From contig NZ_JACSPW010000005.1 of NCBI RefSeq assembly GCF_014836935.1, positions 62,001 to 126,000 of the forward strand: a stretch of 64,000 bases of DNA, in the 5' to 3' direction. The translations under genes and the position numbers were made by a program. The stretch's first letter is position 1. Every line of letters starts with the position of its first letter. Below the pieces are notes generated by a model. The model saw nothing but the letters and a program-made list of their open reading frames with translations, did no database searches and was not told the DNA's origin. Of the stretch, positions 1 through 64,000 are shown piece by piece. The DNA is from Solibacillus merdavium (GTDB lineage: Bacteria > Bacillota > Bacilli > Bacillales_A > Planococcaceae).

Positions 1-2
1 TT

Positions 3-1112
3 CAAATAGTCCCTAATTATGATCCAATAGAAAGTGTAAGCGAGAATGAAATTGAGGCACGTTATTTAACGCGTCAGGAGTTTCTGGATGGAATCGAAGG
101 GCAGGATTTAAATGGCGCACATCCTTCTTTACTGTATGCGATCGATGTCTTTAAAGCCATTAATCCTATCGATAAAGGAAGATTAGACGCTTTAGAAGAA
201 GGGGATTTAACAAAATATGCTGAATTGACGCGTGATTGGTATTATATAACGAACGCCACTACATATAGAAATGAATTATTTTCATATAACCCTAAGTACT
301 TTATTAACAATAAAGGGTATGCTGATGAAGATGCCTTTTATGCTTATTTAGAGCAAGCGGCTCGCTATGATGCTTATTCGAAAGCAGATTTTGATTTAAC
401 TATTGATGCATTTGAACAAAGGACAGCATTTCAAACATTGGAACGACTTTTAAAAGAAATTCTACCAATCATCCTATTTGTTTGTGTCTTGCTTTTGGCT
501 GTAGATATCGTAACTAAAGATCGACGACATTCATCCATTATAAAAGGAATTCCTATAAATGACTGGAGAAAGCTGCTTGTCAAAATGATTGTCGTGTTTA
601 TAGGTTCCTGTGCTTTACTTGTTCCATTAGGATTAGGTTTCCTTGTTATAGGCTTCCAAAATAGCTTTGGACATCTCCATTTACCATCGCCAGAATATGC
701 AGCTCATTTAGAATACTTAAAAGATGGCAAATTTGAAATGATGACATTATCTCAATTTTTATCGAAATCAGCCATTTTACTTTTTGTATGGATTATTGTC
801 ATTATAAGTGGCGCGGTTTTATTAAGTCTTATATTTCGTCAAGAAATGGTTAACTTATTTGCTGGCTTACTACTTATTTTTGGAGAAAATATTTATTTCA
901 GCCGTAAGGTGGGGAATTTCTGGGATGTACAAAACTTTCCGACGTCATATATTCAAGTGGGACAAATCATATCTAAACAGCGAAATTTCTATTACCTTAA
1001 TAATTATTTAGATTGGGGATTAGCCTTACAATTATTGGTCACAATAGTAGTCGTAATAATTATTTCCATGTTCTTTATTACAACAAATAAACGATACAAG
1101 CTTATAAAATAA
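3..1112 (+). CDS. ABC-2 type permease, 5' truncated by window edge
   Basis: The frame is open from base 3 to the TAA at 1110-1112, so the gene starts upstream of the window; the TTG at 225 is only the first start-like codon inside it. About 369 residues are visible: a long charged extracytoplasmic segment, then roughly five or six hydrophobic segments, among them one near the middle preceding a short KDRRH loop. That layout (a large loop after a first, unseen helix, then a membrane bundle) is typical of bacterial ABC-2 type export permeases, in which this subunit forms the membrane channel with a separate ATPase. Downstream lies a long gene-poor stretch, so it is the last gene of its operon. 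The substrate cannot be told. The family call is an inference from topology. Confidence 0.6.
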   Translation, partial: QIVPNYDPIESVSENEIEARYLTRQEFLDGIEGQDLNGAHPSLLYAIDVFKAINPIDKGRLDALEEGDLTKYAELTRDWYYITNATTYRNELFSYNPKYFINNKGYADEDAFYAYLEQAARYDAYSKADFDLTIDAFEQRTAFQTLERLLKEILPIILFVCVLLLAVDIVTKDRRHSSIIKGIPINDWRKLLVKMIVVFIGSCALLVPLGLGFLVIGFQNSFGHLHLPSPEYAAHLEYLKDGKFEMMTLSQFLSKSAILLFVWIIVIISGAVLLSLIFRQEMVNLFAGLLLIFGENIYFSRKVGNFWDVQNFPTSYIQVGQIISKQRNFYYLNNYLDWGLALQLLVTIVVVIIISMFFITTNKRYKLIK

Positions 1113-1745
1113 GCGGAACACTTCGTTGAATCCGTCAATCAAATGAATATTTAATGATAATGAGGGTTAGATTAAAAAAAGAAATGAATGCTATATCAAA
1201 TATTTAATTAAAAGCAATGTTTAATAGACAGGACTTGTTGGTTGTCTAAAAAGAAAGCAAGAAGTCTTGTTGTAAATGGACAAGAAGTTCTCTAGTTTTT
1301 TATATCAAGCTCTATAAATTTTTCGATTTAAACATTAAAATTGAAGAGGAATTGGTATTAAACATCAAAGACCAGACTTTCTTGTCCATGTATAAAGTTA
1401 GAAGTTACCTGAGGGAATCAGAAGGACATATAAGTCAAATCCACTTTAGGGACACGGTCATAATATATATTATAGGAAGTTACGTATCGTTTCAAAAGTA
1501 TACTTATAACAGTGAGACGGAATGAGAAATTTAGGCTTGAATTAGCTGAATTTATTTTAAGTCTAAATTCAGCTAATTCAAGGTGTTTTTTATTTAATTA
1601 AATTTTTAATTGTATATGCTATTTTAAGCAATTAAATCTAACTTGCAATTTATGTGCAGCAACACTCTAAAATCTAGTTAACTTAATTTAAAAATAAAGT
1701 TATCGAACTTCAAGCTGTTGGAACAAACTTTCTCGATCATTTTCA
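1113..1745. other. Gene-poor stretch
   Basis: About 630 bases without a convincing gene. Short broken frames occur around 1276-1400 (one starts Met-Asp-Lys-Lys-Phe and stops after 13 codons), which may be decayed coding sequence. The only strong structure is the inverted repeat at 1536-1582, listed separately. Confidence 0.5.
1536..1592 (+). terminator. Perfect 19-bp inverted repeat with T-tract
   Basis: The arms 1536-1554 and 1564-1582 are perfect reverse complements with a 9-base loop, followed on the plus strand by GTG and a run of T. It resembles an intrinsic terminator, although no plus-strand gene ends within 400 bases upstream. Confidence 0.55.
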
Positions 1746-2198
1746 TCAAGTTGCTTGCTGATCTTTAATAACTAACATATTTGATTCGTCGAATTCCCAA
1801 TCTTCACCGTAAGCAACTTCCCAATAATAGCCGTCTAGGTCTGTGAAGTATCCACCGTAACCGGCCCAATCAGTATTTTTAGGCTCTTTTTGAATGGTTG
1901 CACCAGCAGATTTGGCTTTATTGATTATTTCATCAACTTCTTCAATTGATTTAGCATTATAAGCCAGTGTGATTCCTGCAAATCCACCTGGTATAGCTGG
2001 CAGATTATCTTTATTAATGTCTTTTACTAGTTCCTTCATTGGATACAATGCAATTCTAGTACCTTCATTTTTGAAGAAAATAATGGCAGGGTTGGATTCG
2101 GTTCCTCTGATCGATGTTTGGAATCCAAGACTTTTAAAAAAATTGTGTGATTTTACAATATCGTTTGTACCAAGTGTTATAAGATTTAATCTATTCAT
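1746..2198 (-). CDS. VOC family (glyoxalase/bleomycin-resistance fold) protein
   Basis: A 150-residue single-domain protein of the vicinal oxygen chelate superfamily, with two beta-alpha-beta-beta-beta modules. It opens with LNLITLGTNDIVKSHNFF and ends with the typical YFTDLDGYYWEVAYGEDWE segment, whose final Glu is a usual metal ligand of the fold. Members bind a divalent metal and act as glyoxalases, dioxygenases or drug-binding proteins; the actual substrate cannot be read from sequence. The start at 2198 is chosen because GGGGG lies 7 bases upstream of it; an in-frame ATG at 2222 would add eight residues but has no ribosome binding site. It stands alone, next to a long non-coding stretch. 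Confidence 0.8.
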   Translation of the reverse strand: MNRLNLITLGTNDIVKSHNFFKSLGFQTSIRGTESNPAIIFFKNEGTRIALYPMKELVKDINKDNLPAIPGGFAGITLAYNAKSIEEVDEIINKAKSAGATIQKEPKNTDWAGYGGYFTDLDGYYWEVAYGEDWEFDESNMLVIKDQQAT

Positions 2199-2274
2199 AG
2201 TTATCCCCCGCTTTTGATACATTTAATATTGTATTTCAACATTTTCTAAAAATCCTTTCTTCATTCGACAATAG

Positions 2275-3837
2275 CTATTTATTTTTGATTTGTATCAGCA
2301 AGCTACGGGAAACATCAATACTAATACTTTTGTCAAAAACAGTAACTTTCTTGTCCAATTGTTTTTCGATAACTGGGATATATAGCTCTATATAGGATAA
2401 TGGCAGGACTAATTTTGCTGATTTCTTAAATTGAACCTGTTTGCGGTTTGTTGTCATTTGCAACTGTATGCCTTTATTCAACTCCAGCGACACTGTCAGT
2501 TGCCGGATTGGCTCATTGATGTACAATTCCACTCCATCCGCGCTTTTAAATGCCGGTATATCATCCGTTTCACTATTAAAAGTTGCAAGGTAGCTATCAC
2601 CAAGCGACATCATAGAAACGATCGTATACCGCGCTTCATCAAATTCAGGCGTTTGTTCAGCACGTTCAGAATCATCCGTACCCGTATCAATTTCAAACAT
2701 TTCCTGTTTCCCATTAGCATACATCACTACAACCTCACTAGACGTCTTTTTAATCGCATGTATCTGATCCTTACTACATTTCGTTAATTCAGTCGTTTCT
2801 ACATCAAATGTATAAAGTGTAGCCCCATCAGAATGATTAACCATATACACAAGCCCATTCGCATACGTACAATATTGAACACGAATGTCAGCAAGCTTTT
2901 TAGTTTGCAATGTTTCAGGATCCATCGCCGTTAAATAAGCAGTTTTAGAATGCGGATAAATAAGCAGATCACCAGCAATGCACACATCATACAAATGATG
3001 CATCGCGTTAAACCGTTCACTCGTACAAGGTGGATACAGATCAAGGTCCCATTGATGATTTTTGGCAATTTGTTCATCAGTTAATAAAAAATAACGATAT
3101 CGAATTTCATGATGTTCAAACACATGGCCAATATCATCCCAAGTTACATCAATGTGATACCATTGCCCGTCAATCTCCACCATATTCCACGCATGACCGG
3201 CATCACCTTCCCCATCAGCCTTCCCTATTACATAATGACAAGGAATCTGTAACACTTCCATCATCTTTTCAAATAACAACGCATACGCCATACAAACTCC
3301 GCGCTTTTCTTTCATAAACGTAGCTACTGAAAATGGAGAACCTTTTGTATGAAGTTCATAGCTATACGTTCTGACAATATAATCATGTACCGCGATCACC
3401 TTTTGAAGTGATGACATGTTAGGTGTAGTAATATGCTGAAGCACCGATTCAACTTCTTCAAGCATCTGTTTTTCATCTTTTCGATTCATACGATAACTTA
3501 GTGTAAAATCCACCTTCACACGATTTTTGGACAAACTGCGATAACGATAACTACGATTAGCACAATGCTGTGTATAAAATGCCTTATATAAATGACTTTG
3601 TTCAAATGCATCATCTAGGATTTGATGTAATGGCTTTGGCAGGTGTCCATTAATAATCAGTGAAAACTGTTTATCTAAACGTTCCATATGCATTGTTAAC
3701 ACTGCAAGCAGCTCTTCATACGTAATTGTCGTTGTTTTAATGGATCCTCCTTTTTGTTTAAATGCTTCATAACTTATAAAATAACTTTTCACGTTTGATT
3801 CCTCATTCAATTTCATTTTCAAGTACATAAATTTCAA
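2275..3837 (-). CDS. Transglutaminase-like domain protein
   Basis: A 520-residue protein with a central transglutaminase-like (papain-fold) core. The catalytic Cys is in KRGVCMAYALLFEKMM (about residue 182), the His in GDAGHAWNMVEIDGQWYHID (about 217) and the Asp in HIDVTWDD. Family members are proteases, peptide-modifying enzymes or scaffolds. The C-terminal half lacks recognisable motifs and looks like beta-rich repeats of a propeller type, with phrases such as GDLLIYPHSKTAYLT. No signal peptide or membrane segment is visible, so it is probably cytoplasmic. The start is a TTG at 3837 with GGAAGG eight bases upstream, inside the 3' end of the GNAT gene (35-base overlap), which suggests translational coupling. 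The biological role is unknown. Confidence 0.75.
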   Translation of the reverse strand: MKFMYLKMKLNEESNVKSYFISYEAFKQKGGSIKTTTITYEELLAVLTMHMERLDKQFSLIINGHLPKPLHQILDDAFEQSHLYKAFYTQHCANRSYRYRSLSKNRVKVDFTLSYRMNRKDEKQMLEEVESVLQHITTPNMSSLQKVIAVHDYIVRTYSYELHTKGSPFSVATFMKEKRGVCMAYALLFEKMMEVLQIPCHYVIGKADGEGDAGHAWNMVEIDGQWYHIDVTWDDIGHVFEHHEIRYRYFLLTDEQIAKNHQWDLDLYPPCTSERFNAMHHLYDVCIAGDLLIYPHSKTAYLTAMDPETLQTKKLADIRVQYCTYANGLVYMVNHSDGATLYTFDVETTELTKCSKDQIHAIKKTSSEVVVMYANGKQEMFEIDTGTDDSERAEQTPEFDEARYTIVSMMSLGDSYLATFNSETDDIPAFKSADGVELYINEPIRQLTVSLELNKGIQLQMTTNRKQVQFKKSAKLVLPLSYIELYIPVIEKQLDKKVTVFDKSISIDVSRSLLIQIKNK

Positions 3838-4321
3838 CAGACTTACCTTCCATCGTAATCACCTTTTCTAGCTTCATTCCATTTTTAAGGGCGATTTGCT
3901 TTGAGCCTGTATTCCCTACCTGAATTGCCGATACATACCGTTCTAAATACATCTCTTCATCTGCATAGCCCTTTAATGCGCGCGCTGCTTCAAACCCATA
4001 CCCTTGCTGCCAATAAGCTGGTGCTATCCAGTAGCCAAGCTCCATCTCGAAAGCATCATCAATAATCTGTGCAACCAATCCTGCATGCCCTATGAATTCC
4101 CCTGTTTCTTTATGGATCAATTTATGTAAACCATAATCACCAAAGTTTCTGTATTGTTCTAGCATGCGTTCAATTAAATGCTTGGCATAAGCTTGATCTT
4201 TTACGTTACCGTCTCCGATAAACTGCATAACCCGCGCATCCGTTACAAGTGCTGTTACAACTTCTACATCTTCCAAAGTATATTGTTCAAAACGTAATCG
4301 TTCAGTTTGAAGATTTAACAT
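3803..4321 (-). CDS. GNAT N-acetyltransferase (RimJ/RimL type)
   Basis: A 172-residue acetyltransferase: TERLRFEQYTLEDVE at the N-terminus, a GNAT core with ELGYWIAPAYWQQGYGFEAARAL, where the QxxGxG/A-like turn binds acetyl-CoA, and the late motif VGNTGSKQIALKNGMKLEK. Such enzymes acetylate ribosomal proteins, amino acids or small molecules; the substrate is not predictable. The ATG at 4321 has AGGATGG six bases upstream. Its 3' end overlaps the transglutaminase-like gene, so the two form a two-gene operon. Confidence 0.85.
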   Translation of the reverse strand: MLNLQTERLRFEQYTLEDVEVVTALVTDARVMQFIGDGNVKDQAYAKHLIERMLEQYRNFGDYGLHKLIHKETGEFIGHAGLVAQIIDDAFEMELGYWIAPAYWQQGYGFEAARALKGYADEEMYLERYVSAIQVGNTGSKQIALKNGMKLEKVITMEGKSVEIYVLENEIE

Positions 4322-4773
4322 ACTTTACCATCCTTTTGACATTTATTTGCTCGACGTTTAAAAAAACACGGGATATTATAAAGTTGATATCAAATATTTA
4401 TCATTTTAATTCTTCTCCATGTTCAATAAGTGGCTTATTTTTTAAAACTACTGCTCTAATCATAACATCACTATGAAAAGAATTTTTTTTATTTTCATCA
4501 ATATCAAAATTTTATCATTTTATTGTTGTTATAGTACATACTAAACCCTCTCCATTTTATTCAACACCATCTATTATATTAGAGTAACGAAATGTAATAT
4601 CTTGCTTTATGTATATATTTTTCTTTTTAATATTTGTTTTTTGTTGATTATGAATTTGAAATAATAATTCATCAATATATTTTTACATAAAACGACTTGA
4701 ATTTTCTTCAAATAACGTATTAATTCTACTTCATACAAGGTCCTCTAATTTTAATTATTCAGAAAAATTATTA

Positions 4774-4802
4774 TTGCATTATAAAGTATTCCCTCTTACA
4801 AT
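4774..4802 (+). promoter_or_regulatory. Sigma-A promoter of first DUF485/symporter operon
   Basis: TTGCAT (4774-4779), a 17-base spacer and TACAAT (4797-4802). The predicted start is near 4809, giving a leader of about 65 bases. Confidence 0.7.
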
Positions 4803-4808
4803 GAGTAC

Positions 4809-4822
4809 TATTAACGGTTTCA
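4809..4822 (+). promoter_or_regulatory. Candidate cre (CcpA) site
   Basis: TATTAACGGTTTCA matches the Bacillus cre consensus TGWAANCGNTNWCA at all but two positions and lies at the expected transcription start, a position where CcpA represses. Carbon-catabolite control would suit an acetate-type symporter. Inference only. Confidence 0.4.
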
Positions 4823-4874
4823 AAAAGTAATATTCCGTTTAAAACAGAATAATAATTCGTAAGGGGGAATTACG

Positions 4875-5219
4875 TTGAGCAATTCAGGGGAGAAATACTC
4901 AGCGAAACACGATGCAATCAACTATGATGCAATCGATCGTATGGAAACATTCAATCAATTTGTAAAGAAGAAAAACACATTTTTATTCGGTATAACTATA
5001 ACATTTTTGACATTTTACATTTTATTACCGGTTTTGGCGTTCACACCTGTGTTACAACAGAAAGCGATTGGTAGTATAACATGGGTTTGGGTTTATTCAC
5101 TTGCCCTATTTATTATGACAATCGTGCTTTGTACACTTTACGTAAACATGGCAGCAAAGTTTGATAAAACTGCAGCAGCTGTTTTACAGGAATATAAAAA
5201 GGCAGGTGCGCAACAATGA
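4875..5219 (+). CDS. DUF485 small membrane protein (YjcH-like)
   Basis: A 114-residue protein with two membrane segments (about residues 37-57 and 75-97) between charged ends. It is the DUF485 type that almost always precedes an acetate/solute symporter gene; a role as accessory subunit or assembly factor is assumed for the family but not established. The start is a TTG at 4875 with GGGGGAAT four bases upstream. Its stop overlaps the symporter start as ATGA (5216-5219), so the two are translationally coupled. A close paralogue lies at 7236-7562. Confidence 0.85.
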   Translation: MSNSGEKYSAKHDAINYDAIDRMETFNQFVKKKNTFLFGITITFLTFYILLPVLAFTPVLQQKAIGSITWVWVYSLALFIMTIVLCTLYVNMAAKFDKTAAAVLQEYKKAGAQQ

Positions 5220-6766
5220 ACTTAGTGTCAGCAGGTTTCTTTCTAGGGATTGTCGGTTTAACATTAATCGTTACATATATTGCAGCAAAAAGAACTTCAT
5301 CTGCAAGTGACTTCTACACAGCCGGTGGTGGGTTAAAAGGTTGGCAAAACGGATTTGCCATTGCTGGGGACTATTTATCGGCAGCTGCGTTTTTAGGGGT
5401 ATCCGGTGCCATTGCATTAACGGGCTTTGATGGCTTCTTCTTCTCTGTCGGATATGTAGTAGCAAATTTAGTTCTTCTATATATAATTGCAGAACCTATG
5501 CGTAATTTAGGTCGATACACTTTAGCGGATATGCTGACAGCACGTTTCAATGAAAAGCGAATTCGTGGGGTTGCTGCGACAGGTACTATTATTATCGTAA
5601 TTTTATATATGATTGCACAGTTAGTAGGTGCAGGTGCATTAATTAAACTGTTATTCGGTATTGATTATTGGTTGGCCGTTCTTATTGTTGGAGTTATGAT
5701 GACTACATACGTATTATTCGGTGGAATGACAGCGACTAGCTGGGTTCAGATTATTAAAGCAGGTCTATTATTATTCGGTACAACATTGTTGGCATTTTTA
5801 GTATTTGCCAAGTTTGATTTTAATTTAGTGAAAATGTTTGATACAGTAAGTACAAATTACGGGGATCAGTATTTAGTTCCTGGCGTTAAATATACTTCGA
5901 CAATTGATTCGGTTTCCATGATGCTTGCATTAGTGTTAGGTACATCAGGTTTACCACATATTTTAATGCGATTCTTCACGGTTAAGGATGCTAAAACAGC
6001 ACGTCAATCAATCTCTTGGACTACTTGGATCACAGCAATTTTCTTCTCGTTAACGATTTTCTTAGGCTTTGGTGCGATGCATTTCGTAGGATTTGATGCC
6101 ATTATAGCGGAAAATTCTGCAGGTAATACAGCTGCACCACTATTAGCTGAGTTCTTAGGCGGCAATATTTTATTATCATTTATTTGTGCCGTTGCCTTTG
6201 CGACAATTTTAGCTGTAGTATCTGGACTAGTATTAACAGGTGCTTCTGCCATTTCACATGATATTTACGGTGAAATCTTAAATGATGGTAAATTGACAGA
6301 GAAACAGCAAGTATTAGCTGCTCGAATCGGTTCTATTTCAATTGCGGTAGTTTCTATTGTATTAGCATTATTTGCACAAAGCTTAAACGTATCATTCTTA
6401 GTGTCATTTGCTTTCTGTATTGGTGCTTCTGCAAACTTACCGGTTATTCTTTACACAATCTACTGGAAAAAGTTCAATGCCAATGGTGCAGTTGCTGCGA
6501 TGGTAACAGGTCTAGTTTCCTGTTTAGTATTGGGTGCACTTGGACCAAACATTTGGAGCCCTACTGGTAATGCTATTTTCGTAGGAGAGCCACTTGTAAA
6601 CTTGGCTGTACCAGCAATTATTACAATACCACTCAGCTTCATTGCCGGTTATTTAGGATCTATATTAACGGCAAATAAAGTAGAACAGTTGGAAGCAGAA
6701 CGTATTTATAAAGAAATCCGCGTGAAAGCACATACTGGTATTTCTGTACAGGATGTTTCACATTAG
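5216..6766 (+). CDS. Sodium:solute symporter, acetate/ActP type (copy 1)
   Basis: A 516-residue transporter of the solute:sodium symporter family with about 13 membrane helices. Diagnostic stretches are KRTSSASDFYTAGGGL after helix 1, AGDYLSAAAFLG (the Na+-site helix), GGMTATSWVQIIKAGLL and GLPHILMRFFTVKDA. It most resembles the ActP/YwcA branch, which takes up acetate and other short monocarboxylates, but the substrate is inferred from similarity and the DUF485 partner. It ends at the terminator at 6788-6830. The second copy (7559-9103) is similar over its whole length, with identical GGGL, AGDYLSAA and HTGISVQDVSH/QTGISVQDISH-type ends, so this is a tandem gene duplication. Confidence 0.85.
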   Translation: MNLVSAGFFLGIVGLTLIVTYIAAKRTSSASDFYTAGGGLKGWQNGFAIAGDYLSAAAFLGVSGAIALTGFDGFFFSVGYVVANLVLLYIIAEPMRNLGRYTLADMLTARFNEKRIRGVAATGTIIIVILYMIAQLVGAGALIKLLFGIDYWLAVLIVGVMMTTYVLFGGMTATSWVQIIKAGLLLFGTTLLAFLVFAKFDFNLVKMFDTVSTNYGDQYLVPGVKYTSTIDSVSMMLALVLGTSGLPHILMRFFTVKDAKTARQSISWTTWITAIFFSLTIFLGFGAMHFVGFDAIIAENSAGNTAAPLLAEFLGGNILLSFICAVAFATILAVVSGLVLTGASAISHDIYGEILNDGKLTEKQQVLAARIGSISIAVVSIVLALFAQSLNVSFLVSFAFCIGASANLPVILYTIYWKKFNANGAVAAMVTGLVSCLVLGALGPNIWSPTGNAIFVGEPLVNLAVPAIITIPLSFIAGYLGSILTANKVEQLEAERIYKEIRVKAHTGISVQDVSH

Positions 6767-6787
6767 TATTTAAATAAATATTTAATA

Positions 6788-6830
6788 GAAAACTGTCTCG
6801 AAATTTCAACATTTTCGAGCAGTTTTTTTA
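6788..6830 (+). terminator. Intrinsic terminator of first symporter operon
   Basis: Hairpin AAACTG-CTCGAAA with TTTCGAG-CAGTTT, followed by a T7 run. Confidence 0.85.
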
Positions 6831-7132
6831 TTTTTTATGCTTTCTACTTTATAAATATAATTTTCTGAATAAACTAAAAAGAATATTTTGAAAAGTAAAT
6901 TGTTTTTCGAATATTACTATTTCTTATTAAAACATATAATATTTTCTTATCATAAATTTCTGCAAAATCTCAAAATCTACTTTTTGTGATTCCATAGTAA
7001 ACGTTGCGCTGTCTACCTTTCTATCTTATAAACGAAATACAAATAACATTAATCTGTTCTGTTATGTAGCTTTTTTTCTCTATTAAACATATTTTTCCGA
7101 AAAGTTTTTTCACATAATTTTCTTAAAAAGTA

Positions 7133-7161
7133 TTGCAATTTTGTTACAGCTAAAATAGAAT
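7133..7161 (+). promoter_or_regulatory. Sigma-A promoter of second DUF485/symporter operon
   Basis: TTGCAA (7133-7138), a 17-base spacer and TAGAAT (7156-7161). The rest of the 6831-7132 gap is AT-rich with nothing recognisable. A dyad near 7170-7190 resembles one in the leader of the first copy. Confidence 0.7.
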
Positions 7162-7235
7162 GAAAATGTGAATTCCTTAAAAGAGAATTTTACGCACATT
7201 AAGCAGTAATATTAATCACAAACGGGGGAATGTTT

Positions 7236-7562
7236 ATGGGGAATAATCAAAAGCCAATTATTGATTATGAAAGAATCGCATCACAGCAATCTTTTAAACA
7301 GCTTGCAAAGAAAAAGAATGTATTTCTATGGACAATGACGGCAATCTTTTTAGCACTTTATATGTTATTACCAATCTTGACGTCATTCACTGAAATTCTA
7401 CATCAAAAAGCAATCGGCAACATTACATGGGTTTGGGTATATTCAGCTGGCCTATTCGTAATGACTTGGGGATTAGCGCACTTCTATGTAGCGCGTGCAA
7501 ACAAATTTGACTCTGAAGCAAAAGCTATTATTGCAGAGTATGAGGGAGGTAAAGGCAAATGA
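7236..7562 (+). CDS. DUF485 small membrane protein (second copy)
   Basis: A 108-residue paralogue of the protein at 4875-5219, with the same two membrane segments and shared FKQLAKKKN, QKAIGNITWVWVYS and KFDSEAKA-type stretches. The start at 7236 is preferred over the ATG at 7230 because GGGGG (7224-7228) lies seven bases upstream of the former and only one upstream of the latter. The stop overlaps the next gene as ATGA, exactly as in the first copy. Confidence 0.85.
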   Translation: MGNNQKPIIDYERIASQQSFKQLAKKKNVFLWTMTAIFLALYMLLPILTSFTEILHQKAIGNITWVWVYSAGLFVMTWGLAHFYVARANKFDSEAKAIIAEYEGGKGK

Positions 7563-9103
7563 GTTTTACAGCCATATTCTTCTTCGTAGCAATCGTAGGT
7601 TTAACTTTAGTCATTACTTGGTGGGCTTCAAAACGTACTTCAAGTGCGTCTGACTTCTATACAGCTGGCGGCGGTTTAACTGGTTGGCAAAATGGACTAG
7701 CAATTGCCGGTGACTATTTATCGGCAGCGTCATTCCTAGGTATCGCCGGTTCGATTGCATTATTCGGTTTCGATGGATTCTTCTTCTCTATCGGATACTT
7801 AGTAGCTTACTTAGTAGTTTTATACATCGTAGCTGAGCCATTACGTAACTTAGGTCGATTCACTTTGGCAGATATGATTACTGCTCGTTTCGATAAAGCA
7901 AAAGTACGTGGTACAGCAGCATTATCTACTATTACAATCGTATTATTCTACATGATCGCTCAGCTAGTTGGTGCTGGTGCCCTTATTCAATTACTATTAG
8001 GTATTGAATACTGGATGGCTGTACTTTTAGTAGGTGTCATGATGACAACATACGTATTATTTGGTGGTATGACTGCCACTTCTTGGGTACAGATTATTAA
8101 AGCAGTACTTTTAATGTTAGGTACTATTATTATCTCATTCTTAGTATTAGCAAAATTCGACTTCTCTATTGCAAACATGTTCACTCATATGACTACTGTA
8201 ACAGAGCATGGTGAAGCATATTTAAATCCTGGACTACGCTACACAAATGGTATTGATACGATTTCAATGCTTATCGCGTTAGTACTTGGTACAGCAGGTC
8301 TTCCGCATATCCTAATGCGTTTCTTCACTGTAAAAGATGCGCAAACAGCTCGTTCTTCAGTAATTTGGGCTACTTGGATTGTAGGTTTATTCTATGTATT
8401 AACAATCTTCCTTGGCTTCGGTGCTGCTGCATTCGTAGGCAGAGATGAAATCGTTGCGGCAAACCCGGCAGGTAATATGGCTGCCCCACTATTAGCTCAG
8501 GCTCTTGGTGGCGACATCCTATTCTCATTCGTATGTGCCGTAGCATTCGCGACAATCTTAGCGGTAGTAGCAGGTCTAGTACTTTCTGGTGCATCTGCCC
8601 TATCACATGATATTTATGGTCAAATTATTAAAAAGGGTAAAATCACTGAAAAAGAAGCTGTTAAGGCAGCTCGTATCGGTTCGATTATTATCTCTGTAGT
8701 ATCAATTCTTTTAGCTCTTGGTGCTCAGACGTTAAACGTAGCATTCTTAGTATCGTTAGCATTCTGTATCGCGGCATCTGCAAACCTACCAGTAATTATT
8801 TACACGATTTATTGGAAACGCTTCAATACAACAGGTGCAGTATCAGCCATGTTAACAGGTCTAGTTTCAGCATTAATTTTAGTAGCAGTGTCTCCAAACG
8901 TATGGAATCCAGTAGAAGGTAAAGCAATCTTCATAGGTGATCCGTTAATTATGTTAACGAACCCAGCGATTATTTCTGTACCACTTGGCTTCATCGGAGG
9001 ATTTATTGGTACATTAATGTCGAAAGAAATGGATGCTGCGAAATATCGTGAAGTTGAAGTTAAAGCGCAAACAGGTATTTCAGTTCAAGATATTTCACAC
9101 TAA
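7559..9103 (+). CDS. Sodium:solute symporter, acetate/ActP type (copy 2)
   Basis: A 514-residue paralogue of the symporter at 5216-6766 with the same helix pattern and motifs (KRTSSASDFYTAGGGL, AGDYLSAASFLG, GGMTATSWVQIIKA, GLPHILMRFFTVKDAQTA). Codon use seems somewhat more biased (many GTA, ACA, TTA codons), which could mean higher expression than copy 1. It is co-transcribed with its DUF485 gene and closed by a terminator at 9141-9176. Differences are spread along the protein, so the duplication is not recent. Whether the two copies differ in substrate, affinity or regulation cannot be told from sequence. Confidence 0.85.
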   Translation: MSFTAIFFFVAIVGLTLVITWWASKRTSSASDFYTAGGGLTGWQNGLAIAGDYLSAASFLGIAGSIALFGFDGFFFSIGYLVAYLVVLYIVAEPLRNLGRFTLADMITARFDKAKVRGTAALSTITIVLFYMIAQLVGAGALIQLLLGIEYWMAVLLVGVMMTTYVLFGGMTATSWVQIIKAVLLMLGTIIISFLVLAKFDFSIANMFTHMTTVTEHGEAYLNPGLRYTNGIDTISMLIALVLGTAGLPHILMRFFTVKDAQTARSSVIWATWIVGLFYVLTIFLGFGAAAFVGRDEIVAANPAGNMAAPLLAQALGGDILFSFVCAVAFATILAVVAGLVLSGASALSHDIYGQIIKKGKITEKEAVKAARIGSIIISVVSILLALGAQTLNVAFLVSLAFCIAASANLPVIIYTIYWKRFNTTGAVSAMLTGLVSALILVAVSPNVWNPVEGKAIFIGDPLIMLTNPAIISVPLGFIGGFIGTLMSKEMDAAKYREVEVKAQTGISVQDISH

Positions 9104-9140
9104 GATAATATTCCCTACTTTTCATAAGTCATAGAAAATC

Positions 9141-9176
9141 AATCAGCTTCTAACCTAGTTAGAGGCTGATTTTTTA
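9141..9176 (+). terminator. Intrinsic terminator of second symporter operon
   Basis: The AATCAGC-TTCTAAC arm pairs with GTTAGAG-GCTGATT (one G-U pair), followed by T6. Confidence 0.85.
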
Positions 9177-9222
9177 TAACGCAACTGGTCGAAATTTCAC
9201 TTATTTTTGAGGAGTGAGAGTC

Positions 9223-9690
9223 GTGACGATTGGACAACATATCCGTGTTTTGATTTGTGTTGCTGCTATGGGCTGTATTACCGGCTTTGTACTGAACGGT
9301 ACAGAGATTGATACGGACTCCCCTTACATTGATTATATAAAAGCACAGAAATGGCCATATAAAGAGAATGCATCAATTTCTGAAGTGTTTGATACGCATT
9401 ATGAAACGACTTATTGGGAATACTTCACTGCCCGCGCTGGGCAACACGTCGTCCAATTCACGGGAACAGATGATGAACAGCAGTTTGTATTTCAATTCAT
9501 AGTAGAAGAAGATTACTCTTCATTTTCATTCGGCGCATTAAAGCAAAATAATATTCTTTTACGACCGGACGCTAAATGGACTTATGTAAAATCGTTAACG
9601 ATAAAAAAACGTCGAAAGCTGAAGAAATCTTCCTCAGCCTTTGACGTTTTTCTATTGTCTCTTTGTCTAAAAAGAGAGATTCCTATTTAA
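9223..9690 (+). CDS. Small exported or membrane-anchored hypothetical protein
   Basis: About 155 residues: one N-terminal hydrophobic segment (IRVLICVAAMGCITGFVLNG), then a soluble acidic domain containing HYETTYWEYF and a Lys-rich tail. No family is recognised. The GTG at 9223 is chosen because GAGGAG lies eight bases upstream; the GTG at 9214 overlaps that site. The last 25 codons run through a hairpin that looks like an intrinsic terminator (9606-9655), and in another frame a TAA stands just before the hairpin. The natural C-terminus may therefore be shorter, with a frameshift near the A-run at 9603-9609. Confidence 0.6.
   Translation: MTIGQHIRVLICVAAMGCITGFVLNGTEIDTDSPYIDYIKAQKWPYKENASISEVFDTHYETTYWEYFTARAGQHVVQFTGTDDEQQFVFQFIVEEDYSSFSFGALKQNNILLRPDAKWTYVKSLTIKKRRKLKKSSSAFDVFLLSLCLKREIPI
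9606..9655 (+). terminator. Terminator-like hairpin inside the 3' end of the ORF
   Basis: ACGTCGAAAGCTGA pairs with TCAGCCTTTGACGT, allowing G-U pairs, then T5. It overlaps codons of the gene above, which is unusual. Confidence 0.6.
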
Positions 9691-9754
9691 CATTTCATGG
9701 TACAATATGAAAGCAGCATCCAGCTGACTCCTTTTGTAAAGGAGGTGTACTACT

Positions 9755-9805
9755 GTGTCTTATCCATCACGCAAAGAAAAGGCTAAGGCTGCTTCGGAAA
9801 AATAA
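9755..9805 (+). CDS. 16-codon small ORF with consensus ribosome binding site
   Basis: A GTG start preceded by AAAGGAGGTG (9737-9747) opens a frame for MSYPSRKEKAKAASEK, a basic, soluble peptide, stopped by TAA and followed at once by a strong terminator. The near-perfect ribosome binding site and terminator argue that it is a real small gene or leader peptide. No family is recognised. It sits just left of the IS200 element; part of its sequence recurs on the other side of that element at 10563-10588. Confidence 0.5.
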   Translation: MSYPSRKEKAKAASEK

Positions 9806-9834
9806 AAACCACCAGTCGAACTGGTGGTTTTCTC
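9804..9834 (+). terminator. Intrinsic terminator of the small ORF
   Basis: AAAACCACCAG-TCGAA-CTGGTGGTTTT, a perfect stem ending in T4, directly after the stop codon of the 16-codon ORF. Confidence 0.85.
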
Positions 9835-9912
9835 TGCGCGTGAAACGCTGGGTTACTGGCCCACGTCTAAAGACGTTCTGAAAGGTCTGCCAACCGCACT
9901 ACGTTTCCGACT

Positions 9913-9935
9913 ACCGCTAAAGCGGTTTATTTATT
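9913..9935 (+). terminator. Hairpin at the 3' side of tnpA
   Basis: ACCGC-TAAA-GCGGT followed by TTATTTATTTTTT on the plus strand, just outside the tnpA stop. It probably blocks outside transcription and may be part of the right end of the element. Confidence 0.5.
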
Positions 9936-10403
9936 TTTTCTTCGATTTATTTCTTCTCCTGTGAATGGGTCAATGAATTCTTTCATCGACATTTGATCCT
10001 CTACGTAATCTTCTTGCAATTGATTTTTTATATACTCTTGAATGACTTTTCTGTTTCGACCTACTGTATCTACATAATATCCGCGACACCAGAATTTCCG
10101 GTTCCCATATTTATATTTCAGATTGGCATGTCGATCGAATATCATCAAACTACTTTTTCCTTTGAGGTATCCAACAAACGCAGACACACTTAGCTTTGGT
10201 GGAATACTCACTAACATATGTATATGATCCGGACATGCTGTCGCTTCAATAATTTCTACGCCTTTTCTTTCACATAGTTGACGTAATATTTTTCCGATAT
10301 CCGCTTTTATTTTTCCATATATAATTCTTCTTCTGTATTTTGGCGCAAACACTATGTGATACTTACAATTCCATGTTGTATGTGCTAAACTTTTATTATC
10401 CAT
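9927..10403 (-). CDS. tnpA: IS200-type Y1 transposase TnpA
   Basis: A 158-residue HUH/Y1 transposase, full length for the IS200/IS605 TnpA family. It shows the opening HTTWNCKYHIVFAPKYRR, the metal-binding His60-x-His62 in CPDHIHML, and the catalytic Tyr in IQEYIKNQ (about residue 124) with the helping Gln four residues on. It cuts and rejoins single-stranded DNA at the hairpin ends of the element. The ATG at 10403 has AAAGGAG eight bases upstream. No tnpB accompanies it, as is usual for IS200. The gene looks intact. Confidence 0.93.
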   Translation of the reverse strand: MDNKSLAHTTWNCKYHIVFAPKYRRRIIYGKIKADIGKILRQLCERKGVEIIEATACPDHIHMLVSIPPKLSVSAFVGYLKGKSSLMIFDRHANLKYKYGNRKFWCRGYYVDTVGRNRKVIQEYIKNQLQEDYVEDQMSMKEFIDPFTGEEINRRKNK

Positions 10404-10530
10404 TATTGGAACTCCTTTCGTACGTAATCGGTTGACCAGACCTGATTTTATTGTACGATTGGAGTATTTTTTTTGTCCATAGCTAAAAGCTTTTTAGAAC
10501 CCCCCGCATAGCAGGGGGTTTTCATTTCCA

Positions 10531-10563
10531 TAAAAAAAGCGATTGGGGGCCACCCAATCGCCT
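10531..10563 (-). terminator. Intrinsic terminator of parE-parC
   Basis: On the minus strand GCGATTGGG-TGGCC-CCCAATCGC is followed by T7. It lies 120 bases past the parC stop and reads in its direction. Confidence 0.8.
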
Positions 10564-10682
10564 TGTACTACTGTAGATCCATCACGCATGAATCTTACTA
10601 ACTTCATTGTATGAAAGTCTGGCTTACATGTCAATGAATTACTTTTATCATATGTGAATGTTACCTGAATTATACACGACTG

Positions 10683-13112
10683 TTACACCTTTTGATTGAC
10701 AAAAGCCCGTGAAATAGCTCCGTCTGCTTCAGTATCTATACGAAGCGAACCATTGGAATAACGGTCGGCTCTTGTTAAATTGGTTACTTGGATTGTTTCA
10801 TCTATACCTTTTTCTGTTTCGATTGTAAATGTATCTCTAAAACCTACAACTAAAATCGTATAAATACGGTGTGGATTCGCTTTTAGCTCTTTAAGAATCA
10901 CAACACCACGCTTTGCACGATTGCCAAGCTCGAGCTCATTTAATAGCATTCGCTTAACAGCACCGCGTTGCGTCACAATAATTAACTCCTGCTCTTGCTT
11001 TGGATCTAAAATAGCGACAGCAGCTAAATACTCGCCCTCTTTTACAACTATCCCTTTAACACCTGCTGTTTTTACACCTGTCACAGGTAAATCTTCCATT
11101 GGGAATCGAATCGTATAGCTAGTATTTGTCGATAATAGAACTTCTTCCTCCTCGGTAACAAGACGCGCAAAGATCATTTCGTCGTCACCTTTAAGGTTCA
11201 TCGTTTTAATTGGTTTTGAATAACGTGTTACAACATAATCCGTAAGGGCCGAACGTTTAATTTGCCCGTCTCTTGTAGCTGTAAACACATAAACATTCGA
11301 CTGCTCAAATGTCTCTATTCCAATTACCTCGATAATTTCCTCATTGGAGTCAATTGGTACGATACTTGAAATATGCTGACCTAAGTCTTTCCAACGAATA
11401 TCAGGCAACTCATGGACCGGCTGGTAAATATAGTGACCTTTACTCGTAAACAGCAATAAGTGATGCTGTGTATTTAAATTAGCTTCGTATATTAAGTAAT
11501 CGGAGTCCTTCATTGCGAAATCCTTCCCATTGGAAGCACTATGCGAACGAAGACTTGTACGTTTAACATAACCATCTTTTGTAACGGTTACGACAACTTC
11601 CTCACTTGGAACCAATACATCGCGCGTCACTTTAATCTCTTCTATTTCTGCTTCGATAGCTGATAGACGCGGTGATGGAAAACGCTTTTTAATATCGTTT
11701 AGCTCAGTTTTAATGACACGAATTAATTTTTTCTCATCGTCCAAAATCGCTGTTAATTTTAAGATGAGTTCACTTAATTCTTCTTGCTCGCTTTGTAATT
11801 GTGTTATATCCGTATTTGTTAGACGGTAAAGTTGAAGGCTTACAATTGCTTCTGCCTGCTCTTCCGAAAAGCCGAATTTATCGATAATATTATTTTTTGC
11901 ATCACGCTTGTCCTTTGACGCACGGATTGTTTCTATCACTTCGTCTAAAATCGATAATGCCTTCATAAGCCCTTCGACAATATGTAATCGATCTTGTGCA
12001 CGTGTTAGATCATATTGTGATCTGCGACGTACAATTTCCTTTTGGTGATCAATATAGGCATCAAGCATAAGAGGTAACGTCATCATCATCGGACGGCGAT
12101 TATGAATGGCAATCATATTAAAATTATAAGACACTTGTAAATCCGTTGATTTTAATAAAAAGTTTAAAATACCTTGTGCCTGTACATCTTTTTTTAATTC
12201 CACGACGATGCGCATTCCATCACGGTCTGATTCATCACGAATTTCTGAAATACCATCTAAACGACGATCGTTCACACGTAATTCATCCATTTTACGAATC
12301 ATGTTCGCCTTATTCACTTCGAAAGGAATTTCAGAAATAATAATTTGCTCTTTATTCCCTTTTAACTGCTCGATTTCTGTGCGTGAACGAACAATAATTT
12401 TTCCTTTCCCTGTTTCAAATGCCTTTTTGATACCATCGACACCTTGTATAATGCCACCTGTCGGGAAATCAGGTCCTTTTATAACTGTCATCAGTTCATC
12501 GACTGTACAGTTTTTATTGTCTAAACGCATTAAAACTGCATCGAGAGCTTCTTGTAAATTATGTGGAGGGATGTCTGTCGCATAACCAGCAGATATTCCG
12601 GTAGCTCCATTAACCAACAGATTCGGAAAGCGTGATGGTAAAACAGTTGGTTCCATATCCTGATCATCAAAGTTTGGTACGAATTCAACTGTATTTTTAT
12701 TAATATCACGCAATAGCTCTGCAGCAATGGTTGATAGACGCGCTTCTGTATAACGCATCGCAGCCGGCGGATCTCCGTCGACCGACCCGTTGTTACCGTG
12801 CATTTCAATTAACATGTGACGGCTTTTCCAATCTTGACTCATTCGGACCATCGCATCATACACAGAAGAATCCCCGTGCGGATGGTAGTTACCGATTACA
12901 TTTCCGACCGTTTTCGCGGATTTACGGAATGGTTTGTCAAAAGTATTACCTTCATGGAACATCGCATATAATATACGGCGTTGTACAGGTTTTAAGCCAT
13001 CGCGTGTGTCAGGTAATGCACGATCTTGAATAATATATTTTGAATAGCGACCAAAACGGTCACCCATTACTTCTTCTAATGGTAAATCCTGAAATTTCTC
13101 AACAAAACTCAT
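10683..13112 (-). CDS. parC: DNA topoisomerase IV subunit A
   Basis: An 809-residue type IIA topoisomerase A subunit, which breaks and rejoins DNA to decatenate daughter chromosomes together with ParE. The N-terminal breakage-reunion domain shows [22 protein letters not shown], the catalytic Tyr121 in [10 protein letters not shown], and the quinolone-determining region [10 protein letters not shown], with Ser82 intact and Asp86 where Bacillus and Staphylococcus enzymes usually have Glu. The C-terminal half carries the beta-pinwheel DNA-wrapping repeats. It is assigned to ParC rather than GyrA because of the parE-parC order, the four-base overlap with parE and the plsY/yneR neighbours, as in Bacillus subtilis. 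The start at 13112 overlaps the parE stop. Confidence 0.95.
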
Positions 13113-15097
13113 TTATCTTTTGCCTCCTCATGCTGGATGAATTCATTTTCTAAAATGCTTGCATCCTCTTCCATGCCGAAGTTGACGTTAGATTCAATCC
13201 ATTTACGTCGGGGCTCAACTTTATCGCCCATCAATGTTGTAATACGACGTTCCGCACGAGCACCATCTTCAATTTTTACGCGAATTAATGTACGCGTTTC
13301 CGGATTCATCGTTGTATCCCAAAGCTGGTCGGCATTCATCTCACCTAAACCTTTATAGCGTTGGATAACGTAGCCTTTGCCAATTTTCTTCGTAGCGGCA
13401 CTAAGCTCCTGCTCTGTCCAAGCATATACAAGCTCCTGCTTCTTCCCAGACCCTTTAGATACTTTATACAATGGTGGCAATGCTATGTAGACTTTACCGG
13501 CTTCGATTAATGGACGCATATAGCGATAGAAAAATGTGAGTAAAAGTACTTGAATATGTGCGCCATCTGTATCGGCATCCGTCATAATGACCACTTTATC
13601 GTAGCAGGCATCTTCTACATTGAAATCCGCGCCGACACCCGCTCCTATAGTATGGATAATCGTAGCAATTTCCTCGTTTTTCATAATGTCCTGCAGCTTT
13701 GCCTTTTCAGTGTTGATAACTTTACCGCGTAAAGGCAAAATGGCTTGGAAAGTACGATCCCGACCTTGTTTCGCCGAACCGCCTGCAGAATCACCCTCTA
13801 CTAAATACAGTTCGTTTCTCGCCGCATTTTTCGATTGTGCAGGCGTTAGCTTCCCTGACAGCAAAGTACTCGATTTTTTCTTTTTACCGTTTCTTGCATC
13901 ATCACGTGCTTTACGAGCTGCTTCACGAACTTGATGAGCACGAATCGCCTTTCGAACTAAAGATGCCGAAAGCTCTGCGTTTTCCTCCAATACATACAAT
14001 AACTTTTCAGAAACGACTGTATCGACAACATAACGCGCCTCAGATGTTCCGAGCTTGCCTTTCGTCTGACCTTCAAACTGTAGTAGATTCTCGGGAATAC
14101 GCACTGAAACAATCGCGGTTAAACCTTCGCGAATGTCAACGCCTTCCAGATTTTTATCTTTTTCTTTTAATAAACCAATTTTTCTTGCATATTCATTAAA
14201 CACTCGTGTTAATGCAGACTTCGCACCTGTTTCATGTGTTCCGCCATCACGTGTACGTACATTGTTTACGAACGACAGGATAGTTTCGGAATAACCGTCA
14301 TTAAATTGCAGGGCAAATTCCACTTCAATTTCCTGAAGTATGCCTTCCACATATTTAACAGGATGCAGAACATCTTTTTCTTCATTCAAGTAGGCAACAA
14401 ATGCTTCAATACCATTTTCATAGAAGAAAGTTTCATGCTGGCCTTGTCCGCGTTCATCAACACGCTCATCGATTAACTCAATTTTTAGACCTTTTAATAA
14501 AAATGCTGATTCACGCAGGCGCTCTGCCAGCGTGTCATAATTATACTTTGTCGCTGAAAAAATCGTTGAATCAGGTAGGAAATGTACCAATGTACCTGTT
14601 TCCTTTGTTTTTCCAATCATATCAAGGGATGTAGCTGGTTTACCACCTTGCTCGAAACGTTGGCGATAAATTTGCCCATCACGGTAAATTGTTACTTCTA
14701 AAAATGAGGACAAAGCATTTACAACAGATGAACCTACACCGTGTAAACCGCCACTCGTTTTGTAGCCACCCTGTCCAAATTTACCACCTGCATGGAGTAC
14801 AGTAAAAATAATTTCCGGAGTTGGCTTACCCATTTTATGCATACCTGTAGGCATACCACGACCATGGTCTCGTACGCTAATACTATTATCTTCATGAATC
14901 TTCACGATGATATGATTACCAAATCCAGCAAGTGCTTCATCCACTGCGTTATCTACAATTTCGTACACTAAGTGGTGAAGACCTCGACTATCTGTAGAAC
15001 CAATATACATCCCTGGTCTTTTTCGTACGGCTTCTAAACCTTCTAATACTTGAATGGCATCTTCATTATAAGACATACCCGATTGATTTTTAACCAA
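13109..15097 (-). CDS. parE: DNA topoisomerase IV subunit B
   Basis: A protein of about 662 residues holding the ATPase of topoisomerase IV. It has the GHKL fold with [20 protein letters not shown] and [15 protein letters not shown], the transducer domain, and the Toprim motifs [15 protein letters not shown] and DTDGAHI with metal-binding Glu and Asp residues. The TTG at 15097 is preferred because GGAGG lies nine bases upstream; an in-frame TTG at 15103 is only three bases from it. It is co-transcribed with parC. A LexA-like box sits just upstream (15120-15133), which fits the known SOS control of parE in Bacillus subtilis. Confidence 0.95.
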
Positions 15098-15119
15098 ATG
15101 CAATCCCCTCCAAAAAATA

Positions 15120-15133
15120 CAAACAAACGTTCT
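15120..15133 (-). promoter_or_regulatory. Candidate LexA box before parE
   Basis: CAAACAAACGTTCT differs from the Gram-positive SOS box CGAACRNRYGTTYC at two of 14 positions and lies about 23 bases upstream of the parE start. The other bases of the 300-base parE-plsY gap show no further clear signal. Confidence 0.45.
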
Positions 15134-15406
15134 ATTTACTACCTAATCGTACTTTCAAATATGCATGATGTCAATGTTTGAGCGTACTTTTTTAGGCTTT
15201 GCAAAGACTAATTGTATCATCAAAAACCGACGTTTAAAAGCCTATCCTTTAATAGTTGATAAACAAATGTAACTTTTTCCCTGTTTCCATCCTGTTATTA
15301 CGAAAAAATAATACCTCTTTCCTTCTATTAAAAAACATTGTAGAATATTCATAACATACTATTAGTACCAACTAATAATTCTGACATTTGAAAGGAGCAC
15401 AACTTC

Positions 15407-16009
15407 TTGATCAACGCTTTAATAATTATTTGTGCTTATTTAATCGGTTCCATCCCATCTGCATTATGGATAGGGAAAATTTTTTATAAAACAGATATCC
15501 GAAAGCAAGGCAGCGGTAATTTAGGCACTACGAATACATTTAGAGTTCTAGGTAAGAAACCTGGAATTGCTGTACTGCTACTTGATATTTTTAAAGGGAC
15601 AGCAGCAGTTTTATTGCCGCTGTTAGCAATTTTCAGTGATAGTACTGTTCATCCACTTATTCTTGGTATCGTTGCAGCAGCGGGGCATATGTTCCCGATA
15701 TTTGCGAGCTTCCGTGGCGGTAAAGCCGTAGCGACAAGTGCTGGTATCATCTTAGGTTATAATTTGCCATTATTCCTTGTTTTACTTACTGTATTTATCA
15801 TTTCATTAAAAACGACAAAAATGGTGAGCTTAACTTCAATGATTGCATCAGCAGTGGCGATCATCTATGTAACGATTAATTGGATTGTTACGGGTGAATA
15901 TGCGCTCTTTATTTTAGTAGCAATTTTAGCTTCCTTTATCTTTTATCGTCACCGCGAGAATATTATACGCATTAAAAATGGAACTGAACCAAAAATTAAA
16001 GGTTTTTAA
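15407..16009 (+). CDS. plsY: Glycerol-3-phosphate acyltransferase PlsY
   Basis: A 200-residue integral membrane acyltransferase that moves the acyl group from acyl-phosphate to glycerol-3-phosphate, the first step of phospholipid synthesis. The family signatures are present: YLIGSIPSALWIGK, the glycine loop KQGSGNLGTTNTFR, and HMFPIFASFRGGKAVATSAG, whose His and GGK motif form the active site. About seven membrane segments, full length. The start is a TTG at 15407 with AAAGGAG nine bases upstream. The divergent placement from parE and the following YneR gene match the Bacillus subtilis order. Confidence 0.95.
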   Translation: MINALIIICAYLIGSIPSALWIGKIFYKTDIRKQGSGNLGTTNTFRVLGKKPGIAVLLLDIFKGTAAVLLPLLAIFSDSTVHPLILGIVAAAGHMFPIFASFRGGKAVATSAGIILGYNLPLFLVLLTVFIISLKTTKMVSLTSMIASAVAIIYVTINWIVTGEYALFILVAILASFIFYRHRENIIRIKNGTEPKIKGF

Positions 16010-16015
16010 CATGCA

Positions 16016-16046
16016 GGCTGAAGGTTTATACTTCAGCCTTTTTTGT
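16016..16046 (+). terminator. Intrinsic terminator after plsY
   Basis: GGCTGAAG and CTTCAGCC arms around a seven-base loop, followed by T6. Confidence 0.85.
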
Positions 16047-16116
16047 TTCGTTTTAGCAAGCGCGGGTTTTGTAAGTTTTTTTCATTTCCTGCATAATGAC
16101 AATAGAGGTGAATTGT

Positions 16117-16407
16117 ATGGAAATTAAATTAACAGAAAAAGCAGTCGAATGGTTTAAAGAAGAAATGGAAATAGAACATGGAGACTATATTCGCTTTTAT
16201 GCACGCTATGGAGGCTCATCTCCCTTTCATGAAGGATTTTCGTTAGGAATGACACGTGAGCAGCCCCATGAAATAGGGATTGAAACCATTATAGAAAATG
16301 TACACTTCTTTATTGAAAAATCCGATGAATGGTTTTTTAGTAACCATCATCTAATTGTAGACGTCGATGAAACAACTGCTGAACTTAGCTATTCATATGA
16401 AAAATAG
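16117..16407 (+). CDS. HesB/IscA-like family protein (YneR-like)
   Basis: A 96-residue protein of the HesB/YadR/YfhF-like branch: it starts MEIKLTEKAVEWFKEEM and carries RFYARYGGSSPFHEGFSLG. The conserved cysteines of true A-type iron-sulfur carriers are missing, as in Bacillus subtilis YneR, so a role in iron-sulfur assembly is unproven. The start at 16117 is set by GAGGTG six bases upstream; an ATG at 16096 is in frame but lacks such a site. It follows plsY in the same order as yneS and yneR in Bacillus subtilis. Confidence 0.8.
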   Translation: MEIKLTEKAVEWFKEEMEIEHGDYIRFYARYGGSSPFHEGFSLGMTREQPHEIGIETIIENVHFFIEKSDEWFFSNHHLIVDVDETTAELSYSYEK

Positions 16408-16457
16408 CTTTCAAAAAGTTATAATATTTTAAATATATTGTAAATCCGTTTTTCATC

Positions 16458-16496
16458 CTTGTAATCGATATAATGTGTAAAGATATTGATTACAAG
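16458..16496 (+). promoter_or_regulatory. Hyphenated inverted repeat, candidate operator of the yczE-like gene
   Basis: CTTGTAATC (16458-16466) and GATTACAAG (16488-16496) are perfect reverse complements 21 bases apart, extended by GATAT/ATATT inside. A TATAAT hexamer (16469-16474) lies between the arms, so a bound repressor would cover the promoter. Confidence 0.5.
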
Positions 16497-16510
16497 AAGA
16501 GGGATTACAA

Positions 16511-17143
16511 TTGAAAGTGAAACAAGGATTTTATTGGCGCTGCCTATTTTTTATCGCAGGGATTATCGTTTTGTCACTAGGTGTTGCCTTAACGATTAAA
16601 GGACAAACAATCGGTGTAGGTTCATGGGACGTGCTCCATATAGGACTTTATAAAAATCTCGGTTTAACAATCGGGGCATGGTCCATCATTATAGGGTTAA
16701 TTATTTTAGCGATTGACTCTATGTTATCAAAAAGACTACCAAAAATAGGTACCTATTTAGATATGTTTTTAACGGGGATTTTTATTGATATCTTTTTGTA
16801 TGTGCTACCTAATGCACACAACCTTTTGGAGCAAACTTTATCGTTTGTAATAGGTATTGTGCTACTAGGTATTGGTTGTGGCATGTACATGGTGGCTAAC
16901 CTCGGTGTTGGACCACGCGATACATTAATGCTGTTATTAGTCCGTCGCCTAGGCTGGAGCGTAAACCGTGCACGTACGACAATGGAAGTATCAGTTGCTG
17001 TTGTAGGCTTCATTTTAGGCGGTCCTGTTGGTATAGGGACAGTATTTATGGCATTCGGCTTAGGACCGGTTGTTCAATGGGCCCTAAAATGGAATGAAAA
17101 GCTGTTTTACCGTGCAGCAGGTGTAGAAAGTGCCGTAATTTAA
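16511..17143 (+). CDS. YczE/YitT-type membrane protein
   Basis: A 210-residue membrane protein with five hydrophobic segments. It matches the YczE group by the repeated glycine-rich turn TIGVGSWDVLHIGL near the first loop and LGVGPRDTLMLLLVRRLG near the fourth, plus GGPVGIGTVFMAFGLGP at the end. Bacillus YczE is reported to affect surfactin production, but the biochemical role of the group is unknown. The start is a TTG at 16511 behind AGAGGGA. It is monocistronic, with a dyad over its promoter and a terminator at 17150-17188. Confidence 0.8.
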   Translation: MKVKQGFYWRCLFFIAGIIVLSLGVALTIKGQTIGVGSWDVLHIGLYKNLGLTIGAWSIIIGLIILAIDSMLSKRLPKIGTYLDMFLTGIFIDIFLYVLPNAHNLLEQTLSFVIGIVLLGIGCGMYMVANLGVGPRDTLMLLLVRRLGWSVNRARTTMEVSVAVVGFILGGPVGIGTVFMAFGLGPVVQWALKWNEKLFYRAAGVESAVI

Positions 17144-17149
17144 AATGAG

Positions 17150-17190
17150 AAGAAAGCGAACATAGTAGGTTTGCTTTCTTTTTTTTCATT
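17150..17190 (+). terminator. Intrinsic terminator
   Basis: AGAAAGC-GAAC and GTTT-GCTTTCT arms followed by T8. Confidence 0.8.
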
Positions 17191-17268
17191 AACAATTGTT
17201 ACAATATTCAAAAAACACTTCCGTAATTAAAATAAATCCCGCATAGTAGTAATTGGAGGTGTTTTTTT

Positions 17269-18039
17269 ATGATACAGATTGAAAATGTCCAACTATACCG
17301 GAATGAAAAAGTAATTTTGAATAATTTAAGCTGGCATGTACAAAAAGGACAGCATTGGGCCATTTTAGGCTTGAATGGTTCAGGAAAAACAACCTTGTTA
17401 AAAGTAATCAACGGCTATATTTGGCCAAACAAAGGTAAAGTGCAAGTACTGGGTGAAACTTTCGGCAATACATATATCCCTACCCTACGGACACGCATCG
17501 GCTGGGTAAGCAATGCAATGATTGATAGCTTCAACTGGCAGGATAATGCAATCGAAATTGTGCTCAGCGGAAAATTCGGTGCGCTCCGTCTATTTAATGA
17601 CGTGTCCAACGAGGAGATTGAGCAGGCACTATCCTTTATGAAACAGTTTCATTGTGATCATTTGGCAAATAAATCATTTGAGCATTTATCACAAGGTGAA
17701 CGTCAACGTGTACAAATTGCACGTGCTTTAATGGCAGAACCAGAAATATTAATATTAGATGAACCATGTGGCGGACTTGATCTCATTGAGCGGGAAAATT
17801 TACTGCAAAAGATTGAGCAAATAGCACAAGGCAATCACTCCCCTACACTTATTTATGTAACGCATCATGTAGAAGAGATTTTACCGTGTTTTAGCCATGT
17901 GCTGTTAATGAAGGATGGTGAAAGCGTAGCTGCAGATACTCGCGAAGTCATATTGAATGAACAATTGCTGAGTGACTTTTTTGGCCGTGAAGTAAGTTTA
18001 CAAATAGAACAAGAGCGTGCATGGCTTGCAGTAAAATAA
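17269..18039 (+). CDS. ABC transporter ATP-binding protein (YlmA type)
   Basis: A 256-residue single ABC ATPase with Walker A GLNGSGKTT (about residues 37-45), signature LSQGERQRVQIARAL, Walker B ILILDEPCGGLD and the switch His in YVTHHVEE. It resembles Bacillus subtilis YlmA and the ModF-like branch. No permease or binding protein lies nearby, so the membrane partner, if any, is encoded elsewhere. The ATG at 17269 has GGAGGTG upstream. The gene is monocistronic and is closed by a hairpin that can stop both this gene and metA. Confidence 0.85.
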   Translation: MIQIENVQLYRNEKVILNNLSWHVQKGQHWAILGLNGSGKTTLLKVINGYIWPNKGKVQVLGETFGNTYIPTLRTRIGWVSNAMIDSFNWQDNAIEIVLSGKFGALRLFNDVSNEEIEQALSFMKQFHCDHLANKSFEHLSQGERQRVQIARALMAEPEILILDEPCGGLDLIERENLLQKIEQIAQGNHSPTLIYVTHHVEEILPCFSHVLLMKDGESVAADTREVILNEQLLSDFFGREVSLQIEQERAWLAVK

Positions 18040-18045
18040 AAATGA

Positions 18046-18075
18046 GCCAGCAAGATATTCCCTTGCTGGCTTTTC
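18046..18075. terminator. Bidirectional terminator between ylmA-like gene and metA
   Basis: GCCAGCAA and TTGCTGGC arms; T-rich on the plus strand, and CATTTTTATTT on the minus strand. Confidence 0.75.
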
Positions 18076-19017
18076 TTATATGTGATATTCGATATTTTCC
18101 TCAACAAAATGCCATTCATAAGGTGTTTCTTGGTATACGTAATAGTTTAACCAGTTGTAGAATAACAGATGTGAATGGGCACGCCATACATTTTTAGGTG
18201 CATTTTGTGGGTCATTATTCGGGAAGTAATTAATCGGAACTTCTGTATTTTCCGGATCCTTTTCAATATCTCGGAAATATTCTTCCGATAGAGTCGTCGC
18301 ATCATACTCTAAATGGCCTGTAATCATGATATGCTTATTGTTTTTTGATTGAACGATAAATACCCCCGCATCGTCCGAATAGCTAAGCAGACGCAAATCT
18401 GGGTGTGCACGGACTTCATCTATTGAGACAGATGTATGGCGTGAATGAGGTGCAACATATTCATCACTGAAGCCTCGTACTAAATCGACCGTTAAATCTG
18501 TTATCACATGCGAATAAACGCCGGAGCATTTTTTAGGCAGCTCAAACTTCCCGATACCGAAATGATGATACAGTGCAGCTTGTGCGCCCCAACATATATA
18601 CATGATCGATGTAACATTTTGATCGGCCCAGTCCATCACATCGGTAATTTCCTTCCAATAGCCTACATCTTCAAATTGCATTTTCTCTACTGGTGCACCA
18701 GTGATAATAAGACCATCATATCGGCGGTGCTTAATCTCATCGAATGTTTGGTAGAACGTATCTAAATGTGATTTGGAAACGTTTTTGGATTCGTATGTAG
18801 CGGTATTTAAAAATGTAACATCTACCTGTAGTGGTGTGTTCCCTAGTAAGCGCAATAATTGGAGCTCGGTTTTTTCCTTTTCCGGCATTAAATTGAACAC
18901 TAAAATATTCAAAGGTCGAATTTGCTGAGTTTTCGCACGATCTTCCTCCATAACGAAAATCTTCTCTCTTCTCAGCAGCTCACCGGCAGGTAAATGTTTC
19001 GGAATATTAATTGGCAT
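18076..19017 (-). CDS. metA: Homoserine O-acetyltransferase (MetA fold)
   Basis: A 313-residue enzyme of methionine synthesis that acylates homoserine. The catalytic triad can be placed exactly: Cys142 in YICWGAQ, and His235 and Glu237 in TGHLEY. Residue 111 is Glu (GAPVEKMQ); Glu111 is known from the Bacillus cereus enzyme to favour acetyl-CoA, whereas Gly111 in Escherichia coli MetA goes with succinyl-CoA. The protein is therefore called an acetyltransferase despite the MetA name. The ATG at 19017 has GGGGG eight bases upstream. Expression is controlled by the SAM riboswitch at 19165-19320. Confidence 0.95.
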
Positions 19018-19164
19018 TGCACTTTCCCCCTCTAATCTTTCTAAATAATCTTGGCTTAATAACGCAAAGCTTTTTCGAGCTTCTTTCCTTTCAAATAAAT
19101 CATTGTAATAGCCGCAGGGGTTTGATCATTGGAGCATGTAATCGAATACTTGCCGAAAAAACAC

Positions 19165-19207
19165 AAAAAACCCCTCATTCCAGCACAACAGAAATGAGAG
19201 GTTTATA
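19165..19207 (-). terminator. Intrinsic terminator of the SAM riboswitch
   Basis: Minus-strand arms AACCTCTCATT and AATGAGGGGTT, then T6; located between the aptamer and metA, forming the off state. Confidence 0.85.
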
Positions 19208-19215
19208 TACCCGTT

Positions 19216-19320
19216 CTTATCTGCCAAGGTCATTGCCTTGCTGGAAGTAGCACCTTTCTAGTTGTACTAGAGGTTGCTGAAGCATCTACGGGCACAGTTC
19301 CCTCCGCTTCTCTTGATAAG
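19216..19320 (-). ncRNA. SAM-I (S-box) riboswitch
   Basis: The minus strand reads CTTATCAAGAGAAGCGGAGG, then GATGCTTCAGCAACCTCTAG, and closes with CTTGGCAGATAAG: the P1 stem, the purine-rich kink-turn strand and the conserved CAGCAACC of the S-box family. With the terminator downstream it should stop transcription of metA when S-adenosylmethionine is plentiful. Confidence 0.95.
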
Positions 19321-19385
19321 ACTATTAAATTGACACTAGTGTAACACGGTAGTGTAAGTTTTGCAATAATTCAAAAAATATATAT

Positions 19386-20150
19386 TTACTCAGGCTTTAA
19401 ATTCTCTTTCTCATAATTGAATAAAATCGTTTCAAGCCTTTCATCCCATGCACCTGTTAACGTATTGTATACACGCATAAAATGTCGCTTTTCCTTTTGA
19501 TCAAAAAGCAAAAAACATAGAACCGGAATATCATTAATTTGAATTGATTCGGTCGATATAACTTTTGTAATAAAAGTTGGGACCTCCTGTTCTGCCAATG
19601 GTTGTTCGCTTAACTGTCGCTGAATAAATTCAATCAGCATCGATTCTTCAATCGCTTCAATTTCCTCGTTTTCAATCGTCGGAAACGGTTCAGGAAACTC
19701 CTCTAAATCAGAGAACTCCTCTAGGTCCCCTTCCAGCAGCTGTTCATGAATCGGGCTATATTGTACAAAATGACTTGTTTGCTCAAGCTCCTCTTCAAAA
19801 ATACCCGATTCAAGCTGCGCCATTCCTTTTGCCGTAAGTGTGAACACTTCATTTTCTTTTTCAATCATGCCCATTCGTAACATTTTATTCGTTAAATCAT
19901 GGATAAATAACGGTTCAACTAATAAAATTTCCGCTAAAAGCTCGACATTATTCAGCTTCGCCTTCTGAAATGAAATTAGCATCATCTTCATTAAAATATC
20001 CATCGCATTCCGCATAACAGGATGATAGTGCACTTCCAACGTGTGAATGGGAATGGCGTATTGCATCTGCTTTTGAATTTCGATGTTTGGATTTTCGTTA
20101 AGTTCTTTTTGTAATTGTCCGGTTATGCTGTTTAAATCCACTGTATACAC
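19386..20150 (-). CDS. Hypothetical protein, partner of the large helicase
   Basis: A 254-residue soluble, acidic protein. Residues about 45-125 look helical with a possible winged-helix pattern (EILLVEPLFIHDLTNKMLRMGMIEKENEVFTLTAKGMAQLE resembles a MarR-like helix-turn-helix and wing). It continues into a Glu-rich linker (about 130-180) and a C-terminal domain with ITKVISTESIQINDIPVLCFLL. No named family is recognised. It starts six bases after the helicase stop, so the two are one operon and probably act together. Confidence 0.55.
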   Translation of the reverse strand: MYTVDLNSITGQLQKELNENPNIEIQKQMQYAIPIHTLEVHYHPVMRNAMDILMKMMLISFQKAKLNNVELLAEILLVEPLFIHDLTNKMLRMGMIEKENEVFTLTAKGMAQLESGIFEEELEQTSHFVQYSPIHEQLLEGDLEEFSDLEEFPEPFPTIENEEIEAIEESMLIEFIQRQLSEQPLAEQEVPTFITKVISTESIQINDIPVLCFLLFDQKEKRHFMRVYNTLTGAWDERLETILFNYEKENLKPE

Positions 20151-20156
20151 CTTTCC

Positions 20157-23100
20157 TTACATTGCAAAATAGCCACTTTGCTCTTTTACTGTATTTAATA
20201 CATGGGAATACATATCGCGTGTTTTCGCATGTTTTGGACGCTGTGTAAACATATCGGTACTGCCGATCATAATAAGCAGTTCACGTGCGCGGGATAATGC
20301 TACATTTAGACGGCGATAATCTTTGGCAAACCCAATTTCTCCGCGCTCATGGTCATGATTACGCACCATACTGACGATAATGACATCCATCTCCATCCCC
20401 TGGAACTTATCGACCGAGCCTGTGCGGATGTGTAGATGCGGTAAGCTTAGTTCCTGTTCGATGAGACGATTTATGCGTCTTACTTGCTCGGCATAAAACG
20501 AAATGACCCCAACAGATTTCTGAGCACCTTGCGGGATTAATCCTTCCGCTTTTGCTTTTTCAGTCGCTTCATTCATTTCCAGTAATTGCTGTTTAATCTG
20601 ATCAAGCTCCGCTACATTGAATAAGCTTGACCCTTCTTTTACACGCTGTTCAAAATACGGCTTTTCATTCGGAATATCCAGCCACATTAAATGATTGTCG
20701 CGCGTAATTTTAGAAGTTTGCAGGAAGTGATCACGTACAGCATCCGAATCTTCCAAACCACATTGCAGGCTTTCCTGTTCATTTTCATAAAACGGTGTGA
20801 TAGTTGACATAATATTTTTATGCATACGATATTGCAGAGCAAGCATCGTTTTATTTTGAGTTGGTAAGTTATTGTAAAGGCGTTCGAATAAAGATTCTTC
20901 CAGTAATTTTTCGAGTTCACGTTTTTCTTCAAACGTCGTACTTTCTTTTACAACTTGCTCCAACGTTTCTTCAAATGTGGCATCTCCTACTAATGGTGGC
21001 AATTGATGATGATCTCCTACTAATATGATCTTTGAGCCCTTTAACATCGGTAATAGTAGTTCAGGTGGCGTCGCCTTAGATACTTCATCAATTATGACAA
21101 CATCAAAAGTTGGATAGTTGTCCATAAACTCTTTATTTGCCGACGCTACACATGTCGTGCCAATGACATTCGCATGCTTCACATATAATTTTCTGATTTC
21201 ATCTAAATCGTGCGCATTCGCATTTTTCAGTAAACCATACCACTCGTTTTGAAGCTCGGCTGTTACGGGAAGTAAATCGATCTTCACTTGTAATGTTGTA
21301 ATTTGCGTTGTGAAATGCTCAATTTTTTCGTTTACAGCTACAATAGCTTGTTCTGGATTTAGCTTCGTTAATTGTTCAAGCTCTGTACGGCGTTTTTCGA
21401 GTTGCACGCCTTCACTGTTGATTTCTTTAAAGCGTGTAGTCATGTCTTCAACAGTGGCAGTGCCAAGTGCAATTTGTTCATCCAGTACCGCAAGTTCTTC
21501 TGCTTTTTTACTGTGCTGAAGCTCTAATCTTTCTCGATTTTGGCGCTGTGTTTCAAATTTCATTTGCTCTAGCTCGTTTGTAGCGAGCAAATCTTCAAGT
21601 TCATCCGTTGTATGGCTAACGACGATTGATGGATCTACATTTCCTTTTACGGAATCAATTTGAGTTTGAGTTGCAGCAGCTTCTTCCTGTAATTTTTGAA
21701 GGACCTGTGCTTTTTCGTCATTTTGTTCCTTGAACTGAAGCGTTATTTCTTCTTTTAGCTTTTCAAAAATAAGTACAGTTTCACGAATCGAATCCATATA
21801 CTTATTGTTCAGCTGATCAATATATTGCATGCGCAAATGGATACCTTGGATTGAGCGTGTCCCGTTTTGTGCATTAACTTTTCGGTCGCGGAATGCCATG
21901 CTTAGTTTTGTTAAAAATTCCTGTACCTCTTCAAGTGAATAATGATGATTCATTTCCAATTGATCTGGCGTCACATGAATGCCAAGTGCTGTTTCACTGT
22001 AATTCAGTGCTTTTTCAAGTCGTTCCTTTACATCCTTTATAGGCTTATATTGCTCCATTTGGGGCTGGATACGCTCTAGAGCAGTAAGTAATCGATCCAT
22101 TGCATAGTTGCGGCGAATATTATATTCAGTCATGAATGCTTCAATTTCATACACTTTTTTCAAAGAGGCAATTTTGTCGACTATCTTTCCATATTCCGAA
22201 GTTTCATTCGCACGTTCGATTTTTAATTGAATCGCTTCATACTGTTGCTCATAACGATGAAGAAGTGACTTGTATTTACTTTGTGCAATTTGCTTTTCAT
22301 AGTCTATTTTCGCTTCACTTAACTTTTGCTGCTGTTCTGTAAGCTGAACAACAGTCATTCCATCTGCTAATTGCTGATCGAAGTTTGCGACTGTTTCAGC
22401 TGTTGTACTTTGCGCTGTTTGTAGTTTTTCGAGTTTACGTTCATTTTCCTCAAGTTCTTTCTTGCATAACGTCAACTCTTTTTTTAATGCACTAATTTTT
22501 TCCGCCAATACATGGAGTTCAGCTTTCGCCGCTTCTTTTTGCTGGATTTGCTTTTCAAGTTCTAGCTTTTGTTCATTTAGCGCTTGAATTTCCTTTTGTG
22601 CATGTTCAATTTCTTCATTTAAAAGCTGTTCTTTTTTTGTATGCAATGAAATTTCATGACCGATCGCGTTAAACGTTTGCTCCTGCCAATACGCTGCTAC
22701 ATTTTCTTCAATAAACTTTTTGCCTTCTTCTTCAATACTTTCTGTACGTCCATAACGAAGAATTCGAATATCCTTATTCGACAATAGACGACTTAACGCA
22801 TTATCTACAGCTAAATTTGATTGGGATGCGACGAGAGTTTTTAATCCAGCTTTGGCATTTTGGTAGCAAATTTCCGAAATTACCGTTGTTTTACCGGTAC
22901 CGGGTGGGCCTTGAATGACATATAAATCTTCTGCACTCATTGCCCCTTCAACTGCCTGTTGCTGATAAATATTTAACTGATTATGAAAATCGATTGATAG
23001 AGGCTGTTTCCGCTCTGCAATCGTTGGTTTGTCTTCAAATAAAATTGTTTCCAAATTGGCATTGGCCGCTAATCCTTCTTTTAACCGCTCAAAACCTTTT

Positions 23101-23903
23101 AATAAGCGCTTAAGCTGTGATTTTGTCGCAGCATTGGAAAATTCAACATCTTCTGATTGAAAATTAAGTTCATTTCTGCGGGCCAAGTTACTGTAATAAG
23201 GCTTTAAAGCAATTTCAACTGTATTTTCATTTCGACGAACCTTTGCGACGTCTCCAATCTCCTGTATATAACCGCGTAGTCGGGCACTTAAGCCTTCAAT
23301 CTGCTTCCAATGTTTATTATCTAGATTTGAAATACGTAATGTCATATGTGTAAAGTCAGCATCATATGTAACGGCTGAAAAACGGGCATGTATATCTTCA
23401 ATATCTGCATTTTTATTTAAAACTTTTAAATAGCCTTCCCAGCTACTAATTCTTTTATTTACGTATTCAAAGCGTTCCTGTGCTATTGGTAGCTCGGCAA
23501 TGGCCTGTAAAAACGGCGCTTGGTATGTATGCCCACTAATACGTGAAGCGACAAAATGAATTTTCATCATTGCGCGGCGATTCGTTACGACTGGTGTACC
23601 TTTACCACGTGAACGGAAGCTTTTTGCAACGAGACCATTCTTTTGATCAAACACACAGTCCATAATGACAACACGATCATCAAACTTACTTTTCAGCTTT
23701 AAATTTTTTTCATTATCAAAATAAATCGTAATATGTGTTTGATCATCTTCCACAGAAACTTTTTCAATTGCGACGACAAAATATTGCTGTAAATTAAAAA
23801 AGGCGTGTTCATCAGGAACATGCTCCTTCATCGCTTCCCGCGCAGTATTTGTAAGTAAAATATGGCAGCGAGTTTGCACATTCGCTATTGTTTTTGATGA
23901 CAT
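20157..23903 (-). CDS. Large superfamily 1 helicase (UPF1/DNA2-like) with coiled-coil insert
   Basis: A protein of about 1248 residues. After an N-terminal region of some 310 residues rich in beta-strand comes Walker A GPPGTGKTT (about 332-340) and motif Ia ASQSNLAVDNAL. A long Glu/Lys/Gln-rich coiled-coil insert (about 395-850) separates these from motif II VVIIDEVSKATPPE, GDHHQLPP, the QYRMH motif, the Q-motif-like DKFQGMEMDVIIVSMVR and RLNVALSRAR. These are the hallmarks of UPF1-like SF1B helicases acting on RNA or DNA. The large insert recalls SMC/SbcC-like arms. The ATG at 23903 has GGAGG close upstream. Cellular role unknown; repair, RNA processing or defence are possible. Confidence 0.85.
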   Translation of the reverse strand: MSSKTIANVQTRCHILLTNTAREAMKEHVPDEHAFFNLQQYFVVAIEKVSVEDDQTHITIYFDNEKNLKLKSKFDDRVVIMDCVFDQKNGLVAKSFRSRGKGTPVVTNRRAMMKIHFVASRISGHTYQAPFLQAIAELPIAQERFEYVNKRISSWEGYLKVLNKNADIEDIHARFSAVTYDADFTHMTLRISNLDNKHWKQIEGLSARLRGYIQEIGDVAKVRRNENTVEIALKPYYSNLARRNELNFQSEDVEFSNAATKSQLKRLLKGFERLKEGLAANANLETILFEDKPTIAERKQPLSIDFHNQLNIYQQQAVEGAMSAEDLYVIQGPPGTGKTTVISEICYQNAKAGLKTLVASQSNLAVDNALSRLLSNKDIRILRYGRTESIEEEGKKFIEENVAAYWQEQTFNAIGHEISLHTKKEQLLNEEIEHAQKEIQALNEQKLELEKQIQQKEAAKAELHVLAEKISALKKELTLCKKELEENERKLEKLQTAQSTTAETVANFDQQLADGMTVVQLTEQQQKLSEAKIDYEKQIAQSKYKSLLHRYEQQYEAIQLKIERANETSEYGKIVDKIASLKKVYEIEAFMTEYNIRRNYAMDRLLTALERIQPQMEQYKPIKDVKERLEKALNYSETALGIHVTPDQLEMNHHYSLEEVQEFLTKLSMAFRDRKVNAQNGTRSIQGIHLRMQYIDQLNNKYMDSIRETVLIFEKLKEEITLQFKEQNDEKAQVLQKLQEEAAATQTQIDSVKGNVDPSIVVSHTTDELEDLLATNELEQMKFETQRQNRERLELQHSKKAEELAVLDEQIALGTATVEDMTTRFKEINSEGVQLEKRRTELEQLTKLNPEQAIVAVNEKIEHFTTQITTLQVKIDLLPVTAELQNEWYGLLKNANAHDLDEIRKLYVKHANVIGTTCVASANKEFMDNYPTFDVVIIDEVSKATPPELLLPMLKGSKIILVGDHHQLPPLVGDATFEETLEQVVKESTTFEEKRELEKLLEESLFERLYNNLPTQNKTMLALQYRMHKNIMSTITPFYENEQESLQCGLEDSDAVRDHFLQTSKITRDNHLMWLDIPNEKPYFEQRVKEGSSLFNVAELDQIKQQLLEMNEATEKAKAEGLIPQGAQKSVGVISFYAEQVRRINRLIEQELSLPHLHIRTGSVDKFQGMEMDVIIVSMVRNHDHERGEIGFAKDYRRLNVALSRARELLIMIGSTDMFTQRPKHAKTRDMYSHVLNTVKEQSGYFAM

Positions 23904-24127
23904 GAACACACCTCCCTTATCATTTAATCATAACCTTTATTATATCAATATTATGGGCGCACGTGCAAAAATATTATATAGTTGTATTTCGCCTTTAAAG
24001 CATATTTTTAGTAAGAGCAATTGTATAAAGGGTGTCATGTGACCATTTGCTTAACTATTCTTACCAGTTATATTTTTATTTTAAATTTCATATTTATTAA
24101 AGGTTTAACCATATACTTAACGAATTT

Positions 24128-24133
24128 TATAAT
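24128..24133 (+). promoter_or_regulatory. Probable -10 box of the DUF4177 gene
   Basis: TATAAT 35 bases upstream of the start; the -35 region 17 bases earlier is TTAACC (4 of 6). Confidence 0.4.
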
Positions 24134-24167
24134 GGGAGAAATTTTACTAAGCCTGAGGGGGTGAATA

Positions 24168-24371
24168 ATGATGTATGAATACAAATTTATTCAAATTGAA
24201 TTAAAGCAAGGATTAATGAAGGCAACGGCAAAAGAGGATTACCGTGAAATTGTAAATGAAGAGGCAAAAAATGGCTGGAGACTCGTTCAAATTTTTGCAC
24301 CAAGTGTTGTCGGTTATGGGTCTGCAGAGAACTTTGAACTAATTTTTGAAAAAGAAATTAACAAAAATTAA
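24168..24371 (+). CDS. DUF4177 domain protein
   Basis: A 67-residue small protein: YEYKFIQIELKQG, a Glu/Lys-rich middle, and the family signature NEEAKNGWRLVQIFAP followed by FELIFEKE. DUF4177 proteins are small, widespread and of unknown function. GGGGG lies six bases before the ATG at 24168; a second ATG at 24171 is equally possible. Monocistronic, followed by a strong hairpin. Confidence 0.8.
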   Translation: MMYEYKFIQIELKQGLMKATAKEDYREIVNEEAKNGWRLVQIFAPSVVGYGSAENFELIFEKEINKN

Positions 24372-24399
24372 GAATCTGATTTTAGCTATTATTAAAATA

Positions 24400-24444
24400 A
24401 GTATAACCCCTTTCATAAAATTAGGAAGGGGTTATACTGTTTAG
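24400..24444 (+). terminator. Terminator-like hairpin
   Basis: AGTATAACCCCTT and AAGGGGTTATACT arms (13 bp); the T-tract is weak. Confidence 0.6.
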
Positions 24445-24468
24445 AATTTATTTTTAATAAATAGCATT

Positions 24469-24993
24469 TTAATTAAAGTACTTCTTCACACTTTTGGTAT
24501 TATTAATAACCTTTATCTTATCTTTATGTATCCCATATTTACTGAAAAAATTAACCTTACCAACTTCTTCAAAATAACGATTCCATTTAAACATTTTAAA
24601 GAAAATAGTTAATGTTGGTTTATAATTTGCTTGCTCTATTCGAAATTTTTGTTTTAAAAACCTCTTTATAATACGGTAAGTTCTTATTGAGTATTTTGTA
24701 TTTAAAAATAAAATTAAATCTGCACTATGAAAACAACCGCTTACCCAGTCTTCATTGTGTATTCCTTCAATGATCCAACTGTCTAACTGTAATATACTAT
24801 TTAAATATGCTTGTCTTTCTTGTTCCGTTCTTCTTATATCTCCAGACTCATGCCTGATCCATACTACATTATCTAATTCGTAATACGGTATATTGAACGT
24901 TGAAGATAGTTCCTTTGCTAAAGTTGTTTTACCACTTCCAACAGAGCCAATAATATGTATTCGTTTGTATATTGTCTCCCCCAACCACACCAA
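24469..24993 (-). CDS. P-loop NTPase of the FlaR/topology-modulation type
   Basis: About 174 residues with a nucleotide-kinase-like fold: Walker A GSVGSGKTT, PYYELDNVVW (the typical ELD-x-x-x-W segment), the RTEQERQAYL/WIIEGIHN stretch and a lid-like region with RTYRIIKR. Such proteins are annotated as DNA topology modulation protein FlaR or AAA family ATPase; the true substrate is unknown. The start is uncertain. The TTG at 24993 has a weak CGGAG site, while a GGGGGAG lies further in with only ATA after it, at the point (YKRIHIIGS) where relatives usually begin. The original start may have mutated from ATG to ATA. Confidence 0.7.
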   Translation of the reverse strand: MVWLGETIYKRIHIIGSVGSGKTTLAKELSSTFNIPYYELDNVVWIRHESGDIRRTEQERQAYLNSILQLDSWIIEGIHNEDWVSGCFHSADLILFLNTKYSIRTYRIIKRFLKQKFRIEQANYKPTLTIFFKMFKWNRYFEEVGKVNFFSKYGIHKDKIKVINNTKSVKKYFN

Positions 24994-25085
24994 CTCCGTT
25001 CCGGTTAATTATATAAACATTTCGATATTATAGCTGGATTGACCTCTTTAAATACCTGCCCAGTGCTTTCATTAATCTCTAGACA

Positions 25086-26117
25086 TTACTTTAACTTTTC
25101 CTCAACTAAATCTGTCAGTCTTTCTTCCGCATAGAAAAATCCGAATTGTGATTTACCTTGTTCGATTTGTTTGCGGTGTTCTGCTAGTTTAGTCGATGCC
25201 AAAGCTTCATTTCCGGAAAGTTTCGCAATCATCCACTCACTACGCTTAAAGCTAATCGGCTCAATTGGCGCCATCATCTTATGTAAGTCGTACATTTCCT
25301 CTAATGCTGTATGCCTCTGCATCACTAAATCCAGTTGCTTTATATGTGTAATGAATTGCATTGTCATTTTATTTTTCTTTGTCACTGGGATTGATTTATA
25401 CTCAGTTATGGATTGTGAAGCAGTTTCAAAATTATGCTTCAATAAATCATAGTAAAACAGCAAATAGCTAGTACTAATATTTTCCTCACTTGGTTGTACT
25501 GTTCTTGCTTGCTCCACTAAATTGCTTGACCATGATGTCGGATGAACCGGTGTCATCATTTCTTTCATCAGTATAAGCGAGCTAACGAACTGATTCTGAT
25601 CTTTACCCGATAGTAGTTCCAGTATTACACGTCCATCTGATTTCATTCCTCCGTTAAATGGAATAGCTGTCACTAGAAAAATAACTACATTCAACATTCC
25701 GAAAAATAATATAATTTGCAAATTAAGAATATAACCTAAAATAAGAGAACTGCTACCTACTATTAGCGAAATAATTGGTCCCCCTGCTGCAAACCAAAGA
25801 TGTTGACGACGAATAATTTGTAAGTCATCTGTTTTTGGCAAACAACTTGCGACGCCACCGAAAAACGCCCAGCTTTTATTAACGCTAATCTTATTACGTT
25901 CAATCGTAATAGGTCCGGCCGTTAAAAAGTTAAACTGATACCCTGCCGCCACTGCAAACAAGGCATGCCCTAGTTCATGGATAAAAAATGTCGCAATAGC
26001 GAGCAAACTAAATAACCAAATCGTCTGAAATGTTTCCGCGAAAGCTGTTAATTGAAAACCGAGCGCAACTAGTGTAAATAAAATTGTCACTCCTAATGGA
26101 CTTTTAAAAAATTGCAT
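25086..26117 (-). CDS. M50-family (site-2 protease-like) membrane protein
   Basis: A 343-residue membrane protein with an intramembrane zinc-protease core. HELGH (about residues 47-51) supplies two His ligands and the catalytic Glu; the second ligand motif is likely GMKSDGR (about 159). Helices precede and follow each motif, and a soluble C-terminal half of about 160 residues follows, rich in helix. M50 enzymes cleave membrane-bound regulators or pheromones; here no neighbour suggests a substrate. The ATG at 26117 has GGGGGAAG upstream. Single gene. Confidence 0.75.
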   Translation of the reverse strand: MQFFKSPLGVTILFTLVALGFQLTAFAETFQTIWLFSLLAIATFFIHELGHALFAVAAGYQFNFLTAGPITIERNKISVNKSWAFFGGVASCLPKTDDLQIIRRQHLWFAAGGPIISLIVGSSSLILGYILNLQIILFFGMLNVVIFLVTAIPFNGGMKSDGRVILELLSGKDQNQFVSSLILMKEMMTPVHPTSWSSNLVEQARTVQPSEENISTSYLLFYYDLLKHNFETASQSITEYKSIPVTKKNKMTMQFITHIKQLDLVMQRHTALEEMYDLHKMMAPIEPISFKRSEWMIAKLSGNEALASTKLAEHRKQIEQGKSQFGFFYAEERLTDLVEEKLK

Positions 26118-26214
26118 GCTTCTTCCCCCATAATCTGCTATTGTCTCGCCCTAATTATATCCATATATAGTAAAATAGTATAATAGATACCTTTACCACC
26201 TGGAATTTAAAATT

Positions 26215-26252
26215 AAAGGAGCCTAACTGTTTGTACAGTTAAGCTCCTTTTA
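26215..26252. terminator. Terminator of the thioesterase gene
   Basis: AAGGAGC-TAACTGT and ACAGTTA-GCTCCTT arms; T-rich on both strands, just past the thioesterase stop. Confidence 0.75.
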
Positions 26253-26274
26253 GTTCATATAAAATAATTAAGTA

Positions 26275-26700
26275 TTAACCCTTAATTTTCGCCACTTCTG
26301 CATATTTAGCATCCCACTCTGGGTCTACCTTTTTTAATGCTACTGGGCGGAAATTTTCCTTTTTCACTAAAATATGCTGAGACTTTGCCGTTACAGCAAT
26401 AGTTCCGTCTTCATGTAAAATTTCATAGCCATATGTAGTACGCAGCTTCGTATGCTCCTCGATCCAAGTCCGTACTGTCGCAGTCTGTCCATAGCGCATT
26501 GCTGCCTTGTACTGAATCGAAAAGTCCATAACTGGCGATAAGTAGCCATCTTCCTCAAGCTTTGCATAATTAAACCCTAAATCCTTTAGAATTTGCGTAC
26601 GCCCTATTTCGCACCATACAAGATAATTTGCATGATACACAACACCCATCTGATCGGTTTCAGCATAACGCACTTCTACTGTTGTTTCTGAAATAAACAT
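26275..26700 (-). CDS. Acyl-CoA thioesterase (YbgC/YneP type, hotdog fold)
   Basis: A 141-residue hotdog-fold enzyme. It opens with VEVRYAETDQMGVVYHANYLVWCEIGR, in which the Asp and the following YHANY motif form the 4-hydroxybenzoyl-CoA thioesterase-type active site. It hydrolyses acyl-CoA thioesters; chain preference unknown. The ATG at 26700 is chosen because GAGGTG lies six bases upstream; the GTG at 26709 overlaps that site. In Bacillus subtilis yneP lies in the same neighbourhood as yneR, plsY and parEC; here it is about 10 kb away. Confidence 0.85.
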   Translation of the reverse strand: MFISETTVEVRYAETDQMGVVYHANYLVWCEIGRTQILKDLGFNYAKLEEDGYLSPVMDFSIQYKAAMRYGQTATVRTWIEEHTKLRTTYGYEILHEDGTIAVTAKSQHILVKKENFRPVALKKVDPEWDAKYAEVAKIKG

Positions 26701-26774
26701 TCTCTTCACCTCTAGAGGTATTATAGCGCTAAAAGGCTTGTGTTGTAAGGGTTTTGAATCAACATTCTTCGATT

Positions 26775-27090
26775 TTATTTTCTATCAGGCGTAAGGTATT
26801 TCATCCCTAATATTCTTTTCATTTCTTGGGCTACCCAGTTGCGTAACTGCTCCCTTCCCCCTATTACTTCATTACCATCACAGACTACTCATAATATTCA
26901 CATCAACTGCCTAAAAGCCTCTTCATTATTAAACTTATCCTTCAATATCATTAAGCCTCTTTTATCCTCTGCTATGGTTCTATCTTTTTTTAAGGTTGGG
27001 GGATTCATCTGCTAATATTTTTTCTAGTTTCCCTTCTAATTTTTCTCTTTTCTTAAAAGAATCCAAAATCCCTCCTTTTCCTGCCTTTCC
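26775..27090 (-). pseudogene. Decayed gene remnant
   Basis: The minus strand carries protein-like segments in shifting frames: GGILDSFKKREKLEGKLEK (stops shortly after), continued after a shift in an A-run by KDRTIAEDKRGLMILKDKF to EEAFRQLM, then a stop, and further on RNWVAQEMKRILGMKYLTP ending at TAA (26775-26777). It looks like a gene of about 100 residues broken by at least one frameshift and one stop. Family not recognised. Confidence 0.4.
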
Positions 27091-27181
27091 AGACAATCAA
27101 TATTCGAATATTTAAAATAACTTTGATATCGTTGAAATTTGTAGATTATTGTCGAATATATATAATATTGGGGGAAAACAA

Positions 27182-28930
27182 ATGAAAAAGAAAAGTTTAC
27201 AGTTACGAAGCATCTCAGGAAAGTTAATGCTACTGATTACAGTTATTATACTTGTGACAGTTGTAATTATTGGCTCAACAACTTATTTTGTTGCCAAAAA
27301 TCAGCTCTTAAAATCAGGTCAAGGAGAACTACAAAGCATTGTCGAGGGAGCTTATGCTTCATTAGAATTAATCAATGAAGAAGTGGAAATAGGTAAAATA
27401 ACACTGGAGGAAGGCAAAGAACAAGCGAGAATTATTCTAAATGGACCAGTAAATGAAAATGGGGAATACGATTATCAAAAATCCCGTTTTACTTACAAAG
27501 ATAATGGCTATATTTTAGCTTATGACGAGAATTTGGTTCTTCAGCTACATCCTTCTAAAATAGGTGGTGCCCCTGCCGATGAACTAAACAGAAGCAATCG
27601 GGAAAAGATTGTTACAGGCGGCAAGTCCACAAATGAATCAGATCGCTTTGTCGTTTATTCTGATAAACAACCAGATGGTTCATTTAAAGATAAAACAGCC
27701 TATACAGAATTTTTTGAGCCGTGGGGTTGGACTGTGGGGATTTCTGTATTTCAAGATGAATTTTATGAAGGATTAAATATTTTAAAATATATTATCCTTG
27801 TTGCAACAGTTGTGCTCATTACTTCAAGTTCTCTTGTATTTTATTTAGGTATTCGAAGGAAAGTTAATACACTAAAAGAAGTAGCTGAAGCATCTGCCAA
27901 AATTGCTGACGGTCATATAGTTGTTACCAACCTACCCGAATCAAGTGATGAAATCGGAAAACTTGCGACTGCCTTTAATACAATGTCACAGCAACTGCGC
28001 ACACTTGTCAAAAAAACCAAAAACACTAGTGAGCATTTATTAGATTCAGCGACTAACTTATCGGCAATTTCAGAAGAAACATCTGCCAGCAGTGAAGAAG
28101 TTGGCAGAGCGATTACCGAAATTGCTACTGGTGCACAAGAACAAGCCCAGGATTTGGACAAGATAAACCGAACAGTAGAACTATTAACAAGCTCTATAGA
28201 AACGATGGGAAAACAAAGCAAAGTTATGGACGACATTACTAAACATGCAGAAAAAATATCATCCGAGGGAATTGAAATAGTTCATCAATTGCAACAATCA
28301 AATAATGATTCTTTAACGGCATCACAAGAAGTCAGTTATGAAATTAAAAATTTAAATAGTAAAGTAAACCAAATTACACAGGTGATGGAGACAATTGAAA
28401 CAATCGCAGAACAGACAAATCTGTTAGCATTAAATGCGAGTATTGAAGCAGCAAGAGCAGGTGAGTATGGCAGAGGATTTTCAGTAGTTGCCGACGAAAT
28501 AAGGAAACTAGCAGAGCAATCCAAAAATGCAACTCACCAAGTACAAGAGGTAGTTACATCAATAGTTTCCGAAACTACTAAAACAGTCAAAACTGTAGAA
28601 GGAACAATGAAAACTTCTAAAAAATTAAACGAAGATGTTGTCTTGACACAAAGCAAATTCAATCAGATGTCTGATTCGATTAGTCAAATTGCTGAATCGA
28701 TAATAGTAGTCAATAAAGAAATGGACGTTATGACATCCCATAATAAGTTGATGATTGAAGGCATCGAAAGTGCATCCAGCGTATCAGAACAGACGGCCGC
28801 TTCAGTACAGGAAATTGCTGCTTCTATAGATGAACAGATTAAAGCAATTGCCGATGTTGCTAATGCTAGTGAAATACTTACGGAATTAAATCGCGAGTTA
28901 AATTCCTTAATGGAGCGATATACTTTATAA
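27182..28930 (+). CDS. Methyl-accepting chemotaxis protein
   Basis: A 582-residue chemoreceptor: membrane helix 1 (about 16-38), an extracellular single-Cache-type sensor (about 40-190, with [14 protein letters not shown] and [12 protein letters not shown]), membrane helix 2, a HAMP domain with [13 protein letters not shown], and the signalling domain with the hairpin tip [23 protein letters not shown]-type sequence, complete through [13 protein letters not shown]. Such receptors control CheA. The ligand is unknown; Cache sensors usually bind amino or organic acids. The start at 27182 has GGGGG upstream, against an ATG at 27149 without one. Single gene far from other motility genes. Confidence 0.93.
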
Positions 28931-28999
28931 AAAGCCAGTGATGCTATTAACATGGGCTGAATGGCCGTATAATGCATTCCATGACTATTCTATGTGTGG

Positions 29000-29041
29000 C
29001 AAAAAAAGCCCTATACCTTTTTACAGGTATAGGGCTTTAAT
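29000..29041 (-). terminator. Intrinsic terminator overlapping the 3' end of the next gene
   Basis: AAGCCCTATACC and GGTATAGGGCTT arms, then T7 on the minus strand. It encodes the last residues of the ORF that ends at 29011. Confidence 0.8.
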
Positions 29042-29373
29042 TTATTCGAAATAATAGTTGCCTGGTAACTAAGCTGTTGCATATCGCTATATTGATTGAT
29101 TTTGGTAACTGTATGCACTTCTACATTAATAATGCCTTTATCACGAGCTTTTCGCATTAGCGCTCGAATTTCTTGACGTCCTGTTTCAGTTAACATAATT
29201 TCATCATCTCCTGTCGGATTAGTATTTTCAGGCGGATTCGGCTCAATCGAAGTAACACCAAAGAAATTGTTAATGCCTTTAAAGGTTAGCTGTGCTTGCT
29301 TTTCAATTTCATAAGCTATAATTTTTTCATCAATAGCTTTAAAAATGGCGAATTGTAACAATAAATAACACAA
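29011..29373 (-). CDS. Hypothetical protein with uncertain ends
   Basis: About 120 residues, helical N-terminus (FKAIDEKIIAYEIEKQAQ), a Pro/Asn-rich stretch, and a C-terminal alpha/beta segment with RQEIRALMRKARDKGI and VEVHTVTKINQYSDM. No family recognised. No ribosome binding site precedes the TTG at 29373. At the 3' end the frame runs into the terminator hairpin and stops inside it, while another frame has TAA immediately before the hairpin. Both ends may therefore be damaged (5' loss and a late frameshift). Confidence 0.45.
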   Translation of the reverse strand: MCYLLLQFAIFKAIDEKIIAYEIEKQAQLTFKGINNFFGVTSIEPNPPENTNPTGDDEIMLTETGRQEIRALMRKARDKGIINVEVHTVTKINQYSDMQQLSYQATIISNKLKPYTCKKV

Positions 29374-29449
29374 TCTAAATATTTATGTTCTAATGCCCCT
29401 AATCATTCCTCTTTCGTTGAATAGGATAACGAAGAAGGAGGTGACATTG

Positions 29450-29611
29450 ATGGGATATCAAGGATACCAAGAAGGATACCAAGGTAATAACAACTACGGC
29501 TACGGATACGGTGGTGGTGGAAATAGTGGCGGCGGTACTGGTTCAACATTCGTCCTAATTGTTGTACTATTCATTCTTTTAGTTATTGTCGGCGCTTCTT
29601 TCGCCTATTAA
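29450..29611 (+). CDS. YjcZ-family small sporulation-type protein
   Basis: 53 residues: MGYQGYQEGYQGNNNYGYG-type Gly/Tyr-rich head, then a single membrane helix STFVLIVVLFILLVIVGASF ending in AY. This is the classic small YjcZ/YtrI-like spore membrane protein pattern found in many Bacillales. GGAGGTGA lies seven bases before the ATG at 29450. Single gene. Confidence 0.85.
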   Translation: MGYQGYQEGYQGNNNYGYGYGGGGNSGGGTGSTFVLIVVLFILLVIVGASFAY

Positions 29612-29652
29612 TAGCTTGTATAAATAAAAACCAACCATCTGTTGCTAACATT

Positions 29653-29686
29653 TAAAAGGGTCACTTCCCCCGAGTGCCCCTTTTAA
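29653..29686. terminator. Terminator shared by the YjcZ-like gene and ligD
   Basis: AAAAGGG-CACT and AGTG-CCCTTTT arms between two convergent genes. Confidence 0.6.
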
Positions 29687-29692
29687 TAGTTG

Positions 29693-31540
29693 TTAACCTA
29701 GACCATTCATTTGATCCAAAGCCGTTTTGAAAGGTTGATTTTCTCCAGCTTCCTTAAATTCTCTAAATGGATTACCGAGTATACGAATGCGTTCCATGAC
29801 ATGAATAGTGGTAAACTTTTTCGGCTTCAAATGTTCGTTGACCTCATCCCAGTATAAAGGCGCGGCTACCAATCCATTTGCGTTGCCCCGCGTAGAATAG
29901 GGCGCTACAATTGTCTTCCCTTCCCGATGCTGGACGTAATCTAAATACAATCTATTTTCTCTGTTTTTTTTGAGTCGCTCTACTGTAAACCATTTAGGAT
30001 ACTGTTGTTCTAAAAATTTACATACAAATTCAGTAAAAATACCGGTTTCTTTATATGTAAAAGTGTTGAAAGGCAGCGGAATATAGACTTGCATTCCTTT
30101 CCCACCTGAGATTTTAATAAATGATTGCAGACTAAAATGATCCAGTATTGCTTTAAGTTTTAATGCAGCATTCACCGCTAAATGAAATTCCTCCACGGAT
30201 GGTGGGTCCAAATCAAAAACGATTTCGGTAGGTTTATCCGTATGAATCGTCTGAAATGGAATGTGAAATTCTATAGCTAATTGGTTTCCTAGCCATAAAA
30301 GCGTTTCGATATTATTGCAAATAACACAATTCGTTTCTTCAGCAATATGTGTTGTTACATAGTCCGGTATATTTTCTAGGTAGTTTTTCTGATAAAAACT
30401 TTCCCCTGGTAAGCCATGAGGGTAACGGATAACTGTTAATAACCGATCCTTTAAAAAAGGCATCATAAACGGTGCGACCTTTTGAAGATAAAGTAAATAA
30501 TCATCTTTAATAATCGCATTTACCGGAAAGACCGGTTTATCTGGATGTGTTACAACTACATTTTCAGGTATTGGATTTAATTGACGTTGCATATTGTTCC
30601 AGCTGCATTCGTCGGGATTTATAGTATGCTGGAAAGAATGAAATCTTGGTTCCCTTAATTTACTGCCATCAAAATCGATACAGGCAATTGAAACACATAT
30701 GGAAGGAGGGATTTCCGAAACTTCATTACCTAGTGAAGTGCCATATGTCTTAAAAAAAGTCGTTAGTGTTTTATTTTCCTCTTCTTTTAGACCGTGTTTA
30801 AATGAGACAATTTCCAGTAGATTATCCTCTTTATAAATTGCACCTGCAAAAAAGCCATTGGATTTATCGAATTTTGTTAAGATAACATCTACATATTTCC
30901 AGTTTTTAATTTTTAGCCAGCTTGTTGATCTTGTTCCTTCAACCCATTTACTTGTTTTTTTCTTGGCAATAACCCCTTCCCCATTATGCGTTTTCACCCT
31001 TTCCCAAATTAAATCACTATCTTCAACAGCATCAATTGCCTGCAGTCGCCTCTCATCAATGTAACTTACAGTTGTAGGGTGATTTATCGAATCAAAAAAC
31101 TTTGTCAACATTTGCTTTCTAGTAGTCAACTGGCTATTTAATTTTGGCTTCCCCTTATATTGCAATATATCAAAGGTAATATAGTGACAAGGAAAAGTAT
31201 CGGCATTGGAATTAATAGTTTGGGGATTATTCATTCTTCCCCGCTTTTGTACAATAGAAAATTCACTTTGAAAATCATTTTTAAGGTAAACCACTTCCCC
31301 GTCCAATATTAGGGGTAAATGTGGGGCTATCTTGTCGTAGATACTCTCACAGTACTTTATAATTTCCGGGAATTTTTCATTAAGTATATTATCGTTTCTT
31401 GATTTCAAAACTGGATAATGTATGTCTTTATCCCATGATAGAATGCAACGGTAACCATCATACTTCGATTCATATAACCAATCACCGACTGGTATTTCAT
31501 TTGAATCAGTTAATAACATTGGTTTCAAATTTCCAACCAA
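29693..31540 (-). CDS. ligD: ATP-dependent DNA ligase LigD (ligase-polymerase)
   Basis: A 615-residue non-homologous end-joining enzyme in the Bacillus arrangement: ligase first, polymerase second, no nuclease domain. The adenylated Lys26 is in ESKYDGYRC, with LDGEVVYL, GEGVIAKKKTS and SWLKIKNWKYVDVI as further ligase motifs. The primase-type polymerase (about 320-615) shows YPHGLPGESFYQKN, the metal-binding DLDPPS and KISGGKGMQVYIPL. It works with Ku, whose gene is divergent 96 bases away; in Bacillus subtilis both are made in the forespore to repair breaks in the spore genome. GGTTGG-type spacing makes the start at 31540 acceptable. Confidence 0.95.
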   Translation of the reverse strand: MVGNLKPMLLTDSNEIPVGDWLYESKYDGYRCILSWDKDIHYPVLKSRNDNILNEKFPEIIKYCESIYDKIAPHLPLILDGEVVYLKNDFQSEFSIVQKRGRMNNPQTINSNADTFPCHYITFDILQYKGKPKLNSQLTTRKQMLTKFFDSINHPTTVSYIDERRLQAIDAVEDSDLIWERVKTHNGEGVIAKKKTSKWVEGTRSTSWLKIKNWKYVDVILTKFDKSNGFFAGAIYKEDNLLEIVSFKHGLKEEENKTLTTFFKTYGTSLGNEVSEIPPSICVSIACIDFDGSKLREPRFHSFQHTINPDECSWNNMQRQLNPIPENVVVTHPDKPVFPVNAIIKDDYLLYLQKVAPFMMPFLKDRLLTVIRYPHGLPGESFYQKNYLENIPDYVTTHIAEETNCVICNNIETLLWLGNQLAIEFHIPFQTIHTDKPTEIVFDLDPPSVEEFHLAVNAALKLKAILDHFSLQSFIKISGGKGMQVYIPLPFNTFTYKETGIFTEFVCKFLEQQYPKWFTVERLKKNRENRLYLDYVQHREGKTIVAPYSTRGNANGLVAAPLYWDEVNEHLKPKKFTTIHVMERIRILGNPFREFKEAGENQPFKTALDQMNGLG

Positions 31541-31636
31541 CTTTCGTTTTTCTACTATCTTTAGTTTTTTTCACTAAGACAATACATAAAAATTAATCTT
31601 TAGCTCCATAGTAAGGAAAAATGAGGTGAAATATGC

Positions 31637-32455
31637 ATGCATACTGTCTGGAAAGGAAGTATTAGCTTTGGATTAGTCAATATTCCAGTGAAACTTCATG
31701 CGGCTACTGAAAATAAGGATATTAAACTAAGGCAACTTCATAAAGAATGTAATACGCCAATAAGCTATAAAAAAGTATGTGAAGGCTGTGAGAAAGAAGT
31801 AACTGAGGAAGATATCGTAAAGGCTTATGAGTACTCCAAAAATAAATTTGTCATACTGGATGCCGAAGAATTGGAAAATTTACGTAAAGAAAATGATGAT
31901 AAAGCAGTTGAAATTATAGATTTTGTAAAGTTAGAAGAAATTGACCCCATTTATTTTGAAAAAACGTATTTTCTCTCCCCCGATGCAACTGGGTCAAAAG
32001 CTTACGCATTACTAAGAAGGACATTAGAAGAATCCGGTAAGATCGGTGTTGCAAAAATCATCATACGTTCCAAAGAACAATTAGCGGTGGTCCGGGTTTA
32101 CAAGGATGCTTTAGTTATGGAGACAATCCATTTCCCTGATGAGGTGAGAAGTGTCGGTGATGTACCAAATATACCGGATGTGGATACTGTTGTTCAAAAG
32201 GAGCTCGATACTGCGCTCATGTTAGTTGAACAATTGACAACCGTGTTCGACCCTTCAAAATATACAGATGAATACCGTACGGCGCTAATGCAATTAATTG
32301 AAGATAAAAAGGCTGGAAGTACCGTATCAGTCAATGAAAAACGACCACTTCCTGATAATGTGACAGATTTAATGTCTGCCCTTCAAGCATCACTCGAAAA
32401 AACGAAAAAACCAGCACCAAGAAAGCGCACAACCCGAACGAAGAAAAACGCTTAA
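31637..32455 (+). CDS. ku: Non-homologous end-joining protein Ku
   Basis: A 272-residue bacterial Ku: MHTVWKGSISFGLVNIPVKLH at the start, CNTPISYKKVCEGCEKEV (Cys-rich turn), SPDATGSKAYALLRRTLEES in the bridge, and a basic tail (KKPAPRKRTTRTKKNA) that binds DNA ends. Homodimers encircle broken ends and recruit LigD. GAGGTGA lies eight bases before the ATG. Divergent from ligD, sharing the promoter region. Terminated at 32461-32498. Confidence 0.95.
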   Translation: MHTVWKGSISFGLVNIPVKLHAATENKDIKLRQLHKECNTPISYKKVCEGCEKEVTEEDIVKAYEYSKNKFVILDAEELENLRKENDDKAVEIIDFVKLEEIDPIYFEKTYFLSPDATGSKAYALLRRTLEESGKIGVAKIIIRSKEQLAVVRVYKDALVMETIHFPDEVRSVGDVPNIPDVDTVVQKELDTALMLVEQLTTVFDPSKYTDEYRTALMQLIEDKKAGSTVSVNEKRPLPDNVTDLMSALQASLEKTKKPAPRKRTTRTKKNA

Positions 32456-32460
32456 AATTA

Positions 32461-32499
32461 AAAGAGCAAATGCGCAATTATGCGTGTTTGCTCTTTTTA
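32461..32499 (+). terminator. Intrinsic terminator of ku
   Basis: AAAGAGCAAA and TTTGCTCTTT arms with an internal GCGCAATTATGCG part, then T5. Confidence 0.85.
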
Positions 32500-32524
32500 G
32501 TATCTTTTTTTGAAAAGCTGACGA

Positions 32525-33070
32525 TTATAGCAACGTTTCAATAGCCTTTTCAATATCTATAAACGAACTATCCGGCTCAAATCTTTGAATGACACGGCCA
32601 TTACGGTCTACGAGAAATTTCGTGAAATTCCAACGTATATTGCGGCCAATTAAATAGTCAGGGTAATTTGTCTGAATTCTGTCATACAAATGTTTTTGCT
32701 GCATTGTATCGCGGACAAATTCAGGACAATCAACTTCATGTTTTAAATAGTTGAATAAAGGATGAGTCTCCTTGCCATTAACATCTATTTTATCGAATAC
32801 TTGGTAAGACACCCCGAACTGCGTTTTACATTGCAGTGCAGACGTTGCACCATCTTCGGGGTTTTGCTCACCGAATTGATTGCATGGAAATGAAAGAACG
32901 TTAAAACCTTTATTGCCGTATCGTTCAAATAATTTTTGTAAATCCTCATATTGATATGTAAAACCACAATTACTAGCCGTATTGACAATTAACATCACTT
33001 GATTTCGATACGTTTCCATCGATAAAATCTCACCGTTCGTTTTTCTTGCCAAATAATTATAAATACTCAT
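32525..33070 (-). CDS. Glutathione peroxidase family thiol peroxidase
   Basis: A 181-residue peroxidase, cysteine type. The active-site residues are visible: Cys35 in NTASNCGFT, Gln65 in FPCNQFGEQ and the Trp in WNFTKFLV. In Bacillales, BsaA-like enzymes reduce peroxides with thioredoxin or bacillithiol rather than glutathione. The 181-residue length is slightly above the usual 160 because of an insert before LIGRNIRWNFTKF. GGGGGA lies before the ATG. Single gene. Confidence 0.9.
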   Translation of the reverse strand: MSIYNYLARKTNGEILSMETYRNQVMLIVNTASNCGFTYQYEDLQKLFERYGNKGFNVLSFPCNQFGEQNPEDGATSALQCKTQFGVSYQVFDKIDVNGKETHPLFNYLKHEVDCPEFVRDTMQQKHLYDRIQTNYPDYLIGRNIRWNFTKFLVDRNGRVIQRFEPDSSFIDIEKAIETLL

Positions 33071-33246
33071 TTAGATCCCCCTAATTTAAATTTCGGTAAA
33101 TATTTTATCCTACTAATATATAGTACAAAACATCTATTAGAAAGTAAAAAATTAAGAGAGATTATCAGAAATATATTTTTTCTATTTAAGAAATTGATTC
33201 TCAAATTTTGATATTATATTATTATATTTCCAATTAGGAGGATACT

Positions 33247-33681
33247 ATGATTAAATTAGCTTCGATTGAACAGGCAACTGTGACAGCACAACTTGCTTTA
33301 CAACTTTGGCCAGATAATGATTTACAGGAATTCATTCAAAACATGGAAGAAGCGATTGAGAATCCTAACAGTGCTATCTTTTTGGGTTTTAGTGAGGAGG
33401 AAGTGATTGGGTTTGCTCAATGTCAGCTTCGATACGACTATGTAGAAGGAACAGATTCAAGTCCTGTTGGATATTTGGAAGGTTTATACGTAGTTGAACA
33501 TTACCGTGAGCAAGGCTTTGCAAAAGGTCTAGTTCAAGCATGTGAACAATGGTCAAAGGATAAAGGCTGCACGGAGTTTGCGAGTGATTGTGAACTGTCC
33601 AATACAGCAAGCCTCCATGTACATTTAAAATTAGGCTTTACCGAAGCAAACCGCATAATATGCTTTACGAAAAAGCTTTAA
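33247..33681 (+). CDS. Aminoglycoside 6'-N-acetyltransferase-like GNAT
   Basis: A 144-residue GNAT resembling chromosomal AAC(6') enzymes: PDNDLQEFIQNMEEAI, VGYLEGLYVVEHYREQGFAKGLV (the acetyl-CoA loop), and the ending FASDCELSNTASLHVHLKLG with RIICFTKKL. AAC(6') enzymes acetylate the 6'-amine of kanamycin-type drugs. Chromosomal relatives may have other natural substrates, so resistance is not asserted. AGGAGGATACT precedes the ATG. Confidence 0.75.
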   Translation: MIKLASIEQATVTAQLALQLWPDNDLQEFIQNMEEAIENPNSAIFLGFSEEEVIGFAQCQLRYDYVEGTDSSPVGYLEGLYVVEHYREQGFAKGLVQACEQWSKDKGCTEFASDCELSNTASLHVHLKLGFTEANRIICFTKKL

Positions 33682-33683
33682 AT

Positions 33684-34063
33684 ATGAAAAAATTTTATTA
33701 TGTGTAAGTTTCTTGTGCTTAATATTTACGGTAATAGGTTGCAGTGAACAGGAAGAGGCTAAAACAGGTGAATTTCTTATAGGGAATTTTGGATTCGAAC
33801 TTATATCAAAAGAAACTTATCATCTCGTTGTTCCATTTGAATGGACAGGCGAATCATCAGTAACAATAGATTCGATTGAGTTAATAAAAAGGACTGTATT
33901 AAATGATATTGTAGAAAATGGCGTAATTCAACCTACATTTGATGCTTTATATAGTTAGTATGAGACAAAGACAATGCAGAATTAATATCTACAAGAAAAA
34001 GAGAAATGAAAAAATGCACCCCTTATTGGGATACCGTCTGGAGAAAGGGAATGTTATGAATAG
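33684..34063 (+). pseudogene. Decayed small lipoprotein gene
   Basis: An ATG at 33684 is followed by A6-T4 and stops after eight codons. With one more A the frame would read MKKILLCVSFLCLIFTVIGC, a textbook lipoprotein signal with lipobox VIGC, and join the open frame 33713-33958 (SEQEEAKTGEFLIGNFGFEL). That frame then meets three in-frame stops (first at 33956) but still gives NAPLIGIPSGERECYE to 34063, where TAG overlaps the start of the next gene. This suggests one frameshift and several stops in a former gene. An alternative is slippage at the A-run. No family recognised. Confidence 0.45.
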
Positions 34064-34286
34064 AAAATTCGGTGTTTTTTTATTTGTTTTCTTTTGTTAT
34101 TTATTATGGCTATACTTCTCTATATATGAATCTTCAATTGATAACTGGTGGTCAGTAATGGAGATAAAAGATGCAACAACTGATGATATTCAAATAAGTG
34201 TCTCATTAGTAAAGGTCTTTGTTGGTACGGTTATATTTACTCTTAGTGGCTTTATTTTCTATTTATTGTTGAGAAAGAGAAGTTAG
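34056..34286 (+). CDS. Small membrane protein
   Basis: 76 residues with two membrane helices (FGVFLFVFFCYLLWLYFSIY and VFVGTVIFTLSGFIFYLLL) joined by an acidic loop, ending in a basic tail. AAAGGGA lies seven bases before the ATG at 34056. The start overlaps the end of the broken lipoprotein frame, so the two were probably coupled. No family recognised. Confidence 0.55.
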   Translation: MNRKFGVFLFVFFCYLLWLYFSIYESSIDNWWSVMEIKDATTDDIQISVSLVKVFVGTVIFTLSGFIFYLLLRKRS

Positions 34287-34353
34287 TTCAATAAGGATTT
34301 ATAAAGAATACAAAACAAACTTAATAAACGTTCTGAAAGTTTGAGAACACGTC

Positions 34354-34397
34354 AAAAAGCCATAAACACTGATAATTTAACGTTTATGGCTTTTTGC
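34354..34397 (+). terminator. Intrinsic terminator
   Basis: AAAGCCATAAAC and GTTTATGGCTTT arms followed by T5, 70 bases past the small membrane protein gene. The rest of 34398-34632 holds only a possible gene remnant. Confidence 0.8.
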
Positions 34398-34432
34398 TGG
34401 AACATTATGTATATGTTGTTTTATGCACGCTT

Positions 34433-34587
34433 TCATAAAGTCAGTTCCAGCAATAGTTTAGCCAACTTTAACTGAGAGCTGTGTTGGGAGTGGTATTGCA
34501 TAAAATCGGGTATATTTCTTATCGTTGTAAATCCGTATGAATCTAATGGTACTCTTTTAGACAGTTCCCTTATTCTTAATGGGTAGC
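34433..34587 (-). pseudogene. Possible C-terminal gene fragment
   Basis: An open minus-strand frame of about 50 codons without a start reads SYPLRIRELSKRVPLDSYGF, then TTIRNIPDFMQYHSQHSSQ, then LKLAKLLLELTL and stop. Composition is protein-like, but it begins after a stop codon. It may be the tail of a lost gene; no family recognised. Confidence 0.3.
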
Positions 34588-34632
34588 TTTCGCTTCAACC
34601 GCACCAATTAGTCTCGTAATCCGTACCATTGT

Positions 34633-35367
34633 TTATAGCCTTTGAATAAACTCGATTAAAATCGGGTTTAACTTCTCGGCATTACGCATCGGGAAATCAT
34701 GACCTGCTTTTGAAATAGTCGCTGCATTACAATGCTCATTTTCCCCTAGCAATTTAAGGGAATCTTTTATGTCTTTGCTTTCACGCTCACCACAAATCGC
34801 AAGCATCGGTACTGAAACTTTATAAAAGTGAGGTAGATTGATAATATTTAACGTTTCAGTGAAAAACGCTCTGTAATTCTCTTCGGTAATTTTTTGGGCA
34901 TACTCCCCCATATCATTCGCCTGCTCCTTCGAATAATTCCAATACTTCCCCTGCATTTTTACAATCCAATTTGATCGCAGCAGCCTCACAGTTATAGGAG
35001 CAAATTTACAATACATTTGAATTGTCTTTTCATTCGGCGATATATTCGCGCTAAGAAACACAGCAAATGAAAACAGCTCTGGATTGCCACTTACTAATTT
35101 GACCGCAAGCTGAGCGCCAATAGAATGACCAATAATACCAACATTCGGCTTCTTAAGTGCCCTTATCAATTCTACAATTTCCAGCGATAATTTTTCGGGT
35201 TCGTAAAGTATTTCAACTGACTTTCCTGCGCCATATAAATGAGGTAAAACGATATGATACTCTTTCAATAAATTATATTGCTGTGCAAATGTATGTACTG
35301 CCATTGCCCCATGTAAAAGTATGATTGTCGGACGATTAGGATCCCCGTATTGTTCGTAGTAAATCAA
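34633..35367 (-). CDS. Alpha/beta hydrolase
   Basis: A 244-residue alpha/beta-fold hydrolase: oxyanion motif LLHGAMAV, nucleophile Ser in GHSIGAQ (about residue 82), the acid near LAICGERESKD and the catalytic His in AGHDFPM (about 225). The substrate is unknown. The start is a TTG at 35367 with GGGGGTG seven bases upstream. Confidence 0.85.
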   Translation of the reverse strand: MIYYEQYGDPNRPTIILLHGAMAVHTFAQQYNLLKEYHIVLPHLYGAGKSVEILYEPEKLSLEIVELIRALKKPNVGIIGHSIGAQLAVKLVSGNPELFSFAVFLSANISPNEKTIQMYCKFAPITVRLLRSNWIVKMQGKYWNYSKEQANDMGEYAQKITEENYRAFFTETLNIINLPHFYKVSVPMLAICGERESKDIKDSLKLLGENEHCNAATISKAGHDFPMRNAEKLNPILIEFIQRL

Positions 35368-35456
35368 ATTTACACCCCCTAGCTATTTAGAGATAATACT
35401 CATCATACCAAAAATTGGCTTATCAAGTTTAGATAAGCCAATTCTGTAATGAGCTA

Positions 35457-35966
35457 TTATTTTGATAATGCGATTTTAATATGAGCTAAATGGTGCTCTT
35501 CATGCCATGCCAGTTTCGCTACCTTAGTCGCTACAGAAATTTCACCATTTGTTTCGTGCGTGAATACACGTCCTAATTGCTCTTCTGTTAAATGATGCGC
35601 TAAAGCTACAATACGCTCATTAATCCCCTCCAGCATTTTAAGAGAGCTTTCAACAGGAATTTCGGTATCCGGCTGAACTGCCCACTTTTCTTCATCAAAA
35701 GCCGGTACCGTAGGATTATCGTCTGTTAAAGCAAGTTTTAAACGTTGATACATATTCAACTGTGAGTCTGCAATATGGTGTACAAGCTGGCGGACTGTCC
35801 AGGCGCCTTCACGGTATGTTTTGTTTAATTCTTCGGTGCTTAATCCAGCCACCGTTTCATTTATACGAGTTGAATACGTTTCTATTTGTTTTGCCCACTC
35901 CTGAATATTATCTAATGTCACATTTTCAGGAACTGCTAATTTACCAATTGGAAATTGTACATCCAT
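35457..35966 (-). CDS. DinB-family YfiT-like protein (putative bacillithiol transferase)
   Basis: A 169-residue four-helix DinB-fold protein very like Bacillus subtilis YfiT: FPIGKLAVPE at the start, GAWTVRQLVHHIADSQLN, and WHEEHHLAHIKIAL near the end. Its His residues form the metal site. YfiT relatives bind nickel or zinc and are proposed to be bacillithiol S-transferases or metal-dependent hydrolases. GGTGGTG precedes the ATG at 35966. Confidence 0.85.
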   Translation of the reverse strand: MDVQFPIGKLAVPENVTLDNIQEWAKQIETYSTRINETVAGLSTEELNKTYREGAWTVRQLVHHIADSQLNMYQRLKLALTDDNPTVPAFDEEKWAVQPDTEIPVESSLKMLEGINERIVALAHHLTEEQLGRVFTHETNGEISVATKVAKLAWHEEHHLAHIKIALSK

Positions 35967-36002
35967 TTTTGAAGCACCACCTTTTTTTCAGTACAATCAT
36001 TG

Positions 36003-37523
36003 TTAATTATTAATTTTAGTATCCTCGATTAGCATCGTTCCATGCTCTTTCAAATTCGTATGGAAAGAAAATGCCTTTTCTAGAATATGTGGTGTTTGAC
36101 CGCCAACTTTCTCTTTCGCCTCTTCAAAGTAGGCACGTAATTGCGCTTGATAATTAGGATGCGCAATTTCAATTAGCTTTTCGGCTCTCTTTACTGGTGG
36201 GAGTCCGCGAAGATCCGCGTATCCTTGCTCCGTAACAATTACATCTACATCATGCTCTGTATGGTCAATATGCGACACGAATGGAACGATTGTTGAAATG
36301 GCACCATTTTTCGCTAAAGAAGACGTTACAAAGATTGTAATTCGGGCATTACGGGCAAAGTCACCCGATCCACCAATACCGTTCATGATTTTTGTACCAT
36401 TTACATGTGTTGAATTGACATTTCCATAAATGTCGACTTCAAGCGCTGTATTAAATGAAATAACACCTAAACGGCGAATAACTTCCGGATTGTTTGAGAT
36501 TTCCTGTGGTCTAAACATAATTTTATCTTTATACTTTTCCAAATCTTCTGCAAGTTGATCAACACGTTTTTTCGATAATGAGAAGGCAGTACCTGCTGCA
36601 AATTTCACGATACCTGCATCGATTAAATCGAATACGCCATCTTGCAGAACTTCCGAGAATACTTCTATATCTTTAAACTGAGATTTTTGCATGCCATTCA
36701 AAACAGCATTTGCAACAGATCCAACTCCAGATTGTAATGGAGCTAATGATTCTGGTAATTTCCCTGCTTCCACTTCACTGGCAAGGAAATCCAATAAATG
36801 ATCTGCAATTTTCTGTGTTTCTTCATTTGGCTCAAATAACGGAGAAGGAACATCCGGCTGTTCTGATAAAACGATCCCTTTTACCTTGGCTGGATCTACT
36901 TTTATCCCGATCTCACCAATACGATCTGCAACACCGTATACCGGTATTTCTTTACGTTCACCTTGTGCCTTCTGAACATAAATGTCATGAAGTCCTTCAT
37001 AAGCTTTTGGCGCCGTTGTATTGATTTCGATGATAACGTTTTCAGCCTTTTCTACAAAAATAGGCGAATTACCTACAGATCCAGTTGGGATAATCAGCCC
37101 ATCTTCCGTAATAGCTGCTGCTTCGATAATAGCATAATCGATTTTCCCTAACGATCCTTTTCTCACTTCTTCTGCTGTATGTGATAAATGCTGATCAATA
37201 TAGAATATTTCTCCTGCATTGATTTTCCCGCGCATAACGGCATTTCCTTGATAAGGAACACGTAAGCTAACGATATCCGCCTCTGCCATCGATTGATCTG
37301 CAGTTGGACCTAAAGATGCGCCAGTATATAAATTGACTTTGAAATTTTCTTTCTCACCACGTCTAGATAGTGCAAGTGGAAATTCTTTTGGCTCCCCGAA
37401 AAGTGTAAAGCCACTCATTCCAAGGTTCATACCGTCCTCAATCCAAGAAGCGGCTTCTTCTGCCGAAACAACTTTACTTAAAAACGCTTCATTTCTGATG
37501 AATTGACTTAAATCTTTTTCCAT
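36003..37523 (-). CDS. Acetyl-CoA hydrolase/succinate CoA-transferase family protein
   Basis: A protein of about 506 residues of the Ach1/AarC class I CoA-transferase family. Marks are the GSVGNSP turn, the active-site Glu in FSEVLQDGVFDLIDAG (about residue 290), the CoA-binding GIGGSGDFARNA and the late TEQGYADLRGLPPVKRA. Such enzymes move CoA between succinyl-CoA or acetyl-CoA and carboxylates, useful in acetate metabolism, which would suit the acetate-type symporters at 5-9 kb. The ATG at 37523 lies seven bases after GGGGTG; the TTG at 37529 is too close to it. Confidence 0.88.
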   Translation of the reverse strand: MEKDLSQFIRNEAFLSKVVSAEEAASWIEDGMNLGMSGFTLFGEPKEFPLALSRRGEKENFKVNLYTGASLGPTADQSMAEADIVSLRVPYQGNAVMRGKINAGEIFYIDQHLSHTAEEVRKGSLGKIDYAIIEAAAITEDGLIIPTGSVGNSPIFVEKAENVIIEINTTAPKAYEGLHDIYVQKAQGERKEIPVYGVADRIGEIGIKVDPAKVKGIVLSEQPDVPSPLFEPNEETQKIADHLLDFLASEVEAGKLPESLAPLQSGVGSVANAVLNGMQKSQFKDIEVFSEVLQDGVFDLIDAGIVKFAAGTAFSLSKKRVDQLAEDLEKYKDKIMFRPQEISNNPEVIRRLGVISFNTALEVDIYGNVNSTHVNGTKIMNGIGGSGDFARNARITIFVTSSLAKNGAISTIVPFVSHIDHTEHDVDVIVTEQGYADLRGLPPVKRAEKLIEIAHPNYQAQLRAYFEEAKEKVGGQTPHILEKAFSFHTNLKEHGTMLIEDTKINN

Positions 37524-37921
37524 TAACAATCACCCCAAAATAGTTTTTTAATTCGTTGTTACGATGAATCATAAGAAATTCTTATTGCCAATTAAAAAAT
37601 CCAAGACACTATATTTTTTAATTGCCTTATCTATATTGTAATGAGAGCATTCCCGTTCGTCTATTACATCATACCTATCATAATGATAGAAATAATCTAT
37701 TATCCTAGTAAAGGGATTCATATAAAAAATCGGATTAAGGAATTGTTGAATCCCTTTAATCCGATCGTTTAACGATATAAAGCATACTTAATTTACTCTT
37801 GCACATTATATCGAAATCATAATATATATTTATGAATAATTTAGCGTGTGCTATTTTTTATATCTGGTACTTACAAAGGCTAAAGACTATGCAATTTTAA
37901 GCAACGAAATGAACTCTGACT
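37524..37921. other. Intergenic region with inverted repeats
   Basis: Besides the terminator at 37729-37765 it holds an inverted repeat 37586-37625 (CAATTAAAAAAT and ATTTTTTAATTG arms) upstream of the CoA-transferase gene, of unknown meaning. No gene seen. Confidence 0.5.
37727..37767 (-). terminator. Intrinsic terminator of czcD-czrA
   Basis: ATCGGATTAA-GG and CC-TTAATCCGAT arms, followed by T6 on the minus strand, 155 bases past the czrA stop. Confidence 0.65.
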
Positions 37922-38248
37922 TTAATGTTTTGCATGATCAATTGCCTGATGAAGCAGGTTGATAATATGATCATCGTCGCTTGAATAATACAATGTCGTT
38001 CCTTCCCGGCGAAACTTTACTAAGCGCAGATTTTTCAAAAAACGCAATTGATGGGAAACAGCGGATTGATTTAAATCTAGCGTTTCCGCTATATCATTTA
38101 CTGAATGTTCCTCACAGCATAGCATATTTAAAATACGTATCCGCGTAGGGTCACTTAATGCTTTAAATGTTTGCGATACGACAAATAAAGTTTCGTCATC
38201 CAGTTCGTGTTGTGTTCTCTTTTCTATCGACATAATATTAACACTCAT
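37922..38248 (-). CDS. czrA: ArsR/SmtB-family metal sensor repressor (CzrA-like)
   Basis: A 108-residue winged-helix repressor: [16 protein letters not shown], the recognition helix [24 protein letters not shown] and the wing [13 protein letters not shown]. The C-terminal helix [18 protein letters not shown] has the Asp/His...His/His spacing of the alpha-5 zinc/cobalt site of CzrA and SmtB. It should leave its operator when zinc or cobalt binds. It lies 20 bases after czcD in one operon. The start may be the ATG at 38233, which has a slightly better upstream site. The candidate operator is the dyad at 39252-39277. Confidence 0.85.
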
Positions 38249-38268
38249 TTCTTATTAAATTAAAAGTA

Positions 38269-39225
38269 TTAATGATGATGGTGGTGGTGATGTGCATTCG
38301 TATCCTGCTTGACTGTGCAATAAATGGAACTGTCATGTTTATGTGTATTAGTTTCAACTTGTATTGTCACATGGTGAATATTTTGATGAAGTAAGTCGTG
38401 TTCTATTTTATCGAGAAGCTGCTCGCTTTCTTTTATCGTTAAATTTTCATTCACTACTACATGGCACGACATGGCATTTAACCCACTAGTAATTGTCCAT
38501 ATATGCAAATCATGAATCGCTTTAATTTCACTATGCTGTTCAATCGTATGAATGATATCCTCCACATTTATATCTGAAGGTGTTCCTTCCATTAAAATAT
38601 GCAAAGAAGCTTTCGTTAAGTGGTAACCGCTACGAATAACAAGTGCCGCTACAAATATGCTGGCTAATGGATCTGCCCAACCCCAATCAAAAATCAAAAT
38701 AAGTAAAGCTGCCACAATGGCACCGATTGAACCAATCATGTCGCTAATTACATGTAAATAGGCTCCACGCATATTTAAATTCTCTTTCGTATCTGCACCG
38801 CGTAGCATAATCCATGCCACTAGTATATTTACCGCTAACCCAATACTACTAATGATTAGCATCCCTATTGATGCGACTTCCGGTGGATTCATGAACCTTT
38901 GGATTGCTTCATAGAAAATAAACAATGCAATAACGATTAAAGTTAATCCATTTAAAGTAGCGGCCAATATTTCAATACGTTTATAGCCGAATGTTTTACT
39001 GCCATTAGCGACCCTTTCAGCCAAAATGATGGCCAACAATGCAATACCAAGCGATACGGCGTCACTTAACATATGACCTGCATCTGAAAGAAGAGCAAGA
39101 CTATTTGTCAAGAAACCTCCAATCGCTTCGACAATCATAAAGCTTGTAATGATTAAAAAGGAAATGAACAATACTTTCTTGTTCGTGCTATGAGAATGAT
39201 GATGATGGTGATCGTGATCCCCCAT
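38269..39225 (-). CDS. czcD: Cation diffusion facilitator, zinc/cobalt efflux (CzcD-like)
   Basis: A 318-residue CDF exporter with six membrane helices. The zinc-site motifs are HMLSDAVSLG-type in helix 2 (LLSDAGHMLSD) and HVISDMIGSIG in helix 5, followed by the cytoplasmic C-terminal domain (DLHIWTITSGLNAMSCHVVV). Both ends are His-rich, probably metal-binding. It exports Zn2+, Co2+ or Cd2+ by proton exchange. It is the first gene of the operon with czrA. Confidence 0.9.
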   Translation of the reverse strand: MGDHDHHHHHSHSTNKKVLFISFLIITSFMIVEAIGGFLTNSLALLSDAGHMLSDAVSLGIALLAIILAERVANGSKTFGYKRIEILAATLNGLTLIVIALFIFYEAIQRFMNPPEVASIGMLIISSIGLAVNILVAWIMLRGADTKENLNMRGAYLHVISDMIGSIGAIVAALLILIFDWGWADPLASIFVAALVIRSGYHLTKASLHILMEGTPSDINVEDIIHTIEQHSEIKAIHDLHIWTITSGLNAMSCHVVVNENLTIKESEQLLDKIEHDLLHQNIHHVTIQVETNTHKHDSSIYCTVKQDTNAHHHHHHH

Positions 39226-39251
39226 TTAAAACCCCTCCACAATTAATTTTA

Positions 39252-39277
39252 TATATATGAACATATACTCATATATA
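39252..39277 (-). promoter_or_regulatory. Candidate CzrA operator and promoter region of czcD
   Basis: A perfect dyad TATATATGA-N8-TCATATATA, similar to ArsR/SmtB operators (ATATGA...TCATAT). TTGACA on the minus strand (39300-39305) gives a -35, but the -10 17 bases on is poor (TAAGTT). Confidence 0.6.
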
Positions 39278-39325
39278 ACTTATTATTTATTGGCAGAATT
39301 GTCAATTACATTCGCCTAAAAATTC

Positions 39326-39364
39326 ATAAGCCCCTTACTTCTGAAAAAGAGTGAGGGGCTTATA
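39326..39364 (-). terminator. Intrinsic terminator of the SgrR-type gene
   Basis: ATAAGCCCCT and AGGGGCTTAT arms 14 bases past the stop codon of the next gene. Confidence 0.7.
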
Positions 39365-39377
39365 TTTTAGGTATTTA

Positions 39378-41039
39378 TCATTTTTTATGTTCATTTGCCG
39401 AAATATAAAGTTTCCGATAATCAATTCGTCCATGGCTATCAAACACCACATGATCAAAGTTAGAATTATCCCGAACATAATAGTAATGCTTACGGTGTTT
39501 TAAAAATTTCAGATGGTATGACGTTTGCAGAAATTGCTCAAGTTCCTCAAATTGAAGCAATGGATTATGTGACGTTTTCGCTTCTTCAAATATATTGAAT
39601 GCCTTACTACAATCCTGTGCATTCATTGTAGCAATTAAGTTTTTTCCGTATGTAGTGTAATAATTATAAAAGGATAGATTTAGATTCCTTAAAATAGCCA
39701 TACCACCAACAAATAGGTCCATCTTATTAAATCGTTCTGCTGTTGGCTGTTGAAAATTAATACATTCGAGTTTCGCTTCAATATTATGCTCTGCTAAAAT
39801 CTCCTGAAGCTTTTCTGCCTGTGGAAGATGGTTCACCCCTTCACGAATTTGCTGATACCCAATAATAATCGGCTCTTTCAAGTCGGGTTTTATTAGCTGT
39901 GGGGTTTCTACTTGTACTTTATTTGATGAAGTCAGCCAGCCGTACGCAGGTTGCTCGTAATACGGATTTAATACAAATTGCTCAGGTAAGATGTTATGCC
40001 ATATATAGGCTCTTGCCTCTACACTTGAGAAGGCTTCACGGTTACTATTAAAAAATAAATATGTTGCACCTTCCTCCTGCTGTTCAATGACACGATAAGG
40101 TTCGTCCTCAATCGGCATATGGGAAATAGGACTTGCGACATCGCTTTCCGTTATAAACAGCTCCACTCGGTCAATCCAAGGACGTTCTTTAAAATAAGAA
40201 TGAAACGCCTCCAAAATAATTTTGTCATTTGAAAGCTGCTTAAGCTGAAAGGGTCCACAGCCGATTTCTGGATTGAGGGATTTGGTTAGCATGACTAATC
40301 TCGGACTAGCAAAAAAGGTTGGCAGTAAGGAAAATGGCTTTTTCAGCTGTACAAGAAGTTCGTATTTACTAAGGACATTCATTTGTTCAATTTCATAAAT
40401 TTCTTTGTAACGCTCACTAATATAGGCAATCGAAGCTACGACCTCCTCCGCCGTCAGTATTGTACCATCATGAAACTTGACGCCTTTCTTTAATACGAAA
40501 GACCATGTGCGATAATCCTGTGTATCATAGGCAAATACTAAATTATTAAATATATTGCCATTTTCATCAATCCCAAAAAGTGTTTCATGAATTTGCTCCA
40601 TCATATGGGAATCATGTCTTGAAATTGATTCTAAAGGATCTAGAAAAAGTTCAACTTCATACATTTGCTGAACAAATATATGCTCATCTTCAATGGATTG
40701 CAGACCTAATTTTGAATTTAACCACGCCTGAATATTTAAATTTTGGGTCATGTCATAACGTTTTATAATTTCCAATGCGACTTCATAATTCCCGATTTCC
40801 CAAAGCTGAGATATCCATTCTAGTAAAATGGTATCTGAATTTCTCAGCATCGTAATAAACGGCTTCTTTCCCCGACCACGCGCGGTTTCCCATCGGATTT
40901 TCTGATTTTTCTCAAGCTGATGTACTATCGTTTTGGCGTAGCGTGTAGAACAATTTAAAAGCTCGGCTATTTCCGCAATAGACGTTTCCATACGTTGATC
41001 TTTCATAAAAAATTTGCTTAACGTAAACTCGTATTCCAT
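39378..41039 (-). CDS. SgrR-family transcriptional regulator (HTH + solute-binding domain)
   Basis: A 553-residue protein with an N-terminal winged helix (ETSIAEIAELLNCSTRYAKTIVHQLE, about 18-45) and a large domain like extracellular solute-binding family 5 proteins (LVFAYDTQDYRTWSFVLKKG, then KFHDGTILTAEEVVASI). There is no signal peptide, so it is a cytoplasmic sensor. SgrR in Escherichia coli senses sugar-phosphate stress; Bacillus relatives such as YhjP sit next to an MFS exporter (YhjO), as here. It probably controls the divergent transporter 92 bases away. AAGGAGG precedes the ATG. Confidence 0.88.
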   Translation of the reverse strand: MEYEFTLSKFFMKDQRMETSIAEIAELLNCSTRYAKTIVHQLEKNQKIRWETARGRGKKPFITMLRNSDTILLEWISQLWEIGNYEVALEIIKRYDMTQNLNIQAWLNSKLGLQSIEDEHIFVQQMYEVELFLDPLESISRHDSHMMEQIHETLFGIDENGNIFNNLVFAYDTQDYRTWSFVLKKGVKFHDGTILTAEEVVASIAYISERYKEIYEIEQMNVLSKYELLVQLKKPFSLLPTFFASPRLVMLTKSLNPEIGCGPFQLKQLSNDKIILEAFHSYFKERPWIDRVELFITESDVASPISHMPIEDEPYRVIEQQEEGATYLFFNSNREAFSSVEARAYIWHNILPEQFVLNPYYEQPAYGWLTSSNKVQVETPQLIKPDLKEPIIIGYQQIREGVNHLPQAEKLQEILAEHNIEAKLECINFQQPTAERFNKMDLFVGGMAILRNLNLSFYNYYTTYGKNLIATMNAQDCSKAFNIFEEAKTSHNPLLQFEELEQFLQTSYHLKFLKHRKHYYYVRDNSNFDHVVFDSHGRIDYRKLYISANEHKK

Positions 41040-41130
41040 AATTCCTCCTTAAAAGGTGAACAAGTCTATTTTTCCAATCACTTTTTGTTCCAGTTATTTT
41101 ATTCTAAACTTCTTTAAGTGGAGGTGCTAT

Positions 41131-42318
41131 ATGAATTTACTTAAAAATCCAAATTTCCAGAAGCTGTATGTAATTTCATTATTAGTGAATATTTCAATGA
41201 CAACATTTTCCTTTATATTACCGCTTATCTTGTATGAATATACAAAATCAGCCATTGCTATGAGTACAATGCGCTTAATGGATTTCTTACCTAATGTGCT
41301 ATTAGGAATGTTCATTGGGGTGCTTGTAGACCGTATGAATCGTCGCCTAACTATGCTTTGGGGAAATGTCATCCGTACACTATTTGCATTTACTTTAACA
41401 GTAGTGCTAACGACAACCGAGTTTTCACTTTGGTCTGTATATGTGCTCGGTTTTGTTATTTCTTCGCTCGGCTATATGATCGGCAGCGCGACAAATGCGA
41501 TTATGCCGCAGCTGTTTGAGCGTTCGCAAATGACAGAGATTCAAACAAGATTGTCGTTACAAAGTACCCTAATTTCCATTATCGGACCTGGACTATTAGG
41601 TATGCTTCTGCTTTGGAGTTCAAATGCTGTATTTTTATGGCTTTTTGTAGGTTGTAATCTGCTCATTGTTTTCGTAACAGCCCTACTACAGAAGGTACCT
41701 AATCCAAAACGGTCTTCTCAATCACTTTGGCAGGATTTAAAAGAAGGCTATGATGAGCTGATCAGAAATAAGTCGCTGTTTATACAAACATGGACAATTT
41801 TCTTTTCAAATTTCGCCTCAAGCCTAATTATCGGTGTGCTAACGTTTTATGCGCTAGATACGCTGCAGTTTACTAAAGAGGAGCTTGGCTTCATGCTAAC
41901 ACTATCAGCTTTTGGTGGCATATTGGGAGCAAAAATAATTAGACCGCTTCGTAATAAATATCGAAGAGGACAAATTTATACATATTCAATGGCAGTGGAA
42001 GTTCTTATTTTAATTACTTTTATGTTTGCACAAACTTGGTGGCTATTAGGGATTTTATTAGCCTTGCGTACAGCAATTTCAACGATGACAAATATTGTCT
42101 ACCTTGCACTACGTCAAGAAACAACGCCCAATCATCTATTAGGTCGTGTTGCTGGTACAACTTCGATGATTATGAAACTCGCTTTACCTTTTGGCCTACT
42201 TGTTGGAGGTTACTGGGCAGATCACTTTGCCATTCCGCCGATATTTCTTATAAGTGCAATCATTATTTCCATTAATGTTTTCATTCTATTTAAAACGAAA
42301 TTTACGAAAACGGTTTGA
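41131..42318 (+). CDS. MFS transporter (YhjO-like)
   Basis: A 395-residue major facilitator with about 12 helices. The loop 2-3 motif is GVLVDRMNRRLTMLWGN (a DRxxRR-type motif A) and a central loop KVPNPKRSSQSLWQDLKEGYDEL separates the halves. Probably a drug or sugar exporter with substrate unknown; the divergent SgrR-type regulator suggests sugar efflux. The ATG at 41131 has GGAGGTG five bases upstream, which excludes the longer frame from 41056. Confidence 0.85.
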   Translation: MNLLKNPNFQKLYVISLLVNISMTTFSFILPLILYEYTKSAIAMSTMRLMDFLPNVLLGMFIGVLVDRMNRRLTMLWGNVIRTLFAFTLTVVLTTTEFSLWSVYVLGFVISSLGYMIGSATNAIMPQLFERSQMTEIQTRLSLQSTLISIIGPGLLGMLLLWSSNAVFLWLFVGCNLLIVFVTALLQKVPNPKRSSQSLWQDLKEGYDELIRNKSLFIQTWTIFFSNFASSLIIGVLTFYALDTLQFTKEELGFMLTLSAFGGILGAKIIRPLRNKYRRGQIYTYSMAVEVLILITFMFAQTWWLLGILLALRTAISTMTNIVYLALRQETTPNHLLGRVAGTTSMIMKLALPFGLLVGGYWADHFAIPPIFLISAIIISINVFILFKTKFTKTV

Positions 42319-42801
42319 GCTGACGTTTTAAGGATGGGAGTAAGGGTGTATTCACTTCATAAAAAAAGCTTCCTAATTAAATAACGGGTTCGGTTGATGG
42401 GAAGAATAATATTAAAAACAATGTAAATGACACGCTAATTATATAAATGGCGATTAAAAATGCTCAGATTATTTCTGTGCGTTTTTTGATGAAATATTTA
42501 AATCTAATTGAGGTTACTTCGAAAAATGCGGATTTACAAACCATAAGGATATGCATGATTTTATACAAGAAAACCAATGACGCAACATTCCCCAAAATAC
42601 GCTCAAACCGTTGTCCGCATTGAGTTTTAGTAAAAGTGTATAAAACAACGCATAAACAATGTACCAATAGAGTAAGCAGAAACGTTGATTTAATAACATT
42701 TCTGCCCTTTTCGCTTCTTGCCAAACTTGCATTTGGGAACGTTATTAGGTTAATTTTTATATGCTTTATAAATCCTTAATGAACTAAGGTGTCTTAACTT
42801 A
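42319..42801. other. Intergenic region, possible decayed sequence
   Basis: Minus-strand frames at 42464-42732 (up to 86 codons) overlap in two registers, have no ribosome binding site and look like chance or decay. The right end holds repeat X1 (42738-42774). No gene is supported. Confidence 0.4.
42738..42774. repeat. Degenerate repeat X, copy 1
   Basis: 37 bases (TTATTAGGTT ... CTTTATAAATC) that recur at 43566-43602. Each copy lies about 30 bases past the stop of the neighbouring minus-strand gene. Confidence 0.5.
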
Positions 42802-43338
42802 TTATCCTTTATGTTTTTTCTCCATATATTCTAAGTATTCCTTTGATTGTCCTTTTGGAATACTAAGGTTTTTCCAATCTTTATCCTTTACTTGTTTTCC
42901 AATGTAAACAACTTGTCCTATATGATAAGAATAATGAACCATTTGTCTTTCTATTGCATCAATTACTAGATGCTTTTCACTACGGATATAAATATTTTTT
43001 AATAAATCCTGCTCTTCCAAATTAGTTAATGCCTCAAAAAGTATCTGCCAACCTTTTTCCCAAATTCCAAACAATTCTTCCTTTGATACTCTAGACTCTT
43101 CGAATTCTTGATCTCGATTCCTATAAGATTTTTCTCCATCTGAAGTTAAAAAATCAGACCATCTAGACACCATATTTCCACTTAAATGTTTTACAATAAC
43201 AGCAACATTATTAGATTCATCATTTAATTTCCAATGAATCTCGTCTTCTGATAATAGATTTATTGTCTTATCTCCAAGATTTTTGACACTTTTAAACCGT
43301 TCTAAGACAACTTTTAAATATTCCTTTCCCAAATTCAT
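42802..43338 (-). CDS. DUF1572 (DinB superfamily) protein
   Basis: A 178-residue helical-bundle protein: KEYLKVVLERFKSVKNLGDKT, SNNVAVIVKHLSGNMVSRWSDFLTSDGEK and MVHYSYHIGQVVYIGKQ, with the His residues placed as in the DinB metal site. Function unknown for the family; damage-inducible or thiol-dependent roles are guessed. It is flanked by degenerate repeats shared with the next gene unit. Confidence 0.8.
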   Translation of the reverse strand: MNLGKEYLKVVLERFKSVKNLGDKTINLLSEDEIHWKLNDESNNVAVIVKHLSGNMVSRWSDFLTSDGEKSYRNRDQEFEESRVSKEELFGIWEKGWQILFEALTNLEEQDLLKNIYIRSEKHLVIDAIERQMVHYSYHIGQVVYIGKQVKDKDWKNLSIPKGQSKEYLEYMEKKHKG

Positions 43339-43457
43339 TAGTAGTACCCCCCCTTTAATTAGTTGTAATGTGTTGCTTAATTACTAAATAAACTTCATAC
43401 AATTAGGTTCGATTAATAAAAGGAAAACCCTTCTTTAATTAAATGATATGGACCGAT

Positions 43458-43497
43458 TGTTGAATAACGAAAATGCACGTAAAGCATTGTTTGGGAA
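43458..43497. repeat. Degenerate repeat Y, copy 1
   Basis: GTTGAATAACGAAAATGCAC and the following AAAGCATTGTTTGGGAA; similar to 44125-44163. Contains a small hairpin AATGC/GCATT. Confidence 0.45.
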
Positions 43498-43518
43498 TTT
43501 ATCGTTCACGAGCAGCCA

Positions 43519-43550
43519 AAATACCCCCTATTCAATTGAATAGGAGGTAT
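43519..43550. terminator. 32-base palindrome, terminator-like
   Basis: AATACC-C-CCTATTCAATTGAATAGG-A-GGTATT: near-perfect. It lies past the DUF3888 gene on the minus strand and between repeats Y1 and X2. Confidence 0.5.
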
Positions 43551-43565
43551 TGGTTCCCAAATGTG

Positions 43566-43602
43566 AATGTTTATTAGGTTTACTTTGTATACTTTATAAA
43601 TC
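43566..43602. repeat. Degenerate repeat X, copy 2
   Basis: Similar to 42738-42774 (TTATTAGGTT ... CTTTATAAATC), 31 bases past the stop of the DUF3888-like gene. Confidence 0.5.
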
Positions 43603-43632
43603 ACTGTTGCGTTTAGTTAAAGGTAATATTTC

Positions 43633-44046
43633 TTATTGAGATAAATGTTTGTAGTCTAATATTTCAATTTCGAAACCGTGATTACATTTCTGCTTATTAA
43701 TCTTCTCACTATCACAGGACGGGGATATTCTTACCTTAACCAAATCTTCTTTAACATTCCCGTTAGGCTTTTTTGAAGGAATCTCAATTCTTACAGTAAC
43801 ATCATAGGAATGATTCTCGTTGTAAGTAATACCAACAATCCTTTTCCATTGCCAAATAAGACGATTATCTCCTCCATACTCTTTGATAACTCTTTTATCA
43901 ATAGTTGGGAAGATAATGTCAGAAATAATATCCTCCGTTGTGACATACATTTCTTCTGCTTTTGGTATTGTTTCTGATTTTGCTACTTGCATAGAAGTAA
44001 GAACAATTAATATAAATCCTAATAAGACTAAGTAATGCTTAACCAT
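43633..44046 (-). CDS. Secreted DUF3888-type protein
   Basis: A 137-residue protein with a signal peptide (MVKHYLVLLGFILIVLTSMQ, likely cut after AKSE-type residues) and a domain beginning EEMYVTTEDIISDIIFPTIDKRV, as in DUF3888 proteins. WQWKRIVGITYNENHSYDV continues, and two Cys residues near the end (SPSCDS and QKCNHG) may form a disulfide. Function unknown. The ATG at 44046 has GGGGTGA seven bases upstream; the GTG at 44052 is too close. Confidence 0.75.
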   Translation of the reverse strand: MVKHYLVLLGFILIVLTSMQVAKSETIPKAEEMYVTTEDIISDIIFPTIDKRVIKEYGGDNRLIWQWKRIVGITYNENHSYDVTVRIEIPSKKPNGNVKEDLVKVRISPSCDSEKINKQKCNHGFEIEILDYKHLSQ

Positions 44047-44124
44047 CAACACTCACCCCAGGTTTACGTTTACTCCTTATTCTTCGTATCTTGTTAATTT
44101 TTATTCAATAAACCTACCTCGGTA

Positions 44125-44163
44125 GTTGAATAAAAAAACGCACCCAAAGCGACGTTTGGTAAC
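44125..44163. repeat. Degenerate repeat Y, copy 2
   Basis: GTTGAATAAAAAAACGCACC and the following CAAAGCGACGTTTGGTAAC, similar to 43458-43497; upstream of the DUF3888-type gene. Confidence 0.45.
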
Positions 44164-44280
44164 ATTAAGTGATTAACTTTTTAAATCCCATAAAAAGTAA
44201 TTTTAATATTGAGGAATCTGATTTTATATTACCTCTCGAATCTTCATCTTCTAAAACGCTATAACAAAAAAATAAACGCA

Positions 44281-44313
44281 AAAAAAGGCATCCTAATTAA
44301 AGGATACCTCTTT
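44281..44313 (-). terminator. Intrinsic terminator of the cold-shock gene
   Basis: AGG-ATCCT and AGGAT-CCT arms around TTAATT, then T7 on the minus strand. Confidence 0.8.
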
Positions 44314-44334
44314 TGTATGGTTACATCATTAAAA

Positions 44335-44535
44335 TTAAAGTTTTACGATGTTTGTAGCTTGTGGGCCACGTTGACCGTCTTCAATACCGAATTCAACTTT
44401 TTGACCTTCGTCTAAAGATTTGAATCCGTCGCCTTGGATTGCTGAGAAGTGAGCGAATACGTCGTTTCCGCCTTCAACTTCGATAAATCCAAAACCTTTT
44501 TCTGCGTTAAACCATTTTACTGTACCTTGTGTCAT
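44335..44535 (-). CDS. csp: Cold-shock protein (CspB/CspD family)
   Basis: A 66-residue single cold-shock domain: [20 protein letters not shown] with RNP1 KGFGFI, then RNP2 DVFAHFSAI, and the end [11 protein letters not shown]. It binds single-stranded RNA and DNA, melts RNA structure and can act as a transcription antiterminator. AATGGAGGTC precedes the ATG. The leader of about 140 bases contains a long hairpin with T-tract (44580-44650) between promoter and gene. Confidence 0.95.
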
Positions 44536-44579
44536 TTAAATGACCTCCATTATTCGTATTAATAAGATGACAATTTCTT

Positions 44580-44650
44580 TAAAAGAAAAAAATTCACATA
44601 TTACAAAAAGTACCAAACAAAATCCAAATACTTTTTGTAATAGGTGAATT
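44580..44650 (-). promoter_or_regulatory. Leader terminator (attenuator) of csp
   Basis: Minus-strand arms 44650-44629 and 44612-44591 pair at 21 of 22 positions around a 16-base loop and are followed by a T-rich run. It lies inside the transcribed leader, so transcription should stop before the gene unless the hairpin is prevented. Confidence 0.75.
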
Positions 44651-44682
44651 TATTGTTGTCTTGTGTAACTCTTATTAAACCT

Positions 44683-44711
44683 AGTATATACCATAAAAAT
44701 GAATTTGTCTA
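44683..44711 (-). promoter_or_regulatory. Sigma-A promoter of csp
   Basis: Minus strand TAGACA (44711-44706), a 17-base spacer, TATACT (44688-44683). Start predicted near 44676. Confidence 0.75.
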
Positions 44712-44873
44712 GTGCATAGCCTACTACACTCTTTATTGCGCATTTAATTAAACCTTCCCTATCCGGTCCATTTAGTAAGGAACGTATTACTCTAACATTA
44801 TGCAGTAGAAATTACATCACCTCTTATTAATACTAACTAAGGATCGAAGGTGATGTAATTTCCTACTTCTTAT

Positions 44874-46148
44874 TTAGTACGTCAATGATTTTTCTTCAAT
44901 ATCCCCTGTCTTCATATCCCTCAATCCATACTTCCCTTTAGCTATTTCATCTTCCCCCAGCACAATAATCTTTGATACATTTTCACGATTAGCCTTTTCC
45001 ATTGCCTTACGTACCTTTTTGCCACCGAGTTCTACTTCAACCCGATTACCTTCTTTGCGTAAGCTTGATGCAAGTTGTAGTGCCTGCTTTTCTGTACCAA
45101 TGGGAATAATATAAATATCGATCTCTGTAGGCTTTCCTTCAATTTTACCAGCTAATTCAAGCGCTGTATAAATAACATCAAGGCCGAATGAAATACCAAC
45201 CGTTGCAAATTCCTCATCTGTGCCAATCAGTCCACCAATCGCATTATCATAGCGACCGCCACTGCCAATACTTGATTTAATTACACCGTCTGCTAAGAAG
45301 ATTTCATAAATAGTTCCTGTATAAATTTCCAGACCTCGTGCTAAAAACGGATTGAAAATACAGGTTTGGGCAATATTAAGCGCGTTTAAATAATCCATTA
45401 ATTCATGTACTTCAGCTACACCTTGCTTTATGAAGTTGTTTTCGTCTTGAAATGTTTCAAAATACGAAAGTGTCGGTGCTGCGTCTAAAAAGCTTTCTAT
45501 ATTTTTTAGCGACTTTTGACTTATCCCCAACTCCGTTAATTCCTTCGCTAATGTCATACGGTCGATTTTTTCCATCTTGTCTAAAACTAAAATAACCCGA
45601 TTCATTTTTTGTTCATCCACTTCAAGCACTTGCAGTATCCCGTACAAAAGCTTGCGGTTATTATATTGAATAAAGATGTTTACGTCTAATTTTTCAAAAG
45701 CATTGACTGCCATCATCATCAGTTCAGCTTCCGCAGCTTGTGACTTTACACCGACGATATCGACATCACATTGTGTAAACTCACGGAATCGTCCAGCTTT
45801 AATCGGACCATCACGAAACACTTTCCCGATTTCATAACGCTTAAATGGCATCGCAAGCCCTGGATTCATCGCTACCACTTTTGCGAATGGAATGGTTAAA
45901 TCATAACGAAGTGCCAATTCACGTTCGCCACGATCTGTTAATGTGTACATTTCCTGCAAAATTTCTGCCCCACCTCCATATTTGGATGCCATTAAATCGG
46001 TATAATTAATCATCGGAGTTTCTATTGGTTTACAGCCATATAAAATAAAAGTATCCTCCAACGTACGGCGAATTTTACGTCGTACTACCTCTTGCTCTGG
46101 TAAAAAATCCTGTGTACCTCGTACATTTTGATAATCCATTTTTTTCAT
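44874..46148 (-). CDS. hisS: Histidyl-tRNA synthetase
   Basis: A 424-residue class II synthetase that charges tRNA-His. It has motif 1 around GCKPIETPMINYTDLM, motif 2 FKRYEIGKVFRDGPIKAGRFREFTQCD (the FRxE-like loop), the His-binding peptides GLEIYTGTIYEIF and GSGGRYDNAIGG, motif 3 GISFGLDVI, and a C-terminal anticodon-binding domain (KTGDIEEKSL at the end). It stands alone, not beside aspS as hisS usually does in Bacillus, so it may be a second, regulated copy. AAAGGAGG precedes the ATG. The leader encodes a His-rich peptide and a terminator. Confidence 0.93.
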   Translation of the reverse strand: MKKMDYQNVRGTQDFLPEQEVVRRKIRRTLEDTFILYGCKPIETPMINYTDLMASKYGGGAEILQEMYTLTDRGERELALRYDLTIPFAKVVAMNPGLAMPFKRYEIGKVFRDGPIKAGRFREFTQCDVDIVGVKSQAAEAELMMMAVNAFEKLDVNIFIQYNNRKLLYGILQVLEVDEQKMNRVILVLDKMEKIDRMTLAKELTELGISQKSLKNIESFLDAAPTLSYFETFQDENNFIKQGVAEVHELMDYLNALNIAQTCIFNPFLARGLEIYTGTIYEIFLADGVIKSSIGSGGRYDNAIGGLIGTDEEFATVGISFGLDVIYTALELAGKIEGKPTEIDIYIIPIGTEKQALQLASSLRKEGNRVEVELGGKKVRKAMEKANRENVSKIIVLGEDEIAKGKYGLRDMKTGDIEEKSLTY

Positions 46149-46174
46149 AGTGATTCCTCCTTTATTTTTGGCAA

Positions 46175-46225
46175 TAAAAAAAATCGTCTATATAAAGCTC
46201 CTAAAACGGCTTTATGTATACGATT
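46175..46225 (-). terminator. Leader terminator of hisS
   Basis: Minus-strand AATCGTATACATAAAGC (46225-46209) pairs with GCTTTATATAGACGATT (46198-46182) at 15 of 17 positions, with a 10-base loop, followed by T8. It lies 26 bases before the hisS start, inside the transcript. Confidence 0.85.
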
Positions 46226-46235
46226 CCACGAAAAA

Positions 46236-46282
46236 TAGTCTTCCTATTCAATATTAATAAATTAATAAAGATAGCAAGACTA
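46236..46282 (-). promoter_or_regulatory. Upstream hairpin of the hisS leader
   Basis: TAGTCTTGCTAT (46282-46271), which includes the stop codon of the leader peptide, pairs with ATAGGAAGACTA (46247-46236) at 11 of 12 positions, followed by T5. A candidate pause or anti-antiterminator hairpin. Confidence 0.6.
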
Positions 46283-46333
46283 CTTTGTATGATGATGTGT
46301 TGTAGAAAATATGGATGCCTTCAATTTCAGCAT
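46280..46333 (-). CDS. hisS leader peptide with three consecutive His codons
   Basis: A 17-residue ORF, MLKLKASIFSTTHHHTK, with GGAGGA six bases before its ATG (an in-frame ATG six bases upstream is too close to that site). The three His codons lie at 46297-46289, three codons before the stop. It sits 23 bases after the predicted transcription start and is followed by two hairpins and a terminator before hisS. The design is that of a classical attenuator leader peptide: ribosomes would stall at the His codons when charged tRNA-His is scarce. Confidence 0.8.
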   Translation of the reverse strand: MLKLKASIFSTTHHHTK

Positions 46334-46362
46334 AAACATTCCTCCTTCTAAAGTTGTCCATT

Positions 46363-46391
46363 ACTATACAGGAACTTATTTCCATTTGCAA
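46363..46391 (-). promoter_or_regulatory. Sigma-A promoter of hisS
   Basis: Minus strand TTGCAA (46391-46386), a 17-base spacer, TATAGT (46368-46363). Start predicted near 46356. Confidence 0.75.
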
Positions 46392-46472
46392 TAACTAATA
46401 TCTTTTGTGGAAATATTACATTTAATAACAATAAGTTAGGGAAGACAAAATTGAAAATAAGATTTTCTAATG

Positions 46473-46600
46473 AAGTCCGTTCTGCTGCGCTACGGGAAAA
46501 GGCGTTGAAGCAAGTGTTTTTGAAGCTGTCGTCCGTTGTAATCCATTCCGAGGCAGGCTTTCCGGGCGGCGGCGTGGCTCCAAAGCTTTTGTAAATTGAA
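46473..46600. other. GC-rich non-coding patch
   Basis: GC-rich stretch (CCGAGGCAGGCTTTCCGGGC and GGCGGCGTGG) inside an AT-rich intergenic region, with no gene. It may be a dispersed intergenic repeat or a transferred remnant. Confidence 0.4.
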
Positions 46601-46620
46601 TTGCGTAACGAGATAAATAG

Positions 46621-46806
46621 AGGAATGAATTTCCGTTATTTCTAAAATAACATAAAAAATAGTGAAAATAAGGGAAGAGATTTCCGTTATTGACCTAAAA
46701 AGTATGAAGTTTCATGATTTTATTGAAAATAACGGTAAAACGTTCCCTTATTTATCCTAAAATGAGCTACATCATTCAAATAACGGTAAAAGCTCCCCTT
46801 ATTTTA
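46621..46806. repeat. Array of short repeats in alternating orientation
   Basis: Four units of a motif close to AAATAAGGGAA-N-TTTCCGTTATT: two forward (46621-46642 partial, 46666-46692) and two reverse (46726-46754 and 46778-46806). Forward and reverse units can pair with each other. Confidence 0.6.
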
Positions 46807-46832
46807 GGAGGGCAATTGATCAGACCAAATAG

Positions 46833-46868
46833 GATAAGGGTACGATTTTATGTTTCGTACCCTTTTGT
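46833..46868. terminator. Hairpin after thiF
   Basis: AAGGGTACGA and TCGTACCCTT arms around the loop TTTTATGTT, with TTTTGTTC on the plus strand. It lies 25 bases beyond the thiF stop. Confidence 0.6.
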
Positions 46869-46891
46869 TCACCACATTTCATTTTAAATAT

Positions 46892-47929
46892 TTACACTTG
46901 CACTCTTTGACCGCTTCCGCCTATTTGTATAAATTGGTTATAAACAACTCTTGCTAACATCGGATCTGAAACACCATGTATAATGGCGCGACCATCTTCA
47001 AAGAAAACGATGCGGTATGTCTCAAACTGACATGATAGTAAATATGGATTTACTATTAGATGTTTCACTTGCTTACTTATGTTTTCTGCAATTTGTTCTA
47101 ACGAATACTTATAAGATTGGCCAGGTCTTAGCTGAACGGCATCCCTCCCGCAAAGCACCCCTACCTTCATTTGCTGATTTAATTGTAGAAAAGGGTAAAT
47201 TGGTTGTTCTCCGCAAGTAAGGCAATGTGGATTTTTAAGCTTCGATACATGAATTTTTGCCTGCTCTTCCTTCCATAGATCGACCGATTGAACAATTGGT
47301 TCCAATGGAATCCCTGAAAGCCATTTCATTACGGATGTTACTTGGTACGCAGCCGTAACTTGAACAATTGGGCTAATGACACCGACTGTATCACAGGTCA
47401 TCGTGTCCATTGGTAAATGATGCAGCAAACAATGTAAGCATGGGGTTTCTCCTGGGACGATAGGTAATGTGAGACCATAGCTCCCGACACAGGCACCAAA
47501 TATATACGGAATCCCTTTCTTATTTGCCGCATCATTAATGATTAAGCTTGTTTCAAAATTATCCGTTGCATCGACAACAATCATATGTCCTTGCATTAAC
47601 GTTTCTATATTTAGTCCGTGCACATCCTTCACAATACCTTCAACAATAATTTCACTGTTTATTTGCTCCAGCCTTTGTTTAGCAGCGATAGCCTTTGGTA
47701 ATTTGTGATGGACATCCGTCTCGACGTAGAGCTGCTGGCGTTGCAAATTGCTCCATTCAACATAGTCTCTATCAACAATCGTCAAATGCCCAATTCCTGC
47801 TCTCGCCAGCATTTCAGAACTCGCTGAACCAAGTGCCCCTACCCCAATAATTAAGACTTTTGCCTGCTGGATACGCTGTTGCGTGTTTTGCCCTAAAAAT
47901 AAGGATTGTCTTGCATAACGATTGTTCAA
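46892..47929 (-). CDS. thiF: ThiS adenylyltransferase ThiF
   Basis: A 345-residue E1-like enzyme that adenylates the C-terminal Gly of ThiS during thiazole synthesis. It shows the ATP loop [46 protein letters not shown], and two zinc Cys pairs (PCLHC and HCLTC). The final 90 residues are an extra domain. It starts at a TTG that overlaps the thiG stop (4 bases), so it is translationally coupled as the last gene of the operon. Confidence 0.92.
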
Positions 47930-48693
47930 GGCGTCACCATTCCTGCTGTCGGGCTGCTCGGAGTTGCATACTCTTTTTCTTCTATTCTGCCTGCCTCAAA
48001 GCCTAATCTGCCAGCATCTATTGCGAGCTTCATTGCCTCAGCCATTCTTACAGGATCCTTTGCTCCAGCTACAGCTGTATTCAGTAATACCGCATCTGCC
48101 CCTAACTCCATCGCATAGGCAGCATCTTTAGGAGAGCCAATTCCTGCATCTACAATAATCGGAATAGTTGACTGCTCTATAATAAACTTTAAATTCATTG
48201 GATTTATAATACCTTTGCCTGAGCCGATTGGTGAAGCACCTGGCATAATCGCATGAACACCCAAGCTTTCAAGGCGTTTTGCTAGAACGACGTCATCCGA
48301 TGTATACGGTAAAACGATAAATCCTTCTTCTAACAGCATTTCTGACGCCTTTAAAGTTTCAAGGGGATCCGGCAGTAATGTATGCCAGTCTCCAATGACT
48401 TCGACTTTTATCATGTCACACAATCCGGATGCCCTAGCGAGTTTAGCAATACGAACTGCTTCCTCAGCATTTTTTGCCCCTGCTGTATTAGGCAGCAGCG
48501 TATATTTCGTCAGATCGAGCTGCTCCAAAAAGTTAGGCTGCTCTTCTGAAAAAATATTCATTCTTCTTACGGCAAACGTTAAAATTTCTGCCTGTGATAC
48601 TTCTACTGCTTTTTTCTGCACCTCAAACGACGGATATTTCCCTGTCCCTAACAGCAATCTGGATTGAAACGTGCGATCTGCAATTTTTAACAT
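47926..48693 (-). CDS. thiG: Thiazole synthase ThiG
   Basis: A 255-residue TIM-barrel enzyme that makes the thiazole phosphate of thiamin from deoxyxylulose phosphate, dehydroglycine and ThiS-thiocarboxylate. The family sequences [32 protein letters not shown] (with the substrate Lys at MIKVEVI), [33 protein letters not shown] and [16 protein letters not shown] are all present. Three bases after thiS. Confidence 0.96.
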
Positions 48694-48696
48694 ATT

Positions 48697-48894
48697 TCAT
48701 CCTCCTCCAACAAAATGAACAATCTCTACCACATCACCTTTTGATAAGCTCGTCATTTCATAGTTTTCTTTCATAACAATTTCCTGATTAACCTCTACGA
48801 CAACAATGCGATTTTCTAAGCCATAATGTTTCAGTAATTGCTGAACATTTTGAAAAAGCTCGAGTTGCTTTCTCCCATTCACTGTAATAGACAT
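48697..48894 (-). CDS. thiS: Sulfur carrier protein ThiS
   Basis: A 65-residue ubiquitin-like protein. It begins MSITVNGRKQLELF and ends with VEIVHFVGGG; the terminal Gly-Gly becomes the thiocarboxylate that donates sulfur to ThiG. Seven bases after thiO. Confidence 0.93.
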   Translation of the reverse strand: MSITVNGRKQLELFQNVQQLLKHYGLENRIVVVEVNQEIVMKENYEMTSLSKGDVVEIVHFVGGG

Positions 48895-48901
48895 CGCTTA
48901 C

Positions 48902-50008
48902 TCATCTCCTGTTCGGTCGATTCATTTGAAAAGCCTCGACCCATTCTTTTTTTACAGCTTTTTTTAATATGAAGCTCGCAATCATCTCACCTGTTGCTGG
49001 TGCTAATAAAATCCCGTTTCTATAATGTCCTGTTGCAAATAATATCGCATCATCATGTGGATGAAAGCCTATAAATGGTTTTTGATCGAATGTTTGTGGA
49101 CGCAATCCTGACCAGGCAGCATTAATCTTCATCTGACCAACTGCAGGAAAGAGTTCCTTCGCTTTTTGAATTAATGTTTCCATGCCATCCAGGCTTACGT
49201 GTTCTGACCAATCATTTCCCTTCATAGTAGCGCCAATAACTAGCTCCCCATTATTTCTAGGAACGATATAGTATTTATCATGAAAAATAGTATGTTTTAA
49301 TAAAGTGCTTCTCCCTTCAACAGCAATACATTCCCCTTTGACCGGTGTTATTTGCTGCTCTATACCTAGCTGCTGAAAAAAGGGATTACTCCAAGCACCC
49401 GTAGCAATGACAACTCGTTTTGCTTTGATCATTCCTAGTGTTGTATCTATTTGAAAAGTATCCTGCTGCTTTTGAATCTTTAACACCTTTGTATGCTCAA
49501 AAATGGATGCACCGTAAACTTGTGCCCCTTTAAAAAAAGCCTGGCATACACGATACGGCAGTACACTAGTATCCTCTTCAATATAGGCAGCCCCTATTAT
49601 ATGCGGGGAAACATCGGGTTCTAGATTTTTTACTTCATTTGCTTCAAGCCATGTCACAGTAGGCAGTGCGAGTATTGTCCCTAATTCTTTCTTGTCACGT
49701 TCAGAAAAGGCCAGCTTTAAAATCCCTCCCTTTTTGCAGCCAATATCAATGCCACTTAGCCCGTATAGTTCATCCTGTATCTTCGAATAGAGCGCCTGAC
49801 TGTATCTCGCAAAAGTGAAGAAGTCCTTTCCATCGCCCTCATATTCCGAATGTGCACCAAGCATACCCGCCGCTGCACTTGTCGCTTTTAGACCAATTCG
49901 ACTTTCCTCAAGGACGGCTACCTCGACTTGATCCTTTGCTAAATAATAGGCAATCGCACTTCCAATAATCCCTCCGCCAATTACGACTACGTCATAGCTT
50001 GATTGCAT
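48902..50008 (-). CDS. thiO: Glycine oxidase ThiO
   Basis: A 368-residue flavoenzyme of the D-amino-acid-oxidase fold that turns glycine into the dehydroglycine used by ThiG. The FAD loop is VVIGGGIIGSAIAYYLA; TSAAAGMLGA and the later GHYRNGILLAPATGEM complete the family pattern. The ATG at 50008 has GGGAGG nine bases upstream; a longer frame from 50044 is not needed. It overlaps the end of tenI by 17 bases. Confidence 0.93.
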   Translation of the reverse strand: MQSSYDVVVIGGGIIGSAIAYYLAKDQVEVAVLEESRIGLKATSAAAGMLGAHSEYEGDGKDFFTFARYSQALYSKIQDELYGLSGIDIGCKKGGILKLAFSERDKKELGTILALPTVTWLEANEVKNLEPDVSPHIIGAAYIEEDTSVLPYRVCQAFFKGAQVYGASIFEHTKVLKIQKQQDTFQIDTTLGMIKAKRVVIATGAWSNPFFQQLGIEQQITPVKGECIAVEGRSTLLKHTIFHDKYYIVPRNNGELVIGATMKGNDWSEHVSLDGMETLIQKAKELFPAVGQMKINAAWSGLRPQTFDQKPFIGFHPHDDAILFATGHYRNGILLAPATGEMIASFILKKAVKKEWVEAFQMNRPNRR

Positions 50009-50600
50009 CTTTAATGGCCTCCCTATATTGGTGTGCTGCTGCAAATGGATGCGTTGCCGAAAAAATACCGGACATAACCGCTATCCCATCTGCCTTAACA
50101 TCTAGGAGTGCCTGTACTCGATCCACATGAATCCCACCAATCGCGAAGACGGGAATTTTTAAGTTCTTTTTCATTTCATGTATGGGAGAAAGACCGTTTG
50201 GAACCTTTCCTTTTTTACTGTTTGTTTCAAAGCAATGTCCATAAAGAACATAATCAGCCCCTTGCCGCTCTGCCTCCATGGCGCCCACATAATCATGAAT
50301 CGATCTACCTATTCGAAGTTGTGGATATTGATCTTTAACCTGTTGTCCCGATAAGCCTCTCTCCGGTAAATGAATCGTTTGAATACCGTTGCTCAAGGCA
50401 ATATCCAAATGACTATTTACGATGATTTTGTCTTTCGGGACAGCTCCCTTATCCAAATATTCCAGTAAAGTCACCACTTCTTTTGCTGTTTTTGTTTTTT
50501 CACGTATTTGGATATAATCCACGATTTGCTGAATTTGAATGATTTTTTGTGCTAATACTAAAATTGGCTGACTATCATCTGTTACTGCCATTAACTTCAT
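49992..50600 (-). CDS. tenI: Thiazole tautomerase TenI
   Basis: A 202-residue TIM-barrel relative of ThiE. It aromatizes the thiazole tautomer made by ThiG. IQIREKTKT, IHLPERGLS, GRSIHDYVGAMEAERQGADY, YGHCFETNSKKG and VFAIGGIHVDRV match the TenI group. ThiE-type residues for pyrophosphate transfer are incomplete, which supports TenI over ThiE. It lies between tenA and thiO in the thiamin operon. Confidence 0.88.
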   Translation of the reverse strand: MKLMAVTDDSQPILVLAQKIIQIQQIVDYIQIREKTKTAKEVVTLLEYLDKGAVPKDKIIVNSHLDIALSNGIQTIHLPERGLSGQQVKDQYPQLRIGRSIHDYVGAMEAERQGADYVLYGHCFETNSKKGKVPNGLSPIHEMKKNLKIPVFAIGGIHVDRVQALLDVKADGIAVMSGIFSATHPFAAAHQYREAIKDAIKL

Positions 50601-50623
50601 ATAACTACGCCCCTCCAGGATGT

Positions 50624-51316
50624 TTACAAGTTCGTAACATGCTCATTCCTATACACTTCCTGTTGCCAATCCTGACAAGTCCAGGACATTTCCCAAAACT
50701 GCCACTCATAATAGCAACTGCGCTTGAAATGGGCTGTCAATTCACGTTCATCATTTCCTGGCATCTGTGCAAATCGATTCATCATTTCCTTTTGTTTTTC
50801 AATTGTTTGTTCCATCTCAGCGGAGGCATATAAATCAATCCACTGCTGATACAACTTAACACCCGGTGTTGCTTTTCGTAATGCGGCTCCGATTTCCTGA
50901 TATAACCACGGGCAAGGTAGTATCGCAGCGTATGCGTCGGCAATCATCCCTGTATAAAATGCTTGATACATGTGACTGACATAATTGTACGCTGCAGGTG
51001 CTGGTTCAAAATTACTGATTTCTTCAGGCGTAACCTGCAACTCATTAAAAGTCGAACGGTGTAGCTCTAACTCTGCTTCCCGGATAAAGTTCGCGGTTTC
51101 CAGGAAATAAGCTACATCCTCATCCTCATTAGCTTTTGCCGCCAGCATCGCAAGTAGTTTCATATAATGCTTTAAATAATATGAGTCCTGCAGCATATAA
51201 AATTTAAACTTTTCCAGCTCCAATGTTCCATCAGCAATACCTTGTACAAATGGATGCTTCAAACTGGCCTCCCAATAATATTCCGTTTGCTTTCTTACTT
51301 CTCCACAAAAATCCAT
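50624..51316 (-). CDS. tenA: Aminopyrimidine aminohydrolase TenA (thiaminase II)
   Basis: A 230-residue helical enzyme that salvages thiamin breakdown products by hydrolysing aminomethylpyrimidine to hydroxymethylpyrimidine. Features are HPFVQGIADGTLELEKFKFYMLQDSYYL, the catalytic Cys in ILPCPWLYQEIG and the catalytic Glu near the end (YEWQFWEMSW). It is the first gene of the operon behind tandem TPP riboswitches. GGAGGAATTAGG precedes the ATG. Confidence 0.93.
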   Translation of the reverse strand: MDFCGEVRKQTEYYWEASLKHPFVQGIADGTLELEKFKFYMLQDSYYLKHYMKLLAMLAAKANEDEDVAYFLETANFIREAELELHRSTFNELQVTPEEISNFEPAPAAYNYVSHMYQAFYTGMIADAYAAILPCPWLYQEIGAALRKATPGVKLYQQWIDLYASAEMEQTIEKQKEMMNRFAQMPGNDERELTAHFKRSCYYEWQFWEMSWTCQDWQQEVYRNEHVTNL

Positions 51317-51342
51317 CCTAATTCCTCCTTGGAGGCGTAAGC

Positions 51343-51380
51343 AAAAAAGGCACCTCTACGAAAAGTAGAGATGCCTAAAA
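51343..51380 (-). terminator. Terminator of the proximal TPP riboswitch
   Basis: AGGCATCTCTACTTTTCGTAGAGGTGCCT-type hairpin (arms of 13 bases with one G-U), then T5 on the minus strand. Confidence 0.85.
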
Positions 51381-51401
51381 AAGTGCATATGTACGCACTT
51401 A

Positions 51402-51480
51402 TTGCTCCCTACGCCAGTATTAACTGTCAGGTTCTAAGGGTCAGGTTTTAACCTTCTCAACACAATTGTGTCCCCCCGCA
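51402..51480 (-). ncRNA. TPP riboswitch, proximal copy
   Basis: The minus strand reads GGGGGGACACAATTGTGTTG, GAGAAGG, CCTGACCCTTAGAACCTGA, then TAATACTGGCGTAGGGA: the conserved CUGAGA-like, ACCUGA and GCGUAGGGA elements of the thiamin pyrophosphate aptamer. It acts on tenA-tenI-thiOSGF through its own terminator. Confidence 0.93.
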
Positions 51481-51494
51481 ATTAAAAAATTTGC

Positions 51495-51528
51495 AAAAGA
51501 AAAGCTCTCCAAAAAGATGGAGAGCGCC
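51495..51528 (-). terminator. Terminator of the distal TPP riboswitch
   Basis: GCTCTCCATCTTTTTGGAGAGC on the minus strand, followed by TTTTCTTTT. Confidence 0.85.
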
Positions 51529-51553
51529 ACGTACGATTATTAGCTTGTACATT

Positions 51554-51632
51554 TTGCTCCCTACGCCCGTGTTAACGGAACAGGTTCTAAGGGTCAGGTT
51601 TTACCTTCTCAACACTTACGTGTCCCCCTGCA
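51554..51632 (-). ncRNA. TPP riboswitch, distal copy
   Basis: A second complete aptamer (AGGGGGACACGTAAGTGTTG, CCTGACCCTTAGAACCTG, TTAACACGGGCGTAGGGA) 75 bases upstream of the first, with its own terminator. Tandem TPP riboswitches before tenA are known in Bacillus anthracis. Confidence 0.92.
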
Positions 51633-51706
51633 AATTCATTTAATTACTACTAGTCTACTGATAATTCTGAATAAATGCAATGGTATTTTAAATTATTTCC
51701 TACTAC

Positions 51707-52882
51707 CTACCATTTTCTCGCTTCATTCGCTACGTATAGTGCGACAGTTTTATTTTGCTTCCAAACATTGTTCCAGCGTTTCAGTGGTACCGAAGCTTCA
51801 CCGGCATATGGTGCTATTTCAACCGTCATCGCAGGTCGGTCTTTAACTTTTGTGAAGTAGTCCTCAGAAGCTGCAATTGGTTCGTTTTTTGTTGTTACAG
51901 GCATCATTTTATAGCCTGTAATTGAAGAAACTCCCTTTACTAGCTTTTTCGTACGTTCAAATTGGTTCTTCGCTCGACTCCAATATATAATTTGACCGGA
52001 TGAATGATAAGATACATAGGCTAAGTGATTGCCGCGATCAATCAGTCTTTTCATTGCAAGTGCTTCAGGCTCTGTATTCGGCGCTTTTCCTTTATATTCT
52101 TTATACGAAGGCTTTGTCATTTTAATTAATTGCCAGTTCACATTGAATTGACGGTTTAAATCGACACCATTTATATTTGCTTTCCAACGATTAAAATTGG
52201 AGCTCCCATTCATCGCTCTCAACTTGGCCATAGATGTTTTCACTTTTCCACCTTGTGAAAGTGTTACACCATCTGGGTTAACCATTGGTACAAACACAAT
52301 ACTTACCTCACTTAATATCGTTTTCACATCATATTTTTCTATCTTCGTGCCATTCACGTAGGCCTTTAAATATGTATCAATCATTTCCATCAGCACATTC
52401 GTCGTCATATGTTCCCGGCCATGAAATGCCGCATCAAATAAAACTTCCTTTTTACCAGTTCCGAGCTTTATTGAATAGATAGAGCGCCCTTCAACAGATT
52501 GTCCAATTTCCTGTAATTGCGTAAGTGAAGGATACATCAGGGAAATCATTTTTAACTTAGAGGCTATTTCATCAAATGTTAACATTTTTGAACCGTCAAC
52601 TAATTGAGCATAGTGAACATCAGTTAAAGTAAGGAAAGCTGTTTTAGAAGAATTTCTTACGATACCTTGCTTCCCTTGTATCCCGGTTAATAAAAGCTTT
52701 TCCCCTTTTGCTACTCTTTTTAAAACAGCCCCATTCTTATCCTTTAGTTCCGTATCCTTTTTTGCGATTACTTGTACTGGGTACTTACCAAGGTCAATCT
52801 TTTCTGTAGCAGCATTTGTAGTCATTGGATGAAAAATGGCTGTTGCAAAAAATATAAAACTAAAAAGCAATATTTTTCTCAT
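51707..52882 (-). CDS. Secreted zinc carboxypeptidase (M14 family)
   Basis: A 391-residue exported peptidase: signal peptide (MRKILLFSFIFFATAIFHPM), an SH3-like N-terminal part (about 30-95), then the M14 domain. Zinc ligands are His and Glu in FHGREHMTTN and a His in YVSYHSSGQ; VNPDGV, DLNRQFN and the catalytic Glu in MTVEIAPY complete the site. It trims peptides, possibly of the cell wall (gamma-D-glutamyl type), but specificity is not determined. Single gene between the thiamin and RND loci. Confidence 0.9.
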   Translation of the reverse strand: MRKILLFSFIFFATAIFHPMTTNAATEKIDLGKYPVQVIAKKDTELKDKNGAVLKRVAKGEKLLLTGIQGKQGIVRNSSKTAFLTLTDVHYAQLVDGSKMLTFDEIASKLKMISLMYPSLTQLQEIGQSVEGRSIYSIKLGTGKKEVLFDAAFHGREHMTTNVLMEMIDTYLKAYVNGTKIEKYDVKTILSEVSIVFVPMVNPDGVTLSQGGKVKTSMAKLRAMNGSSNFNRWKANINGVDLNRQFNVNWQLIKMTKPSYKEYKGKAPNTEPEALAMKRLIDRGNHLAYVSYHSSGQIIYWSRAKNQFERTKKLVKGVSSITGYKMMPVTTKNEPIAASEDYFTKVKDRPAMTVEIAPYAGEASVPLKRWNNVWKQNKTVALYVANEARKW

Positions 52883-52937
52883 GAAATCCCTCCCGCTTAG
52901 GTCTTTAAAACTTAACTTCTTTACCCTTAACTGTACA

Positions 52938-52976
52938 ATAAAAAACAGCCTGTAAGAATATTATTCCTACAGGCCG
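52938..52976 (-). terminator. Intrinsic terminator of the RND gene
   Basis: GCCTGTAGGAATA and TATTCTTACAGGC arms then TGTTTTTTATT on the minus strand. Confidence 0.85.
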
Positions 52977-52982
52977 CCCATA

Positions 52983-55900
52983 TTAATTGTCTTTTACATC
53001 TTTACGATTTTTCTTCAGCATTTTCGATAATACTTCATATACAATCGGAACGATGACTAATGTTAATACTGTTGATGATAATAAACCACCAATTACTGTT
53101 ACGGCTAAGTCCTGAGATATTAGTCCGCCACCAGCACCACCGAATGCCATTGGTAACATCGCACCAATTGTTGCAATCGCGGTCATTAAAATTGGTCGTA
53201 AACGGGTTGCCCCAGCTTCCAATATTGCTTCACGCATATTCATACCTTCATGTTCCATACGGATAATACGGTCAACAAGTACGATAGCGTTCGTGACAAC
53301 AATACCGATTAACATCAGTAATCCCATCATAACCGATACAGAAATTGTTTGGCCTGTCGCGAATAGCCCAATCCATGAACCGATCACAGTAAATGGTAAT
53401 GAGAATAAAATCGCAAATGGTGCCAAACCTTCACCGAATGTTACAACTAAGATGAAGTATACAATGGCAATTGCTGCAATCATCGCTACCCCTAATTGAG
53501 TGAATGTTTCAGTCATATCAGCCGCAACACCACCTACACCAGTCGTAACACCTTTAGGTAATTCTAAATCAGCAATCTTTTCGTCTGCTGCAGATGTAGC
53601 CTTCGAAATATCTTTATCTGTAATCGTTGCAGATACTGTCGCAAAGTATTCGCCTTTTTGACGAGATAAAGAATTTAATGTAGTACCTTCTTCAAGTTCA
53701 ACAATGTCACCAAGTTTCATTGTTTGACCTGTTGCAGTTTGAATTGGTGTTTCCAATAGTTCATCAATGTCAGCAGCTGCAGATCTTGCTTCACGTTGTA
53801 CAACAACATTAATATCACTACCATCACTCTCAACAGTTGTTAATACTTCTTTTGCTGTATTTGTTTGTAAAGCCATTAAAATTTGTCCAGTAGTTAAACC
53901 GTATTGTAATACGTTTTGTTGATCTACTTTGATGACATTTTCTACATAAGGCTCAGAAGCATTTGATTCAACTTCATCTAGTCCGTCGATATCCACTAAT
54001 ACTTCTTCCACTTGAGCTACAGCTTCGTTTAACTTATCTAAGTCTTCACTGTATAACGTATAGCTTACTTCATTCGATGACATACCCATCGCGAAGTTTT
54101 GTGTTTTCCATTCACCTGATTGGCCAACGTTGAAGATATAGTCTTCTACTTCTTTTTTCGCTCCAGGGAAATCATCCATATCCGGATCGAAAATCGCATA
54201 AATTAAACCACCGCCAGCACCGCCGCCAGTCATCATTGAGGCTGCATCTGTTGAAGGTTCAGTATTCACCGATAATTGTAAAATATCGATATCTTTACGC
54301 TTAATTAATTCTTGTTCAACTTCTTCAATGTTAGCTAATGTATCTTCCATTAACTCACCCGTTTTAGGTGTATATGTTAAATACATTACCTTCTCTTCTT
54401 GAGAACCCATGAAGCTGAAGCCGATTAATGGCGTTAACGCTAATGAACCTACTAACATTACAATCGCAATAATAGAAGTAATCCATTTGTGATTTAAACA
54501 TTTTTCTAAGAATCCACGGTAAGTTAATGCTAATTTACCAACTTCTTTATGTTGACTTTCTGATTTTTCACCGTAAATTTTCTTACGGAATAATGTATGA
54601 GAAAGTGCTGGTACAATTGTAACCGCAACGATTAATGAAGCGATTAATGCAAATGACATTGTAAGAGCGAATGGTACGAATAATTCTCCAACCATACCAC
54701 CTACAAATACTAATGGTGCGAATACCGCAATTGTTACTAATGTTGAAGACATAATTGGCTTAAACATTTCAATCGTTGCTTCACGAATTAATGCACGGCC
54801 TTGTAATTTTTCTTCTTTTAAGTGCATTCGACGGTATATGTTTTCCACTACTACAATCGAGTCATCAATTACACGACCGATTGCAACGGTAATGGCACCT
54901 AACGTCATAATATTTAATGTAATATCCATCCAGTGCAATAGCATTAATGCCATAAATACTGAAACTGGAATCGAAATAATCGAAATGATTGTTGATTTAA
55001 AGTCACGTAGGAATAATAGGATAATTAAAATCGCAATTAATCCCCCGAATACTGCCTTTTCAACCATTGTGAAAACAGAGTCTTCAATCGGCTTACCTTG
55101 GTCTAAAGAAATATCGATTTGAAGACCGGAAATTAACTCCTGCTCTTCTTCAATTAATTCTTTTACTGCATTTACAACTGTTACTGTATTTGCATCCTGA
55201 CCTTTAATAACTTGAATGGCAATAGCATCTTTACCATTTGTACGAGAAACTGATTGAACTTTACCAACCTTTTCAATCTCAGCAATATCGCCTAGCTTCA
55301 CAAACGGTACTGGATTTGTTTCAGATGGTGTAACAGGGATTAACATTTCTTTTAAATCTTCCACTGTTTTGAACTTACCATCAACTGCAACAGCCTGCTC
55401 GCCCTCTTCAAATTTATATAAACCTAAAGAAACAGCTAAGTCGCTTGCTTGAATCATTTGCTTAACGGAATCTTCTGTTAGGCCTAATTCATTCATTTTT
55501 GCTTCATCATATGTGAAAGCTACTTCTTCCAAATGCTGACCAGTAACCGTAGCTGATGCTACACCGTCAATTTTGTTTAACTTTGGAAGGATAATTTGTT
55601 CTACTGTAGATGTTAATTCGACAATATCCTCATCTGAACTACTTACTGATAACGCAATAACTGGCATCATATTCATACTGATTGCCATAATAGAAGGCTC
55701 TTGAGCACCTTCAGGAAGTGCAATATCATCTAAAGCAGCTTCTAATTGACGTTTCTTTTCATCCATATCTACGCCATATTCATATTCCACTTGAACTTGT
55801 GAAACATTCGAACTCGATGTAGAGTATACAGCCTTAACATCTTCTAAACTTTCAACTGCCTTTTCATAAGGAATTGAAAGGTCATCCATTACTTGCTCTG

Positions 55901-56069
55901 GTGTTGCACCAGGATAAACACCCATAACGATTAAGAACGGGATCGATATGTCTGGAATCGATTCCATTTTCATACGTGTAGATGAATAAATACCTGAGAA
56001 CACGATTATGATTGTTAGTAACCATACGGCAAGCTTATTTTTCAATACGAAATTTACTAAGCCTTTCAC
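52983..56069 (-). CDS. RND-family efflux transporter (SwrC/YerP-like)
   Basis: A 1028-residue pump of the AcrB superfamily with two repeats of six membrane helices and two large outside loops. Features are the N-terminus KNKLAVWLLTIIIVFSGIYS, PGATPEQVMDDLSIPYE, GRVIDDSIVVVENIYRR in helix 4 with the proton-relay Asp pair, and the second-half SVMMGLLMLIGIVVTNAIVLVD. Gram-positive members export surfactin and other amphiphiles without an outer-membrane partner. The GTG at 56069 has AAGGTGG upstream. Divergent TetR regulator; the promoter contains its likely operator. Confidence 0.9.
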   Translation of the reverse strand: MKGLVNFVLKNKLAVWLLTIIIVFSGIYSSTRMKMESIPDISIPFLIVMGVYPGATPEQVMDDLSIPYEKAVESLEDVKAVYSTSSSNVSQVQVEYEYGVDMDEKKRQLEAALDDIALPEGAQEPSIMAISMNMMPVIALSVSSSDEDIVELTSTVEQIILPKLNKIDGVASATVTGQHLEEVAFTYDEAKMNELGLTEDSVKQMIQASDLAVSLGLYKFEEGEQAVAVDGKFKTVEDLKEMLIPVTPSETNPVPFVKLGDIAEIEKVGKVQSVSRTNGKDAIAIQVIKGQDANTVTVVNAVKELIEEEQELISGLQIDISLDQGKPIEDSVFTMVEKAVFGGLIAILIILLFLRDFKSTIISIISIPVSVFMALMLLHWMDITLNIMTLGAITVAIGRVIDDSIVVVENIYRRMHLKEEKLQGRALIREATIEMFKPIMSSTLVTIAVFAPLVFVGGMVGELFVPFALTMSFALIASLIVAVTIVPALSHTLFRKKIYGEKSESQHKEVGKLALTYRGFLEKCLNHKWITSIIAIVMLVGSLALTPLIGFSFMGSQEEKVMYLTYTPKTGELMEDTLANIEEVEQELIKRKDIDILQLSVNTEPSTDAASMMTGGGAGGGLIYAIFDPDMDDFPGAKKEVEDYIFNVGQSGEWKTQNFAMGMSSNEVSYTLYSEDLDKLNEAVAQVEEVLVDIDGLDEVESNASEPYVENVIKVDQQNVLQYGLTTGQILMALQTNTAKEVLTTVESDGSDINVVVQREARSAAADIDELLETPIQTATGQTMKLGDIVELEEGTTLNSLSRQKGEYFATVSATITDKDISKATSAADEKIADLELPKGVTTGVGGVAADMTETFTQLGVAMIAAIAIVYFILVVTFGEGLAPFAILFSLPFTVIGSWIGLFATGQTISVSVMMGLLMLIGIVVTNAIVLVDRIIRMEHEGMNMREAILEAGATRLRPILMTAIATIGAMLPMAFGGAGGGLISQDLAVTVIGGLLSSTVLTLVIVPIVYEVLSKMLKKNRKDVKDN

Positions 56070-56111
56070 GGTTCCACCTTACCTTTCTTGACTATATGTA
56101 ACCACCATTCT

Positions 56112-56140
56112 ATAATAATGACTAGCCGGTCACGTGTCAA
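56112..56140 (-). promoter_or_regulatory. Promoter of the RND pump with operator in the spacer
   Basis: Minus strand TTGACA (56140-56135), a 17-base spacer, TATTAT (56117-56112). The spacer contains TGACTAGCCGGTCA (56119-56132), a dyad typical of TetR-family binding. Confidence 0.75.
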
Positions 56141-56162
56141 TTGAAAGGGGCTCAAAATTATT

Positions 56163-56984
56163 ATGACAAGAAAACAATTAATAATGGATTCTGCCCTACA
56201 GCTTTTTGCAGAAAAAGGGATAGAAGCTACGTCAGTTCAACAAATCACTGATCACTGCGGCATTTCTAAAGGTGCTTTCTATCTTTCATTTAAATCAAAA
56301 GATGAACTTATTTATTCAATAATTGAACATTTTATGAACAATATAATAAGAGAAGTTGACCGAGCAGTCAAAGAAGGCTCCACACCATCAGAAAAGCTCC
56401 ACATTTATTTTGTTCATACATTTAAAGTTATGTCACAATATACAGGCTTTGCGGAAATATTGATGAAGGAAAAGGTTTCTGCGATTAATGAGACGTTGAT
56501 TGAACGAATTCAATATTATGTTGATTTGGCCAAGAAAAGTTTGGAGAAGTTATTATTCGAAGTATTTGGAGATCAGATTGAAGGGAAGCAATACGATTTA
56601 GTGCTCGTTGTTAACGGGATGGTACAGGCGTATTTACAAAATTTCTTCGAATCGTGCAAACCGTTCGATGTCATAAAACTTGCTGATTCACTCGTAGAGA
56701 AAACGACGCTATTAGCTACGAAAAGTGAAATTGTTTTTTTACAGGATTCATCACAGCTTTACAGTCGGATAAAGAACTATTCAATTGAACATATCGTTGA
56801 GGAATTGGATTATTTACAGCAACAAACAAATGATCGGCTAGAGCTGGAATCCATCCAATTGCTGAAGGAAGAGCTAATGATGGAAATGCCAAGACCTGCC
56901 ATCATCGTTGGTCTTATTTCCAATTTAGAAAAAAACGAGAATTTTAATTGGATTACAATATATTTAAAAGATCGTTTCAATTAA
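56163..56984 (+). CDS. TetR/AcrR-family regulator of the RND pump
   Basis: A 273-residue regulator, longer than the usual 190-210. The N-terminal helix-turn-helix is complete: MDSALQLFAEKGIEATSVQQ, then ITDHCGISKGAFYLSFKSKDEL. The ligand domain runs to about 190 and an extra helical region of some 70 residues follows, as in the YerO type. It is divergent from the pump by 93 bases and probably represses it. Terminated at 57016-57063. Confidence 0.88.
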   Translation: MTRKQLIMDSALQLFAEKGIEATSVQQITDHCGISKGAFYLSFKSKDELIYSIIEHFMNNIIREVDRAVKEGSTPSEKLHIYFVHTFKVMSQYTGFAEILMKEKVSAINETLIERIQYYVDLAKKSLEKLLFEVFGDQIEGKQYDLVLVVNGMVQAYLQNFFESCKPFDVIKLADSLVEKTTLLATKSEIVFLQDSSQLYSRIKNYSIEHIVEELDYLQQQTNDRLELESIQLLKEELMMEMPRPAIIVGLISNLEKNENFNWITIYLKDRFN

Positions 56985-57015
56985 AAAGGCTATGACTAAA
57001 CCCTTCTCAAAACAA

Positions 57016-57064
57016 AAGCAGTTCAAATTTTACGATGAGTAAAGTTTGAACTGCTTTATTTTTG
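57016..57064 (+). terminator. Intrinsic terminator of the TetR gene
   Basis: AAAGCAGTTCAAA and TTTGAACTGCTTT arms then ATTTTTGG on the plus strand. Confidence 0.8.
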
Positions 57065-57109
57065 GTTTCTTCCTCGTAGCCGTTGTTCTCCAAGGACATG
57101 CTACATCTA

Positions 57110-57850
57110 TTAATTTTCTTCATTCAAGAAATTTAATATTTCGCGGGTTACGGATTTGGAATCTTCCAGCATACCGAGATGCCCTGTATTTGTTTTCACT
57201 TTTTTAACATGAGGGTTTGATGTCACAATTGGTGTAACAGCTTTGTCCTGTTCACCTTCAATGACTAAAATTGGTGTAGATGTTGTATCCATTAAATCCT
57301 TTTGATTTGGACGTGATTTCATTGCACCAAGTGCCGTTACGAGTCCTTCCGCATTCGCTTCATAGGCGACTTCTTTTGCAAACAGTACATCTTCTGCATC
57401 TGCATTTGGTGCCAAGAAGTTATGGATAATGCCATCTACAAACGGTCCGACTCCATGCAATAATATTTCTTCCTGTTGTTTCGCTCGTTTTTCGATCGCT
57501 TCTGGGGTATCAGGTGCATCAGATGAATACAATAAAACAGCCTTTTCAATGTTCGTATATTGCTTTTCGATGGCTGCCAGCGTAATGTACCCGCCCATTG
57601 AATGGCCAATCCAATATGACCTTTCAACTTTTTCTAACGTTAAAATATCGATAATATCTTCTGCATACTGGTACACAGTGTATTCCCCTTCAGGAGCCTC
57701 ACTCTTTCCATGTCCGGGTAAATCAATTGCAATGACATCGAAGCACTTTGTTAATGGTTCGATAATTTTATCAAAAATTGATGTTGAACCTAAGAAGCCG
57801 TGGACCAACACGACCACTTCTCCAGATCCTTTTCGCGTATAATTTAACAT
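57110..57850 (-). CDS. Alpha/beta hydrolase (MenH-like)
   Basis: A 246-residue alpha/beta hydrolase: oxyanion loop LVHGFLGSTSIF, DLPGHGKSE, nucleophile Ser in GHSMGGYIT (about residue 88), the acid near IEGEQDKAV and His in NTGHLGML. The MenH/YtxM-type sequence pattern is present but no menaquinone genes are near, so the substrate is open. GGGGAGGAC precedes the ATG. Confidence 0.85.
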   Translation of the reverse strand: MLNYTRKGSGEVVVLVHGFLGSTSIFDKIIEPLTKCFDVIAIDLPGHGKSEAPEGEYTVYQYAEDIIDILTLEKVERSYWIGHSMGGYITLAAIEKQYTNIEKAVLLYSSDAPDTPEAIEKRAKQQEEILLHGVGPFVDGIIHNFLAPNADAEDVLFAKEVAYEANAEGLVTALGAMKSRPNQKDLMDTTSTPILVIEGEQDKAVTPIVTSNPHVKKVKTNTGHLGMLEDSKSVTREILNFLNEEN

Positions 57851-57911
57851 TAATATCAGTCCTCCCCTTTTTTCTTCTCTTATCTTTTTCCGTATTTACG
57901 TAAACATAAAC

Positions 57912-57955
57912 AAAGAGCTGTATTAAAGTTTCAAAGACTTTAAATACAGCTCTCT
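57912..57955 (-). terminator. Terminator-like hairpin after the EamA gene
   Basis: AGAGCTGTATT and AATACAGCTCT arms; a weak T-run on the minus strand. Confidence 0.55.
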
Positions 57956-57961
57956 ACTTAT

Positions 57962-58834
57962 TTAAATAAAGGACTTTTTCCGTCTAAATGTAGGTTTCAC
58001 TTCGGCAAAAAGAATGGCGATAAAAATAAGCACACATCCTACAAGCATACGTCCCGTTAAAATTTCATGTAAAATCAGTACAGAGAACATCGTACCGAAC
58101 AATGATTCGGTTGATAAAATGATCGCTGATTTTGTAGGATTCGCATATTGCATCCCAATATTTTGGCAAACATACGCAACGCCGGTACAAAAAACGGCTA
58201 AATACACAATGATCCCAAGTCCTTCAGAACTATAGCTAGTCGGTACTTCACCTAATATTAAGACAGCGATCACACTTAACACGGCTGCAGTATAAAATTG
58301 AACGATCGTTAAAGCCAATGCGTCCTCTGTCTTTACAAATACATTTGTATAAAAAATATCAAATGCAAACCCTACCGCACAAAGTATCGATAAGAAATCC
58401 CCAACATTAATAATCAATGAATCCTGCAGCGATAAGAAGCCAATCCCGACAACCGCAATTCCGGCAGCGATAAATTCAAAGCGATCGATGCGTCTTTTGT
58501 AGATGACATAGGCGATAATAGGCACGATAATAACATTAATCGCCGTTAAAAATGCATTTTTGGATGGAGTCGTATATTCCAATCCCATAGTCTGTAATGC
58601 AAAAGCAGTAAACAAAATAGCTCCCAGCACTGCGCCCTTCCACAAGACGGCTTTCGTTATTAACCGAATTTTTTTATAGAAAATCATACTTAATAAAATA
58701 GAAGCCAACAAAAAACGTCCCGCCATTAATTGAAATACGGTCCAATGCTCCAAACCTTTCGCCATTCCAACAAATCCGCTTCCCCACATAACTGCGGTAA
58801 TAAGCATTAACAGTTCGCCTTTATATTTTTGCAT
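57962..58834 (-). CDS. EamA/DMT-family transporter
   Basis: A 290-residue permease of the drug/metabolite transporter superfamily with ten helices in two EamA repeats. Marks are MWGSGFVGMAKGLEHW at the start of repeat 1, TPSKNAFLTAINVIIVPI in its fourth helix, and ANPTKSAIILSTESLFGTM in repeat 2. It probably exports an amino acid or other metabolite. The ATG at 58834 has GAAGGA upstream; the longer frame from 58942 begins in non-coding sequence. Confidence 0.85.
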   Translation of the reverse strand: MQKYKGELLMLITAVMWGSGFVGMAKGLEHWTVFQLMAGRFLLASILLSMIFYKKIRLITKAVLWKGAVLGAILFTAFALQTMGLEYTTPSKNAFLTAINVIIVPIIAYVIYKRRIDRFEFIAAGIAVVGIGFLSLQDSLIINVGDFLSILCAVGFAFDIFYTNVFVKTEDALALTIVQFYTAAVLSVIAVLILGEVPTSYSSEGLGIIVYLAVFCTGVAYVCQNIGMQYANPTKSAIILSTESLFGTMFSVLILHEILTGRMLVGCVLIFIAILFAEVKPTFRRKKSFI

Positions 58835-59193
58835 AATTATTCCTTCTCTCTCTTTAAACACAATTAGATATACAATAATCAATATTGCATAAAAAAGAAA
58901 GTGAAAATTCCAAAATATAAGGAAATATTGAATAAATTTCATATTTATTGCTTGACTAGAGCATTGATAATTGGTTTTTTATTAACAAAAAGGAGAAATG
59001 ATAATGTATTAAAAGTATTTTGTTCGAAGAGATACTTTAATATCTTCACTATTTAGTGTCGGATAATATGTAAAGTAATGAATGTTTTTTATATGATTTA
59101 TACAATAAAAAATGGGTATTATCTATATAGATAGCTATTTATGTGAATTTCATGTAAAATAAGCCTTTATAATACTTTAGGGACGTGAACAAA

Positions 59194-59574
59194 TTGATTA
59201 AAATTGAAATGCCAAAACCTGATTTAGTAATTCGTCAGCGTGAGCAAGTTTTAAAACAAGGAGAAGTGGAAATTACACCTTATTTCGGCTTTATTGATTT
59301 CCACAAAATTACGCGTGATAAAGGCGGAATTTTCTTCTTCTATAATGAGAAAAATGAACTTTTATTCGTTGGGAAAGCACGTAAAATTCGTCAACGCATT
59401 AAAAAGCACTTTGAAGACAATGTATCACCAATGAAAAACCATCGTGAAGAAATCAATAAAATTGAAGTATATGAAATTGAGGATCCAATGGAACGTGAAA
59501 TTTACGAAACATACGCGATTAACCAATTCCAAGCTAAATACAATATCGATAAAGTATTCTTCGAACGTCTATAA
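59194..59574 (+). CDS. GIY-YIG nuclease-domain protein
   Basis: A protein of about 126 residues with a GIY-YIG-like core: GGIFFFYNEKNELLFVGKARKIRQRIKKHF, in which FFY and FVG take the place of GIY and YIG and the catalytic Arg is in RQRI. The Glu is in YETYAINQFQAKYN. It resembles the nuclease part of UvrC and Bacillus subtilis YurQ. The TTG at 59194 is chosen because AGGGACGTGA fits the 16S tail with a five-base gap; the GTG at 59185 is part of that site. Confidence 0.75.
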   Translation: MIKIEMPKPDLVIRQREQVLKQGEVEITPYFGFIDFHKITRDKGGIFFFYNEKNELLFVGKARKIRQRIKKHFEDNVSPMKNHREEINKIEVYEIEDPMEREIYETYAINQFQAKYNIDKVFFERL

Positions 59575-59579
59575 TCTCA

Positions 59580-59620
59580 AAAAAGCCTTGCCATTTATTT
59601 TAAATGGCAAGGTTTTTTAT
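59580..59620. terminator. Bidirectional terminator
   Basis: AAAAGCCTTGCCATTTA and TAAATGGCAAGGTTTTT arms between convergent genes; the stop of the minus-strand gene lies at its right edge. Confidence 0.85.
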
Positions 59621-60213
59621 CGCGGTATTTTATAATCAAGCATTTCATTGATTTTCGATAGATCGTCCATAATACCTTTTTTCTGATTGGCAATGCCTTC
59701 ATACCATTTGTTTAAAATGTCCTGCATACCTTGCTCAATCTCTTTTCCATCAGACACTAATTGAACCATCACATCGATAACCTTTGTTCGCTCTTCATAA
59801 AATTTAACTCGAGCCGGGAAATCTTTTCCGATGTTTTGCTTGAAAATATAGCCTAGTTTAATAATCCCATTATTCATCAATTGTTCCGAATAAAGTGTAG
59901 AACCAACAACCGCTAGACGTTCATTAAAATCCGGATTTTCCTTTATATAATTTTGCATCATTAAGCTCACTTCATCTGCAAAGGACTTCAATTTATTTCG
60001 TTGACCATCCAATAGACTTTTCGCTTCTTCAAAGACGTTTAGCATAGCCTCTGTATGATCAAGCATATTTTTCACTTTATTTAAAGGCTCTTCACTCGCA
60101 CCATTTAAACGGACTTGAATGGTACGGTACACATACTGGCGCTGCAAGTAGGCCGATAGCAAAATAATCCCATTATAATTTATGCTTGCTTCGTAATGTT
60201 GTTCTGTAATCAT
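59617..60213 (-). CDS. Hypothetical helical protein
   Basis: 198 residues, mostly helical and soluble, with coiled-coil-like stretches (NKVKNMLDHTEAMLNVFEEA and GKEIEQGMQDILNKWYEGIA). No family recognised and no catalytic motif visible. GGGGGATAA lies eleven bases before the ATG at 60213. Single gene. Confidence 0.7.
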   Translation of the reverse strand: MITEQHYEASINYNGIILLSAYLQRQYVYRTIQVRLNGASEEPLNKVKNMLDHTEAMLNVFEEAKSLLDGQRNKLKSFADEVSLMMQNYIKENPDFNERLAVVGSTLYSEQLMNNGIIKLGYIFKQNIGKDFPARVKFYEERTKVIDVMVQLVSDGKEIEQGMQDILNKWYEGIANQKKGIMDDLSKINEMLDYKIPR

Positions 60214-60361
60214 AGTTTTATTTATCCCCCAACCCTTAACAATATACTCATAACAATACCATAGATTTTACGAGTTGAAAGTAAAAAATTCAAACTATTA
60301 TAACTTTATTTAGCGATAATATGGGATTCTGATAGATTTTTTAAGTTTCACCCTTATACAA

Positions 60362-60934
60362 TTACGATGAAAATTGCTCGATTAATGCATGAAATTCCCG
60401 CCAGTTTAATAGTCGTGTACATTCAATCCCTTGATTATATGACTGATTTTTAACGATGACTTTCGTTTTTGTCCCTGTTAGCGTATTTAAAACGGCCGGC
60501 TTATCATCAACATAGACATCAAGCTGTAATTTTTTTATAATATCAATTTTCTCATGATCTTTCATACCACAAAAAAAGCGCTCATTTACAACAGGAAATC
60601 CTTGTGCCTTTACCCACTCACGCGTTTGTTCACAATAGCCTTTCGGACGTGATGTAATATAGTAAATTTCATGCCCTTCTTCTGCTAAGGCTTGTAAAAC
60701 CTCTTTCGCCCCTTCATAGCTTGGGCAATCTGTAAAATAGATATCTTCCATCGAATCATTCCACATTTTACTGCCTTCTTCATTCGTCATTCCAAATGCT
60801 TCATGAATTTCAACTGTCAGAATCTTATCGAACAGGTCCTCACCAATCGATTTGTTTAACTTCTTATTATATAAATGAAACGCATGTCGACGTAAATCAA
60901 TTAGTGTATCATCAATATCAAAACCAAATTTCAT
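60362..60934 (-). CDS. HAD-family 5'(3')-nucleotidase-like phosphatase
   Basis: A 190-residue HAD hydrolase: motif I FGFDIDDTLIDLR with the nucleophile Asp, motif II YYITSRPKGYCEQTREW, a Lys in GMKDHEKIDIIKK and motif III DVYVDDKPAVL. The layout matches the NT5C/YorS type that removes phosphate from nucleotides. As last gene of the operon with GTP cyclohydrolase II and RibD it could be the phosphatase for a pyrimidine intermediate, which is an inference. The ATG at 60934 follows AGGTGAGAAAA. Confidence 0.8.
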   Translation of the reverse strand: MKFGFDIDDTLIDLRRHAFHLYNKKLNKSIGEDLFDKILTVEIHEAFGMTNEEGSKMWNDSMEDIYFTDCPSYEGAKEVLQALAEEGHEIYYITSRPKGYCEQTREWVKAQGFPVVNERFFCGMKDHEKIDIIKKLQLDVYVDDKPAVLNTLTGTKTKVIVKNQSYNQGIECTRLLNWREFHALIEQFSS

Positions 60935-60943
60935 TTTTCTCAC

Positions 60944-62017
60944 CTAACTTAAAATAACAAAAGCATCTTGAAACTTTTGTTCTTTTTCGATTTGTAATGC
61001 TTGAATTTCTGCAATTTGTTTCTGGCGTTCGATAGCACAGCTATAATCAAATGGATTCTTTTGAAGAACCCATTGCGCTAATATATGAGCATCCATTAGT
61101 GAACTGTTTAAACCGAATGCTCCGGTTGGGGTCATTGTATGGACTGCATCCCCAATCAATATCACACCGTTTTTTTCCCATTGTTCTGTTGTTGTACTAA
61201 AAACATCAAGCAGTACAAAGTCACGCCAAGACTGTATATGCTCGTTGACTGAATCGGCTAATTGCGGAAATGCTTCTATTAATTTTTCAATAAATGGATG
61301 GAATAGCTGTGTTCGTAAAGACGGATAGCTTCCCTTTTCTATATTCCATCCGATTTGTACAAAACCGTTTGTTTGGGTAAAAAGCGATATTTGCATGCCA
61401 TCTACGAGCGCCATCTTAATTGACGGAGTCCAGTTTTCCGGTGCCGGTATTCTTGCCCATAGTAAATCATAGCCATGATTATGAATCGTCACGTCCAAAT
61501 TTGCCAATTTGCGAATTGTTGAATGGCGTCCATCTGCCCCAATAATAAGCTGTGCATCTATTTGTATGACTTGATCGTCTTGAAGCGCCTTTACAGCTGT
61601 ATAATGACCGTGTTCATCCTGTATAAGCTCTTTAACCGTCGTATTTAATAGATATTCAAAACTAGTATATTTTTGAGCTTGTTCGACAATCGCCTGTAAA
61701 AGGTGCGCTTGCGGTACATGAATGCCTAAATGTCCAATCGCTGGATCAGGGTAAACTGTATTGAATTTTTGCCCATCCATCCAATATTCCAATGTTTCCA
61801 TTCGAAGTAACCCGAGCTCTTCAATCCGCTCGAATAATCCATACTGCTTTAAAACTTGCTCTCCTTCTTCATTTAAGTGCTCTCCCCTAAATGCTTTCGC
61901 AAAGCCATTTGTACGTTCCAGTAAAAGGACTGAAATATTATGCTCTGCTAAAATGCTTGCAAGTAACGTCCCACCTGGACCACCGCCCACAATGCATACA
62001 TCCACTTTTCTATTCAT
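60944..62017 (-). CDS. FAD-dependent aromatic-ring monooxygenase
   Basis: A 357-residue flavoprotein hydroxylase of the PHBH/UbiH type: FAD loop VCIVGGGPGGTLLASILAE, the middle motif LIIGADGRHSTIRKLA and the flavin-binding GDAVHTMTPTGAFGLNSSLMDA. The ADP, middle and ribityl-binding motifs are all intact. The C-terminus is short. It starts within the last codons of ribD (8-base overlap), so it is translationally coupled to it. The substrate is unknown; its place after ribA-ribD suggests a heterocycle. Confidence 0.87.
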   Translation of the reverse strand: MNRKVDVCIVGGGPGGTLLASILAEHNISVLLLERTNGFAKAFRGEHLNEEGEQVLKQYGLFERIEELGLLRMETLEYWMDGQKFNTVYPDPAIGHLGIHVPQAHLLQAIVEQAQKYTSFEYLLNTTVKELIQDEHGHYTAVKALQDDQVIQIDAQLIIGADGRHSTIRKLANLDVTIHNHGYDLLWARIPAPENWTPSIKMALVDGMQISLFTQTNGFVQIGWNIEKGSYPSLRTQLFHPFIEKLIEAFPQLADSVNEHIQSWRDFVLLDVFSTTTEQWEKNGVILIGDAVHTMTPTGAFGLNSSLMDAHILAQWVLQKNPFDYSCAIERQKQIAEIQALQIEKEQKFQDAFVILS

Positions 62018-63122
62018 CGGACTTCACCTTTTTAGGATAAGCGATAATGCGTAAATCTTCCCCAATTCGTGTCACTTCATCAAACTCAACGAGTGAAGCA
62101 AAATCAATTGTTTCAACATCGTCTCCGGTAAATGGTGTTATCGAATGTTTGCCGCCTAAGACTTTCGGGGCGATATAGACAATAAATTGATCGATGAAAT
62201 TATTCCGTAAAAATGAAGCATTTACAGTACCGCCACCTTCAACCAATAAATGCGTAATTCCCTTTTTATATAATGCTTTTAAAGTTTCCTCCAAATTAAG
62301 ACCCGTTGAATTTGCCGTTACTTGTATAATTTCAACACCTTGCTTTTCATATTGCTTAATGTCATTTTCGTTTGCATCGTGTGACGTCACGATAATAGTA
62401 CGTGCTTCGGTCGTATTGACTATATGACCATTCAAAGGTGTTCTCAATGTACGATCCAACACAACACGGATTGGATTGCGACCTTGGCGATCTGCAAGAC
62501 GGGTTGTCAGTTTCGGGTTATCATTGATCACGGTTTGGACGCCTACGAGTATCCCATCCACTTCATGTCGCAGTTCATGAACATCAGCACGTGCTTCTTC
62601 GTTCGTAATCCACTGGGAATGTCCATTATATGTAGCGATTTTGCCGTCCAAAGTCATTGCAAATTTTGCCACAACAAACGGCCGCTCTGTCAGCATATTA
62701 TGGATAAAGCGTTCATTTAATTTTTGAGCTTCCTGCTGTAAAATGCCTACTTCTACCTCAATCCCTGCTTCCCGTAAAAGTTTAATTCCGCGTCCTGCTA
62801 CTTCAGGGTTCGGATCTTCTGTGGCAACAACAACACGGGCAACTCCACTTTCTTTTACTAGATTTGCACAAGGTGGTGTTTTACCATAGTGGGAACATGG
62901 TTCTAACGTCACATAAATAGTAGCTCCTTTTGCATGGTCGCCTGCCATTTTCACTGCATGAACTTCAGCGTGTGGCTCTCCTGCTTTTCGATGAAGCCCT
63001 GTACCTACAATGACACCATCTTTCACAATGACAGCTCCGACTAGTGGATTCGGATTCGTATTCCCTTTTGCACTTGCCGCTAATTGGAGTGCCAGTTGCA
63101 TATAGTCCTGATCTGTTTTCAT
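62010..63122 (-). CDS. ribD: Bifunctional diaminohydroxyphosphoribosylaminopyrimidine deaminase/reductase RibD
   Basis: A 370-residue riboflavin-pathway enzyme. The N-terminal deaminase has zinc motifs HAEVHAV and PCSHYGKTPPC; the C-terminal reductase has KFAMTLDGKIAT, SQWITNEEARADVHELRHEVDGI and LLVEGGGTVNASFL. It converts the GTP cyclohydrolase II product to the ribitylaminopyrimidine phosphate. The ATG at 63122 has AGGGGA nine bases upstream; the ATG at 63131 is too near. It stands between ribA and a monooxygenase, without ribE or ribH. Confidence 0.92.
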   Translation of the reverse strand: MKTDQDYMQLALQLAASAKGNTNPNPLVGAVIVKDGVIVGTGLHRKAGEPHAEVHAVKMAGDHAKGATIYVTLEPCSHYGKTPPCANLVKESGVARVVVATEDPNPEVAGRGIKLLREAGIEVEVGILQQEAQKLNERFIHNMLTERPFVVAKFAMTLDGKIATYNGHSQWITNEEARADVHELRHEVDGILVGVQTVINDNPKLTTRLADRQGRNPIRVVLDRTLRTPLNGHIVNTTEARTIIVTSHDANENDIKQYEKQGVEIIQVTANSTGLNLEETLKALYKKGITHLLVEGGGTVNASFLRNNFIDQFIVYIAPKVLGGKHSITPFTGDDVETIDFASLVEFDEVTRIGEDLRIIAYPKKVKSDE

Positions 63123-63136
63123 ATAATTCATTCCCC

Positions 63137-63871
63137 TTAAACTGTTAGCTTTTCAACTAAACCCATGTGTCCAGACTTTTGTACTTTCGTTTGCAAATAC
63201 TGTTCATTTGTTTCGGTTAGGCCACCCCATAAAGGTATATGACCAGCCACTAGAAGCCCGCTTTTTTGCAAGGCGTCCAGCTTTTTCGGGTTATTTGTAA
63301 TAAGTGTCACTGGTTTTGCACGGAGTACTTGTAATACACGGATGGCATCGTCATATGAACGAGTGTCATCTTCAAAGCCTAGTGCATGATTTGCCTCTAC
63401 TGTATCAAATGCTTCCTCTTGTAATAAATACGCGAGTGATTTTGAAAACAAACCAATGCCGCGCCCTTCATGATCTGCCAAATATAATATTGCTCCACAG
63501 CCATGATCGACTATCATTTTCATAGATTCATGCAATTGGTAGCCGCAATCACAGCGTTGTGACCCGAAAATATCACCTGTATGACAAATGCTGTGCATGC
63601 GAATTAAAGCATTCTCATGATGTGTAAAATCGCCATATACTAATACCGATGATTGCTGCCCGAAAGCTAAATTCATCGATGGTATTGACTGTACTACCTG
63701 CTCTTTCGTTAAATCCTTCCCGACAGTAGTCCACGAATACCATTGGAAAGTCGCTTCAAAATCACCTTGTTTTATTGGTAGCTTTACCGGTCCAACAAGT
63801 GCAATATTTTGCAAATCGTCTCGACGGATAAGCTGAATTTTATCTTTTAAAATTGCCATTATATTTTCCAT
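63137..63871 (-). CDS. GTP cyclohydrolase II (RibA-type, no DHBP synthase domain)
   Basis: A 244-residue single-domain GTP cyclohydrolase II. The zinc site is Cys in SICHTGDIFGSQRCDCG, with DHEGRGIGLFSK as the catalytic segment. It opens GTP to the diaminopyrimidine that RibD uses. Bacillus riboflavin operons normally have RibA fused to DHBP synthase; here the fusion partner is missing and about 60 residues of unassigned sequence precede the core. AAGGTGATAA lies before the ATG. First gene of the operon. Confidence 0.88.
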   Translation of the reverse strand: MENIMAILKDKIQLIRRDDLQNIALVGPVKLPIKQGDFEATFQWYSWTTVGKDLTKEQVVQSIPSMNLAFGQQSSVLVYGDFTHHENALIRMHSICHTGDIFGSQRCDCGYQLHESMKMIVDHGCGAILYLADHEGRGIGLFSKSLAYLLQEEAFDTVEANHALGFEDDTRSYDDAIRVLQVLRAKPVTLITNNPKKLDALQKSGLLVAGHIPLWGGLTETNEQYLQTKVQKSGHMGLVEKLTV

Positions 63872-63895
63872 ATATTATCACCTTGTTTCCTTTAA

Positions 63896-63910
63896 GTTAC
63901 TTTACGTAAC
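63896..63910 (-). promoter_or_regulatory. Short dyad downstream of the ribA promoter
   Basis: GTTAC-TTTAC-GTAAC, between the -10 box and the ribA start. A possible operator, or chance. Confidence 0.35.
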
Positions 63911-63912
63911 CT

Positions 63913-63941
63913 AGTTTATAATAATAAGTTAATAACGTCAA
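63913..63941 (-). promoter_or_regulatory. Sigma-A promoter of the ribA-ribD operon
   Basis: Minus strand TTGACG (63941-63936), a 17-base spacer, TAAACT (63918-63913). No FMN riboswitch lies between it and the gene. Confidence 0.65.
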
Positions 63942-63946
63942 ATAAA

Positions 63947-63984
63947 CCGAAGCAATCTATCATATGATTGCTTCGGCTTTTTTG
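63947..63984. terminator. Terminator at the right edge
   Basis: CCGAAGCAATC and GATTGCTTCGG arms then CTTTTTTG on the plus strand. On the minus strand it could close a gene beyond the window. Confidence 0.75.
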
Positions 63985-64000
63985 AAAGGGCTCTTAAAAA

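What the first reader, a model, noticed from the sequence alone, without database searches (positions are those of the whole stretch)
46175..46391. hisS carries a classical attenuator: a leader peptide with three His codons and a terminator, in a Firmicute
Seen directly on the minus strand: a sigma-A promoter (46391-46363); 23 bases on, a good ribosome binding site and the ORF MLKLKASIFSTTHHHTK, with the His codons at 46297-46289; then a 12-bp hairpin that includes the stop codon (46282-46236); then a 17-bp hairpin followed by T8 (46225-46175), 26 bases before hisS. Known background: Bacillales aminoacyl-tRNA synthetase genes are usually T-box controlled, and no T-box sequence is visible here. 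Inference: ribosome stalling at His codons when charged tRNA-His is low should prevent the terminator and raise hisS, using translation of a peptide instead of tRNA binding. The isolated hisS may be a second, starvation-induced copy.
Basis: partly seen in the sequence, partly recalled or inferred. Interest (0 to 1): 0.88.

Follow-up and report, generated by a model that had tools for sequence, protein, structure and literature searches.

The report
Histidine leader peptide before spare hisS
A short histidine-rich peptide gene and a conserved transcription terminator sit in front of this bacterium's second histidyl-tRNA synthetase gene, a predicted histidine-shortage switch of a kind already proposed in 2010, and relatives show similar peptides wired to different RNA switches.

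Summary
This hisS is a second copy; the housekeeping hisS-aspS carries a T-box. The leader precedes 79 of 80 orthologues examined (73 with HHH or longer), and both hairpins covary. Naville and Gautheret (2010) already predicted a His leader peptide before the Bacillus hisS paralogue, so the kind is known. 'Classical' is not supported: no dedicated antiterminator is detectable in the window type. With a ribosome at His codon 1 the terminator's 5' arm is freer than in shuffles; hiding hairpin 1 brings it only to about the shuffle level. The spacer between the hairpins is instead conserved in sequence (mostly YTNTTT) and placed like a NusG-dependent pause, 11 nt behind a hairpin. Two other Bacilli genera have His-run leader peptides before same-family hisS with different RNA; in one, folding suggests an antiterminator with opposite ribosome logic, though 30% of shuffles shift likewise; in the other it is equivocal. 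Induction by His-tRNA shortage is likely but untested; how the terminator is escaped is open. New member of a known kind.

The parts
46363..46391 (-). sigma-A-type promoter-like site, TTGCAA-17-TATAGT
   Evidence: 9 of 12, not above the shuffle rate alone; conserved -10
46341..46347 (-). Shine-Dalgarno AAGGAGG, 7 nt before the second in-frame ATG
   Evidence: sequence
46280..46333 (-). leader peptide ORF MLKLKASIFSTTHHHTK, stop TAG
   Evidence: a leader ORF in 79 of 80 orthologous loci
46289..46297 (-). three His codons, CAT CAT CAT
46236..46282 (-). hairpin 1; its 5' foot is the leader's stop codon; conserved mismatch inside the stem
   Evidence: covariation; stop codon and partner triplet
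46228..46238 (-). conserved spacer CTATTTTTCGT, NusG-pause-like (YTNTTT at -11 to -6 of a putative pause at 46228)
   Evidence: motif rule from PMC12288461 passages
46176..46226 (-). intrinsic terminator: hairpin plus T8
44874..46148 (-). hisS2, second histidyl-tRNA synthetase (NF009085/PRK12420)

Best explanation
A transcription attenuator that reads the supply of charged tRNA-His through translation of a short peptide and controls a second, non-housekeeping hisS. Shown by sequence: leader ORF, three His codons, two covarying hairpins, conserved pause-like spacer, terminator, no T-box, second gene copy. Inferred: without histidine stress most transcripts end at 46183-46176; when charged tRNA-His is short a ribosome halts on the CAT codons with its front edge at or just inside the foot of hairpin 1, RNA polymerase waits at about 46228 with hairpin 1 behind it, and the halted ribosome lowers termination so that hisS2 rises. 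The step that defeats the terminator in this RNA type is unresolved: either the ribosome opens hairpin 1 and a weak alternative fold holds the terminator's 5' arm, or the pause or a factor does it.
For: Leader before 79 of 80 named orthologues, 73 with a run of 3 or more His; present at all 26 over-cut-off loci found in 151 genomes of the family, 20 with HHH and 6 with HxH. Covariation in both hairpins. Gene is copy two; copy one has a T-box. His-run leaders before same-family hisS also in two other genera with different RNA. In one genome where the gene has decayed, the first hairpin's stem is broken too. Published prediction of the same arrangement.
Against: No dedicated antiterminator in the window type: with a ribosome at His1 the terminator 5' arm is sequestered only 0.11 (22 distinct leaders) and 0.18 (61), below shuffles at 0.44 and 0.39; with the ribosome at the stop codon 0.44 and 0.26 against shuffles at 0.39 and 0.35. 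At His3 only 0.26 and 0.29; the window itself moves from 0.17 to 0.38 at most. A ribosome on His1 hardly reaches hairpin 1. B. subtilis polymerase is reported to outrun ribosomes (PMC10953045 passage). Exact TTNTTT in only 4 of 50 spacers. No expression data.
Confidence: 0.72

Rival explanations
1. Fully classical trp/his-type switch: a ribosome on the His codons hides the 5' arm of hairpin 1, the freed 3' part pairs with the terminator's 5' arm and the terminator is blocked.
For: Hiding the arm (ribosome at the stop codon) raises sequestration of the terminator 5' arm by more than 0.2 in 18 of 22 distinct window-group leaders (8% of shuffles) and in 13 of 61 others (6% of shuffles). In the window group the rise begins at His3.
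Against: The hidden state only reaches the shuffle level (0.44 against 0.39; 0.26 against 0.35), so the shift may reflect no more than hairpin 1 being strong. The lower 3' arm pairs with the terminator arm worse than its shuffles (91% and 79% of shuffles at least as good); no conserved helix; weak in the window itself.
Confidence: 0.3
2. Inverted logic, as folding suggests for genus f22 g40: a ribosome on the His codons leaves hairpin 1 intact, and it is the ribosome at the stop codon that opens it; intact hairpin 1 means readthrough.
For: The stop codon lies in or within a few bases of the first hairpin's foot in the leader groups seen. In f22 g40, 10 of 13 distinct leaders sequester the terminator arm more with a ribosome at His1 (0.75) than at the stop (0.35), 0 of 13 the other way; one search places the change at the stop codon.
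Against: 30% of f22 g40 shuffles shift likewise, and shuffles reach 0.59 at His1. The window type has no third segment to form an antiterminator, and an intact hairpin 1 leaves its terminator arm more exposed than shuffles. In the f3 g21 set the prediction is equivocal: 8 of 26 for, 5 of 26 against.
Confidence: 0.18
3. The pause is the switch: hairpin 1 plus the T-rich spacer holds RNA polymerase before the terminator, and a higher-order fold (such as an RNA triplex) or a protein, not simple base pairing, decides termination.
For: Spacer conserved although mostly unpaired; motif and spacing fit the NusG pause rule. RNA triplexes before hisZ in the B. cereus group are mentioned in PMC4833913 (passage).
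Against: The exact TTNTTT is rare (4 of 50; YTNTTT in 39 of 50); no pause data; no factor known.
Confidence: 0.2
4. The terminator is constitutive, and the leader acts on translation or RNA stability of hisS2.
For: No dedicated antiterminator found. The scan did show the U-tract complementary to the A-rich hisS start region, which could be trivial.
Against: Terminator pairs covary, and a terminator was recognised in all 88 aligned leaders.
Confidence: 0.1

Closest known systems
His leader peptide before hisS* and hisZ in bacilli (Naville and Gautheret 2010, PMC2965389; outline, passages and section 10 seen)
   Same: His-codon leader ORF and attenuator before the Bacillus hisS paralogue, while hisS proper has a T-box
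   Different: That paper clusters sequences and predicts; what I read gives no antiterminator, no pause and no test. In the window's own genome the leader is found only at hisS2, not at hisZ.
RNA attenuators of his operons in the B. cereus group, Peptostreptococcaceae and relatives, Erysipelotrichales (Ashniev et al. 2022, PMC9413887; passages seen)
   Same: leader with three to five His codons in a row, attenuator and terminator hairpins
   Different: controls biosynthesis; the authors report alternative antiterminators (in a supplement I could not open); 'hisS' and 'histidyl-tRNA synthetase' do not occur in the main text
Enterobacterial his and trp attenuators (RF00514 for his; mechanism from recall and PMC10953045 passage)
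   Same: tandem regulatory codons, terminator
   Different: well-defined alternative helices there; none detectable here; no Rfam match over cut-off
B. subtilis tlrB (PMC6851288, passages) and bmrBCD (PMC4191407, abstract and outline)
   Same: ribosome-dependent transcription attenuation in Bacillus; tlrB uses a NusG-dependent pause to wait for the ribosome
   Different: antibiotic-related signals; in tlrB the stalled ribosome itself prevents the terminator hairpin
T-box (RF00230)
   Same: senses tRNA charging for aminoacyl-tRNA synthetase genes; found before hisS1 of this genome
   Different: binds tRNA directly; absent here

Membership tests
His leader peptide of bacilli hisS*/hisZ (2010) | His-run ORF in the 5' UTR of the hisS paralogue with an attenuator, and a T-box on hisS proper | tested here: met
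His leader peptide of bacilli hisS*/hisZ (2010) | sequence similarity to the published leaders | not tested
leader-peptide (ribosome-mediated) transcription attenuator, any switch | short ORF with ribosome binding site and tandem codons of the relevant amino acid, conserved | tested here: met
leader-peptide (ribosome-mediated) transcription attenuator, any switch | intrinsic terminator between leader and gene, conserved with covariation | tested here: met
leader-peptide (ribosome-mediated) transcription attenuator, any switch | readthrough rises on amino acid starvation and depends on leader translation | not testable with these tools
   needs experiment
classical trp/his-type attenuator | dedicated antiterminator, exclusive with both hairpins, formed when the ribosome stalls | tested here: not met
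   window type; only a weak shift of the right sign (18 of 22 and 13 of 61 distinct leaders) that reaches the shuffle level
T-box | match to RF00230 | tested here: not met
NusG-dependent pause | TTNTTT at -11 to -6 and RNA hairpin 11-12 nt upstream of the 3' end | tested here: inconclusive
   YTNTTT in 39 of 50, exact TTNTTT in 4 of 50; spacing fits; rule

The most novel reading that the evidence does not exclude
In a bacterial group where polymerase is said to outrun ribosomes, hisS2 is run by a translation-coupled attenuator that needs no base-paired antiterminator: a hairpin holding the leader's stop codon fits exactly between a ribosome halted on the His codons and a polymerase held at a NusG-type pause, and this geometry itself sets termination. 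His-run peptides have kept their place before same-family hisS genes while the RNA switch around them was replaced by different designs, at least one with opposite ribosome logic.
Probability: 0.2. Interest if true: 0.75.

Novelty: new member of a known kind. Interest (0 to 1): 0.45.

Why it matters
A review describes transcription and translation as possibly functionally uncoupled in B. subtilis and perhaps in all Firmicutes (PMC10953045 passage), which should disfavour leader-peptide attenuators. A leader kept in dozens of Bacilli, with a pause-like element where a waiting polymerase would be needed, makes that question directly testable in a reporter. It also suggests two ways of sensing the same tRNA in one genome: a T-box on hisS1 and a translated peptide on hisS2.

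Tried and rejected
Antiterminator in the window type: RNAalifold of whole and 5'-trimmed leaders, averaged pair probabilities with the ribosome's footprint removed, conserved-helix scans for all and per group including 5' UTR and hisS start, segment duplex energies against shuffles, footprint scans, with shuffles: no dedicated helix. In one search the best of twenty segment pairs beat only about three quarters of shuffles (25% and 28% at least as good). A local hairpin UUUx-UCAU-yAAA between the hairpins looked like covariation by eye, but the tables show too many mismatches. Pairing of hairpin 1's GG/GA with the terminator's CC/UC: at the varying position 28 G-C and 10 A-U, but 5 G-U and 7 A-C of 50, and each column has its own partner. 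A second mini-ORF starting in the spacer: the start codon is often AUU or AUA, rejected. Leader at hisZ in the own genome: none found. Class-wide covariance search found few leaders because only 8 candidates per genome were scored; not used for counts. Of its 12 weak hits L143-L154 (28-35 bits) seven were looked at and looked like unrelated hairpins; the other five were not looked at; all were set aside.

Dropped rows: one search dropped L096 for length, and L084, L105, L109 had no near leader; one search removed rows identical after trimming (103 to 88); one search thinned 88 to 50 for the model; one of 61 leaders missed the spacer pattern; three leaders missed the pattern and were printed apart. 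In one search four f3 g21 leaders were framed wrongly; redid that set (32 of 34 loci recognised, 26 distinct; one of the 34, L181, is from f19 g53).

Full report
What is there. On the minus strand the window holds, in order, a promoter-like site (46391-46363), an SD (46347-46341), the 17-residue ORF MLKLKASIFSTTHHHTK (46333-46280), a hairpin whose 5' foot is the stop codon (46282-46236), an 11-base T-rich spacer (46238-46228, overlapping the hairpin's 3' foot), a terminator hairpin with T8 (46226-46176) and, after a short gap, a 424-residue histidyl-tRNA synthetase (44874-46148). The leader folds far better than its shuffles (z -3.18). No Rfam family reaches its gathering score there; a search to E 5 gave four chance-level matches, none a T-box. 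The promoter match alone is not above chance, but its -10 is conserved in the group alignment.

The gene. The synthetase belongs to NF009085 (607 bits against a cut-off of 540). Its best solved relatives are 6nhi (E 2.6e-63) and 3net (2.6e-49); chains named cytoplasmic histidine-tRNA ligase (4g84, E 1.2e-45; human, by recall) score above 1kmm (E 2.6e-30; E. coli, by recall). It is a second copy: the genome has another hisS at C8:41538-42755, 30% identical, followed by aspS, with a T-box at C8:41234-41466 (111.8 bits, cut-off 93; I did not check that T-box's specifier codon). Copy two is not universal: over the cut-off in 26 of 151 genomes of the family, among them 14 of the 16 genomes of the window's genus in that draw, and in 32 of 398 of the class.

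Conservation. Of 324 related stretches in named genomes the best 80 were returned. 79 of 80 have the leader: 73 with a run of three or more His, 5 with a run of two, 1 (Exiguobacterium) with HVHQH. The exception, L105, is a second copy in Oceanobacillus sp. J11TS1, about 13 kb from L100, which has the leader. In four loci (L084, L096, L109, L117) the leader lies farther upstream. The 26 over-cut-off loci of the family (own genome included) all carry it, 20 with HHH and 6 with HLH or HQH; some are the same species as in the 80. His codons in 77 of the 80 leaders are CAT 225, CAC 12, not clearly beyond the AT-rich bias (27 to 4 in five window genes). In 50 diverse leaders 10 of 17 consensus pairs have sequences changed on both sides that still pair. 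The stop codon takes part in many: in the 61-leader group TAG faces CTA in 47 and TAA faces TTA in 6, with 8 exceptions or unread; in the 27-leader window group TAG-CTA 14, TAG-CTT 6, and TAA with CTT or CTA 7, where the stop lies just before the stem. An exact hairpin-core pattern occurs once in the own genome, before hisS2. In 261 genomes of the order (all of one family) it occurs in 45; by my count of the table the reversed control pattern matches in 19, and several matches do not resemble the leader and were not looked at. In G486 a recognisable leader precedes a hisS2 full of stops, and there the lower stem of the hairpin is broken: leader and gene seem to decay together, in this one case.

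Is it classical? The defining element of a trp/his attenuator is an antiterminator that competes with both hairpins. In the window type none appears. Conserved-helix scans give hairpin 1, the terminator, a 6-pair match of the upper stem to the terminator arm in the window group, an imperfect match of the upper stem to the terminator's 3' arm in the other, and pairings with the U-tract. Removing the bases a stalled ribosome would cover gives no consensus antiterminator. The lower 3' arm of hairpin 1 pairs with the terminator 5' arm worse than shuffles do. With His codon 1 in the A site the terminator 5' arm is tied up upstream with mean probability 0.11 (22 distinct window-group leaders) and 0.18 (61 others), against 0.44 and 0.39 in shuffles; with the ribosome at the stop codon 0.44 and 0.26, against 0.39 and 0.35. 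So hiding hairpin 1 shifts 18 of 22 and 13 of 61 leaders by more than 0.2 in the classical direction (8% and 6% of shuffles; 0 and 2 leaders shift the other way), but only up to the shuffle level, which a strong first hairpin alone could cause. Sliding the footprint forward, the window group is at 0.26 at His3 and 0.44-0.45 beyond it, the other group between 0.18 and 0.33 throughout, and the window itself rises from 0.17 to 0.29 at the stop and 0.38 six bases on. A ribosome on His1 (front edge about 46285, using 15-16 nt from the P site as quoted in the tlrB paper) hardly touches hairpin 1.

The spacer. What is conserved between the hairpins is sequence, not pairing: CTATTT 33 of 50, TTATTT 4, YTNTTT 39 in all, mostly followed by nTCAT (TCGT in the window). 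A review gives the B. subtilis NusG pause rule as TTNTTT at -11 to -6 and a hairpin 11-12 nt upstream of the RNA end (PMC12288461, passages). Here the motif lies 11 to 6 nt before 46228, usually with C for T at its first position, a base that in hairpin 1 faces the stop codon; the stem below which it lies ends 11 nt upstream; and 46228 is just before the terminator arm. I infer a pause that holds polymerase for the ribosome, as reported for tlrB (PMC6851288, passages). This is a fit to a rule, not a measurement.

Other designs. In f22 g40 HHH is in all 18 first-fetched loci and in the two fetched later. In f3 g21 I looked at 33 loci of those 62 genomes: 31 were recognised by a KQR-stop end, 20 with HHH or HHHH and 11 with Tyr in place of some His; L181 of f19 g53 has QLHHIKQR. 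The RNA is different by eye. In f22 g40 the terminator arm is predicted to be held upstream when the ribosome is on the His codons (0.75) and less so at the stop codon (0.35): 10 of 13 distinct leaders shift by more than 0.2, 0 the other way; but shuffles give 0.59 and 0.50 and 30% shift likewise. If real, a ribosome on His leaves the first hairpin whole there, the opposite of the trp logic. In the f3 g21 set (26 distinct, one from f19 g53) the result is equivocal: 8 for, 5 against; shuffles 19% and 6%. Gln before the residue preceding the His run is frequent: Q at -2 in 50 of 61 of the larger group, QL in 30 of 32 of the leaders, but only 7 of 27 of the window group.

What is known. Naville and Gautheret (2010, PMC2965389; outline, passages and section 10) predicted a His leader peptide before hisS* and hisZ in bacilli and noted the T-box on hisS. 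Ashniev et al. (2022, PMC9413887; passages) predicted attenuators on his operons of the B. cereus group and others, with antiterminators, and do not name hisS in the main text. A 2016 paper mentions RNA triplexes before hisZ in the B. cereus group (PMC4833913, passage). My searches for tests of the hisS leader listed these and others that I did not open (for example PMC3896937, PMC4342826, PMC1262725); the library lacks most subscription journals, so I claim no more than that. Therefore the finding is a member of a kind already in print, with structural features (no detectable antiterminator, stop codon inside the hairpin, pause-like spacer, different designs in relatives) that I did not see described in what I read.

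Verdict. Observation right; regulation by histidyl-tRNA supply likely; 'classical' mechanism not supported; novelty moderate.

Noticed in passing
window 51389-51487 and 51541-51639 (-): Two TPP riboswitch aptamers in tandem, on the strand of the thi-like genes below them.
   Followed up: no
window 44281-44612 (-): cspA-type thermoregulator match just downstream of hisS2.
   Followed up: no
window 19214-19322 (-): SAM riboswitch match.
   Followed up: no
L174-L176, L178, L218-L222, L227, L228: In genus f3 g21, 11 of 31 recognised hisS2 leaders have Tyr codons in place of some His codons (HYYH, HHYY, YYH), all NAU or NAC codons; whether these sense Tyr, or something the two tRNAs share, is unknown.
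   Followed up: no
L141 1501-1629: Relic: recognisable His leader with a broken first hairpin before a hisS2 full of stop codons in G486.
   Followed up: partly
L100 and L105: Two hisS2 copies about 13 kb apart in Oceanobacillus sp. J11TS1; only one keeps the leader.
   Followed up: partly
G000 (whole genome): 20 T-box matches, 16 over the cut-off, so the genome is not short of T-boxes.
   Followed up: no
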